Shown: piece after piece, positions 1 to 64,000 of the stretch | Layout: each line of letters begins with the position of its first letter | Position numbering within the stretch: the first letter of the stretch is position 1 | Source: Apophysomyces variabilis | Lineage: Eukaryota; Mucoromycota; Mucoromycetes; Mucorales; Mucoraceae | Direction of reading: 5' to 3' | Length of the DNA: 64,000 nt | Assembly: GCA_002749535.1 (NCBI GenBank) | Contig: MZZL01000409.1 | Coordinates: 2,124,160-2,188,159, forward strand | The notes under the pieces: generated by a model | Databases searched by the model: none | What the model was told of the DNA's origin: nothing | What the model saw: only the letters and a program-made list of their open reading frames with translations | Position numbers and translations under genes: made by a program

Positions 1-2513
1 AGGTGGTATCTTTGGTTATGCATATCTTTCAAAGTCAGTCTTGTCGAGTTAACCTGGGATTGATTGGCTGCGCGAGCCTTTTTGAGAGCCTTTAGCTCAC
101 TGGATAACCTCCGTTTATGCTGATTGGAGGCAGAAGAACGCCTTTCTTTGAACTCCTGCAGCTGTTTAACCGTTCTTCGTAAAGAACTGTTCTCAGATTC
201 GAAGCTGTTTCTCCAAATCCTTTATCTTCCTATCATAAGTTTCCAGTTTCCGCTGGATAGCTGTCGGAATTGTCTTTGGCTTTGTCTCTTTTGACACAGT
301 TTTTGTAGGTGCTTTTTCTTTCTGGTCTCTTGCTTTTTTCTTTCTTATGTCATAATAGGAAATAGCTGGTTTAACGGTTTCTTGCAGAATGCCTTGCAAA
401 TGAATCGTTCCGTGATTGCTCACAATAATACGATCGTCAAAATCCAAGCCATAAGAGCTGCAGATATCTTGCATCTTTTCTGTATCCAAGAACGATCCCA
501 GGGTCTCGTTCTTCCTGTGTACTGCCATATCAGCCGCCGATATCGCCTGCATATCACTGCCATTCAGCATATACGCGGGACCTCCAATGGTGGTAGTCAT
601 CACCTGGTAAAAACAGTCACACATCCATTGCTAACGAATGGATGTGTGCAGTGCTGATTACAGGGCATATCTTCATAGTAAATTCCGCATAACCGGCGAC
701 ACGTTGCACAATGTTGGCAAGAAGAACAACAGGTAGGTTGGTAAGGACACATGGCTGTGTCTCTTTTGGTGGTGCAAAAGCGCGTATAGCCGAACAAAGA
801 TTGTAAACAGCGTCCACTTCTCGGCTACTGTCTTGCCCTTCGTAAGCGTCTCGGATAAACTTCTTTAGTTCTTTATGTTCGATTCCCGCAATAATATGAT
901 CCTTAGCTATCCGTTTTAGCACTCTAATTCGTCTTGCCGTTACGTCCGGTAGTTCATTGTTTTCTTTTTCCTCCTTTACGCTAGCGTCTTCATCGTTATC
1001 GTCGCTTTCATTATCCAAAAGGAATTCTGTTACTTCGTTCGCGGATAAATCATTCTTCAGCAGCACCGAAATTTGAGGATCATATGAAACGATTTCAGCT
1101 TGTTGCGTACTAGCTTCAACCGTCTCTGCAGCCGATTGTGACCGGGCGGGCCGGCTTTTAATATGTCGCTTGTACATTACGTTTAACCGCCCTTCTGACT
1201 GTTGTGCTCGCAGTTGCCACTTCTTCATGTCCTCATGGTTAATGACAGTTTAGACTTCTTGCTGACATTTATTTAAGTATCGATTTTCCCGTCGCAATAG
1301 CTCTCTTGTTCCGCTACGCTTTTTCAACGAGGGTGATTCATGTTTCTTCTTCCTTTCTTCTGCCCGACGGTCTGTCATCTCCTTATATTTTGCTTCTCGC
1401 TTCGGTGCAAGATGTGTTCGCAGATAAACAAGTATCAATCGATCCAGAGAACGACTATATATGCGCCCATGCCATATATTTTGGATGTTCGTAGATAATT
1501 GACGAAGTTTCTCCGTAAGCGTTAAACTCAAACCAGCAGGAAAAGAAAAGCCAGGTTGATGCGATGGTAATAGCTTGTTCCACGCAGGATGCCTTGCTGC
1601 AGAAGTAGTGGTAAGCCTCTGACTAAACAAGCGCGTATGCAGGAATTGCAAGTGCTCATGAGTAAACATCTTATGGAAATCACCATTGTTTCCCAGTTTG
1701 TCTAAATTGCGTGGCAGAGGTGCTACAGGTACTGTACTATTATTACAAAGGCCTTGGTCTGGATGTCTTTGCGCGTACTTCGGTAAAAATGAGTCCACTT
1801 TTGGATACAAAGAAGTCTGATTCAAGGATATCTCAACTTCGCCAGTTTTCTTGACAATGATACCCTTGTTCGCAATCTCGAGCATAAGAGCGTTGACAAC
1901 TGCCATCATATCGGCTGCATAGTCCGTTACTTGTATAGCAGTAGCAGCCATCTTTTCTTGGAAAGTCTGACGATCATCTGCAGGAAGGTCACCTCCCATG
2001 ATCTTTTTCCATGCGTTGAACAAGTACGTAGCTGTTCAATTTCGATTTCTTCTGTAGTTTCAGCCTCCTTTCTCTCATGCTCTTCTTGTAGTTGTTTAAA
2101 CTTATTTTCTGCTAGTAATCTTTGATCAGGGAATGAGCCTGCAACGTATAACAACCAGTCTTTATGAATGCCATGGCCTTGACCGACGGTGTTTCGGACC
2201 GTTCGTAAGGACAACCCTCCCAACTTGTCAGCTTGCTCAAACAAACCTCAGGGAACACGTTCACCAGTGTTGATTACTTCATAAATTCTGTTTCATGACG
2301 AATCATCCAGCGTTTGTTTCTTTTTAACCATTGATTTTAATCGTTTATCGATCTCATTCGACAGTCTTTACTCGAAAGCCAACTGTAACGCCTTTTTTGC
2401 CTCTTCTATGATGTCTTTTTCTGTTTCTGTTGCTTTTTGTGTTCGCCAGACCATAACCGGTCTGGCAGGGGGGGCCTTTTCTGCTGATACGAAGATTTTC
2501 CTTTCTCAGACAT
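1..2513 (-). pseudogene. Decayed Fanzor-like (TnpB-related) gene copy, 3' end beyond the window
   Basis: Reading right to left, this stretch encodes a protein that aligns over its whole visible length with the N-terminal two thirds of the intact Fanzor-like gene at 34.9-39.0 kb. Shared blocks include an HTH-like segment (FEQADK here, FEEADK there), VPVAP, the LHTRLF/LHGLYF region, HLAPKREAK/NLAPRREEK, and a block ending in (M/A)SICP or KICP followed by a diverged tail. Position 1-190 is Lys/Arg-rich and coiled-coil-like. The catalytic RuvC part would lie left of the window. The copy is broken: stops and a frame change near 2300-2420, a frame change near 2030, an in-frame TAA at about 1250, and a frame change near 620. 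The likely start is ATG at 2511-2513. Some frame changes could hide short introns, but the in-frame stop argues for a relic. Homology is seen directly; the nuclease assignment is inferred from the intact paralogue. Confidence 0.7.
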
Positions 2514-4100
2514 ATGAAGGAAGATGTCTAGCGTGGTGCATTAGACATATGACGCCCCGGTATGCTCATACACACTTACGATATGTTTAAAGAAGTGAAA
2601 GAAAGTTATCGTTTACTGTATATCTGCAATAATTTTATGATTCTGACGTTCACGGTCAATCTTCGTCTATTTCAAGGCGTCGGTTCTGAGAAATAACTTG
2701 AAATAAACAAGCGTTAAAATTATCAAGAGCTGAATCAGTGTTTGTGTGCCACAACAAAGAATACGCAAGCGTAACAAAAGAGCTTATTTTTGGATCCCCC
2801 TACATTCGCTTTCCGTATTGCATAACTATGCTTCTTTTAAAACCTTAACTTTACATGGTTGCTCTATATAATACCAATGATATGAGAACAAACGGAGACG
2901 GATAAAAACTTTCGAGATTGTTACACCTGTTTATTTCACTAACTTTGTCTGCCTACTTATACTTAGTTGATCTTTTGCAGAGTTATAACTAGTAAATGTT
3001 TTTCTCAGAGATAAAGCTCTGATTTAGAAAAAAGGTGCAGTAGTCGGTATTCCAAGATAACAAAAGTCACTGTTAATAGAAACACGTTATTTTTGACGGA
3101 ACACATGTTATCAAAATATTCCATCAATGCTCGTTATATCGATAATATACATATATTATACCTTTGGTAACCATTGATCTTCTAAGCATATGACAAAGAA
3201 AGGTAATATTTTTGTCCTTTGACAGAATCCATTCCTTGTCAATATCATTTGTGTAAGAGTTATGCTTAACATGAAGCAGTAATCCCGTCCAAAATTTCGA
3301 CCTTATTTCAGATGAATTTTTATTATCTATTAGATCCCCTTTCCATCAATCTCTTGTATAAAGCTTTTTAGAGAAGTCAGAAGGTTATATGGGGTATACA
3401 ATTTTTTAATGAATTTCTGTTCTTTGTTTTCCTTATTATATGCTAGACTTGTTATTGATAAACAAACAAGGGGACTTCATGTCTTATTTTAGATCCGAAA
3501 TGCTTGACGATAAATTCTTGCTCTAATCCCTGAAGAGATCCATGTCTTCTGGTAAGGTCCTATCTAAAAAAAGCAGAGTTCAGATTGTTGTTAGTTCAAT
3601 AACTGTTTTCTTAGTTTCCTCTTTCTGATATTCTGGCGTGCTTCTAGTTTTTAGCTCACTGTCAGATGCACGAGAGTCTTTGGTACAGACTATAGTGTAA
3701 TCCCGTTAATTGTTTGCTATTATGATATAGCTAGATCTAACGAAAACAGTATTTAAAGGAAAACTTCTATTTTTTTTTCAGTTATCCTCTCTTTCAAACA
3801 TTGCATCCCAAATTTTTTTTTCTCTCCTCTCTCTGATCTATCCTCTTCGTACTCTTTGGCTTTCTATCGATATAGTCTTAATCTTTTCTCGGTTTTAAAT
3901 TTTTTTTTTATCTTCTTTCGGTAAAAAAGAAAAAGCTAACATACCATATATCAACGTAGTTATATTTGCTGTTTATCTATTTAGCCTGCACGACCTCTGT
4001 TCCGAACCGTCACTGGCTTTTCAGTGCTCCCTACTTTTGTAGAAATAAGTATTTTTTAATTTGTATACTTACAGAACTAAATTTATTCTTTGTTGTGCCT
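2514..4100. other. AT-rich stretch with no recognised gene
   Basis: No reading frame with recognisable homology. The segment is AT-rich. A pyrimidine-rich (CT/T) tract at about 3768-3860 on the + strand resembles fungal core-promoter sequence and precedes the unassigned reading frames at 4.1-4.4 kb. Confidence 0.5.
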
Positions 4101-4440
4101 CACTATAAGGCCCGCCATGCGCTGTATCGCCTCAAATCCTCAGCAGTACTACATCTAACATGGCCAATTCTACGCCATCACAATTTTTCTTCCACCACAA
4201 CCCACCTGGCCAAGGTGCAGCGTAGGTCCCCGTCCCCATGGGAATACCCTTCGGGGGTAAGTAAAAAAGATCAAGCTATCCTTCCATTTACTAACCATGA
4301 ACGTATATTTTACGCTGCTCGAACGAATTTTGTGTTCACGGAAGGACCAAGTTGAGGTAAGTAAAATATATTTCCCGCATAATTCATTTACTAATGACGC
4401 ATATTTCTATCCCTTTTAGCGCAAATTTGATCTTTGCATG
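4101..4440 (+). other. Unassigned, possibly truncated gene fragment with two intron-like segments
   Basis: A short frame (ATG at about 4158) encodes a Ser/Pro/Gln/His-rich peptide and ends after about 20 codons. Two GTAAGTAAAA donor-like sites follow, at about 4257 and 4356, each with a downstream ATTTACTAA branch-like sequence, and the second has a TTTTAG acceptor near 4420. This looks like the 5' exons of a gene whose remainder is missing, or a non-coding spliced transcript. No family is recognised. Confidence 0.2.
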
Positions 4441-4512
4441 GACGCAAAATTTATTTAGAGTAGCATAAAAACTTGATTAAAGTTTATGTTTGATTTTATA
4501 ACCGTGAGTGCT

Positions 4513-5682
4513 GCGTTCTTAACATGTCCACTCTGGTTCGCTCTCGTAGATAAAGCGGAAAAAAAACCCTTTGCGAGGAAGAGGGAAAAAAAGGTAGAGG
4601 CATTGGGATTGGGGGACTAAAGTAGAAGGGAGCAGGGGGGAGACGGGAAGGAAGGTTATGGACAATTCTCGGGCTTGAGGATATGTATCATGTCTGTGGT
4701 TGTTAACCAGCCATGAGACACAAAGAGCTGGGCCACAACGCGTTTCACGTTGTCTTGTAGGGTGGCAACGGGGCGGAGGCAACGGTTTCTCTGGCAATGG
4801 ATGGCGGTCTTCTGCCGATCTTTGGGAGGGAGCGAGGAGTAGGCGGGATCTCTGAGGTGCGTAGGATCAGTAGGATCAAAGTTTGGTAGGCGAGAGATGT
4901 TGGCTTCTTGTAGTCTACTTGTGTGTTCAGGGAGATAGCGGTGTGAATGAAAAGACCGATGACATGGCGGGCGGGGAAAGCAAGGTCAAGTACACGAGCA
5001 CTGTGGATACCGATCGTGCGTAGGTATTGGCGGATTTGGGGACGTGGCAATCGCTTTTTGCACGGTATATACACGTACTGAAAGTGCGATGAAGTACTTT
5101 CCGGCGCCTGGAAAAACTGGCTGGCAAGAAGGGCAGGCTTAGTGGCAGACTTTAGTTCTGGCGGAGTTGGTGTCCGCTGAGAGGGAGCAGGTGGCGATGG
5201 CGAATGTTCACTGGGTTGTGGGGCAGAAGCAGCATCTTCTTTGGGAGATGTGGGAGGTGTTTGAGCTGGTGGTGTGGGCTTTGGCTTGACTATTGTCTTT
5301 GGCCATGCGGAAACGGTCGGGATGGGACGTGGCGCAGGTTTCACTGGTGCTACTTGTGTAGGCACTGGGCGGGATTGACTAGGCTGTTTGGACATGGGAG
5401 CGATCGACTCTGTAAATATCGAGTGAGTAGAGAGGCGTGGTTTGTATGGGCACTGGGAGGGGCGGCTTTCAAGTTCCTTGACACGGGCTGTAAGGGCTTC
5501 GACTTGTTTCTGTTGATGGGCAAATGCTTTTTTGTAGAATTCGCGGTCTATTTGGGGCTTGCGTAGCTGTTCTCGAAGCTTTCGGCCTCTGTGGGCGGTG
5601 GCGCTCTGAAGATCCAAGCTGGGTCCTTGGGGTCTGACTCAGGCATGCGAGTATGCTGACGGTTGTTGTTCTTACGACTCAT
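4513..5682 (-). pseudogene. LINE-like retrotransposon ORF1 remnant (frameshifted)
   Basis: Translation starts at ATG 5682 (MSRKNN...), shifts frame at about 5580 into a coiled-coil and Pro-rich region (Pro/Thr/Ser linker with repeated TPP), then reaches a conserved block with FPARHVIGLFIH. It shifts frame again near 4880 into a C-terminal block containing RCLRP, VAQLF and HGWLT, with a stop near 4518. This order, a coiled coil, a low-complexity linker, then a 'FPAR-V-G-L-H' block and a basic C-terminal helix, is what I recall of ORF1 proteins preceding endonuclease/reverse-transcriptase ORFs in Mucorales LINE-type elements. No ORF2 follows, so the element is 3'-truncated or 5'-only. Two frameshifts make it non-functional. 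The element assignment is from recalled family similarity. Confidence 0.6.
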
Positions 5683-5689
5683 GGCTTGC

Positions 5690-6890
5690 TTTCTTGTGTA
5701 ACGACACAAGACGCAGAAGAGAAGCGTTCGTTCGTAAAAAAATTGTTCAATAAACAGTATCACCATGCACGCAATTAGTATAAACTGATTTGTCGTGGCT
5801 TTTTTTATAGTGACAGCGGCAAATCCAGCTTCCCTTTGCCTTCTCCTGGGCCAGGTCAACCTTTTCCTCTCCATGGTGATCCACCGATAACAGGTAACCA
5901 CCCAAAATTGATCTGACTTTTACTAAAACTACAATATAGGTGCGACGCTGGTTTTCGTCCTTACGAGATTACGATAGTGGTAAGTCATATTCGGAAATAT
6001 GGACTCACATAGCACACGCTTTGGCGTTACTTGGAATGTTTATGCGTTGAGCCTTCTTTGCAAGTGACGGATATCTTTTTGCAAAAACCAGTAGTAACCG
6101 AAAATTTTGAAGAAGGGAATGTGTCTTCCTGTGCAGTAACAAGCATTGCTATATAACCAGAGGACTGCCACTTATAGAAAAATAAGAAGAAAAACCCTTT
6201 TAATAGAAAAAATCTTTTCAAACCTAGCTTCAATACAAGAATATCCTCTTCCCATAATTTTGTCGATTGTGCTCTCAATTAGTATCTGTGCGATTTCAGA
6301 AGGGTTCTGAGTGGAATATCCAAAAACTTTTCAATAATCCAGTGTATCCACGCAAGGAAGAACGAAAGTCTTCGTAAGGATCATAGTTCATTTCATATGA
6401 TTTTCGATAAGCCAGCCAGGTTCATAATAAGTTGCAATTACATCTGAGTAGAAGGTCTGAGCTTGCATAGAAAATCGACATTTTCGTCAGATTGGATAGT
6501 GCTGGTGGTAAAGACCTGAACTTCCGAGCCCACTTCTGCTGTATTCCTTCTATTACTTATAGCAGGCTTTGATGAAGCTAGCAATGGCTTACAATTACTT
6601 TTTCCTGCCGCATATCCACACGCCCGCATATAGCTTGGGTTTATGAATGTGAATAAGAAGCTTAAATGGAGCTTATAACTCTTGTAACATGCCATCTACG
6701 TAGAGTACACATCATTCTTTTGAATACTAATTAGCGTACAATATGTAATTTGCGCTGTTATTGTTTGTTGTTTGTAGCCTGAGCAACCCATTACTGAGCA
6801 ATTCCATCACCTCCTGGAGGTTAGAGTGGCTTGTGGGCCCGGCTCAATTTTACGGGTACATGTAATGAGTGCATTGTAGTCCTCTCATCG
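5690..6890. other. Intergenic, no recognised gene
   Basis: Only short frames without recognisable homology are present. The right part is the upstream region of the NDP-kinase gene. Nothing further is seen. Confidence 0.4.
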
Positions 6891-6892
6891 GA

Positions 6893-7526
6893 ATGAATGT
6901 GTTAAAGACGAATGGAGCGAGACAGTTAACTTTAGCATTGCTAAAGCCCGATATTTGTGCCAATCCAGCGCTGCCTCAGAAAATTTACGAAGCCATTCGC
7001 AAGCGTGAAATTGACATTATACAAAGACGTGATGTGTTATGGACAGAGACAGAGGCAGGTGCGTTTTATGCGGAGCATAAGGGGAAGTTCTTTTATGAGC
7101 GTTTGTGCGGATACATGACGAGGTAAATAGAAGAAAGTATAAGTTTAGGCTTTTTTTCAAACATCTTCGCATTAGTGGTCCCTTCGAGGCTTTAATCTTG
7201 TCTTCACCCAACGCTATCAAAGAATGGAGAGCATTAATTGGCCCCACTCATCCTTGCCGGTAATTAAAGTACTATAGGCGAAGAGCAAAGATCTCACGTG
7301 TATAAATGCAGTGCAAGAATTCATCAACCGGATACACTCCGGGCTTTGTATGGATTAACAGATACAAGGAATTCTTTTCATGGATCAGGTAAATCTACGC
7401 AATCATCATTATCGTCTTACATATACCTAAAAAGATTCCAATGAAACTGCTAAACGTGAAATTGAATACTTTTTTCCTGATTTCGACGTCAATACGTGGC
7501 TTGAAAAGGAAAGCATCAAGTATTAG
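6893..7526 (+). CDS. Nucleoside diphosphate kinase, NME6 type
   Basis: Four exons (6893-7122, 7176-7259, 7312-7388, 7435-7526) give 160 residues. The NDK fold is complete: the N-terminal LTLALLKPD strand, the YMTSGP segment, the WRALIGPT loop, and the catalytic-histidine motif NSFHGSDS. The last is followed by an EIEYFFPDF extension characteristic of NME6/NDK6 rather than the short cytosolic NDK. The family transfers gamma-phosphate between NTPs and NDPs through the motif histidine; NME6 homologues are reported in mitochondria. I see no strong presequence in the 18 residues before the fold. ATG 6893 is chosen because it is the first ATG in frame with the domain. The GPT loop and the HGSDS motif are intact, so activity is plausible. 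Confidence 0.9.
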
Positions 7527-8194
7527 ACAATCCATTTGACTTAGAAAACATGTAGTACGGTATATTGCATTGAAAACGTGAGCAATACACAGGCAAATTT
7601 TGATGATTTCTTTCGAGGAGACTTCATCGTCAGTTGTCTTTTACTTGACCATGCTAATAGACATTATAGTATCTGCTTATCTCAAGCCAGGCCCAATATC
7701 GTTAATCTTTCGATGTCTCGGAAAGATCTTTATGACGAATAAATTTTGAAAGTTGTATCCCATGCAATAAAAGTTCTAAAACAAGAAGAGAATATCTGTA
7801 AAGGCAAATCAGTACGGGATTAACACACCATACATCAGCTGGTGCCCTGAATTAAACAAGGTTCACTGACATAGTGACGCAAAATCATCTAGTTCATCGT
7901 CGAGGTTGCGGAAACGGGAACAGATATCGATCACAAACAGAGTGACATATTTTTGGCAGCCTTGTTTCAGAAGAAGTAGACTCCTCTCTTGCCTATTTTT
8001 TATACGACTTCTACACCACAAGAATATAAAGCAATATATACAATCTATGTTTATATTTTTCAACGTGCTTATTAGTTATAAGTTTGTTTATCGTTGTTTA
8101 TAAGATATTAAAGGCGGGGAGTTGTTGGTAGCTAGGAATTTTAGCATGTAAAACAAACCGAAATCTAGTGTTTCTCTAGTTTCGTAACAAGCAG
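7527..8194. other. Intergenic, no recognised gene
   Basis: AT-rich sequence between the NDP-kinase stop and the next small gene. No conserved frame is seen on either strand. Confidence 0.4.
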
Positions 8195-8383
8195 ATGCTG
8201 CCATATCCCCCTGGTGTAGCTCCGACAAAGCTCAACAAGGCTGCGGGAAACTCAAAGGATGCGATTGCAAATTGTTTAACTTTATTGGTTAGTTTATGTC
8301 ATAACCAAATGTTTACGTAGCTGTTATTTGTCCTTGTTGTTCAGATAGCTCTTGGAATGCGGTACCTGCCATGGAAAACTTAA
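8195..8383 (+). CDS. Candidate 43-residue small protein with one intron
   Basis: ATG 8195 opens 31 codons ending at a GTTAGT donor (8288). A TTCAG acceptor at 8344 joins a second exon of 12 codons and TAA at 8381-8383. The intron is phase 0. The product starts MLPYPPGVAP, has a Lys/Asn-rich middle and ends with a mildly hydrophobic helix (NCLTLLIALGMRYLPW), suggesting a single-pass or peripheral membrane microprotein. Small mitochondrial outer-membrane or ER subunits look like this, but I cannot name a family. It lies in a 1-kb gap, in the same direction as Ypt1, whose start is 145 nt downstream. A spliced conserved-looking frame supports it; without homology it remains a candidate. Confidence 0.4.
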
Positions 8384-8527
8384 CACCCTAGTTGGCATCA
8401 CGTGTGTTTGTGGTGCCGCTTCTGTTTTGGTTCCCCGCTGGAGGAGATTGTTGCCCAGCTCACTGACGCACTCGAAGAGTCTCTCGTTTCCTTTTTCTTT
8501 CTTCTTCCTCTCTTGCAATTGACCAAG

Positions 8528-9412
8528 ATGAACCCTGAATAGTATGTATTGTCATTCGATGCACTACATTTCGATAATATTTTTGGATGGCAAACTTCAT
8601 CTGAGTCCATCCAGTGAGTATCTCATAGTTACTAATGTCTATCTTGGTTTCTTTTATCAGCGACTATCTCTTCAAGCTACTTCTGATTGGTGATTCTGGT
8701 GTAGGAAAGTCGTGTTTGCTGTTGCGATTTGCTGATGACACCTACACTGAGAGTTACATCTCCACAATCGGTGTTGATTTTGTAAGTGCCAAGAGCTTGA
8801 TAGAAAAGGAAGCTCACGGAAACATAGAAAATCAGAACTATTGAGCTGGAAGGCAAGACTGTCAAACTGCAAATTGTAAGTTTACTAGGATGAAAAATAT
8901 GGCAAGCTAAAAAGATATGTTGGGGAACAGTGGGATACCGCAGGTCAAGAGCGTTTCCGCACGATTACATCTTCGTACTATAGAGGAGCGCATGGCATCA
9001 TTGTTGTCTATGATGTCACAGACCAGGACACGTTTAACAATGTCAAGCAGTGGTTGCAAGAAATTGACAGATACGCAGCAGAGGGAGTAAACAAACTACT
9101 AGTTGGCAACAAGAGCGATTTGACAGACAAGAAAGTGGTTGACACTGAACAGGCAAAAGTGAGTAGACTCCTTCTAAAAAGGTTTAATGAGCTAAGCTAT
9201 TCAAAACCTAGGAATTTGCCGACTCGCTGAGCATTCCCTTCTTGGAAACCTCAGCCAAGAGTGCTACCAATGTGGAACAAGCCTTCTTGACCATGGCAAA
9301 GCAAATCAAGGATAGAATGGGCTCCACCATGCAACAACAGCAGGCCAAGGCGACTGTCAAGGTAGGCCAGGGTGCCTCGGTTCCGCCTAAGCAAGCCGGT
9401 GGATGCTGTTAG
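8528..9412 (+). CDS. YPT1: Rab GTPase Ypt1/Rab1
   Basis: Five exons (8528-8541, 8661-8781, 8828-8875, 8931-9158, 9212-9412) encode 203 residues, close to the 206 of yeast Ypt1. It begins [22 protein letters not shown]. All G boxes are present: P-loop GDSGVGKS, switch I TIGVDF, WDTAGQE, GNKSD and ETSAKS. The RabF signature ([23 protein letters not shown] region) is complete, and the C-terminus GGCC is a geranylgeranylation motif. Ypt1 controls ER-to-Golgi transport and early autophagy. The first exon codes only four and two-thirds residues before an intron of about 119 nt, a common Ypt1 arrangement in filamentous fungi. Unusually well conserved; little doubt. Confidence 0.97.
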
Positions 9413-10485
9413 ATGCGTAATCCTACTCGTCTATTGATGTCTTTCACACTCGCTCTTTTCTCTTTTTCTTTTCTCGCATTATAATAATAAATCTCTTTCT
9501 CCTACATATTCGTCTGATTTGGGCATCTATATCAAAAGATCTGAGTTTTATATGAGCTATCCAAATTGGCGACACTGGGTGGTATTGCTGCATGATATAC
9601 AGTACAGCATTTTCGGATTTGTTGAGGATTCTTGACGTGCCTTTTGAGTTGTTGTACTTACCACGGATTAACAAAAGTTTTCGTAGAATAACGTGGTATC
9701 AACCTACAGTGGACCAAGTTGGATTTGATCATCCTAAAAAAAAGAAAAAGAGAAAAAAAAAATAGACTATCAATCTGAAAATGGGCCACACGGTGTGGGA
9801 TTAAACCTATTAAAACAAAACTAGAAGATATACCGCTGGCTAATGAATTAACTGTGAATCTGGATCAAACGTGATAGATGTGGATCAAAAGGTTACATAA
9901 TATGCCACTAGTATGGTGCGTACTGAACAAGTTGATTTCGTGGCAATGATCAAGTCAGTATCAGATAATGACCGAGTCAATTTAGGAAAGCTTCTCAAAG
10001 AAGTATCGGACGATCATGTTTTTCAAGCCTAGATAAGTAATAGATCAATAAAAGTAGTGTATATAAAGGTTCAGAACCATCTCAACTGCCTCTAATTCAT
10101 TAAGATGGTATGTCTATCTTTTGTCAATATGTAATTCATCAAGCAACAAATGACTAGTAGACAGGGAGAATCAGACGGATAGGATGATTGCAGCCAGCAA
10201 CACTATAACCAGAGAAAATTGCCAAGGATAGATTCATCAGTCCATCTAGCACTTGCAGGAGGTTCAGAGAGACAAGACTGGCTATAATATTGCTTTAAGA
10301 AAATATAAAACTTGTTTTTCATCTTAAGCATGAAGGTTTCCTAAATTGACCGAGTCATTATTCGATATTGACTTGGTCAGTATCCGAAATTTTAAAGATC
10401 CGCAGGACAACTTTTGTGACTACGGAATTAAATCAAGAAAAAAAAAGTTCCTCTCACTGGAAAAAAGCAACCTGTCACTTATATT
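9413..10485. other. Intergenic region containing an imperfect inverted repeat
   Basis: No coding frame is recognised. The stretch holds two inverted arms at 9948-9994 and 10332-10379, listed separately, and several short GTGGATCAAA-like repeats at about 9850-9895. The last 100 nt are the upstream region of NOC2. Confidence 0.4.
9948..10379. repeat. Imperfect inverted repeat, possible degenerate MITE
   Basis: The left arm at 9948-9994 and the reverse complement of 10332-10379 share GATAATGA, a GTCAATTTAGGAAA core and flanking blocks, with a handful of mismatches over about 47 bp. The interval of roughly 430 bp has no coding frame. Inverted arms around a short non-coding core fit a decayed miniature inverted-repeat element. 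Target-site duplication is not clear. Confidence 0.5.
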
Positions 10486-13276
10486 ATGGGCAAATCGAAG
10501 CATAATTCTCGAAAAGCCAACAAAACAACCAAGTCAGTACGTAGATTGCAAAACTCTCCTGGTAAATCGATTGCCAATATAGCTAAGGTTTCCAACAAAA
10601 CCCCGGAGAAAATAAGTGAGTTTTATATCGTTGCTTGTCTTTGTTGCTAATCGGTTACCTTACAGCGAAAAAATCAAGCAATGCCGGTAGAAAAGAGTAA
10701 TGTCGATTGTACGCGATCTAAAAGTCTTGCTCATATGCTATTTGTTATATGTTCAGTATGTCAAAGATGTCCGTGGAAGACTTCTTTAATGGCGGATTTG
10801 AGAATGATTCTTCCGAAGACGAGCAGATAACGCATAAAGCTGACGAAGAAGCATTGGATAAGGCAACTAATGAGAAATTCCACGTTGATATATGTGTGGC
10901 TGATGTTTATGCGGATAGACTTTAAATGAACTTGAACAAGTCGAAGTCTCTGCTTCCGACGACTCAGATGAAGAGGATATTGCCAGTATAAACGGTGACA
11001 ATGGTGATTCGGATGAAGAGATCGTGGAAAATATAGAGAAAGACGAGGATGAAAACGAAAACGAGGAGGAGCAAAGTGATGAAGAAGAAGTGGACAAAGG
11101 CAAAGCTGACACCGATGAGGATGAAGAAAGCGATGATAATGACGACGAAATTGGCAAGGAGGAAGAGGGAGAAGATGAAGAAACAGAAGAAGAAGCTGAA
11201 GATGATGATGATGACGAAGAAAACGATGTTGATAGCGGAGAAAAATTGAAAAAAGACGTTGCGAAGCATAGAAAAGAGCTTGAAGAACTCAAAAAGCGGG
11301 ACCCAGAATTCTACAAATATTTGGAAAAAGAAGAAGCTGGTTTATTAGATTTTGATATGTCCGATGAGGATCTTGACAAAAGCGACAATAAAGAAGAAAA
11401 CGATGATGAAGATATTACGGAGGATATGGACATGGAAGACGTAGATATGACAGAATCCGAGGAAGAACAAGAGGAGGCAATCAAAGAAGAACCTGCGAGC
11501 GAAGTATTGACCAAAAAAATGGTCTCCGATTGGGTGAAACAAGTGGAGGAAACGCAGAGCTTAAAAGCCATGAAAAGACTGCTTGCAGCTTTCAAAACGG
11601 CAGCAAGGATGTCGGATGAAGAGCAAGAAGAGAGAACAACATTTGTTTACACTATTGATGATCCCAGCGGTAAATAACATCATATCGCAGCATGGAATTA
11701 TAGGCTAACTTATATCTAGTGCTCAACAATGTTATTGTTTCTACTTTACGTCAAGCACCTATTGTCTTTAATCGACATATTACACCTAGACATACGGGTG
11801 GGTCACCTACAACTGCAAGTAGGTGGCCGTTCCTGCAGCCGATAGTCAAGTCGTATCTGCAAAACATGCTTCATCTGCTCCGAAATTTGACGGATCCTAA
11901 TATGCTTTATCTGGCTGTGAAGGAGTCTGAGAAATGCACAGCTTACTGGGCTTGTTTTGAAAAACTTGCTAAGGAATATTTGAAGGTAAGTTTGTTGGGA
12001 ACAACCAGCCTTGACTAAAGTCTATCATTCTTAGATTTTGTTGAATATGTGGTCCAATGCCACCTCTACAGACCACGTTCGTATTCAATGTTTCTTAGCT
12101 ATTCGCTCTCTAGCTGTGACTCCTGTCACTGCTAAGAAAGGATTCACTAACTTTTTGGATGTCTGCTTGAAAAACGTATATCTTACGTTTGTCAGAAACT
12201 GCAAAACTACCAATCAACACACGCTCCCTGCTATCAACCTGATGCGCAATCTTGCTGTGGAACTGTACGGCATCAATCAAGAATTGAGCTACCAGCAAGC
12301 ATTTATCTATATCCGGCAATTGGCTATCCATTTACGAGGTGCTATGCAATTGAAAACGAAGGTAATATCGCATATCATGCTTAATGGCGCATTAAACATT
12401 TGGTACAGGAAAGTTATAAGACTGTTTACAATTGGCAGTATATACATTGTGTCGATTTCTGGGCAAACGTCCTGGCAACCCACTGCCAACACAGAGGAAA
12501 TGGGGATGAATCTCCATTAAAACCTCTAATCTATCCGCTTGTTCAAGTTGCCCTTGGTGCTGTTCGGTTAGTTTAGCAACACAAGAGAAACGCAAAATTA
12601 ACCAAAGAATGATGCAGGTTAATTCCGACAGGCCAGTACTTCCCTCTACGATTCCATATTATCCGATGCTTGATCTCGCTGAATCAATCTACTGAGGTCT
12701 ATATTCCGCTTGCTCCTTATATTATCGAAGTTTTCGAAAGCTCTGAAGTGAAAGGCAAGGCAAAACCATCGACATTGAAACCATTAGAATGGGAGGTGCA
12801 TCTCAAAGCACCACAGCAATATCTTCATGGGCGTGTATATCAGGTACCATTTTCAGATAGATAATTATTATCTTCTGACCTGGATTATATAGGACGGAAT
12901 TCTGGAACAAGTTCACGACTGCTTGCTCAATTACTACCAAACCTATTTCCATCATATCGCCTTCCCCGAAATAGTGATTCCTGGCATTGTTGCTGTAAGT
13001 GGTTAGCATGCAGTAGCATATCAGCTTATCGTTTACTACACTAGACAAAGCGATTCATTAAGAAAACAAAGAATATCAAGGGTGCACGACAGCTCCACAA
13101 CTTGGTGCAGAAGGCAAGTTATAAATCTTTATTCTGAGGTAGCCTTACTTACAAAGTTACAGCTGGAGAAAAAGGCTAGATTTATAGAAATTGAACGATC
13201 TAAGGTGGATTTCAGTCCCATAGACACGGAGAAAGTGAAGGAATTCATGGTCATGACGCGATCCAAACTGCAATAG
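10486..13276 (+). CDS. NOC2: Nucleolar complex protein NOC2
   Basis: Eleven exons can be joined without a stop to give 766 residues: 10486-10615, 10666-10696, 10757-10883, 10919-11669, 11720-11985, 12035-12361, 12409-12566, 12618-12843, 12893-12994, 13045-13113 and 13163-13276. A basic N-terminus ([10 protein letters not shown]) and SVEDFF(N)GGF motif are followed by a long Asp/Glu-rich region of about 130 residues. The NOC2 helical domain then follows, with [46 protein letters not shown] and [12 protein letters not shown]2 acts with NOC1 and NOC3 in maturation and intranuclear transport of pre-60S ribosomes. Two splice features are odd: a 35-nt intron (10884-10918) and a GC-AG intron (13114-13162, donor AAG|GCAAGT). 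The acidic tract explains the low-complexity Glu/Asp coding at 10.9-11.5 kb. Confidence 0.93.
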
Positions 13277-13560
13277 CATTAATCAACACATAAATTCATC
13301 CAAAACCATATTAAAACGTCCCATATCTAATGTATGCGAGTTTCGCCATGACAGTCTCCTCAATTGACTAGCAGGCAGTATTCGAGAAGGATATATTACA
13401 TATTTATTTGCTCCAACCTTTGCTTCGTATGAATATTCTAGCCTTGCGAGGTGTCCAGTTTGGTTTGCTACTTGTTTCCTTCCTTGTCTGAGTGTCCATT
13501 TCGGTCCACCTGATATTATGCCAGTCACCGAATCTGGATTGGCAAATTGCACGTTGGCTG
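13277..13560. other. Short intergenic region upstream of the DDX59-type gene
   Basis: No convincing coding exon. It serves as the NOC2 3' region and the helicase promoter. Confidence 0.3.
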
Positions 13561-15543
13561 ATGTTCATCCCGAGATCAATTAAGCGAAAACATGGGGTCG
13601 ACATAATAGATTCAACCACTCAATGCTACAAAAAATGGCAGAATGATAGCTTGGTTATATCACCAACCAGTACAGAGGGGGAAAACAGTGGTCTCATTAC
13701 TGCAGTCAATCAAGAGAGTGCTGTTTCCAATAGCAACTTCGAGGGCGCGAATCAAGAGCGAAATACAGTAACCTCTGCTTTTGAACAATCGGCGAACAAG
13801 AGTTCAATAAGAAGGGTTAATGAGGACCATAACTATGAAGAGAACGAACCTGTCAAGTCATTTTCTCATGAGCAGCGAGTTGTGGATCCTAACAGCGACG
13901 AGCCTGTATGCATCATTTGTGGAAGATATGGCGAGTATATCAATGACAGCACTGATAATGACGTTTGCAGGTCATTATTCCAGAGCTCGAAGAAAATACT
14001 GATGACCCCATAGTCTTGAATGCAAGCGGTTGGATGCAGATCTCCACCGTCCCAAGCGAGCACGACCTGCTTGGACTGTCGCCAATGCTACCGTTTCACA
14101 TTATTATGTGGCCGAAAACGTGCATGCCAAGGTGACAAACTACCAAGAAGTGGAAGAGGTTGCAAAGATGTCGAAAGCTCAAATTAATGCGTTGTTAAAA
14201 GCGCATGAAATTGAGGTAAAAGGGCAACATATACCCAACCCTATAACTAGCTTTGATCAATGTAAAGCTGCTTTGGGCGAGATACTTCTTCACAACTTGG
14301 AAGAAATGGGATGGTCTATGGCCACTGGAATCCAACGTCAGGCTGTGCCAGCAGCACTAGCGGGAAGGGATGTATATGCCATTGCTCCAACCAATTCAGG
14401 AAAGACAGGCGCTTTCCTTGTTCCTATACTTGCTCATTGCCAGTCTTTATCCATTATGCACGATTTCAAGCGACGGGCTGGACCGTATGCTCTTATTTTG
14501 GCACCTACAAGAGAGTTGTGTCAACAGATTGAAGGGGTGGCTAAGACGTTGGCGCGCGGAATGCGAAATACAAGGACAGCACTATTAATTGGAGGCCAAC
14601 CGCTAGCGAATCAGCTATATCGACTAAGAAAAGGTGTGCAGATTGTAATTGGGACTCCTGGAAGAGTCCAAGACATCGTTACATACTACCCGCATCTTTG
14701 CCGAGCCTGGAGACTACATATGGTTGTATTGGATGAGGCAGACGCTATGTTTAGCTTAGGTTTCGGACCTCAGGTTCGTCAGATCTTGGGCAAACTACCG
14801 GACACTACAGTACGTCAAACCAGCTATTTTTCAGCGACAGTCAGTGACCCCAAAACGATGGAACGCCTTTGTCGACGCCTGAAATGTCCTATAGAAATTA
14901 CGGTTGGTCAACGCCTGGAAGATTTCAACAAACTTAAAATGCGAAAAGATGTGCGCCAGACCATTCTTTGGGTGGAAAATGCTAGTAAAGCAAAAAAACT
15001 CATTTGGATCCTCAAAAATCCGAATTATTTCTCCCCACCTGTTCTTGTCTTTGTCGATAGCCGTATAGGCGCTGAGTTCCTTACACGGACCATTCAAAAA
15101 CGGCTTGGCCATTTAAGAGTGACAGCTATGCATGCGGATAAATCACAGGAGGAACGCACTGCGATTGTTGCTGGAATCAATCAGGAAGAACCACAATGGG
15201 ATATAATCGTATCTACAGACGTGCTAGCACGTGGTATCGATCTGCCGTTTGTCCACTTAGTGATCAACTATGACATGACCGCATCCCTAGATGATTATGT
15301 TCATCGGATTGGTCGAGCTATTATACGTGGGCCATTGCCCAAAGACGCGAGAAATCAGTGGGGACGCGCAATCACATTTATAAATAATGTAAGGATACCA
15401 TATTCTTTCATCAATGCTAGCTCAAACGATCAAAAACCTACCAGGAACATAAACATCTTTTCGAGCCGTTTGTCCGCTTGCTCGCCAACAAAACACTTAG
15501 CCAAGTCACACCTTTACCTGTACAGTTAAAACGATATTTATGA
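13561..15543 (+). CDS. DDX59: DDX59-type DEAD-box RNA helicase with zf-HIT finger
   Basis: Three exons (13561-13970, 14014-15388, 15445-15543) give 627 residues. The N-terminus [10 protein letters not shown] matches the MFVPRS start of animal DDX59. A zf-HIT finger follows, [16 protein letters not shown] then DVCSLEC, with the first intron inside it. The helicase core has Q-like [12 protein letters not shown], motif I APTNSGKT, Ia PTRELC, GTPGR, DEAD, SAT, and [10 protein letters not shown] (motif V). The C-terminus ends AITFINN then a short tail. Motif VI is abnormal: HRIGR is followed by AIIRG and an extra stretch before GRAITF, so the usual second arginine of HRIGRxGR is displaced. DDX59 is a nuclear putative ATP-dependent RNA helicase, linked in animals to ciliary signalling; its role in fungi is not established. 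Assignment is secure from the zf-HIT plus DEAD combination. Confidence 0.9.
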
Positions 15544-16383
15544 ATTGTACATAGACCCTAAATATACTTAGCTTACAAGCAACTGGCCCATTTAATTCAA
15601 AATATAGATTATGTTGATTACTAACACGAAAGAATTGCAATGCTAAATAGTATTCATATTATAGACATACATATGCCGCATTCTGATTCGTTTTCTATGT
15701 TAAAACGTGCATAAACTAGGGAGTATGCATTCGGACCGGAAGAAGACAGGCATTTGGATTACACAATACCTATACATAACGCTTTGGATTGAATAGAGAG
15801 CATACAGGGACGGTATAGGTTAACCTAGGATCGTCCGGCTGAAACCCTTTATATCACCTTGTAGCTAGGAAAGTTACGTACATAATGCCATAAGATACAC
15901 TTCTCTAAATGTTATAAAACATAAAACAAAAATTAGAGCTGCGTTATACACACTTTGGTAGGACAAGCTCATACAGCTTTTCATAGCTTAGCTGAATTCT
16001 ATTTTACATGATCTCCCTTTCAATTTATTAACGTGCGTGGATGACCATCCATACGCACATTGAAAAAGCCTAAAGTTGCCGTAACTTTGTCTTTACCACG
16101 GTAATTGTGTAATATTATATTCATTCACAATGCTTTATTGCGTTTCATAAAGGAAGCAGTGGGACAAAAATCAAACAAAAACCAAAAATATGAATCATTA
16201 TCATTGCAAGAAAAACGAGTTGCATTTATTGAGAAGTTGCATTTCTTTTCACTCGCCGAAGGGGCACAGCTTGGTTCTCGTTCTCTCCGGCGATCAGTAG
16301 ATTATATTAAAGCTTGCTTACGGTACCACAAACAAAAAGGCCGAGAAGTGCAAGCCAAAAGTGGAAACTGATCGTGACTTACA
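15544..16383. other. Intergenic; one small unassigned frame
   Basis: A Lys-rich 88-codon frame at 16105-16371 (no true family seen) ends 13 nt before the NAPE-PLD start; it may be a small gene, an upstream ORF or chance. The rest is AT-rich without features. Confidence 0.3.
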
Positions 16384-18072
16384 ATGAAAGTACCACTTCC
16401 AGGCACGACAAGCTGTTTTGGTTCGAAAGCAACAATGCCTCAATTTGCAGCTGTTGAGAAACGATGGTCTTTTGTCAATTTCCCCATACCTTTTGATCAC
16501 CCATATACCCTACCGACGTTGGTCATAACAGTATCGGCATCCTCACTGTTGTACTATTACCTTCAAGCCTCCCACACGGCAGAACTCAGAGAAGCCGTGC
16601 GATTGCGAGACATTCATAACAGACGATATTCAAAAAGACCAGAAGATCGTTATGCAAGTCTTAAGGTTAGGCTCATTATAGGGTAACGGCCGTTTGTAAA
16701 CACGTCCTCCTCCTAGGTCGAACGTCGTTTCGTTAACCCTTTTTCAGAATGGCGAGAAGTTCGTTGGTGGGAAACCGTTTTATTCTGGCTTTGTCGTTGG
16801 AAAGGTAATGGCGTTCCTTCTTCACACGAGGTATATTGTCGCATTAGACTACGTAACGATCGCTCGAACAATATCCGCGGTTAGATGTTAGAAAGAGCGC
16901 TTCCTCTGAAAAAGCCCGCATTGGATAAAATATTCACCAAGGAAGAGCTGATACAATCTTGGGTGGATGTCAAGGATCAATCCAGGAAACGCCCAGCTAT
17001 TAGTTTTACTTGGTTAGGGTAAGAGCGAATTAAGAGGGCTACTACCAGTTGTTATGGATAGATGATGCATTATTTGTTATGTGGATTAGGCAATCCACTT
17101 GTCTAATCACAATGGATGGATTAACTATACTGACTGACCCTTCGTTCTCTGCACGTTCGGTTAATCAATACATTGGCCCAAAGCGGTTAAGGCCGTTACC
17201 CTGCTCGCTTGAAGAAATACAGTCTAAAATCGATGTGGTGCTGGTTTCGCACGATCACTTTGACCATCTGGATAGCCAAGTAGTCAAGCAGCTTGGTAAT
17301 TCCGTAACTTGGTATATACCGCTCGGGTTAAGGGATTGGTTTATGCGACGTGGTGTAGAAAACGTAAGCGAAATGTCCCGCTTAAACAGTGTATTTATGG
17401 AAAGCTTACAGGTAGTGGAGCTTGATTGGTGGCAGGAGATCCATCATAAGGAACAGCCAGAAATTGTGTTTGCGTGTGTTCCTGCTATGGTAGCACATTG
17501 TTAATTATTATCTAAGTAAAACTAACCACGATATGGTCTAGCACTGGAGTGGCTCTCGGACACTGTTTGACAAAAACGGTTCGCTTTGGTGTAGTTACGT
17601 TATAAAATCCAGGAACGATCGTATATTCTTTTGGTTAGTAGCCAGTTAGGCCGGGACTGTACGAAAAAGAAACAAGGAAAACTCATATCATTCTGCTAGT
17701 GGAGACACGGGTTATTCACATGGTCTTTTTAAAGCGATAGGCGAACTTTACGCGCCATTTAGCCTTGCTGCTATACCAATTGGCAGCTTTGCACCAGAGG
17801 CTTTAATGAAACATCTACATATGGGTCCTGCTGACGCTGTTCGTGCTCATTATGACCTCAGAAGCCCACGGCTTTCTGTGGGTATCCATTGGGGGACATT
17901 CATGATGTCTAACGAACATTATGCTGATCCGCCGCGTCTCTTAAAGCTGGCTTGGGAACAGGCAAGGGACAAACCATCGTCATCCTCAGACAACAGAACG
18001 GACGAGGACAGTAGATTTATAACAACTTCACTCGGAGAGACCATATTTCTGCATGCAGAAGGGCACGCATAA
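16384..18072 (+). CDS. NAPE-hydrolysing phospholipase D-like metallo-beta-lactamase-fold enzyme
   Basis: Six exons (16384-16665, 16717-16830, 16885-17018, 17090-17489, 17542-17633, 17700-18072) encode 464 residues. A membrane-anchoring hydrophobic stretch lies near residues 42-58 (LVITVSASSLLYYYL). The NAPE-PLD fold follows: FTWLGQST, TDPSFSARS, the metal-binding SHDHFDHLD, PAMHWSG, the GDTGYS aspartate ligand, and GIHWGTF. Enzymes of this family use two zinc ions to release N-acylethanolamines from N-acyl-phosphatidylethanolamine. All expected metal ligands are present. The next ATG, at 16435, is an alternative start. A truncated duplicate of exons 5-6 and the flank lies 3.5 kb downstream. 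Confidence 0.9.
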
Positions 18073-21050
18073 AGAAATTCAATGTAGTAAACGAAACGTG
18101 TGCCATGTAGAAAGGGAAAAAGAAAAGGTTTCCCTTCGCCTTGGCAATAAAAAGCAGATGCGATATTGAAAAAAAGCGCAGGTCACTACATTGGCTCTGT
18201 AAAGAATATAACCAAATTCACGTATCAAAGCAAACCTACTGGATCGAGCATCGAAGATTACACAAAGAATCAACTCTACATCGAAGAAATAGACTTCTTG
18301 CCTTTCAAAACCCTTCAAAGCATTAAAATATCCTGGATATAAGAATACGCCGCTTGCCGCCGCAAAGGATTTCGTTAAGACACAGTTGCCTAAGCCTTTG
18401 CTTTCGTTGGTTCGGCTGCCGTTGCAATTAACGTAGTCTGTTTTCTGTATGCCAACGTCCCTCCCAGCAGCGATATGTATCGCAAGATCCTTGCATAGCG
18501 TCTTGTCTACGCTTCACTTCAGAATCTGAATGTGCTTAGAGTCATTAATCTCGGCAAAATCAAAAAGCTCATTTTGGGTTATGAATCAGAGTCGTATTTT
18601 TTATGCAGACCTGAGTTGCGCTGACACAGCGCGACTTATCAGGATTCGTCACTCTAGCAATAATGCCATAAAAGTCTGGGGTACACGTTATAGAAAGTGC
18701 GACTGGGCTACCGATTGCTTTGATGGAAACATGCGCGCTGCGTGAAAGCAGCAATTGTCAGTTAGACACTGAGATTTCGCTCATGGGGGGCCAGTTTAGC
18801 GCACAGGGACTGAATCCTTCTGTGTGTTTGCATTTATCATGACCAGAAATACATGTCACCTTTCCTGGAAAGGAATAAACTACTTCATCCTATGCATTAA
18901 ACGTCAGAAAAGTTGAAGCTATGGGTGGCTAAGCTTTATGATATATATTAACATCTAATCTAGGCATGTTGAGTATTTCCAAACCAATAAGATTCACTTT
19001 ATACATTAGTATCATTTGCTGTCGATTTAGCACTTGAATAAAAAGTGTTGATATATGACTGTCCTTCATGTCATGGATGATATCGCACCAGTGGACCAGG
19101 AGTTAAGCTTGGCAATTCTATTTGTCCAGCAATTTATCGGATAGGAATTTTGGAATTGCAGAAAGTGTTGTAATTAGATACGACTAATATATACATACAT
19201 ATATATATATAAAGATCTGAGAGAAGTACAGGTAGCGTCTCGAGAGAACTGGGTGCTTCAATTTGACCGTAGGATAGACCGATGCATAGCTTCTAGTATG
19301 AAGTGCATGCGTAAAGACCTACGGCAAGCTTATATATCCATCAGTAATAATTTGCTCGTCTAAATCGACTAACCGGCAGTATGTATCCCCAGTGTGTATT
19401 TTACCTCTTATTTACCCATCGCACTTTCACTGGATATTGCCGAACGGAGCGTGTCGGTCTGAGCAAGGAAATGGTTGGCCAAATACCATGCGGAATGAAT
19501 CCTGCTGTACTATTTTTCATTTAGCAAGAAGTACTAAGTACTTCAAGAACCAAAAGCATCCTAATCCACTGCAGATTGGAACATTGATACCCGATGAACT
19601 ATGTTTCGCTTAACAAAAAAAAAGTACATCAGGAACCACAATAGGAACGGACGGAAACTGTATTTCCCATACTCACGTCTGATGGCCTGATTTTACAAGA
19701 TTCCAACGCAATGATATTGTGCATTTGATCCGTCAATTATATAGCTCCATTTGGTCGGTGTTTTGTTGACGTTTTAGCAAATTCCTTTCCAGACCTGTTC
19801 AACCTAACCAATATCTTTATTGATTCTGTGCATGGAAGCAGTCCAATTGAAGCACCAGCGGAAGCAGCGACGTTGGGTAGACTGGGGTAGCATTGGACTT
19901 AATAGTGTGTTATTAATTCCATTTTGCCAGTTACTTATTCGAGCAGCCTGTAAATTACACTGATGGTTAATAAACGGAAAAGATGTATTGTTGTCTTTTA
20001 CTTTCCTCCGAAGGCGTTCCTGTTCATCAGCAGGGACCAACCCGGCACCATTAACCAGTGCGGACGATGAGAGGAGACTACGGCTTCTGTAGAGGAACTG
20101 GATTTGTGTTTAACGTCCGCAGACGCCTTGAAGCACTACAACCCCTGGCAAGGAACTTGGAAGCACAAGAGCATGAATGACACTACGTATAAGCAGACAA
20201 TATTCCTTTTTTACTTGTCGAATTGAGTGCAGGGAATTTTCTCACACAACCATGGTGGTCCAGGAGGGAGGTCATGCAAGCTAAAAGATACACGGTAGAG
20301 ATATCACTAGTACGATATGTGTAATGAATCCAAGTGCATATTGAAGAGGTAATATGTGGAGAACAGAGCCAAAGAGTGAAAAGGGTGTTGCCCCTTCGTT
20401 CTTAAATGATTCGGATGGTGAAACAACAAAATCACGGGCATTGACAGGAAATTGATGGATCTCTGTTCAATGACAACACTGTACAGATAGGATGGCTAAA
20501 TTAAGGGTTTGCACGAGTCAATGGTCTGCAATACGGTAAATACATAGATGAAGTAAAGCACCACATATTCTTTGTGTGAATGGATGATATATTAGAGGAA
20601 GACGACATTTCGAATCTAACCTAAAGAGAACACCTTTTGGCCGTTACTCATTTTAAACTGAAGTGCCCAGATCTTGATCTAATTGATGTGACATAGATAT
20701 TCAACAGCACGAATCCAGCCTTTGTATTAGCGCGGAATATTATGACCAGTCGCAAATCGATTATCAAGCTTCCTCCTCTGCACGATCTCGGTCTATAGCA
20801 TGGTATCGTGGGAAACCTGTTACACTGCTTATTGTGAAGATAATAAAAATATAAAATGTGTTAGCCGCATATGCCGCTCCACACCGCTGTATCGGCGACT
20901 AGCACTGTCAGCAAATAGTCAAGTTTATGAACCCAGACAATCTCTTGAAAGGTCAGTTCTCGTCAGGACCAGCTAGTTAGACCACAGACCTATTCCGAGA
21001 GAAAGAACTAGTTGCGCCAGATAGATGCGCTTTTGAATTGCCACGGTATC
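18073..21050. other. 3-kb gene-poor spacer between NAPE-PLD and its duplicate
   Basis: No conserved frame on either strand. It contains an AT dinucleotide run at about 19187-19212 and many short unrelated frames. It separates a direct duplication and may be inserted sequence or a decayed remainder of the duplicated unit. Confidence 0.4.
19187..19212. repeat. AT-dinucleotide microsatellite
   Basis: A run of alternating AT, with one ACATACAT interruption on its left part. Confidence 0.7.
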
Positions 21051-21054
21051 CTTA

Positions 21055-21700
21055 ATGATAACGTAAGCAGAACTAGCCATAATATGATCTAGCACTAGAG
21101 CGGATTTTGAACGCTGCTAGACAATAATGCTTTGCTTTGAACTGGTTATGTTATAAAAGCTGGGCATGACCATGTATCCTTTTGGTTAGTAGCCAGTTGG
21201 TTGACAGGAAAAGAAAAAAAGGAAAAGTCATATCATTCTTCTAGTGGCGGTAAAGGTTGTCCACGTGGTATTTTTAAACTGATAGACAGACTTTACGCGC
21301 CATTTAGCCTTGCTGCTATACCCATTGGCAGCTTTGCACCAGAGGCTTTAATGAAACATCTACATATGGGTCCTGCTGACGCTGTTCGTGCTCATTATGA
21401 CCTCAGAAGCCCACGGCTTTCTGTGGGTATCCATTGGGGGACATTCATGATGTCTAACGAACATTATGCTGATCCGTCGCGTCTCTTAAAGCTGGCTTCG
21501 GAACAGGCAAGGGACAAACCATTGTCATCCTCAGAAAACAGAACGGACGAAGACAGTAGATTTTATCACGACTTCACTCGGAGAAAGAATTTTCCTTCAT
21601 GCAGAGAGACATTCAATGTGGCAAACGAAACGTGTGCCATGTAAAACAGGAAGAAGGAAGGTTTTTCGCTGTTCCCCCTGAAATAAAAGAGAACAGAAAC
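21055..21700 (+). pseudogene. Truncated, degenerate duplicate of the NAPE-PLD 3' half
   Basis: This matches 17505-18160 in order and direction, including two intron regions and the 3' flank. Damage is clear. The HWSG tryptophan codon is a TAG stop (CACTAG against CACTGG). The GDTGYSHG motif reads GGKGCPRG, losing the metal-ligand Asp. A later frame is shifted by one extra T in the run after AGA (AGATTTTATC against AGATTTATAAC), replacing the C-terminus. A long open frame from 21201 survives with residues almost identical to the parent (for example the block around MKHLHMGPADAV), so the duplication is recent or the region is conserved by conversion. No 5' exons are present. Confidence 0.88.
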
Positions 21701-21874
21701 TTTATTTTCGTGCGATTTCCAAAAAAGGCATGCGATTATTTTAAAGTTGACGTGTAGAAACCCAAAATTGGGAGTGGTGCGACAAGAGGTTGCATTAAGT
21801 CATTTGTTTATTCGAAGCTTAGGAAAATGAGGGGAACACAGAAGAAACTCGTTATCCAAGAATGGAGCTAATCC

Positions 21875-23347
21875 TTAATCGTAGTAGTTGAGTAACTTAC
21901 AACTACCGCCTTCGAAGATGTCGACCTTGTTGACGTGGTGAGCCTTGTCCAAATCGTGATAGTTGTCCATGCGGTAGACATAGAAATCAATGTGATGCTT
22001 CGAGAAACTCCAGCTCTGATCATCGACCAAAAGACAGCCATTGTGCTTCTTGTTTGATCCAGGAAGTGTCCAGCCGACAAGTGCTGGGACGTAGATCTTG
22101 GTGTTCTTTCCAAGATCATTGGCAGCCACGGTCACGTAGGGACGGAGAGGAGTGCCATAGGCTAAAATAAGAAAATATCGAATTTAATAAAGAATGATCA
22201 GAGACCAGCCATGGGTGGATTTGTTGGTTGAAAAAAACAAGTTCAGCTTACCTGTCAAACCGAAAGGATCATCCTTCTTGTTCACTTCTTCAAAGCACTT
22301 GTAGTTGTTACAGGAGCAGCTACCAAGGTTTACGATCTTGCTGCCAACAACACCAGTGCCTTCCATGACCAAGGCATCGGCATACTTCTCGTTAACAGTA
22401 CCGATCGTCTTGCCACTGCAGGTCTTAACAGCCACGGACTTTCCGCCCTTGTAGTCGTTGGGCTGAGCAATCCAGTAGTAAGTGAATGCTGCGCCGGATT
22501 GGATCTTTCTTCTCTTTTCCTTGGAATCGGACGATGAGGAGTCGTCACTGCCCTTATCCTTGTTCTTCTTTGACTTTGATTTCTTGGTCTTGGAGGAGAA
22601 ACTGGTCACCATGGAGGAGATATCGTCATCGTCGTTGCTGTCGTTGTTCGAGGAGCCTATTTGAACACAGTAGCTTTTACCATCATCCAGATTGTCGCAG
22701 TTGTGATGGACTTTTGGGTTCAGCTTGTAAAACTCATCGAGCGAAATGCCGTACTGCTTTGCTACTGAGATACAAGTGTCGGAGCTAGAGACTGTATGCT
22801 GCTTGACACAGCTGCCGGAGGTGACCTTGGAATTGCCTCCGCTTGTGTTCTTCTTCTTGTTACTGCTGCCGGAAGCGCCTTTCTGGACGCAGTACTTTTT
22901 ACCGTTATGCAAATTAGTACACTTGCTGTTCACGTGGGGGTTCATCTGGTAGAATTCGTCGAGGGTGATACTATATTTCTTGGAAAGTTTGATGCAAGTG
23001 TCGCTTCCCGAAACTAGAAATCGCCCATGAGATTATTTCTATGGTTTTGGGACGCCGTCTTGAATTTTTTTTTTCTTACTTTTGTGGTACTTAGAACAAT
23101 CATCACCGCGTTTCCACAAAGACCTGGCTTGGATGTTGTCATCCTCGTCAACCAATTCGAATTCCGGTTCAGGTTCGTCCTCGTCGGTGGCGAAAGGTGC
23201 AAGGTACATTGCCGAAACTGGTTCGGAGATCACGGACAGATCGTTATCGACTAATTGCTCGGCCTTGATAAACTGAGCATTGGACAAAACAAGGAGACCA
23301 AGAGCGGTCAATGAGAGGGAGGAATGGAGACGCATGTTGTTTTCCAC
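21875..23347 (-). CDS. Secreted LysM-LysM-3D (double-psi barrel) domain protein
   Basis: Three exons on the minus strand (23080-23347, 22252-23013, 21875-22161) give 438 residues, or 434 from the second ATG at 23335, which directly precedes a classical signal peptide (MRLHSSLSLTALGLLVLSNA). An acidic propeptide-like stretch ends in a KR site. Two LysM modules follow (SGSDTCIKLSKKYSI... and SSSDTCISVAKQYGI...), joined by Ser/Lys/Asn-rich linkers, then a C-terminal module with FTYYWIA, EGTGVV, NLGSC, PFGLTG, IYVPAL, NGCLLVDD and a final Cys. The last part is the 3D/RlpA-like fold found in fungal cell-wall proteins. LysM modules bind chitin or N-acetylglucosamine polymers; this arrangement suggests a wall-associated or secreted protein acting on chitinous substrate. 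The enzymatic role of the 3D module here is not known. Confidence 0.85.
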
Positions 23348-26300
23348 TTAAATAAAAATACACCCACACAAAATCAGTATGGAAAGTGCAAAAAGAAAGG
23401 AAGGGGTTTGGGGTGTTTTTAAGAGGAAAGAAGAATAAAGGAAGAACAACCCGACGCACGGCTTGTATTTAAACAGGTAGCGGAGAGGTTAGCCGTTTGC
23501 GAAGGTGGGACAACGATAGATTAGATATCTTTATTGAAGGCTTCCTTGTGTTGCCAACCAAAAAAAAATGCTATCCCGCTAAAACACTTCTGATTCCGCC
23601 TTTGGGTCATGTAAGATCTGAAATTCATTTATTTGTTGCCTTGGACCGTGTTTATCATCCGCAAAGGATCTTGGGTAAAAGGCTATAGCGTTCTTAAGCA
23701 ATTGATGGAAAATACATTAGTTTGCTTAGGAAATGATTTCGCTTTTCGAAATTTGATTTGAATGACCGATATTGAACAGAGACGCGCCGTATCTTCTAAA
23801 CAAAAAATAAAAGAGAGAGATATACCAGGTCAAAGGGTTATTGATTCTGTAGAACAAAGACAGGCAAATCAAATTAATTGATACAGCAAAAAACCAATTT
23901 GATTACCTTTTATGCAGAAAACAACCGGAAATAACTATATAAAAAATATCAGAAAATAGGACGTGTATAGGTAATTCGTCGACATGTAATCATCCCTTTT
24001 TAGTTGGGTGCACACTCTTCTGTGCTACCATTTATGGAAGCTTTGGGTTGAACTCTCGTATCAGCACGATGAACGACGTTTCATTTCCTGCCAAACGGAG
24101 GACCGCCAGCAAGACCGCCGCAGCCACGTTGTGCGTAATCCATTCTTCACTTAAATCTTGAGATTCCCCGATAACATAGTTTGTAGTATGAATATTGAGG
24201 ATTCCGATGCCAAGTTTCTGTTGGCTTAATGGCCTTGCGGGAATCAATCCGGGTTTGCTGCCAAGAAATTCTGCAAATGACTAATAGGATGAGAAGGTGA
24301 TAAGCTAGATTCATGTCCCTCGCAACACAACGGTACTGTGCAACGAGGATACCATTCAATAAACACAGTCTACGTCATGTCAGTTGTTGAATGGGCTTTG
24401 ACTCGAAGCCACGAAACTCACCATCACCGGAGAACAAAAAGAAAGGACACAATGATCTTTGTGTTCAAAGAAGCTAAACTACGTGATACATCCTTCTTCT
24501 ATTCTATGCAGAGTCATTCTGGAACGCTAGCAATTGGCTCATTTCAGAGGTTTATCCTTTTCTGTTATTCAGAAACTGTGATACCCATTACGAACTTATT
24601 ATTGCTGCAAAACTCGTTTCGTAATGTGGGCTGCGGTAGGAAAGAGTAATGTCGGACATAGCCCGTTTTCCAAGCTGGTATCAGTTGACCGATATCCAGG
24701 GTCATGGTACCGGCCAACACTTGAAATTTTTTTAGCGCTATCCTTTTGAAGATACATGTTGCACATATCCGAAGCTCTAACTGGGAAAGGAAAATCTGAA
24801 TTTGCAGTTCAAGCGAGGTCACCCTGATATGCGATACAGAGAGTCTTCGTGAATACCGTACAGATGTATAGCGAAGGCTACTATGCTCAATTGTTTGTTC
24901 GTATATGCTATTGAAATGCATTGTAGCTGTTCTGTTATATCACCTATTGCTCGTATTAACACTTGCTCCATAACCCAAGGAACCGATTTCCGTAACAAGT
25001 TATAAGTTGAGAGAAAGCAAACGAGGCGTTTTTTGTAATGCAACCAATTATAACAATGAATAATGGATTCAGTAACAAAATGTCGTATCAAGATACAGTC
25101 CTTCCGGAAAATATATTACTCTATGTTGCACTTTCATAAGTGTAAATGCTGCCCTTTTTCAGAAATTTAGAAATGTTGCTTCCGTGGCAATTCTCATGTG
25201 CCATTTCCATGAAATGATTATCATACAAGCTTAGGCATTTTGATTCATCTATCCAAAGTGAGTCAGCATTTTCACCAAAACCGCCTGGCTATTTATTGTT
25301 ATAATGAGCAATCAATTTTTCATATGAAGACCTAAAAGGTATTATGACCAATGGATATGGCAGCACTAATGACAGAAAGATCAAGCTGGAAGGCCGTAGG
25401 CGAAAGAGCCGGACAAGGATCCAAAACATCAGATGGATAGGACCTCTATGCCCGATATTTGTCAAGCGCCATTGTGTACCGTTCTATGTGTTCTTTTTCT
25501 TAATGCTCGGCGATCCAAATCATTCAGGCATTCAGCAGGTGTTTGGCGATGATAGCCGGGCTGGAATCAATGTTACTTCTTAGCTTAAGCTAACCCATTC
25601 AAGTGCACCGACTGAATTTGCAAGATGCAAGTTTATCTTTTTCAAGATACAGTCCGTTGGACAAAGCATCTTACGCTTCTGTATGGACGCAATTATATAA
25701 CGAGGCAATAAGCAACCACCCGAGCACTCTTCTTAAACATCGATCAAAGGATCTTTAAGCAACAGCTTAAAAGCTCTGAAATCTGATTATTACAATGTCG
25801 CTTTCAAGTATTTCTCATTTATTTAGGACAGGGACCTGTGATACAGCAACTCTATCCCTGATCCGATTCAAGCTTAATAGGTCAAATGATTCCGTCTACT
25901 GTAGGCGGAAATTGTCTCTAGAGACATTTCAGGTATGTCATTAATGATTGGTCATATGTCATATTATGCTAATGGCAATGTTACAAACACAGTGATTCAT
26001 TGAGAAGGAAAGAGTGCCTCCCGTTCTTTGATCATCTATGCAAGAGGCAAGAAACATGAAAAGCACAGTTTGATTTTGAGAAGATGCTGGCTTGAAACAT
26101 ATAGGATCAATTCGTCATCACAGATTCCAAGATGAGCAGAGGGATCTGTGGTTAAGAGAAAGATGGCAACAAGAGATTAAGCTGGCAACGGTCTCATGAC
26201 AATCAATGCAATGGATACAGGGTATCCCTTCGCTTTCCCACATTTCATCTTTTTTTTTCTAAATTGCCTGCCTTTTGTGTTGTAACACAACCTGTACACA

Positions 26301-27026
26301 TCGTGCACAAGAGCTTGTATTACCTTATCGTAAGTTTCGGTAAGACCATCGGCTATTTCATCCGTGTCAACAATGTCTCATACTTACAAATACAGTAGGG
26401 AGAAAGCTGCAACCAATTGCATGAGTATAGCGAGAAAAAATCCCTCCCCGGTTTAATCTGGTCGTCTAGAGTTCGATTGAAGACTTTGACGTGATGCTCT
26501 ATGTAGTAGAGTCGTCTTGGCACGGATTATACTAAGAGTCATCTTCTTCACTAAGCTCAACAACGCTGGGCTTTCTCTTTCGTGCTGTGAACCCTCTTTG
26601 TGGATGTAGCCTGCTGCAAAAGCTAAATATCTGGTCTTACTGTAAATATGAAGCGTCAATTCTCGATTTCTTTACTTTTTCAACCTACCTGGGGTTATGA
26701 TAGTTCATCCAAACCATATAAACATTCATCCTACGTTCAAAACGCGCCCTCAGATGTTAATGACCCTCATAAACGTGGGTTTTCTAAACATTTCCATTCT
26801 TATAGACTCTTTCTTCGTCCACTGCACACCGCTGCCGAAGCTTTTGTATTGCTTTACCGCTTCACGTATGCTCTTTTTCAAAGCTGGGATACGATTTCCT
26901 AAATTGACTGATTTCAAAGCACGACGTTTGGTTTTCCATGGCAGCGATTTTGTTTTAATCGTATAAGCTATCCAATGGGCAAATGCTCAAGATCTTCTTC
27001 CGGCTATAAGATTTGTTTTATTCATC
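23348..27026. other. 3.7-kb region without a recognised gene
   Basis: Many short frames on both strands, none with a recognisable domain or consistent splice structure. The segment is AT-rich. It separates the LysM gene promoter from the OB-fold gene. It may contain decayed mobile sequence, but I found no terminal repeats or coding relics. Confidence 0.4.
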
Positions 27027-27933
27027 ATGTCAAACAGAATGCCAATCCAGTTAGCCAAAAAGTCAGGTTGGATTCTTTTTCTTTCTTTTTGTGCCGATTA
27101 ACGGTCGCTCACCATAAAGAACGCACATTGACAGGTTGAATGGAATTTTGATCGCACAAGACAAATATACAGCAGAGCAACAACGAAGAGCCGGACATAC
27201 CATTTGGCTAGGTATGATACAAGTTTTTTCAAAGAATAAAATATCGTTCTTTTACTAAACGTACTATTTCTTAACCACCCATAAGATGATGGAACAGGCA
27301 CGTTGCCAATCATTGTGTCTCCTGAGATACGCACTGAAGCCAGGTCTGCTCATTTAATCGTGGGTGTTTCAGTCACCGTTATAGGGACACTGGAAATACA
27401 GGAACCCAATGGGTTGACAGTGATATGCACTGGGTAAGTCAATACGAATGAAATGGTTCGTTGCTAAATGGTTACTTAGTTTCCAAATCGAACAGAATAT
27501 GCTCATGGAGATATACCACTGCCTGAAAGCGATCCAATCTTGTAGTGATGAAGCCAATGCAAAGCCACAGCGATCACGGCTGCCAGGAATCTTCCGATCC
27601 ATTTCTTCTCAAGTATCACCGACACCAGATCCGACAGCGATCGCTCGATTTAATCTTGAAAGCATAGAAGACGGCGATTCATGGAACTGGTCCCCTGACC
27701 ATCCATTTGCTACATCTACCCCAATACAGACGGTTCGTCAAAGTCCATTGCGGACATCTTTTCGAAGTCAGTCGCACAAACGTTCTCATATGGCGGATAA
27801 CCAAGATGAGAGCATTGGCTTTGGTGAAGATTCTCTACTGGATGCCATTGACCTGGATGCGATAGAGGAAGCGGCAATGCAAGCTAAACATCACGAAAAT
27901 AATGCCAAACGTAAATGGGATGACATTGTCTAG
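27027..27933 (+). CDS. OB-fold protein, RMI2-like (tentative)
   Basis: Four exons (27027-27061, 27135-27211, 27286-27433, 27480-27933) join in frame to 237 residues. The N-terminal ~95 residues look like a single OB fold: MPIQLAKK, an LNGILIAQDKYT strand, WLDDGTGTLPIIVS and VGVSVTVIGTLEI. The DDGTG turn and the following helix (QIEQNMLMEIYHCL) resemble RMI2 and the Stn1/RPA2-type OB subunits. The C-terminal 140 residues are polar and Ser/Pro-rich, ending in an acidic helix (EDSLLDAIDLDAIEEA). RMI2 stabilises the Sgs1/BLM-Top3-RMI1 dissolvasome; if this is a Stn1- or RPA2-like subunit, it would act in telomere or replication. The exon model is supported by exact phases; the family call is inference. 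Confidence 0.55.
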
Positions 27934-28083
27934 TTTGTAAATACGCGATCGCATGTAAATAGAAAATCCGGGGATGCGGCTAGCACCGTGTAACATTAGA
28001 ACAGCATAAAAGAAAAAAAAAGTACATTGCTTTAATACAACTCATTCAGCCAATATGATTTTTATGATCTATGCATGTGCTTC

Positions 28084-29250
28084 TTATTCAGGAACGTGCG
28101 AGAACAAATATGACACAGACTCGCCGTTGTGGGTTCTAGTGAACAAAAACAGATACCAGCCATCAGCAACCCTATAGTCTTGGATGTCCTTTGTTGTTTC
28201 TTTACCTTCTGATAGCTTCTGCCAAAGTTGGCGAAATATCGATAATATCCAGCTTAGGGCATATTGCCTGCAAAGATCGTGTCAGTCTACCAGTTTGCTT
28301 CAATTCACTATGATGACAATTACCATTTTGTCTTCATGAGGTATGGTATTGCTAACAACAAGCTTTTCGATCACAGACTCATTGATGACCTTGATGGCCT
28401 TGCCGGAGAGAATGCCGTGAGCAACAATAGCATATACCTTTTCAGCACCGTTCTCAACCAACGTTTTAGCAGCTAAGCCAAGGGTTCCGCAAGTGTCAGC
28501 CATGTCATCAACAAGAATGGCGATCTTGTCACGGACATCACCCACAAGCACCATGCGTGACACTTCGTTGGCCTTCTTACGCTCTTTGTGGATCAACGCG
28601 AAGTCCAGATTGAGACGGTCTGCAATAGCAGTAGCACTAGTATGACGAAAGGCATGTTCATGAGTATGTTGTTGTTGCTTATGACCCTTTTCCCAGAGTT
28701 TCTTTCTTTACCGTTTCGCACCGCCGGCGTCGGGTGAAACAATGATGGCATTGGTCCAGTTAGGAATTTGGGTACGGATGTACTTGATCATGGGCGGTTC
28801 ACAATATAAGTTGTCAACTGGAATGTTAAAGAAGCCTTGAATTTGAGAAGCGTGGAGATCCATTGTGATAACATGGTCAGCACCAGCGACGGTGAGCATA
28901 TTTGCGGTCAATTTTGCTGTGATAGGTGCACGACTCTTATCTTTCTTGTCCTGACGAGCATAGGGGAAACAAGGAATGACAGCAGTGATACGACGAGCGG
29001 AGGCAGTCTTGCAGGCGTTGATCATAATCAACAATTCCATCAGGTTATCGTTGATTTCGCCACAACCAGACTGAATGATAAAGACGTCCTCGTCACGGAC
29101 GGACTCGCCAATAGTAACCGAAGTTTCTTGGTTTGAGTATTTCATGACAACGGCCTTGGCCAACTCAACACCGATACGACGGGCAACCAACTTGGCCAGC
29201 TCAGGGTGCGAATTACCAGTGAAAACCTTGATGGAATTGTCAGACATCAT
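28084..29250 (-). CDS. PRS: Ribose-phosphate pyrophosphokinase (PRPP synthetase)
   Basis: Four exons (28712-29250, 28324-28636, 28206-28267, 28084-28135) give about 320 residues. Start [18 protein letters not shown] (ATG 29247, or 29250 with one extra Met). Landmarks: ATP-binding region [20 protein letters not shown], catalytic/flexible area [45 protein letters not shown], and the PRPP-binding loop [13 protein letters not shown]. The C-terminus ends SYLFSHVPE. The enzyme makes PRPP from ribose-5-phosphate and ATP for purine, pyrimidine, His and Trp synthesis. The length is that of the short catalytic subunit, lacking the long insertions of some fungal Prs1/Prs5 forms. It is convergent with the OB-fold gene. 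Confidence 0.96.
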
Positions 29251-29973
29251 GGGCCGAAGGGTATTGTAAGACTATTTCCAAAAAAAGTTGAGATTCCAAG
29301 CGATACAAAGTTGTTATGGTGACATACGAAAACAATGGCTTTTAATAGCGGCTAAAGTCCCGTTTTTGCTATGGAAGAAAAAAAAAAGGCGCTTTTTCTT
29401 GTCACTGCCCGAGTCTTCAAACGAAAAAAAAAATTATTTCAAAAGGCGAACCATGTTTTTCTTTTTTGCAAGTCATTAAAATACCGCTTCAAACACCGAT
29501 AACCAGTCTGGCACTGTGCAAAGGGCTCGGGGGCCTCGTCCCCACATCTTTGCGATCGCTGGCTATGAAATGCTTAACCTACACATGATCCCATCCAACA
29601 AACCAATTACCACACCACCAAGAACTATCCAGGAAGAAATAGATCCATTAGAAAAGGTTACATATAAGATATCATCCATATTACAGTACCTTGCACTCTG
29701 TGTTATCCTATTGAACCGCGCTCAAAAGAGATGCTTACGATGTTTATAGAACAGTCTTTTATTTAGAACGATAAGGTTATCTACTGCCTTTTAGAGGAAA
29801 TCTTTTCGATGAATCTTAACATTCCCTCGATCATATTTTTGATATGCTTTAGAAAGATTGGACGATGATAGAAACGAAGTGGGTTATCCGATTCTTTCTT
29901 TAGATTATATTGAGATACAACATAGAGCTTTTCTTTGCAAGTAAACGAGTCAATAGGTATAAATGCATTGTTA
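29251..29973. other. Intergenic; possible small membrane-protein frame
   Basis: On the + strand, ATG 29570 opens 59 codons to 29749. A hydrophobic helix (ISSILQYLALCVILL) is preceded by a Pro/Thr-rich segment and followed by a Lys/Arg/Cys tail. It could be a small ER or organellar membrane protein; no family is recognised. Poly-A tracts occur at 29370-29440. Confidence 0.3.
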
Positions 29974-30222
29974 TTATTCGTCGAAAACGGTATTTACAGA
30001 GGGGTTGAAGGTGGAGGAGGTATCATCTGGATTAATGGAGGCTTGAGTGGCATATAATTTGGAATCGGTCAAAGGAGCAACCTGATGGTGTTGTACTTGG
30101 TCATCATGCGCGATAGACTCAGTTTCCTGTTTCGCGGGTGTGTTGAAATAGTATCGTCCAAATTGAAAGGTCTGTGCATGCAGAGAACGTCTAGGAAATG
30201 TTCGGATAGCTTTTATAAGCAT
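29974..30222 (-). CDS. Candidate 82-residue protein with mitochondrial-type presequence
   Basis: A continuous frame with ATG at 30222 encodes 82 residues. The N-terminus (MLIKAIRTFPRRSLHAQTF) is rich in Arg, hydroxyl and hydrophobic residues with no acids, like a mitochondrial targeting sequence. The remainder is polar and ends in Asp-Glu. Upstream, on the + strand, lies a purine-rich (GA) tract at 30240-30300, a pyrimidine tract on the coding strand, consistent with a promoter. No family is recognised; intactness and the targeting-like start support it moderately. Confidence 0.45.
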   Translation of the reverse strand: MLIKAIRTFPRRSLHAQTFQFGRYYFNTPAKQETESIAHDDQVQHHQVAPLTDSKLYATQASINPDDTSSTFNPSVNTVFDE

Positions 30223-30592
30223 GATGATTTACAAATGGATGGAAAGAAAGAAAGAAATGAAGAAAGAGAAAAAAGTGAGAAGGAGACAAAGACGACGAGA
30301 ATAGCGATATTTAAACATATTGAATTCCACCCATGTGAATTGGTGTTTCTGAATGGAGACGATCCTCATCCTGAGTCATTATCATCAGTTAGAAGAGAAA
30401 CCATTCCCATGTGATACATTAGGCTGTAAACTGCCCATCCCCCACACTGTTCGGGTAAGAACCAAGTTTCCGGCATATCCTTCAGTCGTTCCTCTTCGCC
30501 GCTCACCATTGGTTGCACTGATCGGGAACAGACGGAAATGGAGCGCGGGTTGCATATGAAAGTATGCTCACATTTTTTTTATCATCAAACCC

Positions 30593-30903
30593 TTACATAA
30601 TGATACAACATAATGCTTTCTTCCGGTTAGGCGCAAAAGGATCGTTCGATCTGTCCATTGGACCCCACACAGATGGAACGAGCGGATCTCGGGTAGCAGC
30701 ACAGTACGCGACCAAACTTAGATAAGTTAGACCAAAGCGGAACTGGTCTCTTTTCCTTTTTCTATGTTATCTTTGCTTTACCTATTAGAAGCCTCGCTGA
30801 CTGGAATGCGAGGCATGTCAAGCTGTTCTTGTAATCGCTGATTATGTTCAAACAACCGTTTCAACTTGGATTCTGATAACCGTTGCGATCGTTTTGGGCC
30901 CAT
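30593..30903 (-). CDS. Heterotrimeric G-protein gamma subunit
   Basis: Two exons (30782-30903, 30593-30716) encode 81 residues. The helix KLKRLFEHNQRLQEQLDMPRIPVSEASNSL is followed by the DPLVPSVWGP loop and NDPF, and the protein ends CCIIM, a CaaX box with an extra Cys. This matches the fungal Ste18/GNG family throughout. G-gamma pairs with the WD40 G-beta and anchors it to membranes through prenylation. The Met at the last position favours farnesylation. A canonical intron (GTAAAG...CTAAG) lies within the SEASN/SL junction. Confidence 0.95.
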
Positions 30904-32020
30904 AGTTATTATAGAGTCAGTTTGAACAAACACTTTTCCGCACACATGGAAATGAATAAGAATGCTCCTATGCGGAAAAAACAAGAAGAAAAAAGTTCTA
31001 AGTGGGGCAAGGTTACCCAAGCAAATGTTGCAATGGCCAATCAGAGGTAAGCAAGAATTTAATGCGCGTTTGATATCAGAATCTTCAAGTGGCGCTAACA
31101 CCTAAAATGGACTGCATGTATCTGTTTAAAATCATCGATATATTGTTTCTATTTCGGATAGTATAATGGCTGTAGCAATAAGATAGATATGTCAGGAAAC
31201 ACTGCGGTAGTTGATTTCCACAAACGGTTCGAATTTCCCATGTAAACAGTAAAGCTGTTAGACTAAGCACGGTAACGCACGCATAATTGTCGAGATGCAT
31301 TGCCTTTGCGTTCAAATGTTCTAATCAAATTCCAACTTGCACCATTTGAATCCACTTACCTTTCGCGATTTCGTACTTTTTTAAATCACAATACTAGTAG
31401 ATCACCTTTTTGAGATTCCATATATCTCATAGATCTCTTAAGCACAATGGATCCATCGATCTTGTTTAGTTGAAAAATTCAACAAAGTCAGAAATAAGTG
31501 ATTCCATCTGAGAAAGAACCAACTAGTCATGGTATCTCCTCTCTCCCTCGGTCCAACGTGACCTATGCTACTTTTATTTCAGATTGATTTAGATACTATT
31601 GTCTGATGATAGGCTAGTCTCTGCTTATACACAGTACAAAATTACTTTCTATGTCATGCCCAGTAAAGCGATTATTTGACAGGCTTTCAATATTGAATAT
31701 TGCTGCTGAAGATAGGGAAGATGAACGAAAGACTGAGTATTTACCAATGAAAATTTTTTCCTGTGTTGTAGCTGTAAAATGGATTAGGAAAGATATATTA
31801 TTTGTCAGATCAACAAACACGGCTTTTTTAGTGGTTTTTGCGGAAAGAGGCTCGTCAGGTTGCCATGGAAATCGAGCTGAGTAAAAAATAGTAGGTGATT
31901 GGATTCTGTGGCATTGACATTTACAAGTCCGCTGCAAGCCACTTGCAAGTCTTTTGACACAAAAAAAGGCCCGTAAAACTTGTCGTTCCTTTTTCTTTGT
32001 CCTGTACCCCACTCTCAACC
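30904..32020. other. Intergenic, no recognised gene
   Basis: AT-rich, with only frames lacking homology. The final part is the upstream region of PRMT1. Confidence 0.4.
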
Positions 32021-33388
<1,368 letters not shown>

Positions 33389-34885
33389 TTGGCATAAATA
33401 TTGTAAAATGGACACAACAACTCTGTAAAAATTTCTAACTGCATACCGAGTCTTCGCATTGAAATCCTTTAAAGCCAACCTCCATTTTAGCAACATGGGT
33501 GATTACTTCCACAATAAAACAACTTATGGGCATCCTTTTGAGTAAATAAGGAGAAGGCTATACAATGAGACTTGAAAGGGATGATTTATCCGATAAAATG
33601 CTAAGATCACTTTGAAGCTGCTGACTGCGAGGAGGTGTAATGGCAACGTTTGATAGTCGATTGCTTTGTTACATTGAGTTTATTCAAATTCTTGCTTTAG
33701 AATTTGACGTGCTATAGGTAATTGCACCATTTAAAACGTACTTTTCTGTCAGCAAACTAAGATAGCTTTGGGCTGACTGGGCTTGAACTTTGCGTTAGTA
33801 CTACATCAGAATAGTCACTGTTGGAAGGAAAGAGCTCACGCTTTTACTGGACAAAGTCTAAGACCTCCTCTGGTCTAGTATAGCCTCATTAGCTTGCAAT
33901 AATATTCATTCAAATCCAATCTACATGAAGCACAACGATAAGAGGCAACAGTGTCTATCGTTGTTACTGTGTTCTCGTAGTTCAGTTTGGCTGCAAGTAA
34001 AATTTAGTATCGCCTATGCACAACACATAAGGTAGTCCATGATTTACCTATTAGGGTGATATGGACAAATAGCCAGTAAAGATACAGACGCTTTCTGATG
34101 TGAACTGCTTTGCTAGTAGATCTAGAATTAAGTCTTTCAGCTAGATGTGAAAAATCAATATCACGGCCGAGAAATGGAGTAGGCTTTCCACTGTTCTCCT
34201 CCAATGCACAAAACGGCGCTTTCTGCCAACAACTCTTGGAAAAAATTACCACCATGTGCAGTCTCCAGCAGCTGCAACAATTTGTCAGTCCTGGGTAGAG
34301 CCATGGTTCTAAACACGCTGGTACTCACTAATCTATAGCATATTCTTCGACTTCTCTCAGCCTCCAAGTGTTTCTACCTTCAATCAGCTCGCTAGCTTAC
34401 TGTTCCCTAACCCAACAACAATTTCCAGCTATAAGCCTAAACAAACTTTCTTCAGCCCAAATCATCTGATGACCTTAGCATTCCGCACCTATCCGTTCTT
34501 TATCGTAGGATGAGTTATCAGCATAGACAAGAGAGGTTATTCTTCTCAAGCAGGACAAGCCCCTTCTAAAGGTGTCTGAATTCAGCGTTTTTCTACATTG
34601 CTCACTTCATGTCTGCTTAAAATATACTCTTATAGTATAACAAATTCCTATAATAGGCATTGTTGTGAGTCACACAATGAGACTGAATTTAAAAAAAGAA
34701 ACCTGTTATATGTCCGTCATAGCGACGGATGCCGGCCTTCGCATCCTGTTTATAAAATAAGCAAATTACTTGTGCAGATAACTAACAGTAACACCTACCA
34801 GTATGGTGGCTTTCTGAAGACGACTGTACGCACCTATAGTAAAGATATATTAGCTGTTAAAGCTGCCACACTTTAAATATGTCGG
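33389..34885. other. Intergenic region holding the 3' flank of the Fanzor-like gene
   Basis: No conserved coding frame. A GC-richer patch with potential hairpins at 34711-34746 stands out against the AT-rich surroundings, listed separately. No terminal inverted repeat was found by eye. Confidence 0.4.
34711..34746 (-). ncRNA. Candidate structured 3' element (possible omega-RNA scaffold) of the Fanzor-like gene
   Basis: About 140 nt beyond the Fanzor stop codon, two short perfect stems can form: TCCGTC/GACGGA (34713-34718 with 34724-34729) and GGATGC/GCATCC (34727-34732 with 34741-34746). They share three bases, so they are alternatives or partly stacked. TnpB/Fanzor guide RNAs are derived from the 3' end of the ORF and downstream sequence. 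The location and the GC contrast fit this, but two 6-bp stems are weak evidence. Confidence 0.25.
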
Positions 34886-37800
34886 TTACCTTTGAACGGT
34901 GGTATCGGCAATATTGGATATTCCAGCGTCAAAATGGCTGGGATCAAATGGTGGCAACGTTATCCTCTCTGCAGAAAATAGGTTGCTGATCGCCGCTAGT
35001 CCGATGGCCACGGCGGCTTGAACGTCCCGATTTTGAGTCGTACGCCCTGCTTTAAAAGTAACACACTTCGAGTTGACGCAGCGCGAGCTTCCATTCATAG
35101 TACGCCATTTAATTTCCTTGTAACGACGCCCTTTTGGGTGAATTATCTTCTGAAAACAGAATACGCATGTTTGCGAGCTACGATGCTCATCTGTCATTGC
35201 CACTGGGGTGTACCTACGGTGTCTCGCCCGTAACCATTTGCCTCCACGCTTAGGATGGCCTTTCAATCTGGACCCAACACACGTCCCTTGGGTGCCAATC
35301 GCCATAACTGGTATTACCCTCCTTCCGCTATCATGTGGCCCCGCTTCCATCGCGATCTTTCTTCTCTCGTTTGCAGCCACTCTATCGTATATTCTCTCCT
35401 TGTAGAGATCTTGTATCACCTTTTCTTTGTGCCACCTGTTTGAATGGTAAAAATCCCTGAGCGTCTTTCTACAGCTCCGACCAATCTATAAATGTGTATG
35501 TTATCGATAGTTGTCCAAAAAAGACTAACGATTACCTTTTGACAACGAATAATATCTTGGACTGACATAGCTTTCTCCATCGAGGCTTCTTTCAATTGCT
35601 CTTCGGCTGCAAGAACCTCTGTATTCGACTGTGGCAATTATCACATAAGCACAACATATTGTAGCTGGCTTATTTACCTTCTTTCGTCGCTCCCGTTTCT
35701 TGCGGAATGTCCTTGCAAGTGTTTTTTCATCGAGCGATTTTGCCGTGATACGTATCGGCTTTGGTAGCTGGAGCATGTTAGTAGGAGAGACATCGATATC
35801 ATCATCGTGATCATTGACGTTATTGACACCCAGCATCGAATATCGATTGTAAAGCTGTAAATGGAAATCTGCTCTTTGTCTCGTAATAGGCACTGTAGTC
35901 GACAGCACTTGCAAACCGTAATCAGTGCCACTGAACGTTAGTACATTGTTCTGATCTTCTAAAAGTGGCCCAAGGTCTAGTCGGCCTACGCTGTCTTCAC
36001 AGCCGGGGCGTCTCCCACTTTGGGGTCTGCACAGGCTATCCTCCTCCTCCTCCTCATCCTCCTCCTCATTTTCCTCGTCGTTATTGTCGTTGTGCTTGTC
36101 CTTCTTTTTCTCCTTTTCTTTTTTGTATTTGGTATCTTCTTCATCACCGTCTGCTTCCTCCATTTTCTCGTCTTCTCCTCCTTTGCTTTTTCTCTCTTTT
36201 CTGCCAGCAGGACTTTTACCTTTTTTCTTTTGATGCGCTTTCACCAACTGTACGATTCTGTATATTAATATACGCTTTTATGTTGATGCAAGTTTGTATT
36301 CAACGTTACCTGTTCCAACTTGTACTTCTTCCGTCTTGCATTTGCTAACCGATCGTGTACTTGATTCAAAGCCATTTGTTGGTTTGACCAGTTCAATTTT
36401 GCAGCTTTTAAAGCTTCATAGCTCAGTTTCTGCTGTTGATATGCTGCTTCCTTTTCAGTAACGTTTTCATGTTTGTCTGCCTTTCTTTTGTCCCTTATGC
36501 GCTTTTGACAAATAGCTTGATTTTCCTGATAGCTAGAGCGCAAACCTGCAACTAACTTCGTGGCTTCTTTCACAAGCTTGGTGTGTTGACCTTTCAACGT
36601 TTCAAGAGTTTTTACATCCTTCTTTGTATCATCGAGAGTCTTTGCTAACTCAGGCGTGCTTTGTTGTTCGATGCTCGGCTCTTGGACGTAGGGTTCCTTT
36701 TTCCTATAATACTTCTTTCGTCTCGCCTCGTACCGTGATTCTATGGGTCTTCTTTGTTCACAAACGTTACCATCAATAATTGCTGTTTTCTGCGGAGTTA
36801 CTGTGATGCACCAGCGTGGTACCAACCCACGCTCCTTGCATGTTTTTTCAATAGCCTCTACGTTGAAAAACGATCCAATCACTGTTCGCTTTTCTGCTAT
36901 TGCTTCGTCTCTGTTTGTGAACACTGAGCCGTCTGCCTTGTAAATATCAAGCTGGGCATAGCTTGACCCAAACATTTCATACATGGCTACTGCATCTAGT
37001 GGTAGTGCGTGAACAGAAGCAGGGCTGATTGTGGGACATATCGAAGCAGTGAACTCTTGATATCCAATCGAACAGAGCAAAGCGTTCGCCAATACTACGA
37101 AATTGAGACGCAGCGGTATACAAGGAGCAATTTGTCCCCTAATGACGTACGGCCTTAATGCGTTTGCGATATTCACCACGGTATCGATTTCTTGAGGAGA
37201 AAATGCATCGTCCGCATGAGAGGTAGCTAGCACATCTTCCACTGTTACATGGCCGCTGATCTTATCTGACTGTAGGAGGGCTTTGGTAATAGCTTGCAGG
37301 ATACCGAGCTTTCGCCTGCTTGGCTCACTTGTCTCCTCCTTCTCCTCCTCCTCCAGTTCTTCTTCTATTTGTTCGAACACACCGATGTGTGTTTCACCGA
37401 GGGATATCAAAATCTTCGCTTGCTGCTCCTATTTTGCCACGTAAGCATATATCCTAATCAATAATGAAGTTTACCTCTTCTTTTGTAACCGACGCTCGGT
37501 TGTTCATTTGCTCTACTTTTATTGATTTTGGGTTGGACCTGGACTCCGATCGCGCCAGCAATTGGTTTTCGAGCCGTTCGATCGCCTCAGCACACGTCGC
37601 CGCACGCGTGGCTAGCCTTACCAAGATATCATCTTCTTCTTCCTGCTCGATCTGCTTCTTCAAGTTTCGCAATTGCTTTTTCTCGTTTTTTAATTTCCTT
37701 TTGATAGCTTTTTTCCGATATTGGTACTTGATCACTTGTTGCTGCTCGATTTCTTTTTCTCTTGCTAGTTTTGCCTTCTCTCTGATTTCTCGTACTTTTT

Positions 37801-38956
37801 CTTCACGCCTTGGTGCAAGATTAACACGGAGTAGAACACGCAATAAGTGATTCATGCTTCTGTTGTAAAGAGATCCTGCCCACATATTCTTTAAATTCGT
37901 CGAAAATTGCTTCATGTAAAAATGCGACGTCCTGCAAAGACCATCGGGAATTACAGGCTGATTGTCAAGAGTTTGATCATGGAACTGCATCCATAAGTAG
38001 TGTTTTTCTTTGCTCACGTTTCCTTTTGTGCCAAAATATAACCCGTGCAGAAATTGGATATGGTTCTCATTGAACATGGAAAGTAGATCGTTGTTTCGCC
38101 TGCCTGGCATCTCGTCAAGAAACTGCGAAAGATTATCTGGCATTGGGGCTACAGGTACAAAATAGTCATCTACCAGCATACTTTCGTCACGTAATTTTTC
38201 TTTGGGTACAACTGTACGGATATCGAAGCCAGTTGATGTTTGGTCCAATTCAGCTTTCACTGAACCTGATGCTGGGTCTAGAGACAAGGAAACTGACACG
38301 TATTTCAACATGGTAGCACGTACAACAGTTGCCAAGTCGGACACATAATCCGTCATTTGCACGGACGTCGACTCTACCGTGTGCATAAAAATCCTTTTCA
38401 GATTTTCGTCAAGATCCGGCCGCAGTACGGATTTCAAAGGAACTGTACATGTCCTGAAAAGGTTATCCGAGTCTTCATCTTTCTTTTTGGGTCTGTTCTG
38501 CTTTCCTTCAGCTTTGACCACAGCCAAGACATCATCGAAGTTATCGACCGCGCATTGTCTCCAAAATTCGCCTGTTTTATGGGACGACGAGAGTCTAGAA
38601 CGTATCTGTTTCTCTATTGTCCCTTTAGGGACGCCCGCTTTTTTGTCTGCTTCCTCAAAACTTCCTCGAGGGATTCTGTCTGCTTTTTCAAGAGCTTGTC
38701 GCAAACGATTCATCCTTTTTTCTTGAGCCTTCAGTCTCTTTTCTTTTGTTTTGGCAGACTGTTTTCCTTTCTTTGTTTTTCTAGAATTTTTTGTCTCATT
38801 TTTCCACAGTTCGTTTGCTATAGTACTCTTCAACTTCTGTAAAAGTACTCCAAGCAAGGTATTTTTGGCTTGATCGTAGGATATCTGAGGCTCTGTTTGC
38901 CTTTTCCTTTTTCTTCTGGCGCTACCGCGTGGTGTAGGTAATTGTATTTCGTTCAT
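34886..38956 (-). CDS. Intact large Fanzor-like (eukaryotic TnpB homologue) RNA-guided nuclease candidate
   Basis: Five exons on the minus strand (37475-38956, 36310-37428, 35678-36247, 35536-35628, 34886-35485) total 3864 nt, 1287 residues, with all four introns in phase 0. The N-terminal half (about residues 1-860) has Lys/Arg-rich coiled coils, an HTH-like segment and a conserved central region shared with the decayed copy at 1-2.5 kb. A Lys-rich then Glu/Asp-rich linker precedes a RuvC-I motif FSGTDYGL (Asp976). After a basic helix (TLRDFYHSNRWH) come VMAIGTQGT, DEHRSSQTC with Glu1188, a zinc finger (Cys1195, 1198, 1224, 1229) and RuvC-III NRDVQAA (Asp1242). This order is the TnpB/Fanzor C-terminal signature. 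The usual RuvC-II glutamate position appears to read AIGTQG; Glu1188 may be the alternative glutamate described for Fanzor proteins. It is much larger than typical Fanzors. Activity is inferred, not shown. Confidence 0.8.
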
Positions 38957-41479
38957 AAAAAATACAAGAAATGTTGGATCTAGTTCTCAAAAGTAGAACG
39001 GAAAGGTGAGATGCGAATTGTTCTCTGAACTGTTGTCCAATTTTCACTTGACAGATTGGACTGCGAACTTTTCTGATGAAAAAAAAAACTGAAACTTTAT
39101 CACTTTATTTATCGTGGCTAGCTCTCATGTAGTTGAAAAGGAGAAAGAAGATAACGAGAAAAATTCGATTCGGGCAACAGAGAAAAAATGGACAAGTCTT
39201 TATAACGGTTGGCAAAGAAGGGAAAGACCAAGGATACAAAGTATAAAGAACCTAGGTTATAGTGATTGCTATTGAGAAAGAAGCGGCAATACGAATAAAG
39301 AAAATCACAGGGAAGCAAGGGATAAAGGTTAAGCTGACTTGAATATTCATGATCGCACTCCCACTTTTATTCCTTACCTTTTACTACCTTTATATCCAAC
39401 CAATCTTGGTTCATGGAAAAAGATGGAAAAGGTTCGCTTGCAACGTATCAGCGAAAGAAGAAAACAAAGTACGAGAGCAGAAAAGGCACACAATTAAATG
39501 TCTTTGTGTCGGATACAGGCCGCATAATTGCTCCAGTTGGTTGGGTTGATTTAGCCTTGCATCAAAAGATCGATAAAAGCCGGGCACTTGCTGTACCCTT
39601 CCATCTCAAAATCAAAGACCTGCATGCTCCAGAAATCGCGTGGCCTCTGTTCGCAGTAACATCGTACATTGCAACAGAAATCTCATACAGTTGCGTAAAC
39701 GCGCCTCCGTGTTTACATAAAGGTAATACATGGACAAATTGGGAGGTACTTCACATGTATAATCTTTTTGGATTGCCCCCATCAACGGTCGATGTAATTG
39801 TATTTTTTCTCATAGACTTGTGGGTGATTTTTACTCTGCTGCCACATCTTCAAGTCCTTCCCATAAGAATGCCGATGTGAGTGTAATCTCAACGCTGTTT
39901 GAGTAAAGTAAAGACGGCAATCAACTTTTACGTACGAATCCCCCGTAAAATGTCCAAATTGCTAAGGTGTACCGTCGTTTTCTTTGGGATATCCTTGTAT
40001 GGAAACCACTTCTTCAAGACTAAGTTTTGCCTTGATTACGATGTGACCATCTGCGTACTGCTGACCGCTACGATAGACCTACAGAAAATTCAGCAAGAAA
40101 ATGCCTCCTACGGTTTAAATAAAGAATGAAATAGTAAGCACGTTATCATGAATTGCTTTCTGTTTCGATTTATATTGCGCTTTTGTGTTCGAGCTCTGCA
40201 TCTCCGTTTTCAAACTCAATGCATGCACCACAACTTCATGGTCCCGCATACAGTTTTGAATCGACTCCTATAATGCAGGCTCAATAGCATCAGCACTACT
40301 GCTTGCAACCGTTAGAGGGATATCTTCCTGCTGTTAGTCTGGGGTACATGCTTCGGAGGCACTGCTGTTGAACGATAATATTTGGAACGTTCGATGTAGT
40401 GCTTCACTAGCCTTTTAAAGATCTAGTTATCAAAAACTTTTAAGGAAAAAGGAAAGGAAAAGAAGTACATTTACAATCTTTATATAAAGAACAGCCATTT
40501 TGGGGAAAACGTACCCGGTTCGTTGATATATCCCCGCCATTACTACACTGTCTTATCTAAGTCAATAAAAACTTAACTTTAACTAGGAGATTTTCTCCAA
40601 GTTCAAAGAACCAAATACGGCCAGCTTCCAGATTTCTGATTATGTGAAGCTATGGTACTTTGTAAAAGGTATTTAAAAAGCTTAACACCTCGCTTATCAG
40701 TGTCAATGTATATGACTGAAAGCCCGAACTACTGATGATTTGATTCCATTTTGCGTTTAATAAGGGCAGCGATGTGTTGCAAATTCTTGCTGGCACACGA
40801 CAATAGGCATGTGTGTGGAAGAAACGCTATACTACAGATTAACCGAATGCTAAATAGATAACCCATTCAAACAGAAGCTTACTATAGTTTGAATTCGATC
40901 TGTTCTTTCTCTTTATTTTTTAGCTTCCATTACTTTTTTTCTCCAAGAAGATTAAGAAGACAATAGTGAATGAAGCTCACATTATCATTAGTTTATCCAC
41001 AGTTGTCTGCTTTGGATTTCCTGTTGTTATGTTCCCTTTTCTTTATATATTTTTTAACCTTATACACCTAACCTTATCTGAATTTAGATTTAGGTGGAAG
41101 TGACACACACAGAGATACTGTGAAGAGAGAGTTTTTGAAAATGTACGATCCCTGGATCATGGCCGGTCTTGTTGAGTATTTCAGTCTGGTCACAATTTGA
41201 CTGGTGACCTAAGTCATGACCCACTCCTGTTATACCCTAATAGTACCTGATAAACTAACTAGCTATCCTTGGCCTTTATACCAGCATTGACTATTAAGGC
41301 AGCATAGTGTTGATCAGAGTATTCCACCTATTGCCGGCCTTAATTGATTAAGCACAATATCCAAGTCAAGGTCAGACTTCCCCCAGCACCGAATCAGCTG
41401 CGTTCTGAACGATGGCGTATATCGCGCACAACCTGCTCTTGCACTTGTGCTGACTTTAAATCATATCTCTACTCTGTTC
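38957..41479. other. Spacer with an unassigned reading frame near the Fanzor 5' side
   Basis: On the + strand, 39413-39880 is open for 155 codons and 39899-40129 for a further 76 in another frame. The first has a weakly protease-like VSDTGRI segment and a hydrophobic stretch, but I cannot assign a family. Either could be an eroded gene or retroelement fragment. The rest (40130-41479) is AT-rich without features. Confidence 0.3.
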
Positions 41480-42710
41480 ATGACAAGCAATATCACGCAT
41501 AGCGATGTCTTGCAATTTCTCGTGCAACAAGGTTTCGCGAAAACTGCAGCAGTATTCAAGCAGGAAGCTATAAATTACTTGGGCGAGCAAGATGCATCTT
41601 TAGTTGATGTCATGGAAAAGTGCTCTGCCAATCTACAGAACCTTCAGCTTGAAAGGTAGGCAATGGCCCAAATCATATAGCAAGAGGCGCGCGTTTACAC
41701 GAGATTTGATTGTTCCAAGTCGCACAGAAATGGAGGCCGGTGATGGAGTGTTCTTTTCGACGTTGACTACTTCGCTGAGTACTATTCATCAAGGCAACAT
41801 TTTGGCGGTAGCGGTTGAGCCAAAAACGCATATACTTGCTTCGAGTGCCACAGACAAGACGGTGAAACTAACGTACAATGTTGGCAAGCAAGGTGAATCC
41901 ATATCAAAGACATGTGTACATCATCGTGCACCCGTTCTTAGCATCGATTTCCATCCAACTATCCCTCATCTGATGCTTACCGCATCCATGGATGGAACTG
42001 CTGTCCTCACTAATACCCAAGATATGGATGAAGTACATCAACGATTCACGGATCACAAAAAATACGTTATCCGTGGAATTTTCTCGCCTGGAGATGGCAA
42101 GTATATGGCCACGGCGTCCTATGATCGGACGGTGTGCATTTACTGTCAGGATGACGCCGAAGGTTTACCAAGTTACTCGCTGATGAAGCAGCTGACATTT
42201 ATTGGAAGTGTGGAAACTATCTGTTTCTCGGGGGAAACTCTTGTAGTGGGTGTACGAGATGATAACTATCTGCATTATATTGATCTTCCCGATCTGAAAG
42301 AAACACGATGTAATATGAACGCTAATGGAGACGATTGGGTTTCATTTTCTCCTGTGTGGCTTTCTCCTTCGCCAGACGGTCGCTTTTTGCTCTGTTCGAC
42401 AGACCATGAAAGCGGTAGAATGATCATGTTTGCATACAAGGAGTCTAGGCAAATCCAGAACTATTACGATTCACCAACAGATAATAAGTTCTCCACGCGC
42501 CGGCATGCTTTCCACCCGAGTGGCAAATATTTTTATGCTTCGGGTGGCGACGAGAATACGATTCGAGTGTACGAAGCAAGGTCTGGCAATATTGTTTCCC
42601 ATCTCCAAGGTCACACTTCCATGGTGCGAACCATGACACTGGATGTCCAGCTTGGACTGGTCACTGGTGGATACGATCATACCATGAACATATGGTCCAA
42701 TGCCTCATAA
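41480..42710 (+). CDS. LisH-WD40 repeat protein
   Basis: From ATG 41480 a LisH motif (SDVLQFLVQQGFAKTAAVFKQE) is followed by at least six WD40 repeats. Examples are HQGNILAVAVEPKTHILASSATDKTVKL, HRAPVLSIDFHP, HKKYVIRGIFSPGDGKYMATASYDRTVCIY and GHTSMVRTMTLDVQLGLVTGGYDHTMNIW. The total is 401 residues if 41656-41680 (GT...AG) is removed, because the frame changes there. A 25-nt intron is exceptionally short, so a sequencing error or real frameshift is the alternative. LisH-WD40 proteins usually act as adaptor or scaffold subunits; I cannot place this one in a named family. Confidence 0.8.
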
Positions 42711-42782
42711 ATTGTCCCGTATATCCTGTTAGACAGTAAAACCCCAAAGCATCCTCATCCTTTTTTACGTATGTTTTATTTT

Positions 42783-43961
42783 CTATGACGATTCTAAAAT
42801 GCTGCTTGATGAGCAAGTTTTCTCGATCTCGTCGACAAGATCTGCAAATTTTGACCGAGGAACAAGAAGCAATTTACGGGATGGTGCAATGCCGAAATCT
42901 GAGAAAGCGCGCTTTGCGTCTGCTGTTGCTTCCTTTTCACTGTTGGTGAATTTGAAGTCAAACTGATATGTCGCATATTTGGCAATGATTTCGTCTTCTG
43001 CTTGGAAATAGAATGTCTCACTAGATGCTGAAACCTTGCCCTTATTCTATGGACAATATCAATAAACTGATTCTACGCCCACAAGCAAAAAAAAAAAAAA
43101 AAAGAAAAAAAAAGGGACCTTTTTGCTCTTTTTTTGTTTCGGGTTATCATCTTCCTCACGTGTGTCCTCTTCGTCTACTGCCGATGCAACCTCCTTATAG
43201 GTTTTGGAGATAAACATGTACCAATCGAATGCATATGGCTCTTCCTAGATTTCCGCTATGAGCGCTTCAACCAAAAAAAAAAACTTTTTTTCAAATTCCA
43301 TTGTCTTGCCTTTTCAACAGCTTGCGCTATCTCTTGCTGCAACATGGTGTACATTGGAGGCATGATTTCGACAGGCATATTAATGAATCGTTCCGAAACT
43401 ACCCAGCCCACCGCAGCTGTTTCCAAACCAAGAATGTCATGTATAGCTTTGTACAATTTCTCGTTCTTTTTCGGACATTTCGCCAATAGATAGGAGCATA
43501 GAGACTGGATGCCTTCCTTTGTCTATAGTTGATAGAGTTAGATACATTGCCTTCTAAAATATTAATAAAGTGAACCTTTTGTTCTTTCAAGTTAATGATG
43601 CTCAAAATAGCGTATGGATCGGATTCCTGGCCGTCGACCTTTACTGTTGTACCGACATGGTTTTCTTCGATTAAGATATCGACAATATCACTGATATTAA
43701 TAAGTTCGCTATCGGATGAAAATAGTTGACTAAGGAGCCGTTTCAGGGCGTGGAAATCGATTTCCTCTGGATTATAGAAGTCGAAATCAACATCAACGAT
43801 GTCCTAGAGATCTGTTAAGCGAAAAGTCGAAACAGAGGATGCAGAAAGGGGGAGGTGTAGTGAGGAATCACCTGAGGAGCACCGTCGGATTCATCGGACG
43901 ATGAGACCTCTTTGTCCACAGAGCGCTCATCCTCTTCGGGTGCCTTTCTTTTGTTACTCAT
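42783..43961 (-). CDS. BCP1: BCP1/BCCIP family protein
   Basis: Five exons on the minus strand (43872-43961, 43576-43803, 43310-43522, 43119-43244, 42783-43046) give 306 residues, all introns in phase 0. The acidic N-terminus ([13 protein letters not shown]) is followed by the signature [24 protein letters not shown] and [13 protein letters not shown] strand, then CPKKNEKLY, a [17 protein letters not shown] block, [14 protein letters not shown] and a C-terminal [18 protein letters not shown]1 in yeast is needed for nuclear export of Mss4 and is a chaperone of ribosomal protein Rpl23. One intron has a GC donor (AAG|GCAAGA, 43245-43309), and another contains a long T run on the coding strand. 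The gene convergently faces the LisH-WD40 gene. Confidence 0.93.
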
Positions 43962-45988
43962 GCTAAATGAAGGTTTTTTCGCTTGATTGAGCAAGGCGAA
44001 TTGGTTGAGAAGGGAAGGTGAAAAACCACGCGTCACAAGTGGCTGTGGTCTGGACGTTCATGCGTGCATAATCCCATCATAGCTGAAATATCCGATCTGT
44101 ATATTACTATAATTTATCGTACTTTGTCGCATCAATGATGATCTCTCTTTATCCACGATGAATAACCAGCTTTATCCTATAAATACTGTTAGCTTTTTCT
44201 GAGTTATAGAACCTTGTCGCACAGGCAAAGTGGTCCTGGCATTTTCGGTTGGACAGAAGCTTTGATTCCAGGCTTGTCAAGGTCAAAGCATGAGCTGGAT
44301 GTTGAACTTTTTTACAGTCCACGGTCTTTCTCTCCTTGATTAAACCTAGCCATATCTTTTTCAAGGAACAAAGTGGTTTATACGATTCCACATCTCTTAG
44401 GACTCATGGTCGATGGATACAATAACGTTAACCATAACATCACGTAAAAATTGTGACCACAACTAGGTTTAAAGAAGAGACAAGACAAGAACAGAGTATG
44501 GGGCCTACAAAGCCATTAGCGCGAAATTCCCATTACTGAAATGGTATTTACAATTAGCTTGGTCGGAATAACATCACGAGTATGTTTTGCAATTCGGTTT
44601 TATTCATGCGAAGACATCAGTACATACCTGCCTAGTTACCTGCGAGCTAACGTTTACCGATAGAACAAAACTAAGATGTTATTACCCTTTTTCATAGATG
44701 GATGATAGCCTGGAGACTGATTAGCATAATCGCCAAATGTTGCCTTTGTCTGTTTATTTATTATTTATTGAATCATATTTCGTGTCCGGAAAAGAATCAA
44801 CTTTGACTTAAAACTGGATTGCAAATGCGCCCTTAGTGAGCAGGTTATACGGTTCTCCAGTGGACAAAAAATTCATTCGAGTAGCATGAAAGGTAATTCA
44901 TGGTTAGTATATGTGAATGATATACTAGGTGTGTTTTTACTTATTACCAGAGAGTAACCTCAACCCATGGGTTGGGGACCGCGGCGCAGCCAGTCTAGGG
45001 CAACCAACGGAATTGAAGAAATATTTTAATACACGATTTAAAAACTTGTAAGAAATAAAAGCTGCCAGAAGCTAGAGATCAAAAAAAAGTTGTCAACATG
45101 CATAATTATCAATCTAGTAAAAATATAAGCGATTTGTAGACACCGTTTCCCCATCCGGGGCATATTTACTCCCTAAGGAGGCGCTGGTGCTCTTTCTTTT
45201 GGGAAGAGACAAAGAAAGGAAATCAAAGTGAGAGCAGGGGGCCATGAGAGCGCAGGCACATCGATCGGATAGATCAAAAGAACGGCTAATCAACAAAAAG
45301 TAAGTCTAGGTGAAAAGAGTGCAATTGCAAAGCTTGTATACTTACCAACAGGTGAAAGAGTCCTGGCAAAAGAGAAGAAAAAGTTCAAAAAAGTAGAAGA
45401 AAGCGACAACAATTTCACATGCGTTTACAAAGGAATGTATCTAAAACATTGTGATGATGTTTTACCCAACATCATCCTGGGATAGGCTGGACCACACTCT
45501 TCAGGAACAGATAATGACAATAAAGATATTTGCTCGCTTAAAATGCAATGGAAGTGATATCGCTCATACAATGTAAGATAGCAGTTAGAAACATGGAAGC
45601 AGAGATGTATGCAATACCAACCCAAACTTGGATGACTTGTATGGGAAAGATTATCTGTCAAGGTAAAGACAAGCACGCATGCATATGTAGTAAGTTGCGA
45701 GAGTACAGCAACAGCGGTCAGCTCATCGGTTGTTCTCGTTCTGTTGCATCAAATGAACATTGTCAGTGGAGCAATAAGACTACGCTATTCTGTTATTATC
45801 TTTGACCTGAGCAAGATTTGAACTATGCACACTAAAAGCACGGCTTTTTCCTTTCAATCTTGACCGTTCTGTTACGGCAACATACTACCGTGAGATGTGT
45901 CACTGTCAACGCCAATTTTCCCATTTGCTAGCGCAAAAGTAGCCTAGGGACGGCGCAGACTACCATTAAAGTACTGTATTTCTTTGCT
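43962..45988. other. Intergenic region with a dispersed repeat
   Basis: No recognised gene. Segments at about 44900-44960 and 45700-45900 are similar in sequence and order to segments at 56330-56395 and 57450-57670, so this looks like one copy of an old dispersed element or duplicated promoter block (see findings). Confidence 0.4.
44880..45900 (+). repeat. Dispersed repeat copy A (partner at 56.3-57.7 kb)
   Basis: The left end shares CATGGTTAGTA and ATGATATACTAG-like blocks with copy B. The right end shares AAGATTTGRACTATG, ACTAAAAGCACGGCT and a TTACGGCA block with copy B. Both ends are in the same orientation, about 0.9-1.3 kb apart. The middle is poorly conserved. The type of element is unknown. 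Confidence 0.45.
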
Positions 45989-47880
45989 ATGGTTCCCCCA
46001 TCTGCATCAACACTTTCAAGCTGTGCAACAGACAAAAACTCCGCCAATCTGAATAAATTTCAACAGTCCCGAAATTTTTTGAATGATTGGCTGCGGACTT
46101 TACTAAACATGTACCTTCACAGTTATAACCAACGCTCTGGGGCAACTTCGATCATTCATTGTTATCTCATGGACGACGAACTCAAGTTTCTCGAGACACT
46201 TCTTAAAGACAACTTATACTCTACAGTAATTAGTCAGTATTGCTCTTCATTCCACCAGACTATTCTTGAACGACATGAAAAAATTGCAAGGAAGAAAAGA
46301 GATAGACTGAGTGTAAGTGACATCAAAGCATCATATGTGCTGTTCAACTAATGTAACAAAAAGTTGGTTCCTGTTGAAATACTGCTTGACATCTGTCACT
46401 GGATAGCGCTCATTTGCCCAGAATCGCTGACATTTGTTGGGCAACTAAGTCACCACTTCCGCCATGTGATGGACAAATTTGGCATGACTCTTTGGGCAAC
46501 GGCACTCGAGAATACGTTCCAAACTCCTAGTTCTCAAGATGCTCGTATGGTATACTGGACTAAACGCCACTGGATGCAACTCCGCAACAATGAATTCACA
46601 TGGCCAGCAGTCCAAAAAAGTATGCGCCATGTTCATCACCCATCCTTTCAGTCAGTTGGGCCATGCATGCTCTTGTTGAAAAGAAATCAGGAGCGATTAT
46701 TCGAAAATATGGTCAGCAAAAGTCCATCCTCGATCCATCTTGAAATGGTAACAGAAGACGACCCATTTGACGCAAACAGTCTGAGCTGTGGTACATTGCC
46801 ATATACGCACTGTATCGCTGTGCCAGGCACCTGCGTGCTCTTAGGTTGTCGACGTGATGACCCCGAACGTGGTCGGTTATGGGTTATGGTGAAATCCCAA
46901 GGACGAGTGCGAATCCTAAACAGGTTGCGAGGACACCATGATCTGATTTCATCCATGGTTGCGACGGACCGACGTGTTATCACAGCCTCCCTTGACTCTA
47001 CCATCAAAATCTGGGATATTAGTGATGAAAGAATACCAACCGTATCCTTGCGTAAAGAGCTTCATGGTCATGTAGGATGGGTCCACGGTATGGCTGATTT
47101 TGAGCTCTATTAGCGACCTCGTGTTAATGCTTTTTATGTAGCGCTCGCCGTTGAAAAGAACACTTTGGTGAGTGGTGGGTCAGATGACAGTGTCCGCGTG
47201 TGGTGTCTTGAGAAAGAAAAGCAAATTCGAATCTATCGTGGCTTCTACGAGGTAAGAGTCTTTGCATTACATATTTATACAAACTATAAGGAGTCAGTGA
47301 TTCTTTGACCCCTGACAATCCCTTCAACGGCAGGGGCCCGACAGCGATCGGATAAACTAACATATGAATTATTTAGGCATATGGATTTGGCGTTCTATCA
47401 GTTTCTATTCATCAAGGACGAATCGGCATCGGTTCTGTGTTTGGTCCTTTCTATATACTTAATATGAACGGAAAAATACTGCTGAGCTTAGAAGAGAAAT
47501 TAACGCATTCCTACCATTTACGTTATGAACAAGACCTGCATCAGATGCATGCAAGTACTATTCGGATATTATCCGAAACAATTGTGATAAGCTCGCGCTT
47601 GAATAATGAATTATGCGTATGGGACAAGCATGGCCAGTGGTTAGGCACATTGAACATCGGTGGTAACTTACACCAAGTGGAGATTGATGAATCAGAACAG
47701 ATCATGATGGCAACAACCTGCGAAGGCTGTGTCAAGCTTTGGGACTTTACACTCAAACCTCGACTCGGTCTTCAGAACCATCAGCCCAGGAGGCTATTGC
47801 AGGGAGGCGCCGGAGGAACAAGAGTAGGAGAGGGAAGTGTCTGGGTGAAGCATGCAGATCAGTTGAATTACATGTGGTGA
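45989..47880 (+). CDS. F-box/WD40 repeat protein (SCF substrate receptor candidate)
   Basis: Four exons (45989-46312, 46364-47087, 47142-47251, 47377-47880) encode 553 residues. An F-box-like helix bundle (LVPVEILLDICHWIALICPESLTFVGQLSHHFRHVM) lies at about residues 109-144, followed by WD repeats: RLRGHHDLISSMVATDRRVITASLDSTIKIWD, ELHGHVGWVH...LVSGGSDDSVRVW, and later ISSRLNNELCVWDKHGQWLGTL and MMATTCEGCVKLWDF. F-box-WD40 proteins recruit substrates to SCF ubiquitin ligases; the substrate is unknown. The N-terminal ~100 residues (predicted helical) have no recognised domain. Start ATG 45989 is the first in frame. Confidence 0.85.
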
Positions 47881-47953
47881 TATAATAATAAACTACCACC
47901 TAATATGTATTTCCTTTCTTTCTTCCGTTAACTACACTTTTTTTCCTCTCTTT

Positions 47954-50558
47954 ATGCAATACTCTACGGAAGATCGACAGATATCCGTCTTTGAAACCAC
48001 GCTTTGTTTTCAAAAAGATGTCTTGTCGGTTCGTCATGGAGCATACCCCTTAGCTGACGACTCACTTCATTTTATAGGTATTCAATATCGTTCTTCAATC
48101 GTCAACTTCCACTGTCTCACTTGTACGGTATCCGTTTGACTTTGTCGAGTTTCACCAGAAGGTGTGAATTGGCATCATTGCAGCAGCCATCATGCATGAA
48201 CTCATGACTTTACATAGATAAAATTTCATTACCCAAGGTCGAAGATTTGTTTTCCTGTATTAAGGAATCCTGCGCACAACTTTCGATTTTCTAAACGTCA
48301 TTCCCTCCGAAATTTACTGGTGTTTAACAAAAAGTCCAACGCCGACAAGATTGAACAGTATTTGCGTTTATGTTTTCAGCATCCCGTTGTCTCTATCTCC
48401 TCCATTTTACGTGATTTTTTGAGCGTGCAAAGAGAAGAGGATACGTGCGTTCCACGTGCACAGTCGATTCATAACATATCTCCATCAATTAAATCGGGTG
48501 AAGAGAAACCGACTGATGCAAACCAGCCATCCCTTATTGAAACGCCATCCAAGATATCTTTGAACGACTTTGAACTACTCAAAGTCCTTGGTAAAGGTTG
48601 CATGGGCAAGGTATCGTCCTTTCTTCCCTTACTGCTACCCCTCTTCTCCTCGTAAACCGTAGCTCTTGACCCCTTGCGCTGACTTCCTTAATATAGGTTC
48701 TTCTTGTACGTTCCACACGCGATCGTCAGCTCTACGCTCTTAAAGCCATAAAAAAGGATTGGGTCATCCAAAAGAATGAAGTGATGCATACACGTGCTGA
48801 ACGTGATATCCTCGTACGTCTTCGCGATCAACCCTTCCTGAGCAAACTTCATTACTCATTCCAAACGCCTTCGCAATTGTATCTGGTACTTGATTACTAT
48901 GGCGGAGGAGATATTGCAACCCAAATGTCGATCTGCACCACGTTTTCGGAAGAACGTACGCGGTTTTACGCGGCTGAAATATTGTATGGTCTCTCCGTGT
49001 TGCACAGCCATGGGGTTATTTACAGGTAAAGAGAAAAGTTAAGTTATTGGACCAACAAGGTGTGAACCAAGTGTTACAGGGACCTGAAACCGGAAAACGT
49101 TCTGATTGGCCTCGATGGTCACATTGTGTTGACTGACTTCGGGCTCTCCAAAATGTTCACAGTGGGAGACAACGATGTAACTCACACCTTCTGTGGTACG
49201 GCCGAATATCTCGCTCCAGAAATATTTCTAGGAGAGCCTTATACATATGCTGTTGATTACTGGAGTTTTGGAACGTTGCTCTATGAAATGCTCGCAGGCA
49301 TCGTAAGTCTTTGAAGAGGGTCTGTAAAACGCAACGCTCTTATTTTTAATATAACGTTTTTCAGACACCATTTTGGGCTGATAGCCATGTGGAAATGTAT
49401 CAGCGCGTGTTAGAGGACCCGCTTGAGTTTCCTCCTCATTTTGAGCCCGTTACTTGTGAATTTCTTTCGGGAGTAAGTTCGCTCAGGAATTGTACAGCCG
49501 ATATCAACTAAATGCATTCCGTAAAGCTTTTAGAACGTGAGGCATATGAGCGACTAGGATGGGAAGGCCCAGATCAAATCAAGTCTCATTGCTATTTTCA
49601 AGATATTGATTGGACAGAAGTAGCTGATCGCAAACTGCAACCACCTTACGTGCCGCTACTGCAGTCCGAAACGGATGTGACGCACTTTGACGAAGTCTTC
49701 GTTACTATGTCTCCCCGTATCAGTCAAGCATCATCCAACCAAGTATTGCCAGAGGAAGGAACGTTTGACCAGTTCGATTTTGACTTTCGTTTCGACACAC
49801 CCTCTAAACCTGATCCAATAATAACGCCGCCAAAAACCTTACGTAAGAAGTCTCATCCGCCAAGATGGGGCAAACAAAGGTTCTCTTCATCGTCCTCTTT
49901 ACTTTCGCTGGGCACAGGCGACATAGTACGGCATACGGATACTTTACCGACGATTCTGAGTTCAGGATTTTCACAACAACAGCAATCCTCGCTTCATCCT
50001 TACCAGCTTAGTCCCCGGTCTTCTTATGTCCGTAAGCGCCATAGTGCTGCACTGCCACTTCATCTGGATACGGATTATTATGCTTCTTCCGAGGAACGAG
50101 AAATACTAAGAACATCTAAGCGACGACAGCTTACTGTTGAGGATTCTAATAGAAAATCGTCCGGTTCATCGCACGCAATTCTAGAAGTAGCACATAGCCC
50201 AGCAGGATCCGGGCAGTGCTCGTCCTCCATATACTCTAAATCATCCATGACATTTTCATCCGCTCATGCAGCTGAATCAATGACGAGAGCAGGAAGTGAG
50301 ATGAGCGACTCTGGAGCAGGTGTTCAGAGCAAGTCCGATAGCCCTTACCAACGGCCACATTGTCCTGTACCTGGACAAGCACGACCCACCATCCACCTTC
50401 CGGATTTCGACCCTGCAGCAGCATCTGCTGCTACAACCAGAAACTCGGTGTACTCTAGCATTTCCTATGATACTGAATCAATACAGCCTCAAAACTGTGT
50501 GCCTTCTATTCTATGTTCGAACGAATCCAATACCCAACCTCCTCCATATTGCTCATAA
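47954..50558 (+). CDS. PX domain-AGC family protein kinase (SGK3-like architecture)
   Basis: Seven exons (47954-48028, 48078-48161, 48218-48610, 48697-49025, 49080-49302, 49365-49472, 49527-50558) give 747 residues. Residues 1-140 look like a PX phosphoinositide-binding domain ([39 protein letters not shown]). The kinase domain has [45 protein letters not shown] and [13 protein letters not shown]. The AGC C-tail carries [11 protein letters not shown] and a hydrophobic-motif-like FDQFDF (residue 484 on), where an aspartate stands at the usual phospho-site. A long Ser-rich tail of about 260 residues follows. PX plus AGC kinase resembles animal SGK3, suggesting endosomal recruitment by PI3P; the pathway in this fungus is inference. 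Confidence 0.88.
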
Positions 50559-51847
50559 TTCCAGCTTCAGACACTTAATATGAATCAAAATTCCTTTTAG
50601 AAACAATTACTAGTTAGGCAGCTTCTTGCATTTTAACTCACCCCTAATTACTTAATTACCATTTAATTCTACAAATAGGCGTCATTGCTCACCCATAACT
50701 GCAATGCATAAATGACATCTTATCCCTTTATGACGGGACTTTGTTCCTACTTTAACAAGACCCTTTTTTAACCCCAATGTGAAAAAAAGTGAAGCATCGG
50801 ACTCATAAGATACTAGCAAACTCGATAAGATGTGAAGGACATGTATTGATAATCTTCATATAGGAAAGTGCTGAAACACAGTACAGTACACTAATAGCAC
50901 ATATTCATCACGATCTGTCCCAGAAATTTTAGCGAGTTGCTAACGCGCGACAAGCCCAATTTAGTACGTTGCGTAAGGTTTTCCCGGTTAAAGTGGGGAC
51001 GTGCGTTCCATACTCCGATACGTATTTAGGTTAGCTTGATTGTTTAACTATAAGTGGTACTTTATTTCCAAAAATTAAAATCGCATCTAGCAAATTCACT
51101 TGGCGCATTTTAAAAACTAGGCTTGACGCTAACAAATTGCATTAATTGTCGTGTTATAAGAGTTCGAATTGACCAAGCTTATATACCTGTGAGAAAACTG
51201 ACGACGCTATACCCAGCTCCCCGCCAAGTGAAATGCCGGATGCGTATATAAATTTTAGTTTCAATGGACTGGGACTTGGATTTTCGTAGTTTGCGACATT
51301 ATTTCTAGGAAATACGATACATCATTTCGCATTATGCAGATTTGGACCATCCCTCACATACGAAAAGGTTGCTATCTCACGACTCCTAGATAAACAGACA
51401 CGGAACTGATAATATTAGAAGGACCCTATCTACTAATTTTGTCCCGTTTTCTATGTGCATAGGAAAATTTTATTACATCTCATTAGTTTATGGAGTCGTC
51501 ATCCATTGCTGTTAGACTGTATCACACTATAGTGACCCCATGAGGAGACCAGTTGAGCACAGAAGCTAAAGCAAGCTTATTGTCCTTTATAGCGAAAAAT
51601 GCCTATGCAGCCCAGTGTGGAGTCTTTCACACGTTTAGCACTGGATAAGAACAATAATTCGCGATCCGGTTAACCATGAACATTCTGAAAGTGTACGGAC
51701 ATAAATCAAATGGAAAATGGATATCTATCCGCTTTCACTCTCTTATCGCAAGTTTCTAACACTTTCAAACAGCTATCCATTTTGCGCATATCTTTTCATC
51801 TATCTATCAGTAGTGATAACCAAAAAGTACGGTATGTTATACATTTC
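50559..51847. other. Intergenic, no recognised gene
   Basis: Lies between the 3' ends of the PX kinase and GPN1 genes, which converge. AT-rich, with no recognised frame or repeat. Confidence 0.4.
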
Positions 51848-53327
51848 TTATTGACCATCTGATTTTTTCGCCTGTGTTAACCATGCTTTAAATTTGGCGT
51901 CATCATTTTGTTGCGACAATGACGGAGGAAATCGAGAAGCGGTAGCTAGTGGATTCTCGTCTACATTTCAAATATAAGCGGGATCCAGAATTACAGAAAT
52001 TTTTACCTTCACTGTCTTCAATTTCTTCTTCCTCATCGTCTTCCTCCCATACTTCGTCTTCTAGTGCTGTTGGTACGAGAGCTTCAGATCTATCCCTGCG
52101 TCGAAGCGGATTGAGCCTACCTTTGTCCCCGCCTAATGGGACTTCAGTTCCTTTGGACACTTTCATGTCGTTCATTAACTTGTTTAGCTGTTGTTGACGA
52201 TTCTTTTCCTCTTTCTCCATCTACATAATACATCAATCCTAAAGCTTTTCTGGAAGAACTTATACCTTCTCCCGAATCAAACGTTCAATTTCGGGTTTGT
52301 ACTCTCTATAATTTCTATTAGTATACAGGCTATCACCCACATATATATACCTTTCGTATTCTTCAGCTGCTTCATCAACTGCTTTGAAGAAATCGTCAAC
52401 TCCTGCACCTGTTACAGCTGAAAGACCGACAACTTTTAAATGGTTATAGAACTCATCCAAGACCAAACTCATTGAATTCATCAGACTGCTCATGTAAGAA
52501 GTATCTTGGCTGAGTGCTTGCTGGAATTTCTCGAAATCGGTCATCCACTCCACTGCAAAGTCATGGGAAACGACGTCCGTCTTATTGAACACAAGAATGA
52601 AAGGCAGCTTGGTCTTGTACAGAATACTGCACGCGTACAACATATTGCTCATAAAGGTTGCTGGTGCTGTTGTTCGAGGTGTATCAATGATATAAGCGAC
52701 GACGGTGGGATAGGTTGCTGCAAGTGTATCAGTGATAATGGCACCAGATGCGGACCAAGTGAAAATTTCGATTTGTCCAGGTGTATCAACAAGGATATGG
52801 CTAAAACAGATTTAGTTCAATCCTCATATTGTTTGATGCTACTTTTCTCCCTTACTTAACACTATCAGAACGTTTGGCAACAAAGTTAAGTACTTGGTCA
52901 AACTTGGTAGTGAAAAGATTGAGCGCTGTCATGATACCACCGTTGGGGCCTAAATTATATCTAAAATGGGGATTTAGATAAATTTCTCTTAAGCGTAACT
53001 ATATGCATTTACTTACTGCTTCATTACTTCTTTGTAATTTACCGTGTCTCTAATGTCGATGTTGGCTGTGAACGGAAGCGATCCGACAGCTGGATCGAGA
53101 TTTAATACATATGGGGGTGTCTTCTTTTCGTGAAGGTGAGCATTGATACGCTGTAAGGTAAGGTTTAGTAATCATCGCTAGTAATCTATGCTGCATTTCT
53201 TGTATACCTGCATAAATGTCGTTTTTCCTGATCCTGCCATACCAATGCAAAGTATAACCGGAGGCTTTTTTTTATTTTCCGAGGCGCCTGCGTGATTGGA
53301 GTGTTGTGGAGTGGATGGGGTGGACAT
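51848..53327 (-). CDS. GPN1: GPN-loop GTPase 1 (Npa3/XAB1)
   Basis: Seven exons on the minus strand (53208-53327, 53017-53150, 52856-52960, 52351-52800, 52266-52314, 52007-52220, 51848-51945) give 349 residues. The G1 motif is [14 protein letters not shown], then [11 protein letters not shown], the diagnostic GPN loop [31 protein letters not shown] and a C-terminal acidic tail with a final helix ([12 protein letters not shown]). GPN1 acts with GPN3 in assembly and nuclear import of RNA polymerase II. ATG 53327 (MSTPSTPQ) is preferred over an upstream in-frame ATG at 53363. Confidence 0.95.
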
Positions 53328-54944
53328 GGCTGTTGACAGAAAGAAGATCGATTCCGTTCCCAAGCTTTACTGTGTTCACCTTTGGGACACCAGGAAAGAC
53401 AGTCCTCTCCGGCACTGGTAGGGTGCAAATCAGATCACGTCCGAATCGCTCCTGATGAAATTGGGGTCAAAAGACAATTTGGCTTTCTTGTCTATGGACT
53501 AGCATTTTTCCTATTGTAGAAATAGCTCCAACAAGAAGACAAAAGCCCGGTGCGAACGGTAGAAAATAAACAAAATATGTAGCAATTCTGACGATAAGCA
53601 CTATAAAGCTGGAGCCAAAGAGAGTACGTTAGCCAAGGGACTTGCCTTGGGCACTCCTCCCCCAAATTATTTGAGCGCCGTCACGATAAACTAGACGCCC
53701 TTTGATATATTGGCCTGAAAACAATATCAATAGAGGAGCAGAGCAACAAACCACAGGTAGCAGCACCTCAGCAACTGATGGAGTGCCCAAGAGCTCACTG
53801 AGCTATACAAAATGTAAACGCTAAGGATCACAATAGAATAATAAACGAATAGCCTTGTTCAGTTAATAACATTGCGTGAAACAAATAATATATATATGGA
53901 AAATACAGGTGGAAATGCCAGAGAAGGTACCTTCTGGGGCACTCCCTTCTATCACACATTATCTGCTCGCGCACTCCCTCTGCGATCAGCTGCTGTGACC
54001 CTACCAGTGCTTTATTTCCCCACTTCTCTCCTACTCTTCTTACTAAATAATATGTTAAAGGACGTCCTAGTTTATCATAACGCCGCTTTAATAATTTGGG
54101 GGAGGAGTGCCCGAGGGAAATGCTCGAAGTAATTCCCAATTGTAAGCCTAGTACATTAGTACAGTAAATCATAATTACTTACTTTTTCCTGTACTAATTT
54201 CGTTAATTTTAGGAAAAACAAGTCTGCCATCAATTGTGTCCTGTCTTCTACAATAAGATTACTGAATTTGGTTGCATAATGATCCATGCTAGAAGTAACG
54301 ATCGAAGCATAGGATAAACCAGAATGAATCAACCTTACAGCACATGAATTATGAATCACGGTATATTGATTAAACGAGTTATCGATTGATTGTGTTGTTT
54401 GTTGTAATAGGACGATCAACGATTAGCTGAAATACTGCGTAAAAGAACGATTTGTTGAAAATTACTTTCGATAATATACCGTGATTATGCAAACGAGTGT
54501 AGATATAATACGTTATCAACAGGTGTGCCTTGAATACTATATCTCATACGAAAGATACTACTTCGTTTATGCCATTCACTAATCGGTTTTTGTGGTCATT
54601 GTTGTCAACGTTCAACAAAATTCTACACCGATTTTTCGCATGACCTGCCTTGTAAGCCCAACATCTGCAGCAACTTGCTGTCTTGCCCTTTTTTTTTTTT
54701 TTGGGAAAGGTCACGGATGATGACTTGCACGACTATGCGTAACTGCGGTATCATATTGCTGTTTGCGAACTTAAGTGGGACATGGTGTAATGGATGTTCT
54801 GGTAGACAACTCCTGTGTCCGCCGCGCTTGCTCCCGCCTACGTGCTTTTTCCTCGGCGGTTCGCTTCCGCTTCCTTTTGTTTCTAGTGAGTTGTTGCTGG
54901 GTGGAAGTTCTGCTTGATTCAGGCTGAGTATTGCCAGCACTTTC
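53328..54944. other. Intergenic region with a MITE
   Basis: No recognised gene. 53641-54118 is the palindromic element listed separately. Frames at 54.2-54.9 kb show no recognisable domain. Confidence 0.4.
53641..54118. mobile_element. Palindromic miniature inverted-repeat element
   Basis: The left end at 53641-53712 matches the reverse complement of about 54048-54118 with scattered mismatches, including GGGCACTCCTCCCCCAAATT and GATAAACTAG. Similarity continues inward, through CATCAG/GCTGCT blocks at 53725-53790 and 53970-54040, so each arm is about 140 bp and the core is short. A GGGCACTCC or GGAGTGCCC core recurs at 53649, 53780, 53936 and 54103. No open frame encodes a transposase. No clear target-site duplication. 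Confidence 0.75.
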
Positions 54945-55230
54945 CTACTCATCGTTACTATTTTCGTTATCATTGTGCTGCCGTGCACGTTGTAACTGTC
55001 TGTAGGTGATGATTTCAGAAAGATAGGAACCTATGTCAGGTTATCAGTCGACTGCTTTTACGTTATTCACCTTCTTGCAACTGCTTCTGCTGCTGCTTGT
55101 ACCGTTTCTTATATGGAATGATATCGGATACACACATGCCACGATAGTTGTCCAACCTAGGTAATATATCCGTAGAGGCCATTCCCAGAAATTGCAATAT
55201 CTTAACCAAATCGCTCTCGGGTATATCCAT
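54945..55230 (-). CDS. Candidate 81-residue protein with one intron
   Basis: ATG at 55230 opens 160 nt ending at a GAAG|GTGAAT donor (55070). An ACATAG acceptor joins 86 nt to a TAG at 54945. The 246 nt sum to exactly 82 codons. The product starts MDIPESDLVKIL, has a short amphipathic helix, a Lys/Gln-rich coil (KKRYKQQQKQL), and ends with an acidic tail. The exact frame across a canonical intron supports it; I recognise no family. Short adaptor-like coiled proteins are one possibility. Confidence 0.4.
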
Positions 55231-57995
55231 GTGCTAGTAGAGGAAAGAGAGATTTGCATAGAAACAAGCCAAAAAAAGAAAAAAAAAAGAAAGAGAGGAC
55301 AGTTTAAAAAGTTTTTATTACTATTGATCAGCTATAATAAAAGCCCTTTTTTACCATGATTATCAAAAGTAATTAATGCGCATAACTTTGTCATGATATA
55401 TGATCAAGTCTCTTGGCAGTGTAAAGTTTAACCCTCTTGGTCTTTTGATTAATCCTTGTGTTATACAAATGATAACAAGTCTACGACACGTCCAAACGAC
55501 GACAGAGTTTGAGTATTGAAATAGTTTCTTGAATTTTTGGATAAGCATGTACCAATCATTGCTGACATGAGCCTGTTCCTTGTAGCCGGGTTAAGTAGGA
55601 ACCATATATGTAAAATGATTGATTGTGTGTTTTAAGCATATCGGAAACGTGAGGATTCTGAGATTTCAACATTCGTCTTTACATATGAACGTCTGTGTGT
55701 GGAGAGTAAATGTAGAAATAGATGAGGTCAAAAAGTCACCTATACAGGCTAATCTGCACTGCTATACTTTAGGCAGACAGTTGCGTTCCAGGAGATTTGT
55801 CTTGGGCTTGCTATAGTCAGGTATCTTTCGTCGTTTGAGCAGTGGTGAATCACCTAATTCCATCCTTCAAAGCATGCTTGGCTTCTTCTGCACGGGATAT
55901 TGCCAATACCGGTGTCTCTTTGGGACGACCATCATTAAACTGCACTGCTCTTTTTCGCTCCGTTACAAAATAAAGGAAGATGAACAAAGAATCAAAATTA
56001 CCAAGCCATATTGATTAGAATTTATTGACCGCGGCATTCTATACCCTGAATACTTCTGCCGCTCTGATGATACTTGCTTAGAAGACATTACTCTAATCGT
56101 ATCTCTTTGTCAGCATTCTAATAACGATATACTCTGATTAAGCGTAAAATAAAGTAAACCTTGCTATATTATTGTTTGCATTATGCTATTGCGACTCCCC
56201 TTCAAGGTAAAGGAGAAATGAACTATGTGCATCATCAGTAAATTACTCATGTGACAAGTATATTTTACTTTATCAATGTGATCCTCCAATATATACCAAA
56301 CCCATCCGATTAGCGTGGAATATAGCTCATGGTTAGTAAATGAGAATGACATACTAGCTTTTTACTTACCAGATGGTATCCTAGCGCTAGTCTGTGAGGC
56401 GGCGAGGAGGAGAAAACCCTAGAAAATCCAAGATTGTTCTTGATGCTCACCCACCCATCCTATAGAGAGTATTTTGCTTTCCTACGTCTAGGCAGTAGAA
56501 GAGGCAAAGTCATTAACCACGATAGCATTTTCTCTAGTTTGTTGTCTTATCGCTTTGTTAGATGTTTCCCGTATCCAGAATCATCTGATGTTTCATGTTG
56601 ACTAAGATGTCCGAAAGCATATGTTTTGTTCTTGCTTTCAGAGACGGATACTTGCTGGAATTGGCCAGAAGAGAGTATGTAATGAGAGATGTCTTATATA
56701 TGTTGTTCAAGATCTACTGTCTTATGAGGTTAAATAGTTGCATAATAATAACAACATTTAATCTTGTCGTACCTTGTTTCACCCAATGTTTCTCTCTGAA
56801 GTAGTCATGTACGTTTCTGGGGAAAGATAATGCTAACGAACGAGAATTATTGTAGTAATAGGAAAATTATATTACTTAGAGTCCAGTACGTCATTTCATA
56901 GTTATCTGATTTCGTACTTTAAGGATTGATTTACTTCGCTGGAGTCTTGCAGTTAGATAAACCTTCTCACATTTGTACGCTTTGACTGACAAGATGCTTT
57001 TGTCATACGTTGGAACGATGAACGTATTAATAGATCAAGTAATTGAAAGTGCAGTCCGAGATAAAGTCAAAAGAAAAGATGAATGAGGACAACACATCAT
57101 CTTATCAATGGAGGGGCGTGTCATGGTATTCCATGTTAATGTCCGGGTAGTCGCGTGGATAGGGAAATTGTTGTCGATGGATGTCATGAAGCAAGCTGGT
57201 TCAAAGAATCTAAAAGGGGCTGAAATCACAGTATGAATAAACATAGCATGTCCAATGACGATGCCACGTATCGATGAAATGATTATGTGTCTGAATTGAT
57301 AAGTGTTACATGCATGGACTGACCGCTATTTTTGGTCAATCGATCAATAACCAAAAGCTTATATCTTTTTCACTCGTTATATATTCATATTACCGTGGTA
57401 AGTCATCATCCACCAGTTTATGTATCGTCCTTAACTGACCTTCCTTCAGTCAGTGTAAACTAGGAAAATACAGTAACATGGAAGGATCTGACGGTTCTTC
57501 TCGTTCTATTCCATTTTTTATTTTTTGAATGGATATTATCGTAAGATATCCAAAAACATGCTACATCATTACTACCCTTATCTTGGATGTTAGTAAGATT
57601 TGGACTATGTACAGTAAAAGCATGGCTCCTTTTTCTTGACCTTCGAACACTCTGGTACGGCACTATGTCAGCACCAAATATATTTCCCCTCAGAGTAAAC
57701 GCATTTTATAAGTGGCGCAAATTACATATTGGAAGAATAAGTTCACTGCATGCTGGTTGGATCGGGTTTTCAAACAGTAATATACCCGCGAAATTCATTT
57801 TTGCAACATGTCCGATCGACACCCACATGTCCGACAAGTTTCCCCTTTTCCTCTCCTCCTCTTTTCACTCATTATTTTCTATTTTGTCATTCAACTCCTT
57901 GATCCACAGCACCATCTTGCTCTCCTTAACGAAAAATAAGAAAAAAAGTTACTAATTCAGCTTCCGATCCTCCCTTTTTCTTGTGCTCTTACTGA
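55231..57995. other. Intergenic region, second copy of a dispersed repeat
   Basis: No recognised coding frame. It contains copy B of the repeat (56.3-57.7 kb), then the NoxR upstream region. A poly-purine run is at 55270-55305. Confidence 0.4.
56320..57670 (+). repeat. Dispersed repeat copy B (partner at 44.9-45.9 kb)
   Basis: It shares with copy A a left block (CATGGTTAGTA... near 56326) and a right block (AAGATTTGGACTATG and GTAAAAGCATGGCT near 57597, then TACGGCA). Both copies precede the start of a gene by 100-330 nt (F-box-WD40, NoxR), so a duplicated regulatory block is an alternative to a transposable element. Confidence 0.45.
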
Positions 57996-59942
57996 ATGGC
58001 GCTCAAGGCAAGTGAAACAAAAAAATTATTGTTACCATCTCGACATTCTAAGAAAATAAATGCCAGCTTGAATTGGAACAATGGCAAAACGCATGCAACG
58101 CCTTTGATAACAAAGACTACAACACAGCACTACAGGCATTCATTGTAAGAGAAGTTCCAGTACAAACGCGTTTCGTCCCGCGATCGCGCTAGCTTTACAC
58201 GCGGCCGTCTTATTGTGTCTCAAATCCCTTTTTTCTTATAGGGCATGGCTGACAACGCCAAGATGCACTTCAATATTGGATTGATCTTTGCGACTGTAGA
58301 TGATCATGAACGTGCGGTATGTAGCGATCGGGTACTAGATAATGTGGTAGAACACCATTTGGGTACAACGTCGTACATTTATATTACGCCGTGAACTAAT
58401 GATTGCTCTCGCATGCGTAAATTAGCTGGCAGCATACACTAGAGCCATTTCCATGGATCCATACTTTGCTGTAGCTTATTTTCAAAAAGGCGTATCCCAA
58501 TTCATTATGAACGATATGGAAGGAGCGGCACAGGATTTCGATAATGCTTACCAGGTAACTGTATTATTTGTACTAGCATGACCTTACCGATTTTCCAGAA
58601 ATTGCGAGGCAATCAAATCATCAATTACACACAGTTGGGACTGGCTTTCCGACTTTATTCATGCGAGGTTCTATTCAACCGAGGCATCTGCCAACTGTAC
58701 CTTGGAAAAATCGACGCAGGCTTAACGGATCTGTACCATGCACAAAAAGCGAAAATGACAGAGGAGCATGACGTGATCGATCAGGCCGTCCGTGACCGAG
58801 GAAAAGGATATTCCGTTTACTCGATACCGCCTGGTGTCCTTTATCGACCGCCGGAAAGCAGGCTACGACAATTGAATGGTGTGGATATGTTTGCCGTTGT
58901 CGATCAACTTGGTATTACTAAACAACAAAAACCGGTAATCGCTGGTATAAAACGTAACAACTCCATTCTGTTATCCGAATTACGGTCCCAACGACGACCC
59001 ACTATCCAAACAGGTCGCTACGAGGACGGTATGCCGATATCCAATAGCCCTATTAAACCAAACATGATTCGTGATAGCGTGCCAGGAACACCACCACAAT
59101 ATGGAGAACAGCCATCACCTGTGCAATCCTTATCATCACCTCATTTCTCAAGACAACAACAAACAAAAACATATTCTACAACAGAACGACGACGAAACGA
59201 TTCATCCACAAATTCTTATCCTGCGACAGACGATTGGGCGGACGCATCTTCATCAACATCCTCATTCAGTTCAAGCATTCGCCATCGCACAGATGGAAGA
59301 CGGGTCGATAGCGGATTTGAATCAGCATACGAAGATAGATACTCGTCCTCGTCACGCAATTCCACACGAAGTCATAAAACGGCTCGTTATTCTCCTCCGC
59401 CTGTTCCACCTATTCCACGTAGCCAAAGTGCGTATGACGAATTTGATACCTCCAGCTATGGCGCCTTCGATCAGGAACTTGATGAAGTATACGGCTCGCT
59501 TGGGACAATGACTATTCATGACCGGGAACGGGACAGAATTCGAGAGAGGTTAAGTAGTAATAACCTTGAAGAAAGACGAGGGAGTGAGCAGAGTGGGCAA
59601 AGTGCCGGCTCATTCGGGAAAAACTTAACACCTCAGCCATCTACATCAGCTTCAACGACAGCATCAGGCAGAGATATGTCAAGTGGCAAAATTAAGATCA
59701 AAGTTCATTACACGGACACTAGAATCTTGATGGTGCCAAGTAATATTACGTTTGAAGATCTGCTCAATCGTGTACGTGAGAAATTCAATGCTCCAACAAC
59801 AATGCGGCTTCAATACAAAGACGAAGACGAAGAGTTCGTTTTGATGATAGATGAAGATGATTTGAGAATGGCACGACAGATAAATAGAATCCGTACCGGA
59901 GATTCTGGCGTTGAAAAAATGGAAATTTGGTGTCTTACATAG
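57996..59942 (+). CDS. noxR: NADPH-oxidase regulator NoxR (p67phox-like)
   Basis: Five exons (57996-58007, 58067-58144, 58242-58316, 58426-58554, 58599-59942) give 545 residues. The N-terminal TPR region (NAKMHFNIGLIFA, YTRAISMDPYFAVAYFQKGVSQFIMNDMEGAAQDF, LGLAFRLYSCEVLFNRGICQLYLGK) matches NoxR. It is followed by the SIPPGVLYRPPESRLRQL activation-like segment, a long Ser/Pro-rich disordered linker and a C-terminal PB1 domain (IKVHYTDTRILMVPSNITFEDLLNRVREKF ... DEDDLRMA). The PB1 lysine and acidic OPCA residues are present. NoxR activates fungal NADPH oxidase with Rac. Its first intron has a GC donor (AAG|GCAAGT, 58008-58066). The model is well supported by homology and phases. Confidence 0.93.
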
Positions 59943-60689
59943 TAATATTAGATATTTGTACCTTTCTTGAAACATACAAACAAAAAACCTATATACTCCA
60001 TCTTGTACAAGGCTTGAATACCTACTTAGGGGTTTCAATCCCGGGAATATCTCCGACTTATTCGGCACACTGAAGAGAAACGAGCTTATGCTCTTCCTTG
60101 TATCGTTTATAATGTCGTTATATTAAATCATTCCTGTTTTAACCGAATTACGGATTACTAATGGCTAAGGTTCTGGGAAAGCAATAAAAAGAAAGGTGTC
60201 ATGGAACAGTGTATCACAAAATTTATTGCCAATATAGTTGCATTTGAAGTCTTGTCAAGCTATTGTTTTCACTAAAAGACATCGAACAGTCGTTCAATTG
60301 CTATATTGTTCTCAACCAGAGTAACAGTCTGGACAAGTTGAAGATAAAAAAAAACAAGTAGCACTCGAAAATGTTCGTACAAGGGAGACGGATGGTAGAA
60401 GGAAGAATAATGAAACAAAGCAAAGCTATTCTGCAATACAAGGATTTCTCTCAATTTTTTTACAATCTGATAAGAGCAATGTGGTGCGAGCATCAGTAAG
60501 ACAAATACAATATGAAATTGTTCCTAGATTTAGTATAATCATATTAGGGAAAAACGGACAATGCAGGAAAATTTGAAACCTTATGACATATGGGGATGAC
60601 GTATTCTAATTTCTGCGTTTTGCTTCTTTCTATACAAATAATGTGCTACGACAATAAATTATAATAGAATGGTATCCAGTTTAATAGGT

Positions 60690-61500
60690 AGGAAAGACGT
60701 GCACTTCCTGAGCCCAATAGGGCGAACGTAGAAAGCAGTTGCCGAATTTTATTGTAGTCAAGGACTCTCGACCAATCACAGCCAAGGTCCATAAAGGGTA
60801 ACTTCCTTTTGGCTTCGGCGCGGGGGGGGCATCGTGCCAAAAAAGGTACATCTTCAAAAGGTACATCTTCAAGAGGTACATCTTCAAGAGGTCCATTTCT
60901 GACATATCGCCGTGCATTATCAAGGCCACTTCCATTGTTACAGTTACGTCGTACCTTATTAGCTTATTTTTCTTATAGTTATCACCACTTTATTATGTAA
61001 TTAAGAAACTTAGAAAAAGATATAAATACGCAAACGATCGAAAAGAATAAAACCATCAACTTATCCGTTTATCATCAGAATACGGCGACGACACTTCAAC
61101 CTTTTGATTGGCTAAAAAAGTGTCGTTGCCGTATTCTGAACTGGAAATCCAATGGCCAGATAGGGTTGAGACAGGTGTAGAAGACAATAAGAGATAAACG
61201 GATAGGATGATGATTTATTCTTTTCGATCGTCTGCGTATTTATATCTTTTTGCTACAATTGTAATTACATAATAATAGTGGTGATAACTATAAGAAAGGA
61301 AAACTATGACGATATGGTGAAACTGTAACCATGAAGAGGGGCTCAGCAATGTACGGCGACAGATCAGAAATGGACTTCTTGAAGATACCTGTTTTTGGAA
61401 TGATGGCCGAAGCAAAAAGGAAGTTACCCTTTATGGATCTTGGCTGTGATTGGTCGGAAGTTCTTGACTACGACAAAATGTCGTGCCTGTAAAGTTGTAG
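60690..61500. repeat. Large inverted repeat (palindromic LTR-like arms)
   Basis: The left arm at about 60690-61070 is matched by the reverse complement of about 61190-61500. Shared blocks include GGTAACTTCCTTTT, GGTCCATAAAGG, TTATAGTTATCACCAC, GATATAAATACGCA and the TATCCGTTTATC end. A second, shorter hairpin fills the middle: ATACGGCGACGACACT and AGTGTCGTTGCCGTAT at 61080-61135. A 15-bp tandem repeat (AGGTACATCTTCAAG, about four units, 60845-60900) is expanded in one arm only. It may be two solo LTRs in inverted orientation or a foldback element. Confidence 0.7.
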
Positions 61501-61539
61501 TGACACAAACCTTTTGCTCAGATCGGCCTTGATCCAAGA

Positions 61540-62080
61540 ACGGTAAACCTTTAACGCTTCGGCCTTCACTACAAAAGAGCAACATCTCCAGGAGGACCAT
61601 GCTCAGCAAAACCATTACATAATCTCTTGCCCGTTTATTTTACTTATTTCGAATGCTCGACCGTATCAGCATTGTTACAATTAGATTTAGAAAAAATATA
61701 AATATCCATGAATTTGCTTAGCAATAAAGATAACTATCCGTTTATTCTCTATCTCTTTTGTTACCCTTGATCCCCAGTGGGTTTGACCTTTGCCAAGAAG
61801 AAAATACCGCGCACGACAAAAAGGTGTGTGTCGTAGCAGTTTTCCTTGTGCTACCTTTTTGCCTGATTTGGAGCGCGTCAGTGCTACCTTCCACCATGGT
61901 GCGTCAATTGCTCTCAATGTGAGTCATGAACGACTATGGTTACTCAAGAACATAATCCTTCATGACTCATTGTCGATCAGGTTATAGAAATAATTCAGTA
62001 TAAATATCATAGACGCAGAAAGCAATAAAGATCATCATTCGTTTTATTCTTCATTTCTTTGTTTGTTATATCTCTTGCTA
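61540..62080 (+). repeat. Two further diverged LTR-like repeat copies
   Basis: 61540-61760 and 61790-62080 repeat the same end structure as the palindrome arms: a TATAAATA box, about 35 nt later an AATAAAG signal, then a CGTTTATTCT-type end. The order TATA, polyadenylation signal, conserved end is like the R/U5 part of an LTR. No internal coding region is present, so they resemble solo LTRs. Confidence 0.5.
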
Positions 62081-62161
62081 TTCAACTACACTTCCGTGGC
62101 CATTGATTGGATCAGCCAAAAAGAAGTACGACATGTGTAACATCAACAAAAATGGGGTGGT

Positions 62162-62166
62162 AAAAA
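62162..62166 (-). terminator. RNA polymerase III terminator of tRNA-Gly
   Basis: Five T residues on the minus strand begin 2 nt after the tRNA 3' end, a typical Pol III stop. Confidence 0.8.
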
Positions 62167-62168
62167 TT

Positions 62169-62238
62169 GCGTGAACGGGGAATCGAACCCCGACCTTCAG
62201 CTTGGAAGGCTGAAATTCTACCATTGAACTATTCACGC
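62169..62238 (-). tRNA. tRNA-Gly (anticodon UCC)
   Basis: On the minus strand a 70-nt cloverleaf is visible: acceptor GCGTGAA paired with TTCACGC, D-arm AATGGTAGA, anticodon stem TCAGC/GCTGA with loop CTTCCAA (anticodon TCC), and T-arm CGGGG...GGTTCGATTCCCCG. No intron. The anticodon reads glycine GGA/GGG codons. LTR-like repeats lie on its 3' side. Confidence 0.93.
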
Positions 62239-63638
62239 ATGCTTCTCGTTGACACGATTTTTTGTAGTTTTTCCGGCCATACACAGGACAACATCAACAT
62301 GGAATTGGCATCGAAATCACAGGAAATGTCCAGAGTATTCACGATGAACAGATTTATGTACACAACCATTATACCGGTTGTAGTGCACCTAATCAGGGTG
62401 CACTGAGAGGGGGTGCACGAGCGGAAAACGAAAACAACCGAACAATTCTGAAGTTAACAATGCAGTGTATAAAACCAGGTGTAACACATCATGATAAATT
62501 ACACACAACATCTGTCTCTCAAGTACATCCATGGACCTTACTTATTGACACAATTTCACCTTTTGTATCTTTTGTTATCATCAATTTTCTATTAGTAGTC
62601 TTAATATGTCTTTAGCTTTAGGATAAACTTAGTTTTCTTGAAGGCAATAAAAATAAATATAGTGGGATCTGATAGAAAAAAACATAATGAATTTTACCAC
62701 ACCTTTTCTGCTCAATTGAACAAGTGGCATTCTATGCTTAGATTGCACTTATTCAGTCGGTTATCTTCCTTTTTTTTTTTTGTATTCCCTTTGTAAACCT
62801 CTTTATTATTGTTTTACTTCAGCTGTTGTTGAGTTATTGTTGTTATTAGATCATTGGACGATCATTGAAACAAGTAACTAGCAATAGGCTTATTGTGTCA
62901 TATTTTGTATTGCCTTTTGAGATCTTATTTCATTGTACCCTTCTGCCACCACTTAGTATATCTATTTTGTCAAGATCTTTTTCTTGTCTGTATACCTTTT
63001 CTAGTGTTTGTTCTGCTAATGTCTTTTATTATCCCTAACGTATACTTTCAACCCTCATACAAACACTGCACGCATCATCATTTGCCAAATTCTTAGATTT
63101 TTTTCTCCTGATTGTCTTACTTTCCTTCAAACGATGATAATTTCTGGAATGCTCAAACCAGCCTTGTTAAAAGCAAAAAATAAAAGATAACTTTTCAATT
63201 ACTGATTGATTTCTTCATTGTCCTTTATTAAATATTATTTAAATAATATTTATATTCTATAAAACAGAATATACTAAAAGATAGTATTCTGCAAAAGAAC
63301 TGAAAAACTGGAACTGAACTGGAACTGAACTGAAAAAGTCAGTTCAATTCTTTCCTAAAACCAAACTAGAACTGAGAGTTGGTTCTTTATAAAAGAACTG
63401 AAGAATCGAAGCCATTTTTCACTTAGACTAATTAGTATAATTCTGAATTAGATCCAGTTTATTCCAAAAGAAAAGGACGACTAAGATTCTAAAAGCATTA
63501 ACTGTTTTATAATATGTGAGTCTAGTCGATTATGTGTGTAGGGAAGTAAAAGGCGCGATGCTAAGAAGCATTATTTAGATGGCGGTGACGTTGCTGGAAC
63601 AGCTAAATATTGTGCCACCATGTAGCAGGATTTGGTCA
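62239..63638. other. Intergenic, AT-rich, with candidate hAT terminal region
   Basis: 62239-63290 has no recognised gene, being AT-rich with several T-rich tracts. From about 63296, short AACTG-type repeats begin (listed separately) that may belong to the hAT element at the right edge. Confidence 0.4.
63296..63420. repeat. Clustered AACTG repeats, possible hAT subterminal region
   Basis: About eight AACTG units lie on the + strand, with one inverted CAGTT, within 125 bp, many as GGAACTGAACT. hAT transposases with BED fingers bind such short subterminal motifs. The cluster sits 220 bp beyond the transposase stop codon. Association is inference. Confidence 0.45.
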
Positions 63639-64000
63639 TCAATGTGACTGCATCTGCCAATATACCAATTCCAAGGCTTTGTTACTTTCTGTAGTAGGAG
63701 CGCAGATTTTCTTTGAAATGTAATCAGCTAGCTCGTCTGACATATTGAGCATTCCGTACAAGTCATAAAGCTCCTTCATCTTTTCATCAATCACAGCTTC
63801 AGCCTCTCCTCTTTTTGGAAAACTGGACCAAGTGTCCTTCACCATGTTCTGGCTAAGGACCTGCCATTCTTCTTCCCAACCACTTTGATACCACCATGAG
63901 AACTTCATACATGGGTCTATTGCAGTGGCAACTGTGTACACGTGCGTATTATCCGTTTTGCAGTAATACTTTTGCAGCTTTTTTAATCCAATCCCAGCAG
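63639..64000 (-). mobile_element. hAT family transposase, C-terminal region (continues beyond the right edge)
   Basis: The frame on the minus strand runs off the window end and stops at 63639. It contains ATAIDPCMKFSWWYQSGWEEEW, resembling the hAT core where a conserved D-P-x-x-K block follows the RNase H-like region. No hATC dimerisation motif is visible, so the C-terminal end is truncated, or another exon lies downstream. No start codon is included. The family call rests on a short, characteristic block. Confidence 0.6.

Follow-up and report, generated by a model that had tools for sequence, protein, structure and literature searches.

A gene for a putative giant Fanzor1-family protein as probable cargo of a Crypton-derived transposon in Apophysomyces variabilis

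A 64,000-nucleotide stretch of the Apophysomyces variabilis genome (contig MZZL01000409.1, positions 2,124,160 to 2,188,159; hereafter the window) had been predicted to hold an apparently intact Fanzor-like nuclease gene of roughly twice the usual size. The explanation favored here, with moderate confidence in the explanation as a whole, is that this gene codes for a giant member of the Fanzor1 family and is carried as cargo by a non-autonomous, Crypton-derived transposon.

Gene model and protein

Splicing of the window sequence joined five exons on the minus strand (38956–34886; Table 1) into an uninterrupted open reading frame of 1287 residues and a stop, bearing out the predicted single frame free of stops and frameshifts. 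The motifs FSGTDYGL, CVFC..CVNSKC, and NRDVQAA were found where the original prediction had placed them, in the TnpB/Fanzor order of RuvC-I, zinc finger, and RuvC-III. The four introns are each GT..AG and 46–62 nt long, all of them at codon boundaries (from exon lengths), and a by-eye comparison with a 45%-identical relative (P0001) and its matching DNA (L042) placed them at the exon joints there or no more than a few residues away. Fanzors are described as mostly 600–700 aa (PMC11423790) and as reaching ~800 aa (PMC10711439), and the claimed doubling holds, the protein being roughly double a typical Fanzor1. The part before RuvC-I, which begins near residue 970, is predicted to be helical in places and to contain a long coiled coil. 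The charged linker, first Lys-rich and then Glu/Asp-rich, was confirmed (17 K, 19 E, and 9 D in residues 868–950), and in the alignment most of it is an insertion absent from P0001 and P0002. Six relatives (859–1547 aa) were found, from Apophysomyces, Mortierella, and Haplosporangium. The profile matches to Fanzor1, the constraint on residues 961–1286, and the recurrence in many copies, all described below, indicate that the gene is real and beyond chance; catalytic activity and RNA guidance of the 1287-residue protein are presumed.

Table 1. Features of the gene and its element, in window coordinates.
Feature	Position	Strand	Detail
Whole mobile element, ~6.6 kb	34635..41242	(-), gene strand	left border GTATAACA, right border CCTAATA
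Flank adjoining gene-3' end	34615..34634	(-)	differs among all copies read; candidate guide
Arm, gene-3' end	34635..34648	(+)	GTATAACAAATTCC
3' noncoding module	34635..34885	(-)	candidate omegaRNA scaffold reaching the right end in gene direction; role proposed from Fanzor/TnpB biology
Stem-loop UCCGUC-GCUAU-GACGGA in 3' module	34713..34729	(-)	kept in other families
Exon 5	34886..35485	(-)	residues 1089–1287 + stop; RuvC-II, C4 zinc finger, RuvC-III
RuvC-III aspartate D1242 (RD)	35024..35026	(-)	invariant in window protein and six relatives
C4 zinc finger C1195, C1198, C1224, C1229	35063..35167	(-)	cysteines invariant in window protein and six relatives
Rearranged Fanzor-type glutamate E1188 (E_alt)	35186..35188	(-)	six residues ahead of C1195; invariant in window protein and six relatives
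Exon 4	35536..35628	(-)	residues 1058–1088
Exon 3	35678..36247	(-)	residues 868–1057; charged linker, RuvC-I after
RuvC-I aspartate D976 (D-Y-G)	35921..35923	(-)	D invariant in window protein and six relatives
Exon 2	36310..37428	(-)	residues 495–867
Exon 1	37475..38956	(-)	residues 1–494; extra N-terminal part
Decayed Crypton tyrosine recombinase (NDC10_II type)	39364..40078	(-)	two frames, 6 and 2 stops; upstream of Fanzor gene
Arm + overlap, gene-5' end	41228..41242	(+)	TGTTATAC-CCTAATA
Flank adjoining gene-5' end, GTACCT (gene strand AGGTAC)	41243..41248	(-)	candidate TAM and recombination target

Assignment to the Fanzor1 family

The published Fanzor motif, D-X(125,275)-[TS][TS]-X-X-[C4]-X(5,50)-RD (PMC3627910), occurs in the protein as D976-x214-S1191 S1192-xx-C1195..C1229-x11-R1241 D1242. 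In Fanzors, E_alt precedes the zinc finger by six residues (PMC10711439), matching E1188-x6-C1195; this catalytic glutamate was absent from the original prediction. Among the extra conserved residues of Fanzor1, G500 and E536 of SPu-1-1p are spaced by 36, as are G1152 and E1188, both invariant in a three-sequence alignment. RuvC-I is reported to be near exclusively DPG in Fanzors (PMC10711439), whereas the window protein and five of the six relatives have DYG (P0006 has DPG), a difference that weakens but does not exclude Fanzor membership because DPG is only near exclusive in that account.

Searched against the PDB, a profile of the six relatives matched SpuFz1 (E = 0.004) and a C-terminal profile that included the window protein matched SpuFz1 (E = 0.006) and PpFz1 (E = 0.007; next match, 0.43), such that these proteins of Spizellomyces and Parasitella are the sole solved structures at E < 0.01 with the family profiles. 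A profile from another alignment (A3) reached SpuFz1 at E = 0.11 and no better, and exon 5 alone matched no PDB chain. Within the same genome, an hhalign comparison with ordinary Fanzor exons gave a probability of 91 (one comparison), and an HMM of the C-terminal part recovered such exons at two of eight loci (E = 3e-4 and 4e-4; set of 207 frames). A Pfam scan of the full 1287-residue protein returned no match, and PF07282 (TNB) fell below its cut-off in the C-terminal piece (12.3 bits compared to 26.3); TNB was matched in four of the six family members (best E = 0.051), with unrelated models equal or better in single members. Foldseek gave no match at E ≤ 0.001 for models of P0006 and exon 1 and, because these models are of low confidence (mean pLDDT 49 and 57), the Fanzor assignment rests on sequence profiles and motif spacing. 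The predicted Fanzor-like kinship is thereby supported, and specifically membership of the Fanzor1 family. The order RuvC-I, E_alt, C4 zinc finger, RuvC-III is shared by the window protein, SpuFz1 (Spizellomyces punctatus), and PpFz1 (Parasitella parasitica), but the window protein differs from Fanzor1 in its 1287 aa, a far longer part before RuvC-I, DYG rather than DPG, and a score under the Pfam threshold. It would thus add a Fanzor1 lineage of about twice the usual length, liable to be missed by Pfam-based surveys.

The mobile element, its junctions, and a model for its spread

The gene is carried within a multicopy and apparently Crypton-derived element that extends ~2.3 kb past the start codon, a setting that had gone unmentioned in the original prediction. 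The genome holds at least 15 near-identical copies (15 places, including the window, are ≥97% identical in exon 1), and of the 16 copies that were mapped, 7 keep an intact frame. Among three 10-kb copies, homology ends at 34632–34652 and 41246–41258, and the borders were taken from 12 copies; the left-end pattern had 17 matches allowing ≤3 mismatches, compared to none for a reversed-pattern control. The element ends are short inverted arms flanking a 7-nt overlap (TGTTATAC-CCTAATA-GTATAACA), with AGTA present at both ends in most copies and no long terminal inverted repeat (TIR) found at the ends.

At the gene-5' end the adjoining flank reads GTAC[A/C]T in 9 of the 12 copies. The right overlap is aberrant in four of the 12, and at the altered base each of these agrees with the left flank of the same copy (permutation p = 0.0039). 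For one insertion, lying within a repeat, six empty sites join its flanks with no duplication or loss at the junction. The target bases in the overlap of some copies are the footprint of a tyrosine recombinase, and the junctions are like those of one; the lack of a TIR, the short direct repeat, and the overlap exchange upon insertion are features of Crypton-type ends.

The recombinase remnant upstream of the gene matches the recombinase of C77:600646–601749 at 45% over 220 columns (tblastn, E = 1.6e-49), while the catalytic C-terminal exon of that recombinase has no match in the remnant and the element contains no working recombinase gene. PF16787 matches lie within two other element copies, one above and one below the curated cut-off. 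Crypton-type recombinase frames, able in principle to act in trans, occur in the same genome, among them a stop-free recombinase at C94:1666816–1668490; the terminus of the C77/C116 Crypton, the sole genomic Crypton family inspected near its ends, was unmatched to the element. An IS607-like (Fanzor2) context is not supported, with no match to Resolvase (PF00239) in the whole genome (control positive in 10 of 14).

Overall, the element is probably a Crypton with a decayed recombinase that carries the giant Fanzor1 and is mobilized in trans. A Crypton recombinase from elsewhere in the genome would move it, exchanging the 7-nt overlap where the target reads ...A|GTAC[A/C]T. Of 21 matches to the 3' module in the genome, some of which are partial, 16 are 99–100% identical. 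This module may be transcribed to yield an omegaRNA, with the flanking DNA past the gene-3' end as guide and, at the gene-5' end, the conserved flank A[T/G]GTAC as the nuclease TAM. The nuclease would then cut the empty site, where the TAM is joined to guide-matching DNA, and repair would copy back or spread the element; the extra residues ahead of RuvC could bind RNA, DNA, or a partner. We infer RNA-guided cutting of the empty site from the layout: GTAC[A/C]T is conserved in one flank, the opposite flank is variable and guide-like, and the 3' module has a hairpin. Two of the six hairpin pairs are compensatory (both sides changed) in a 45%-identical family (four sequences); in a test on four sequences only, 22 of 24 cells were paired and 65 of 500 shuffles were equally good, and the 3' module as a whole folds no better than shuffles (z = −0.99). 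A bolder version, in which recombinase decay preceded the copy burst, RNA-guided copying replaced self-encoded recombination, and the giant Fanzor now drives the spread by cutting empty sites, its N-terminal part a new DNA- or recombinase-docking module and its TAM doubling as recombination target, is doubtful.

Among known systems, SPu-1 is likewise multicopy in a fungus, with no transposase found between its repeats; the window element differs from Fanzor1 elements in lacking TIRs. Crypton DNA transposons (NDC10_II/GCR1_C tyrosine recombinase) share with it a related recombinase, here a remnant, short-arm ends, and no TIR, but the window element has no visible working recombinase and carries a Fanzor gene. 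Another similar system, MCi-2A from Mucor circinelloides, is described by Bao and Jurka (2013) as a multicopy mucoralean element without TIRs that combines a Fanzor with a Crypton transposase missing the C-terminal part (PMC3627910), as does the element here with its C-terminally incomplete recombinase. MCi-2 was assigned to no class in that 2013 account, which gives it target duplications of 11–12 bp (PMC3627910), whereas in the window element the single insertion for which empty sites exist shows no duplication, the overlap is 7 nt, and the recombinase is filled with stops. The window element is relevant to a Crypton origin of MCi-2A and similar Mucor elements, and a Fanzor within a tyrosine-recombinase element that lost its own enzyme bears on what Fanzors do for their transposons. 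Its many near-identical copies, mapped junctions, empty sites of one insertion, and TAM/guide-like layout allow a test to distinguish RNA-guided homing from help in trans.

Selection and alternative readings

Compared to a decayed copy, residues 961–1286 (RuvC/zinc finger) are the most constrained part of the protein (dN/dS 0.19), with 0.39–0.51 elsewhere (exon 1, 0.41; exon 2, 0.39). Six intact copies compared to the window copy gave a dN/dS of 0.93, and recent selection is therefore not visible. This last value, the doubled length, with the extra part the larger share of the protein, and DYG in place of DPG would all suit a Fanzor-derived passenger that abandoned RNA-guided cleavage and whose enlarged N-terminal part serves otherwise, for example in binding the element ends or a host factor. 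Such a passenger is nevertheless unlikely, given that the window protein and all six relatives share D976, E1188, D1242, and the four cysteines of the zinc finger, that constraint is strongest on the RuvC/zinc finger, and that TnpB RuvC-I is reported to be usually D, a hydrophobic residue, and G (PMC10711439).

Alternatively, the N-terminal part could itself be the recombinase, fused to the Fanzor nuclease in a one-gene autonomous element. Neither the window family nor the sister family L042 yielded an intact recombinase, although each includes near-identical copies: 4960 bp of L042 and L063 are 100% identical, with different flanks. The N-terminal part is constrained and conserved out to Mortierella. 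L042 is also without the recombinase remnant, which counts against the Crypton-derived reading favored here. The absence of Pfam or PDB similarity of this part to any recombinase, together with the Crypton-type frames available for action in trans, makes this fusion quite improbable. Finally, a different, non-Fanzor transposase of RNase H-like or zinc-ribbon type would account for a best Fanzor profile E of only 0.004–0.007 (0.11 with A3) and for the lack of a Pfam model at cut-off in the window protein, but is very improbable given the Fanzor1 motif spacings, including E_alt and the G..E interval of 36, and Fanzor1 proteins as the sole PDB matches below 0.01.

Gene model and family assignment

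The original prediction of a 1287-residue, five-exon gene holds as described: the spliced frame is open and ends in a stop codon, with four introns (46, 62, 49, and 50 nt), all GT..AG and each between codons, and the observed gene is confirmed. Exon joints fall at the same four places, or a few residues off (compared by eye), in P0001, a protein of Apophysomyces ossiformis with 45% identity to the window protein, and in L042, genomic DNA of the window's own assembly that encodes nearly the same protein as P0001. In an alignment with the relatives, the charged linker is mostly restricted to the window family.

The Fanzor reading of that prediction, as Fanzor1, is well supported by motif spacing, the rearranged catalytic glutamate (E_alt), and profile matches to Fanzor1, and nuclease activity is predicted accordingly to family. 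The Fanzor motif given in passages of PMC3627910, D-X(125,275)-[TS][TS]-X-X-[C4]-X(5,50)-RD, fits the window protein with D976, 214 residues, S-S-Q-T, a C4 finger (C1195/C1198/C1224/C1229), 11 residues, and R1241-D1242. Passages of PMC10711439 place E_alt six residues before the zinc finger and describe Fanzor RuvC-I as near exclusively DPG. E1188 lies exactly six residues ahead of the first finger cysteine, at the E_alt position, and the G1152-E1188 spacing (36) equals that of the Fanzor1 pair G500/E536 in SPu-1-1p; RuvC-I departs from the Fanzor form (DYG), with DPG kept in an 859-aa relative (P0006). A profile of six relatives, with the window protein left out, matched Spizellomyces Fanzor1 (E = 0.004), and a C-terminal profile (6/7 sequences, window included) matched Spizellomyces Fanzor1 (0.006) and Parasitella Fanzor1 (0.007), the next match being at 0.43. 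A profile from exon 1 and relatives reached SpuFz1 at 0.11 at best, and exon 5 alone as query found no match. Two Pfam searches with the whole window protein gave no match, the TNB model (PF07282) scored under its cut-off (12.3 vs 26.3 bits), and DUF2963 matched one of the three members of alignment A1 (E = 0.013). A single hhalign comparison with ordinary Fanzor exons from this genome, run without database calibration, gave a probability of 91. At least 73 places in this genome match TNB (E ≤ 0.001; best 150 of 164 candidates), including L001-L008, seven of which carry ordinary Fanzor-type last exons; the giant window gene is absent from these TNB-matching places.

Fanzor1 proteins are mostly 600-700 aa long according to passages of PMC11423790, some reaching ~800 aa (passages of PMC10711439). 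Two protein searches (2 matches among the best 8000 candidates scored; 5 among 2762) returned at least six relatives of the window protein, of which P0005 has just 67 residues between D and SS, perhaps through a gene-model error or as a damaged copy. Relative to a decayed copy (C94:1834466), dN/dS was 0.35 overall and 0.41, 0.39, 0.51, and 0.19 for residues 1-494, 495-867, 868-960, and 961-1286, which shows that selection acts on the N-terminal part as well, and most strongly on the nuclease part. Recent selection was not visible between six intact copies and the window (dN/dS = 0.93, 44 differences); pooled over all near-identical copies, dN/dS was 0.71.

Coordinates of the element and related loci, and lengths of protein relatives (positions without a contig label are in the window)
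Feature	Location	Detail
Window element	34635-41242	~6.6 kb, multicopy
Window gene	38956-34886	minus strand
3' module	34635-34885	
Recombinase remnant	39364-40078	
Homology limits of three 10-kb copies	34632-34652; 41246-41258	
Terminal arm and inner copy	34635-34710	
Insertion within a repeat (L047/L048)	C94:2181104-2187712	empty sites L077-L082
Contigs starting within the gene-5' end	C48:1-126; C112:1-121; C15:1-109	
L076	C88:269000-272500	
L042	C79:111413-121348	
L063	C83:178977-188912	
Crypton-type recombinase frame	C94:1667522-1668490	GCR1_C match at C94:1666816
DIRS-like retrotransposons (L065-L069)	C46, C80, C74, C94	
Relative, Apophysomyces		1285 aa
Relatives, Mortierella alpina		1489, 1547, 1403, 859 aa
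Relative, Haplosporangium		1345 aa

Copies of the element and their junctions

Exon 1 occurs at 97-100% identity in 15 genomic places, window included, and the upstream 2.2 kb at full length in 13, with older relatives (66-83%) elsewhere. Left ends (gene-3' side) with ≤3 mismatches number 17 in the genome, compared to 0 for a reversed-pattern control. The CDS is intact (complete, free of indels and of stop codons) in 7 of 16 mapped copies, a set that takes in the decayed copy and a C39 copy covered from 35972 on. Three contigs begin inside the element, so the assembly breaks at its copies, which makes the copy count a minimum. L076 is an old derivative with an internal deletion: most of the gene is missing, and the region around its start remains, as does the 3' module (76-78%). 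L042 and L063 form a second giant-Fanzor family, sister to that of the window; they share 4960 bp at 100% identity and the right border GGTATTTC, and differ in their flanks.

Both junctions were read in 12 copies, leaving out C59 (left end lost) and copies with one end missing or unfetched. An A directly precedes GTATAACA in all 12, the right flank starts GTAC[A/C]T in nine, and a partnerless left end at C71 has G in place of A. Joined end to end, the element borders form TGTTATAC-CCTAATA-GTATAACA, two 8-bp inverted arms flanking a 7-nt overlap. The right overlap is CCTAATA in eight copies, irrespective of flank, and altered in four (CCTATTA, CCTAACA twice, and CCTACTA), the changed base being in each case that of the copy's own left flank. 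Summed overlap-flank match length over the 12 copies was 34, compared to 24.8 in permutations (p = 0.0039). The copy at C95:1210827 has CCCTAATA at the left too. One of the 12 insertions lies within a repeat, for which six empty sites read CATTTATT-T-GTACATTTAC or nearly, the joined flanks of the filled site reading CATTTATT-A-GTACATTTAC; between empty and filled junctions there is no duplication and no loss, and one base differs. The filled repeat lacks ~29 bp present in all six empty sites, ~20 bp left of the junction, which may be an old deletion or part of the insertion event. Taken together, the overlap, flank-matching bases, and empty sites mark the junctions as those left when a tyrosine recombinase exchanges staggered strands.

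Recombinase remnant and Crypton context

PF16787 (NDC10_II, the Crypton recombinase domain) matched within two element copies, at C95:1215555 (E = 1.8e-6, above cut-off) and C94:825294 (E = 2.9e-4, below), and strongly on contigs C77 and C116, sites of older relatives of the upstream module. The C77 recombinase aligned to this module in two stretches, one of 220 columns with 45% identity and 6 stops, the other of 33 columns with 76% identity and 2 stops; the module is a recombinase remnant. Its stops recur in three whole 10-kb copies (5-6 and 2), showing that the recombinase decayed ahead of copy spread. A C77 exon with HAGRGSGAR..HGRW..WYL had no match in window 38901-41300 or in those copies, and no recombinase remnant was found in the sister family (L042/L063).

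At C77 (L084) and C116 (L085:3815-3833), two related Crypton recombinase loci, an inverted GTTATACC-NNN-GGTATAAC sits ~110 bp inward of where 3' homology ends; its arms have the arm letters of the Fanzor element ends, which is suggestive, not proof, of a recombinase shared between the window element and these loci. Stops in the recombinase matches at C77 and C116 may reflect introns or decay. Other Crypton-type recombinase frames occur in the genome, some of them stop-free, such as C94:1667522-1668490. The genome also has DIRS-like retrotransposons, in several near-identical copies, whose frames include an RNase H-like one and a tyrosine recombinase.

Fanzor1 together with Crypton recombinases is mentioned in passages of PMC10711439, and passages of Bao and Jurka (PMC3627910) describe MCi-2A of Mucor, left unclassified, in which a Fanzor accompanies a Crypton transposase that is short of ~200 C-terminal residues. 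An association of this kind, with better-defined ends, seems to be present in the window element. New here are the size and lineage of the Fanzor1, its Crypton context, and the kind of element. Among the records listed for Fanzors in fungi, Crypton, Mucoromycota, and Mortierella/Apophysomyces/Mucorales, and for enlarged forms (subscription papers mostly outside coverage), none described a Fanzor this long, which is weak evidence for novelty of length.

Possible RNA guidance

Read along the gene strand, the copies have a conserved 5' flank (A[T/G]GTAC) and each its own 3' flank. By analogy, the empty site could be read as a candidate target-adjacent motif (TAM), then guide-matching DNA, as is found at TnpB and Fanzor loci. 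Passages of PMC10711439 treat this locus arrangement, and passages of PMC10432273 the idea of sister-chromosome copying. The 3' module has a stem-loop (UCCGUC-GCUAU-GACGGA) with a counterpart in L042 (CCUGUC-GCUAU-GACAGG), two of six pairs being changed on both sides between the families. In a pairing test on four sequences, 65 of 500 shuffles were as good, and the whole module folded no better than shuffles (z = -0.99), so that a candidate omegaRNA encoded by the 3' module is plausible. The terminal arm at the gene-3' end is complementary to an inverted copy lying ~60 nt inward (ATAACAGGTTTC with GGAATTTGTTAT), and the two could form an end hairpin.
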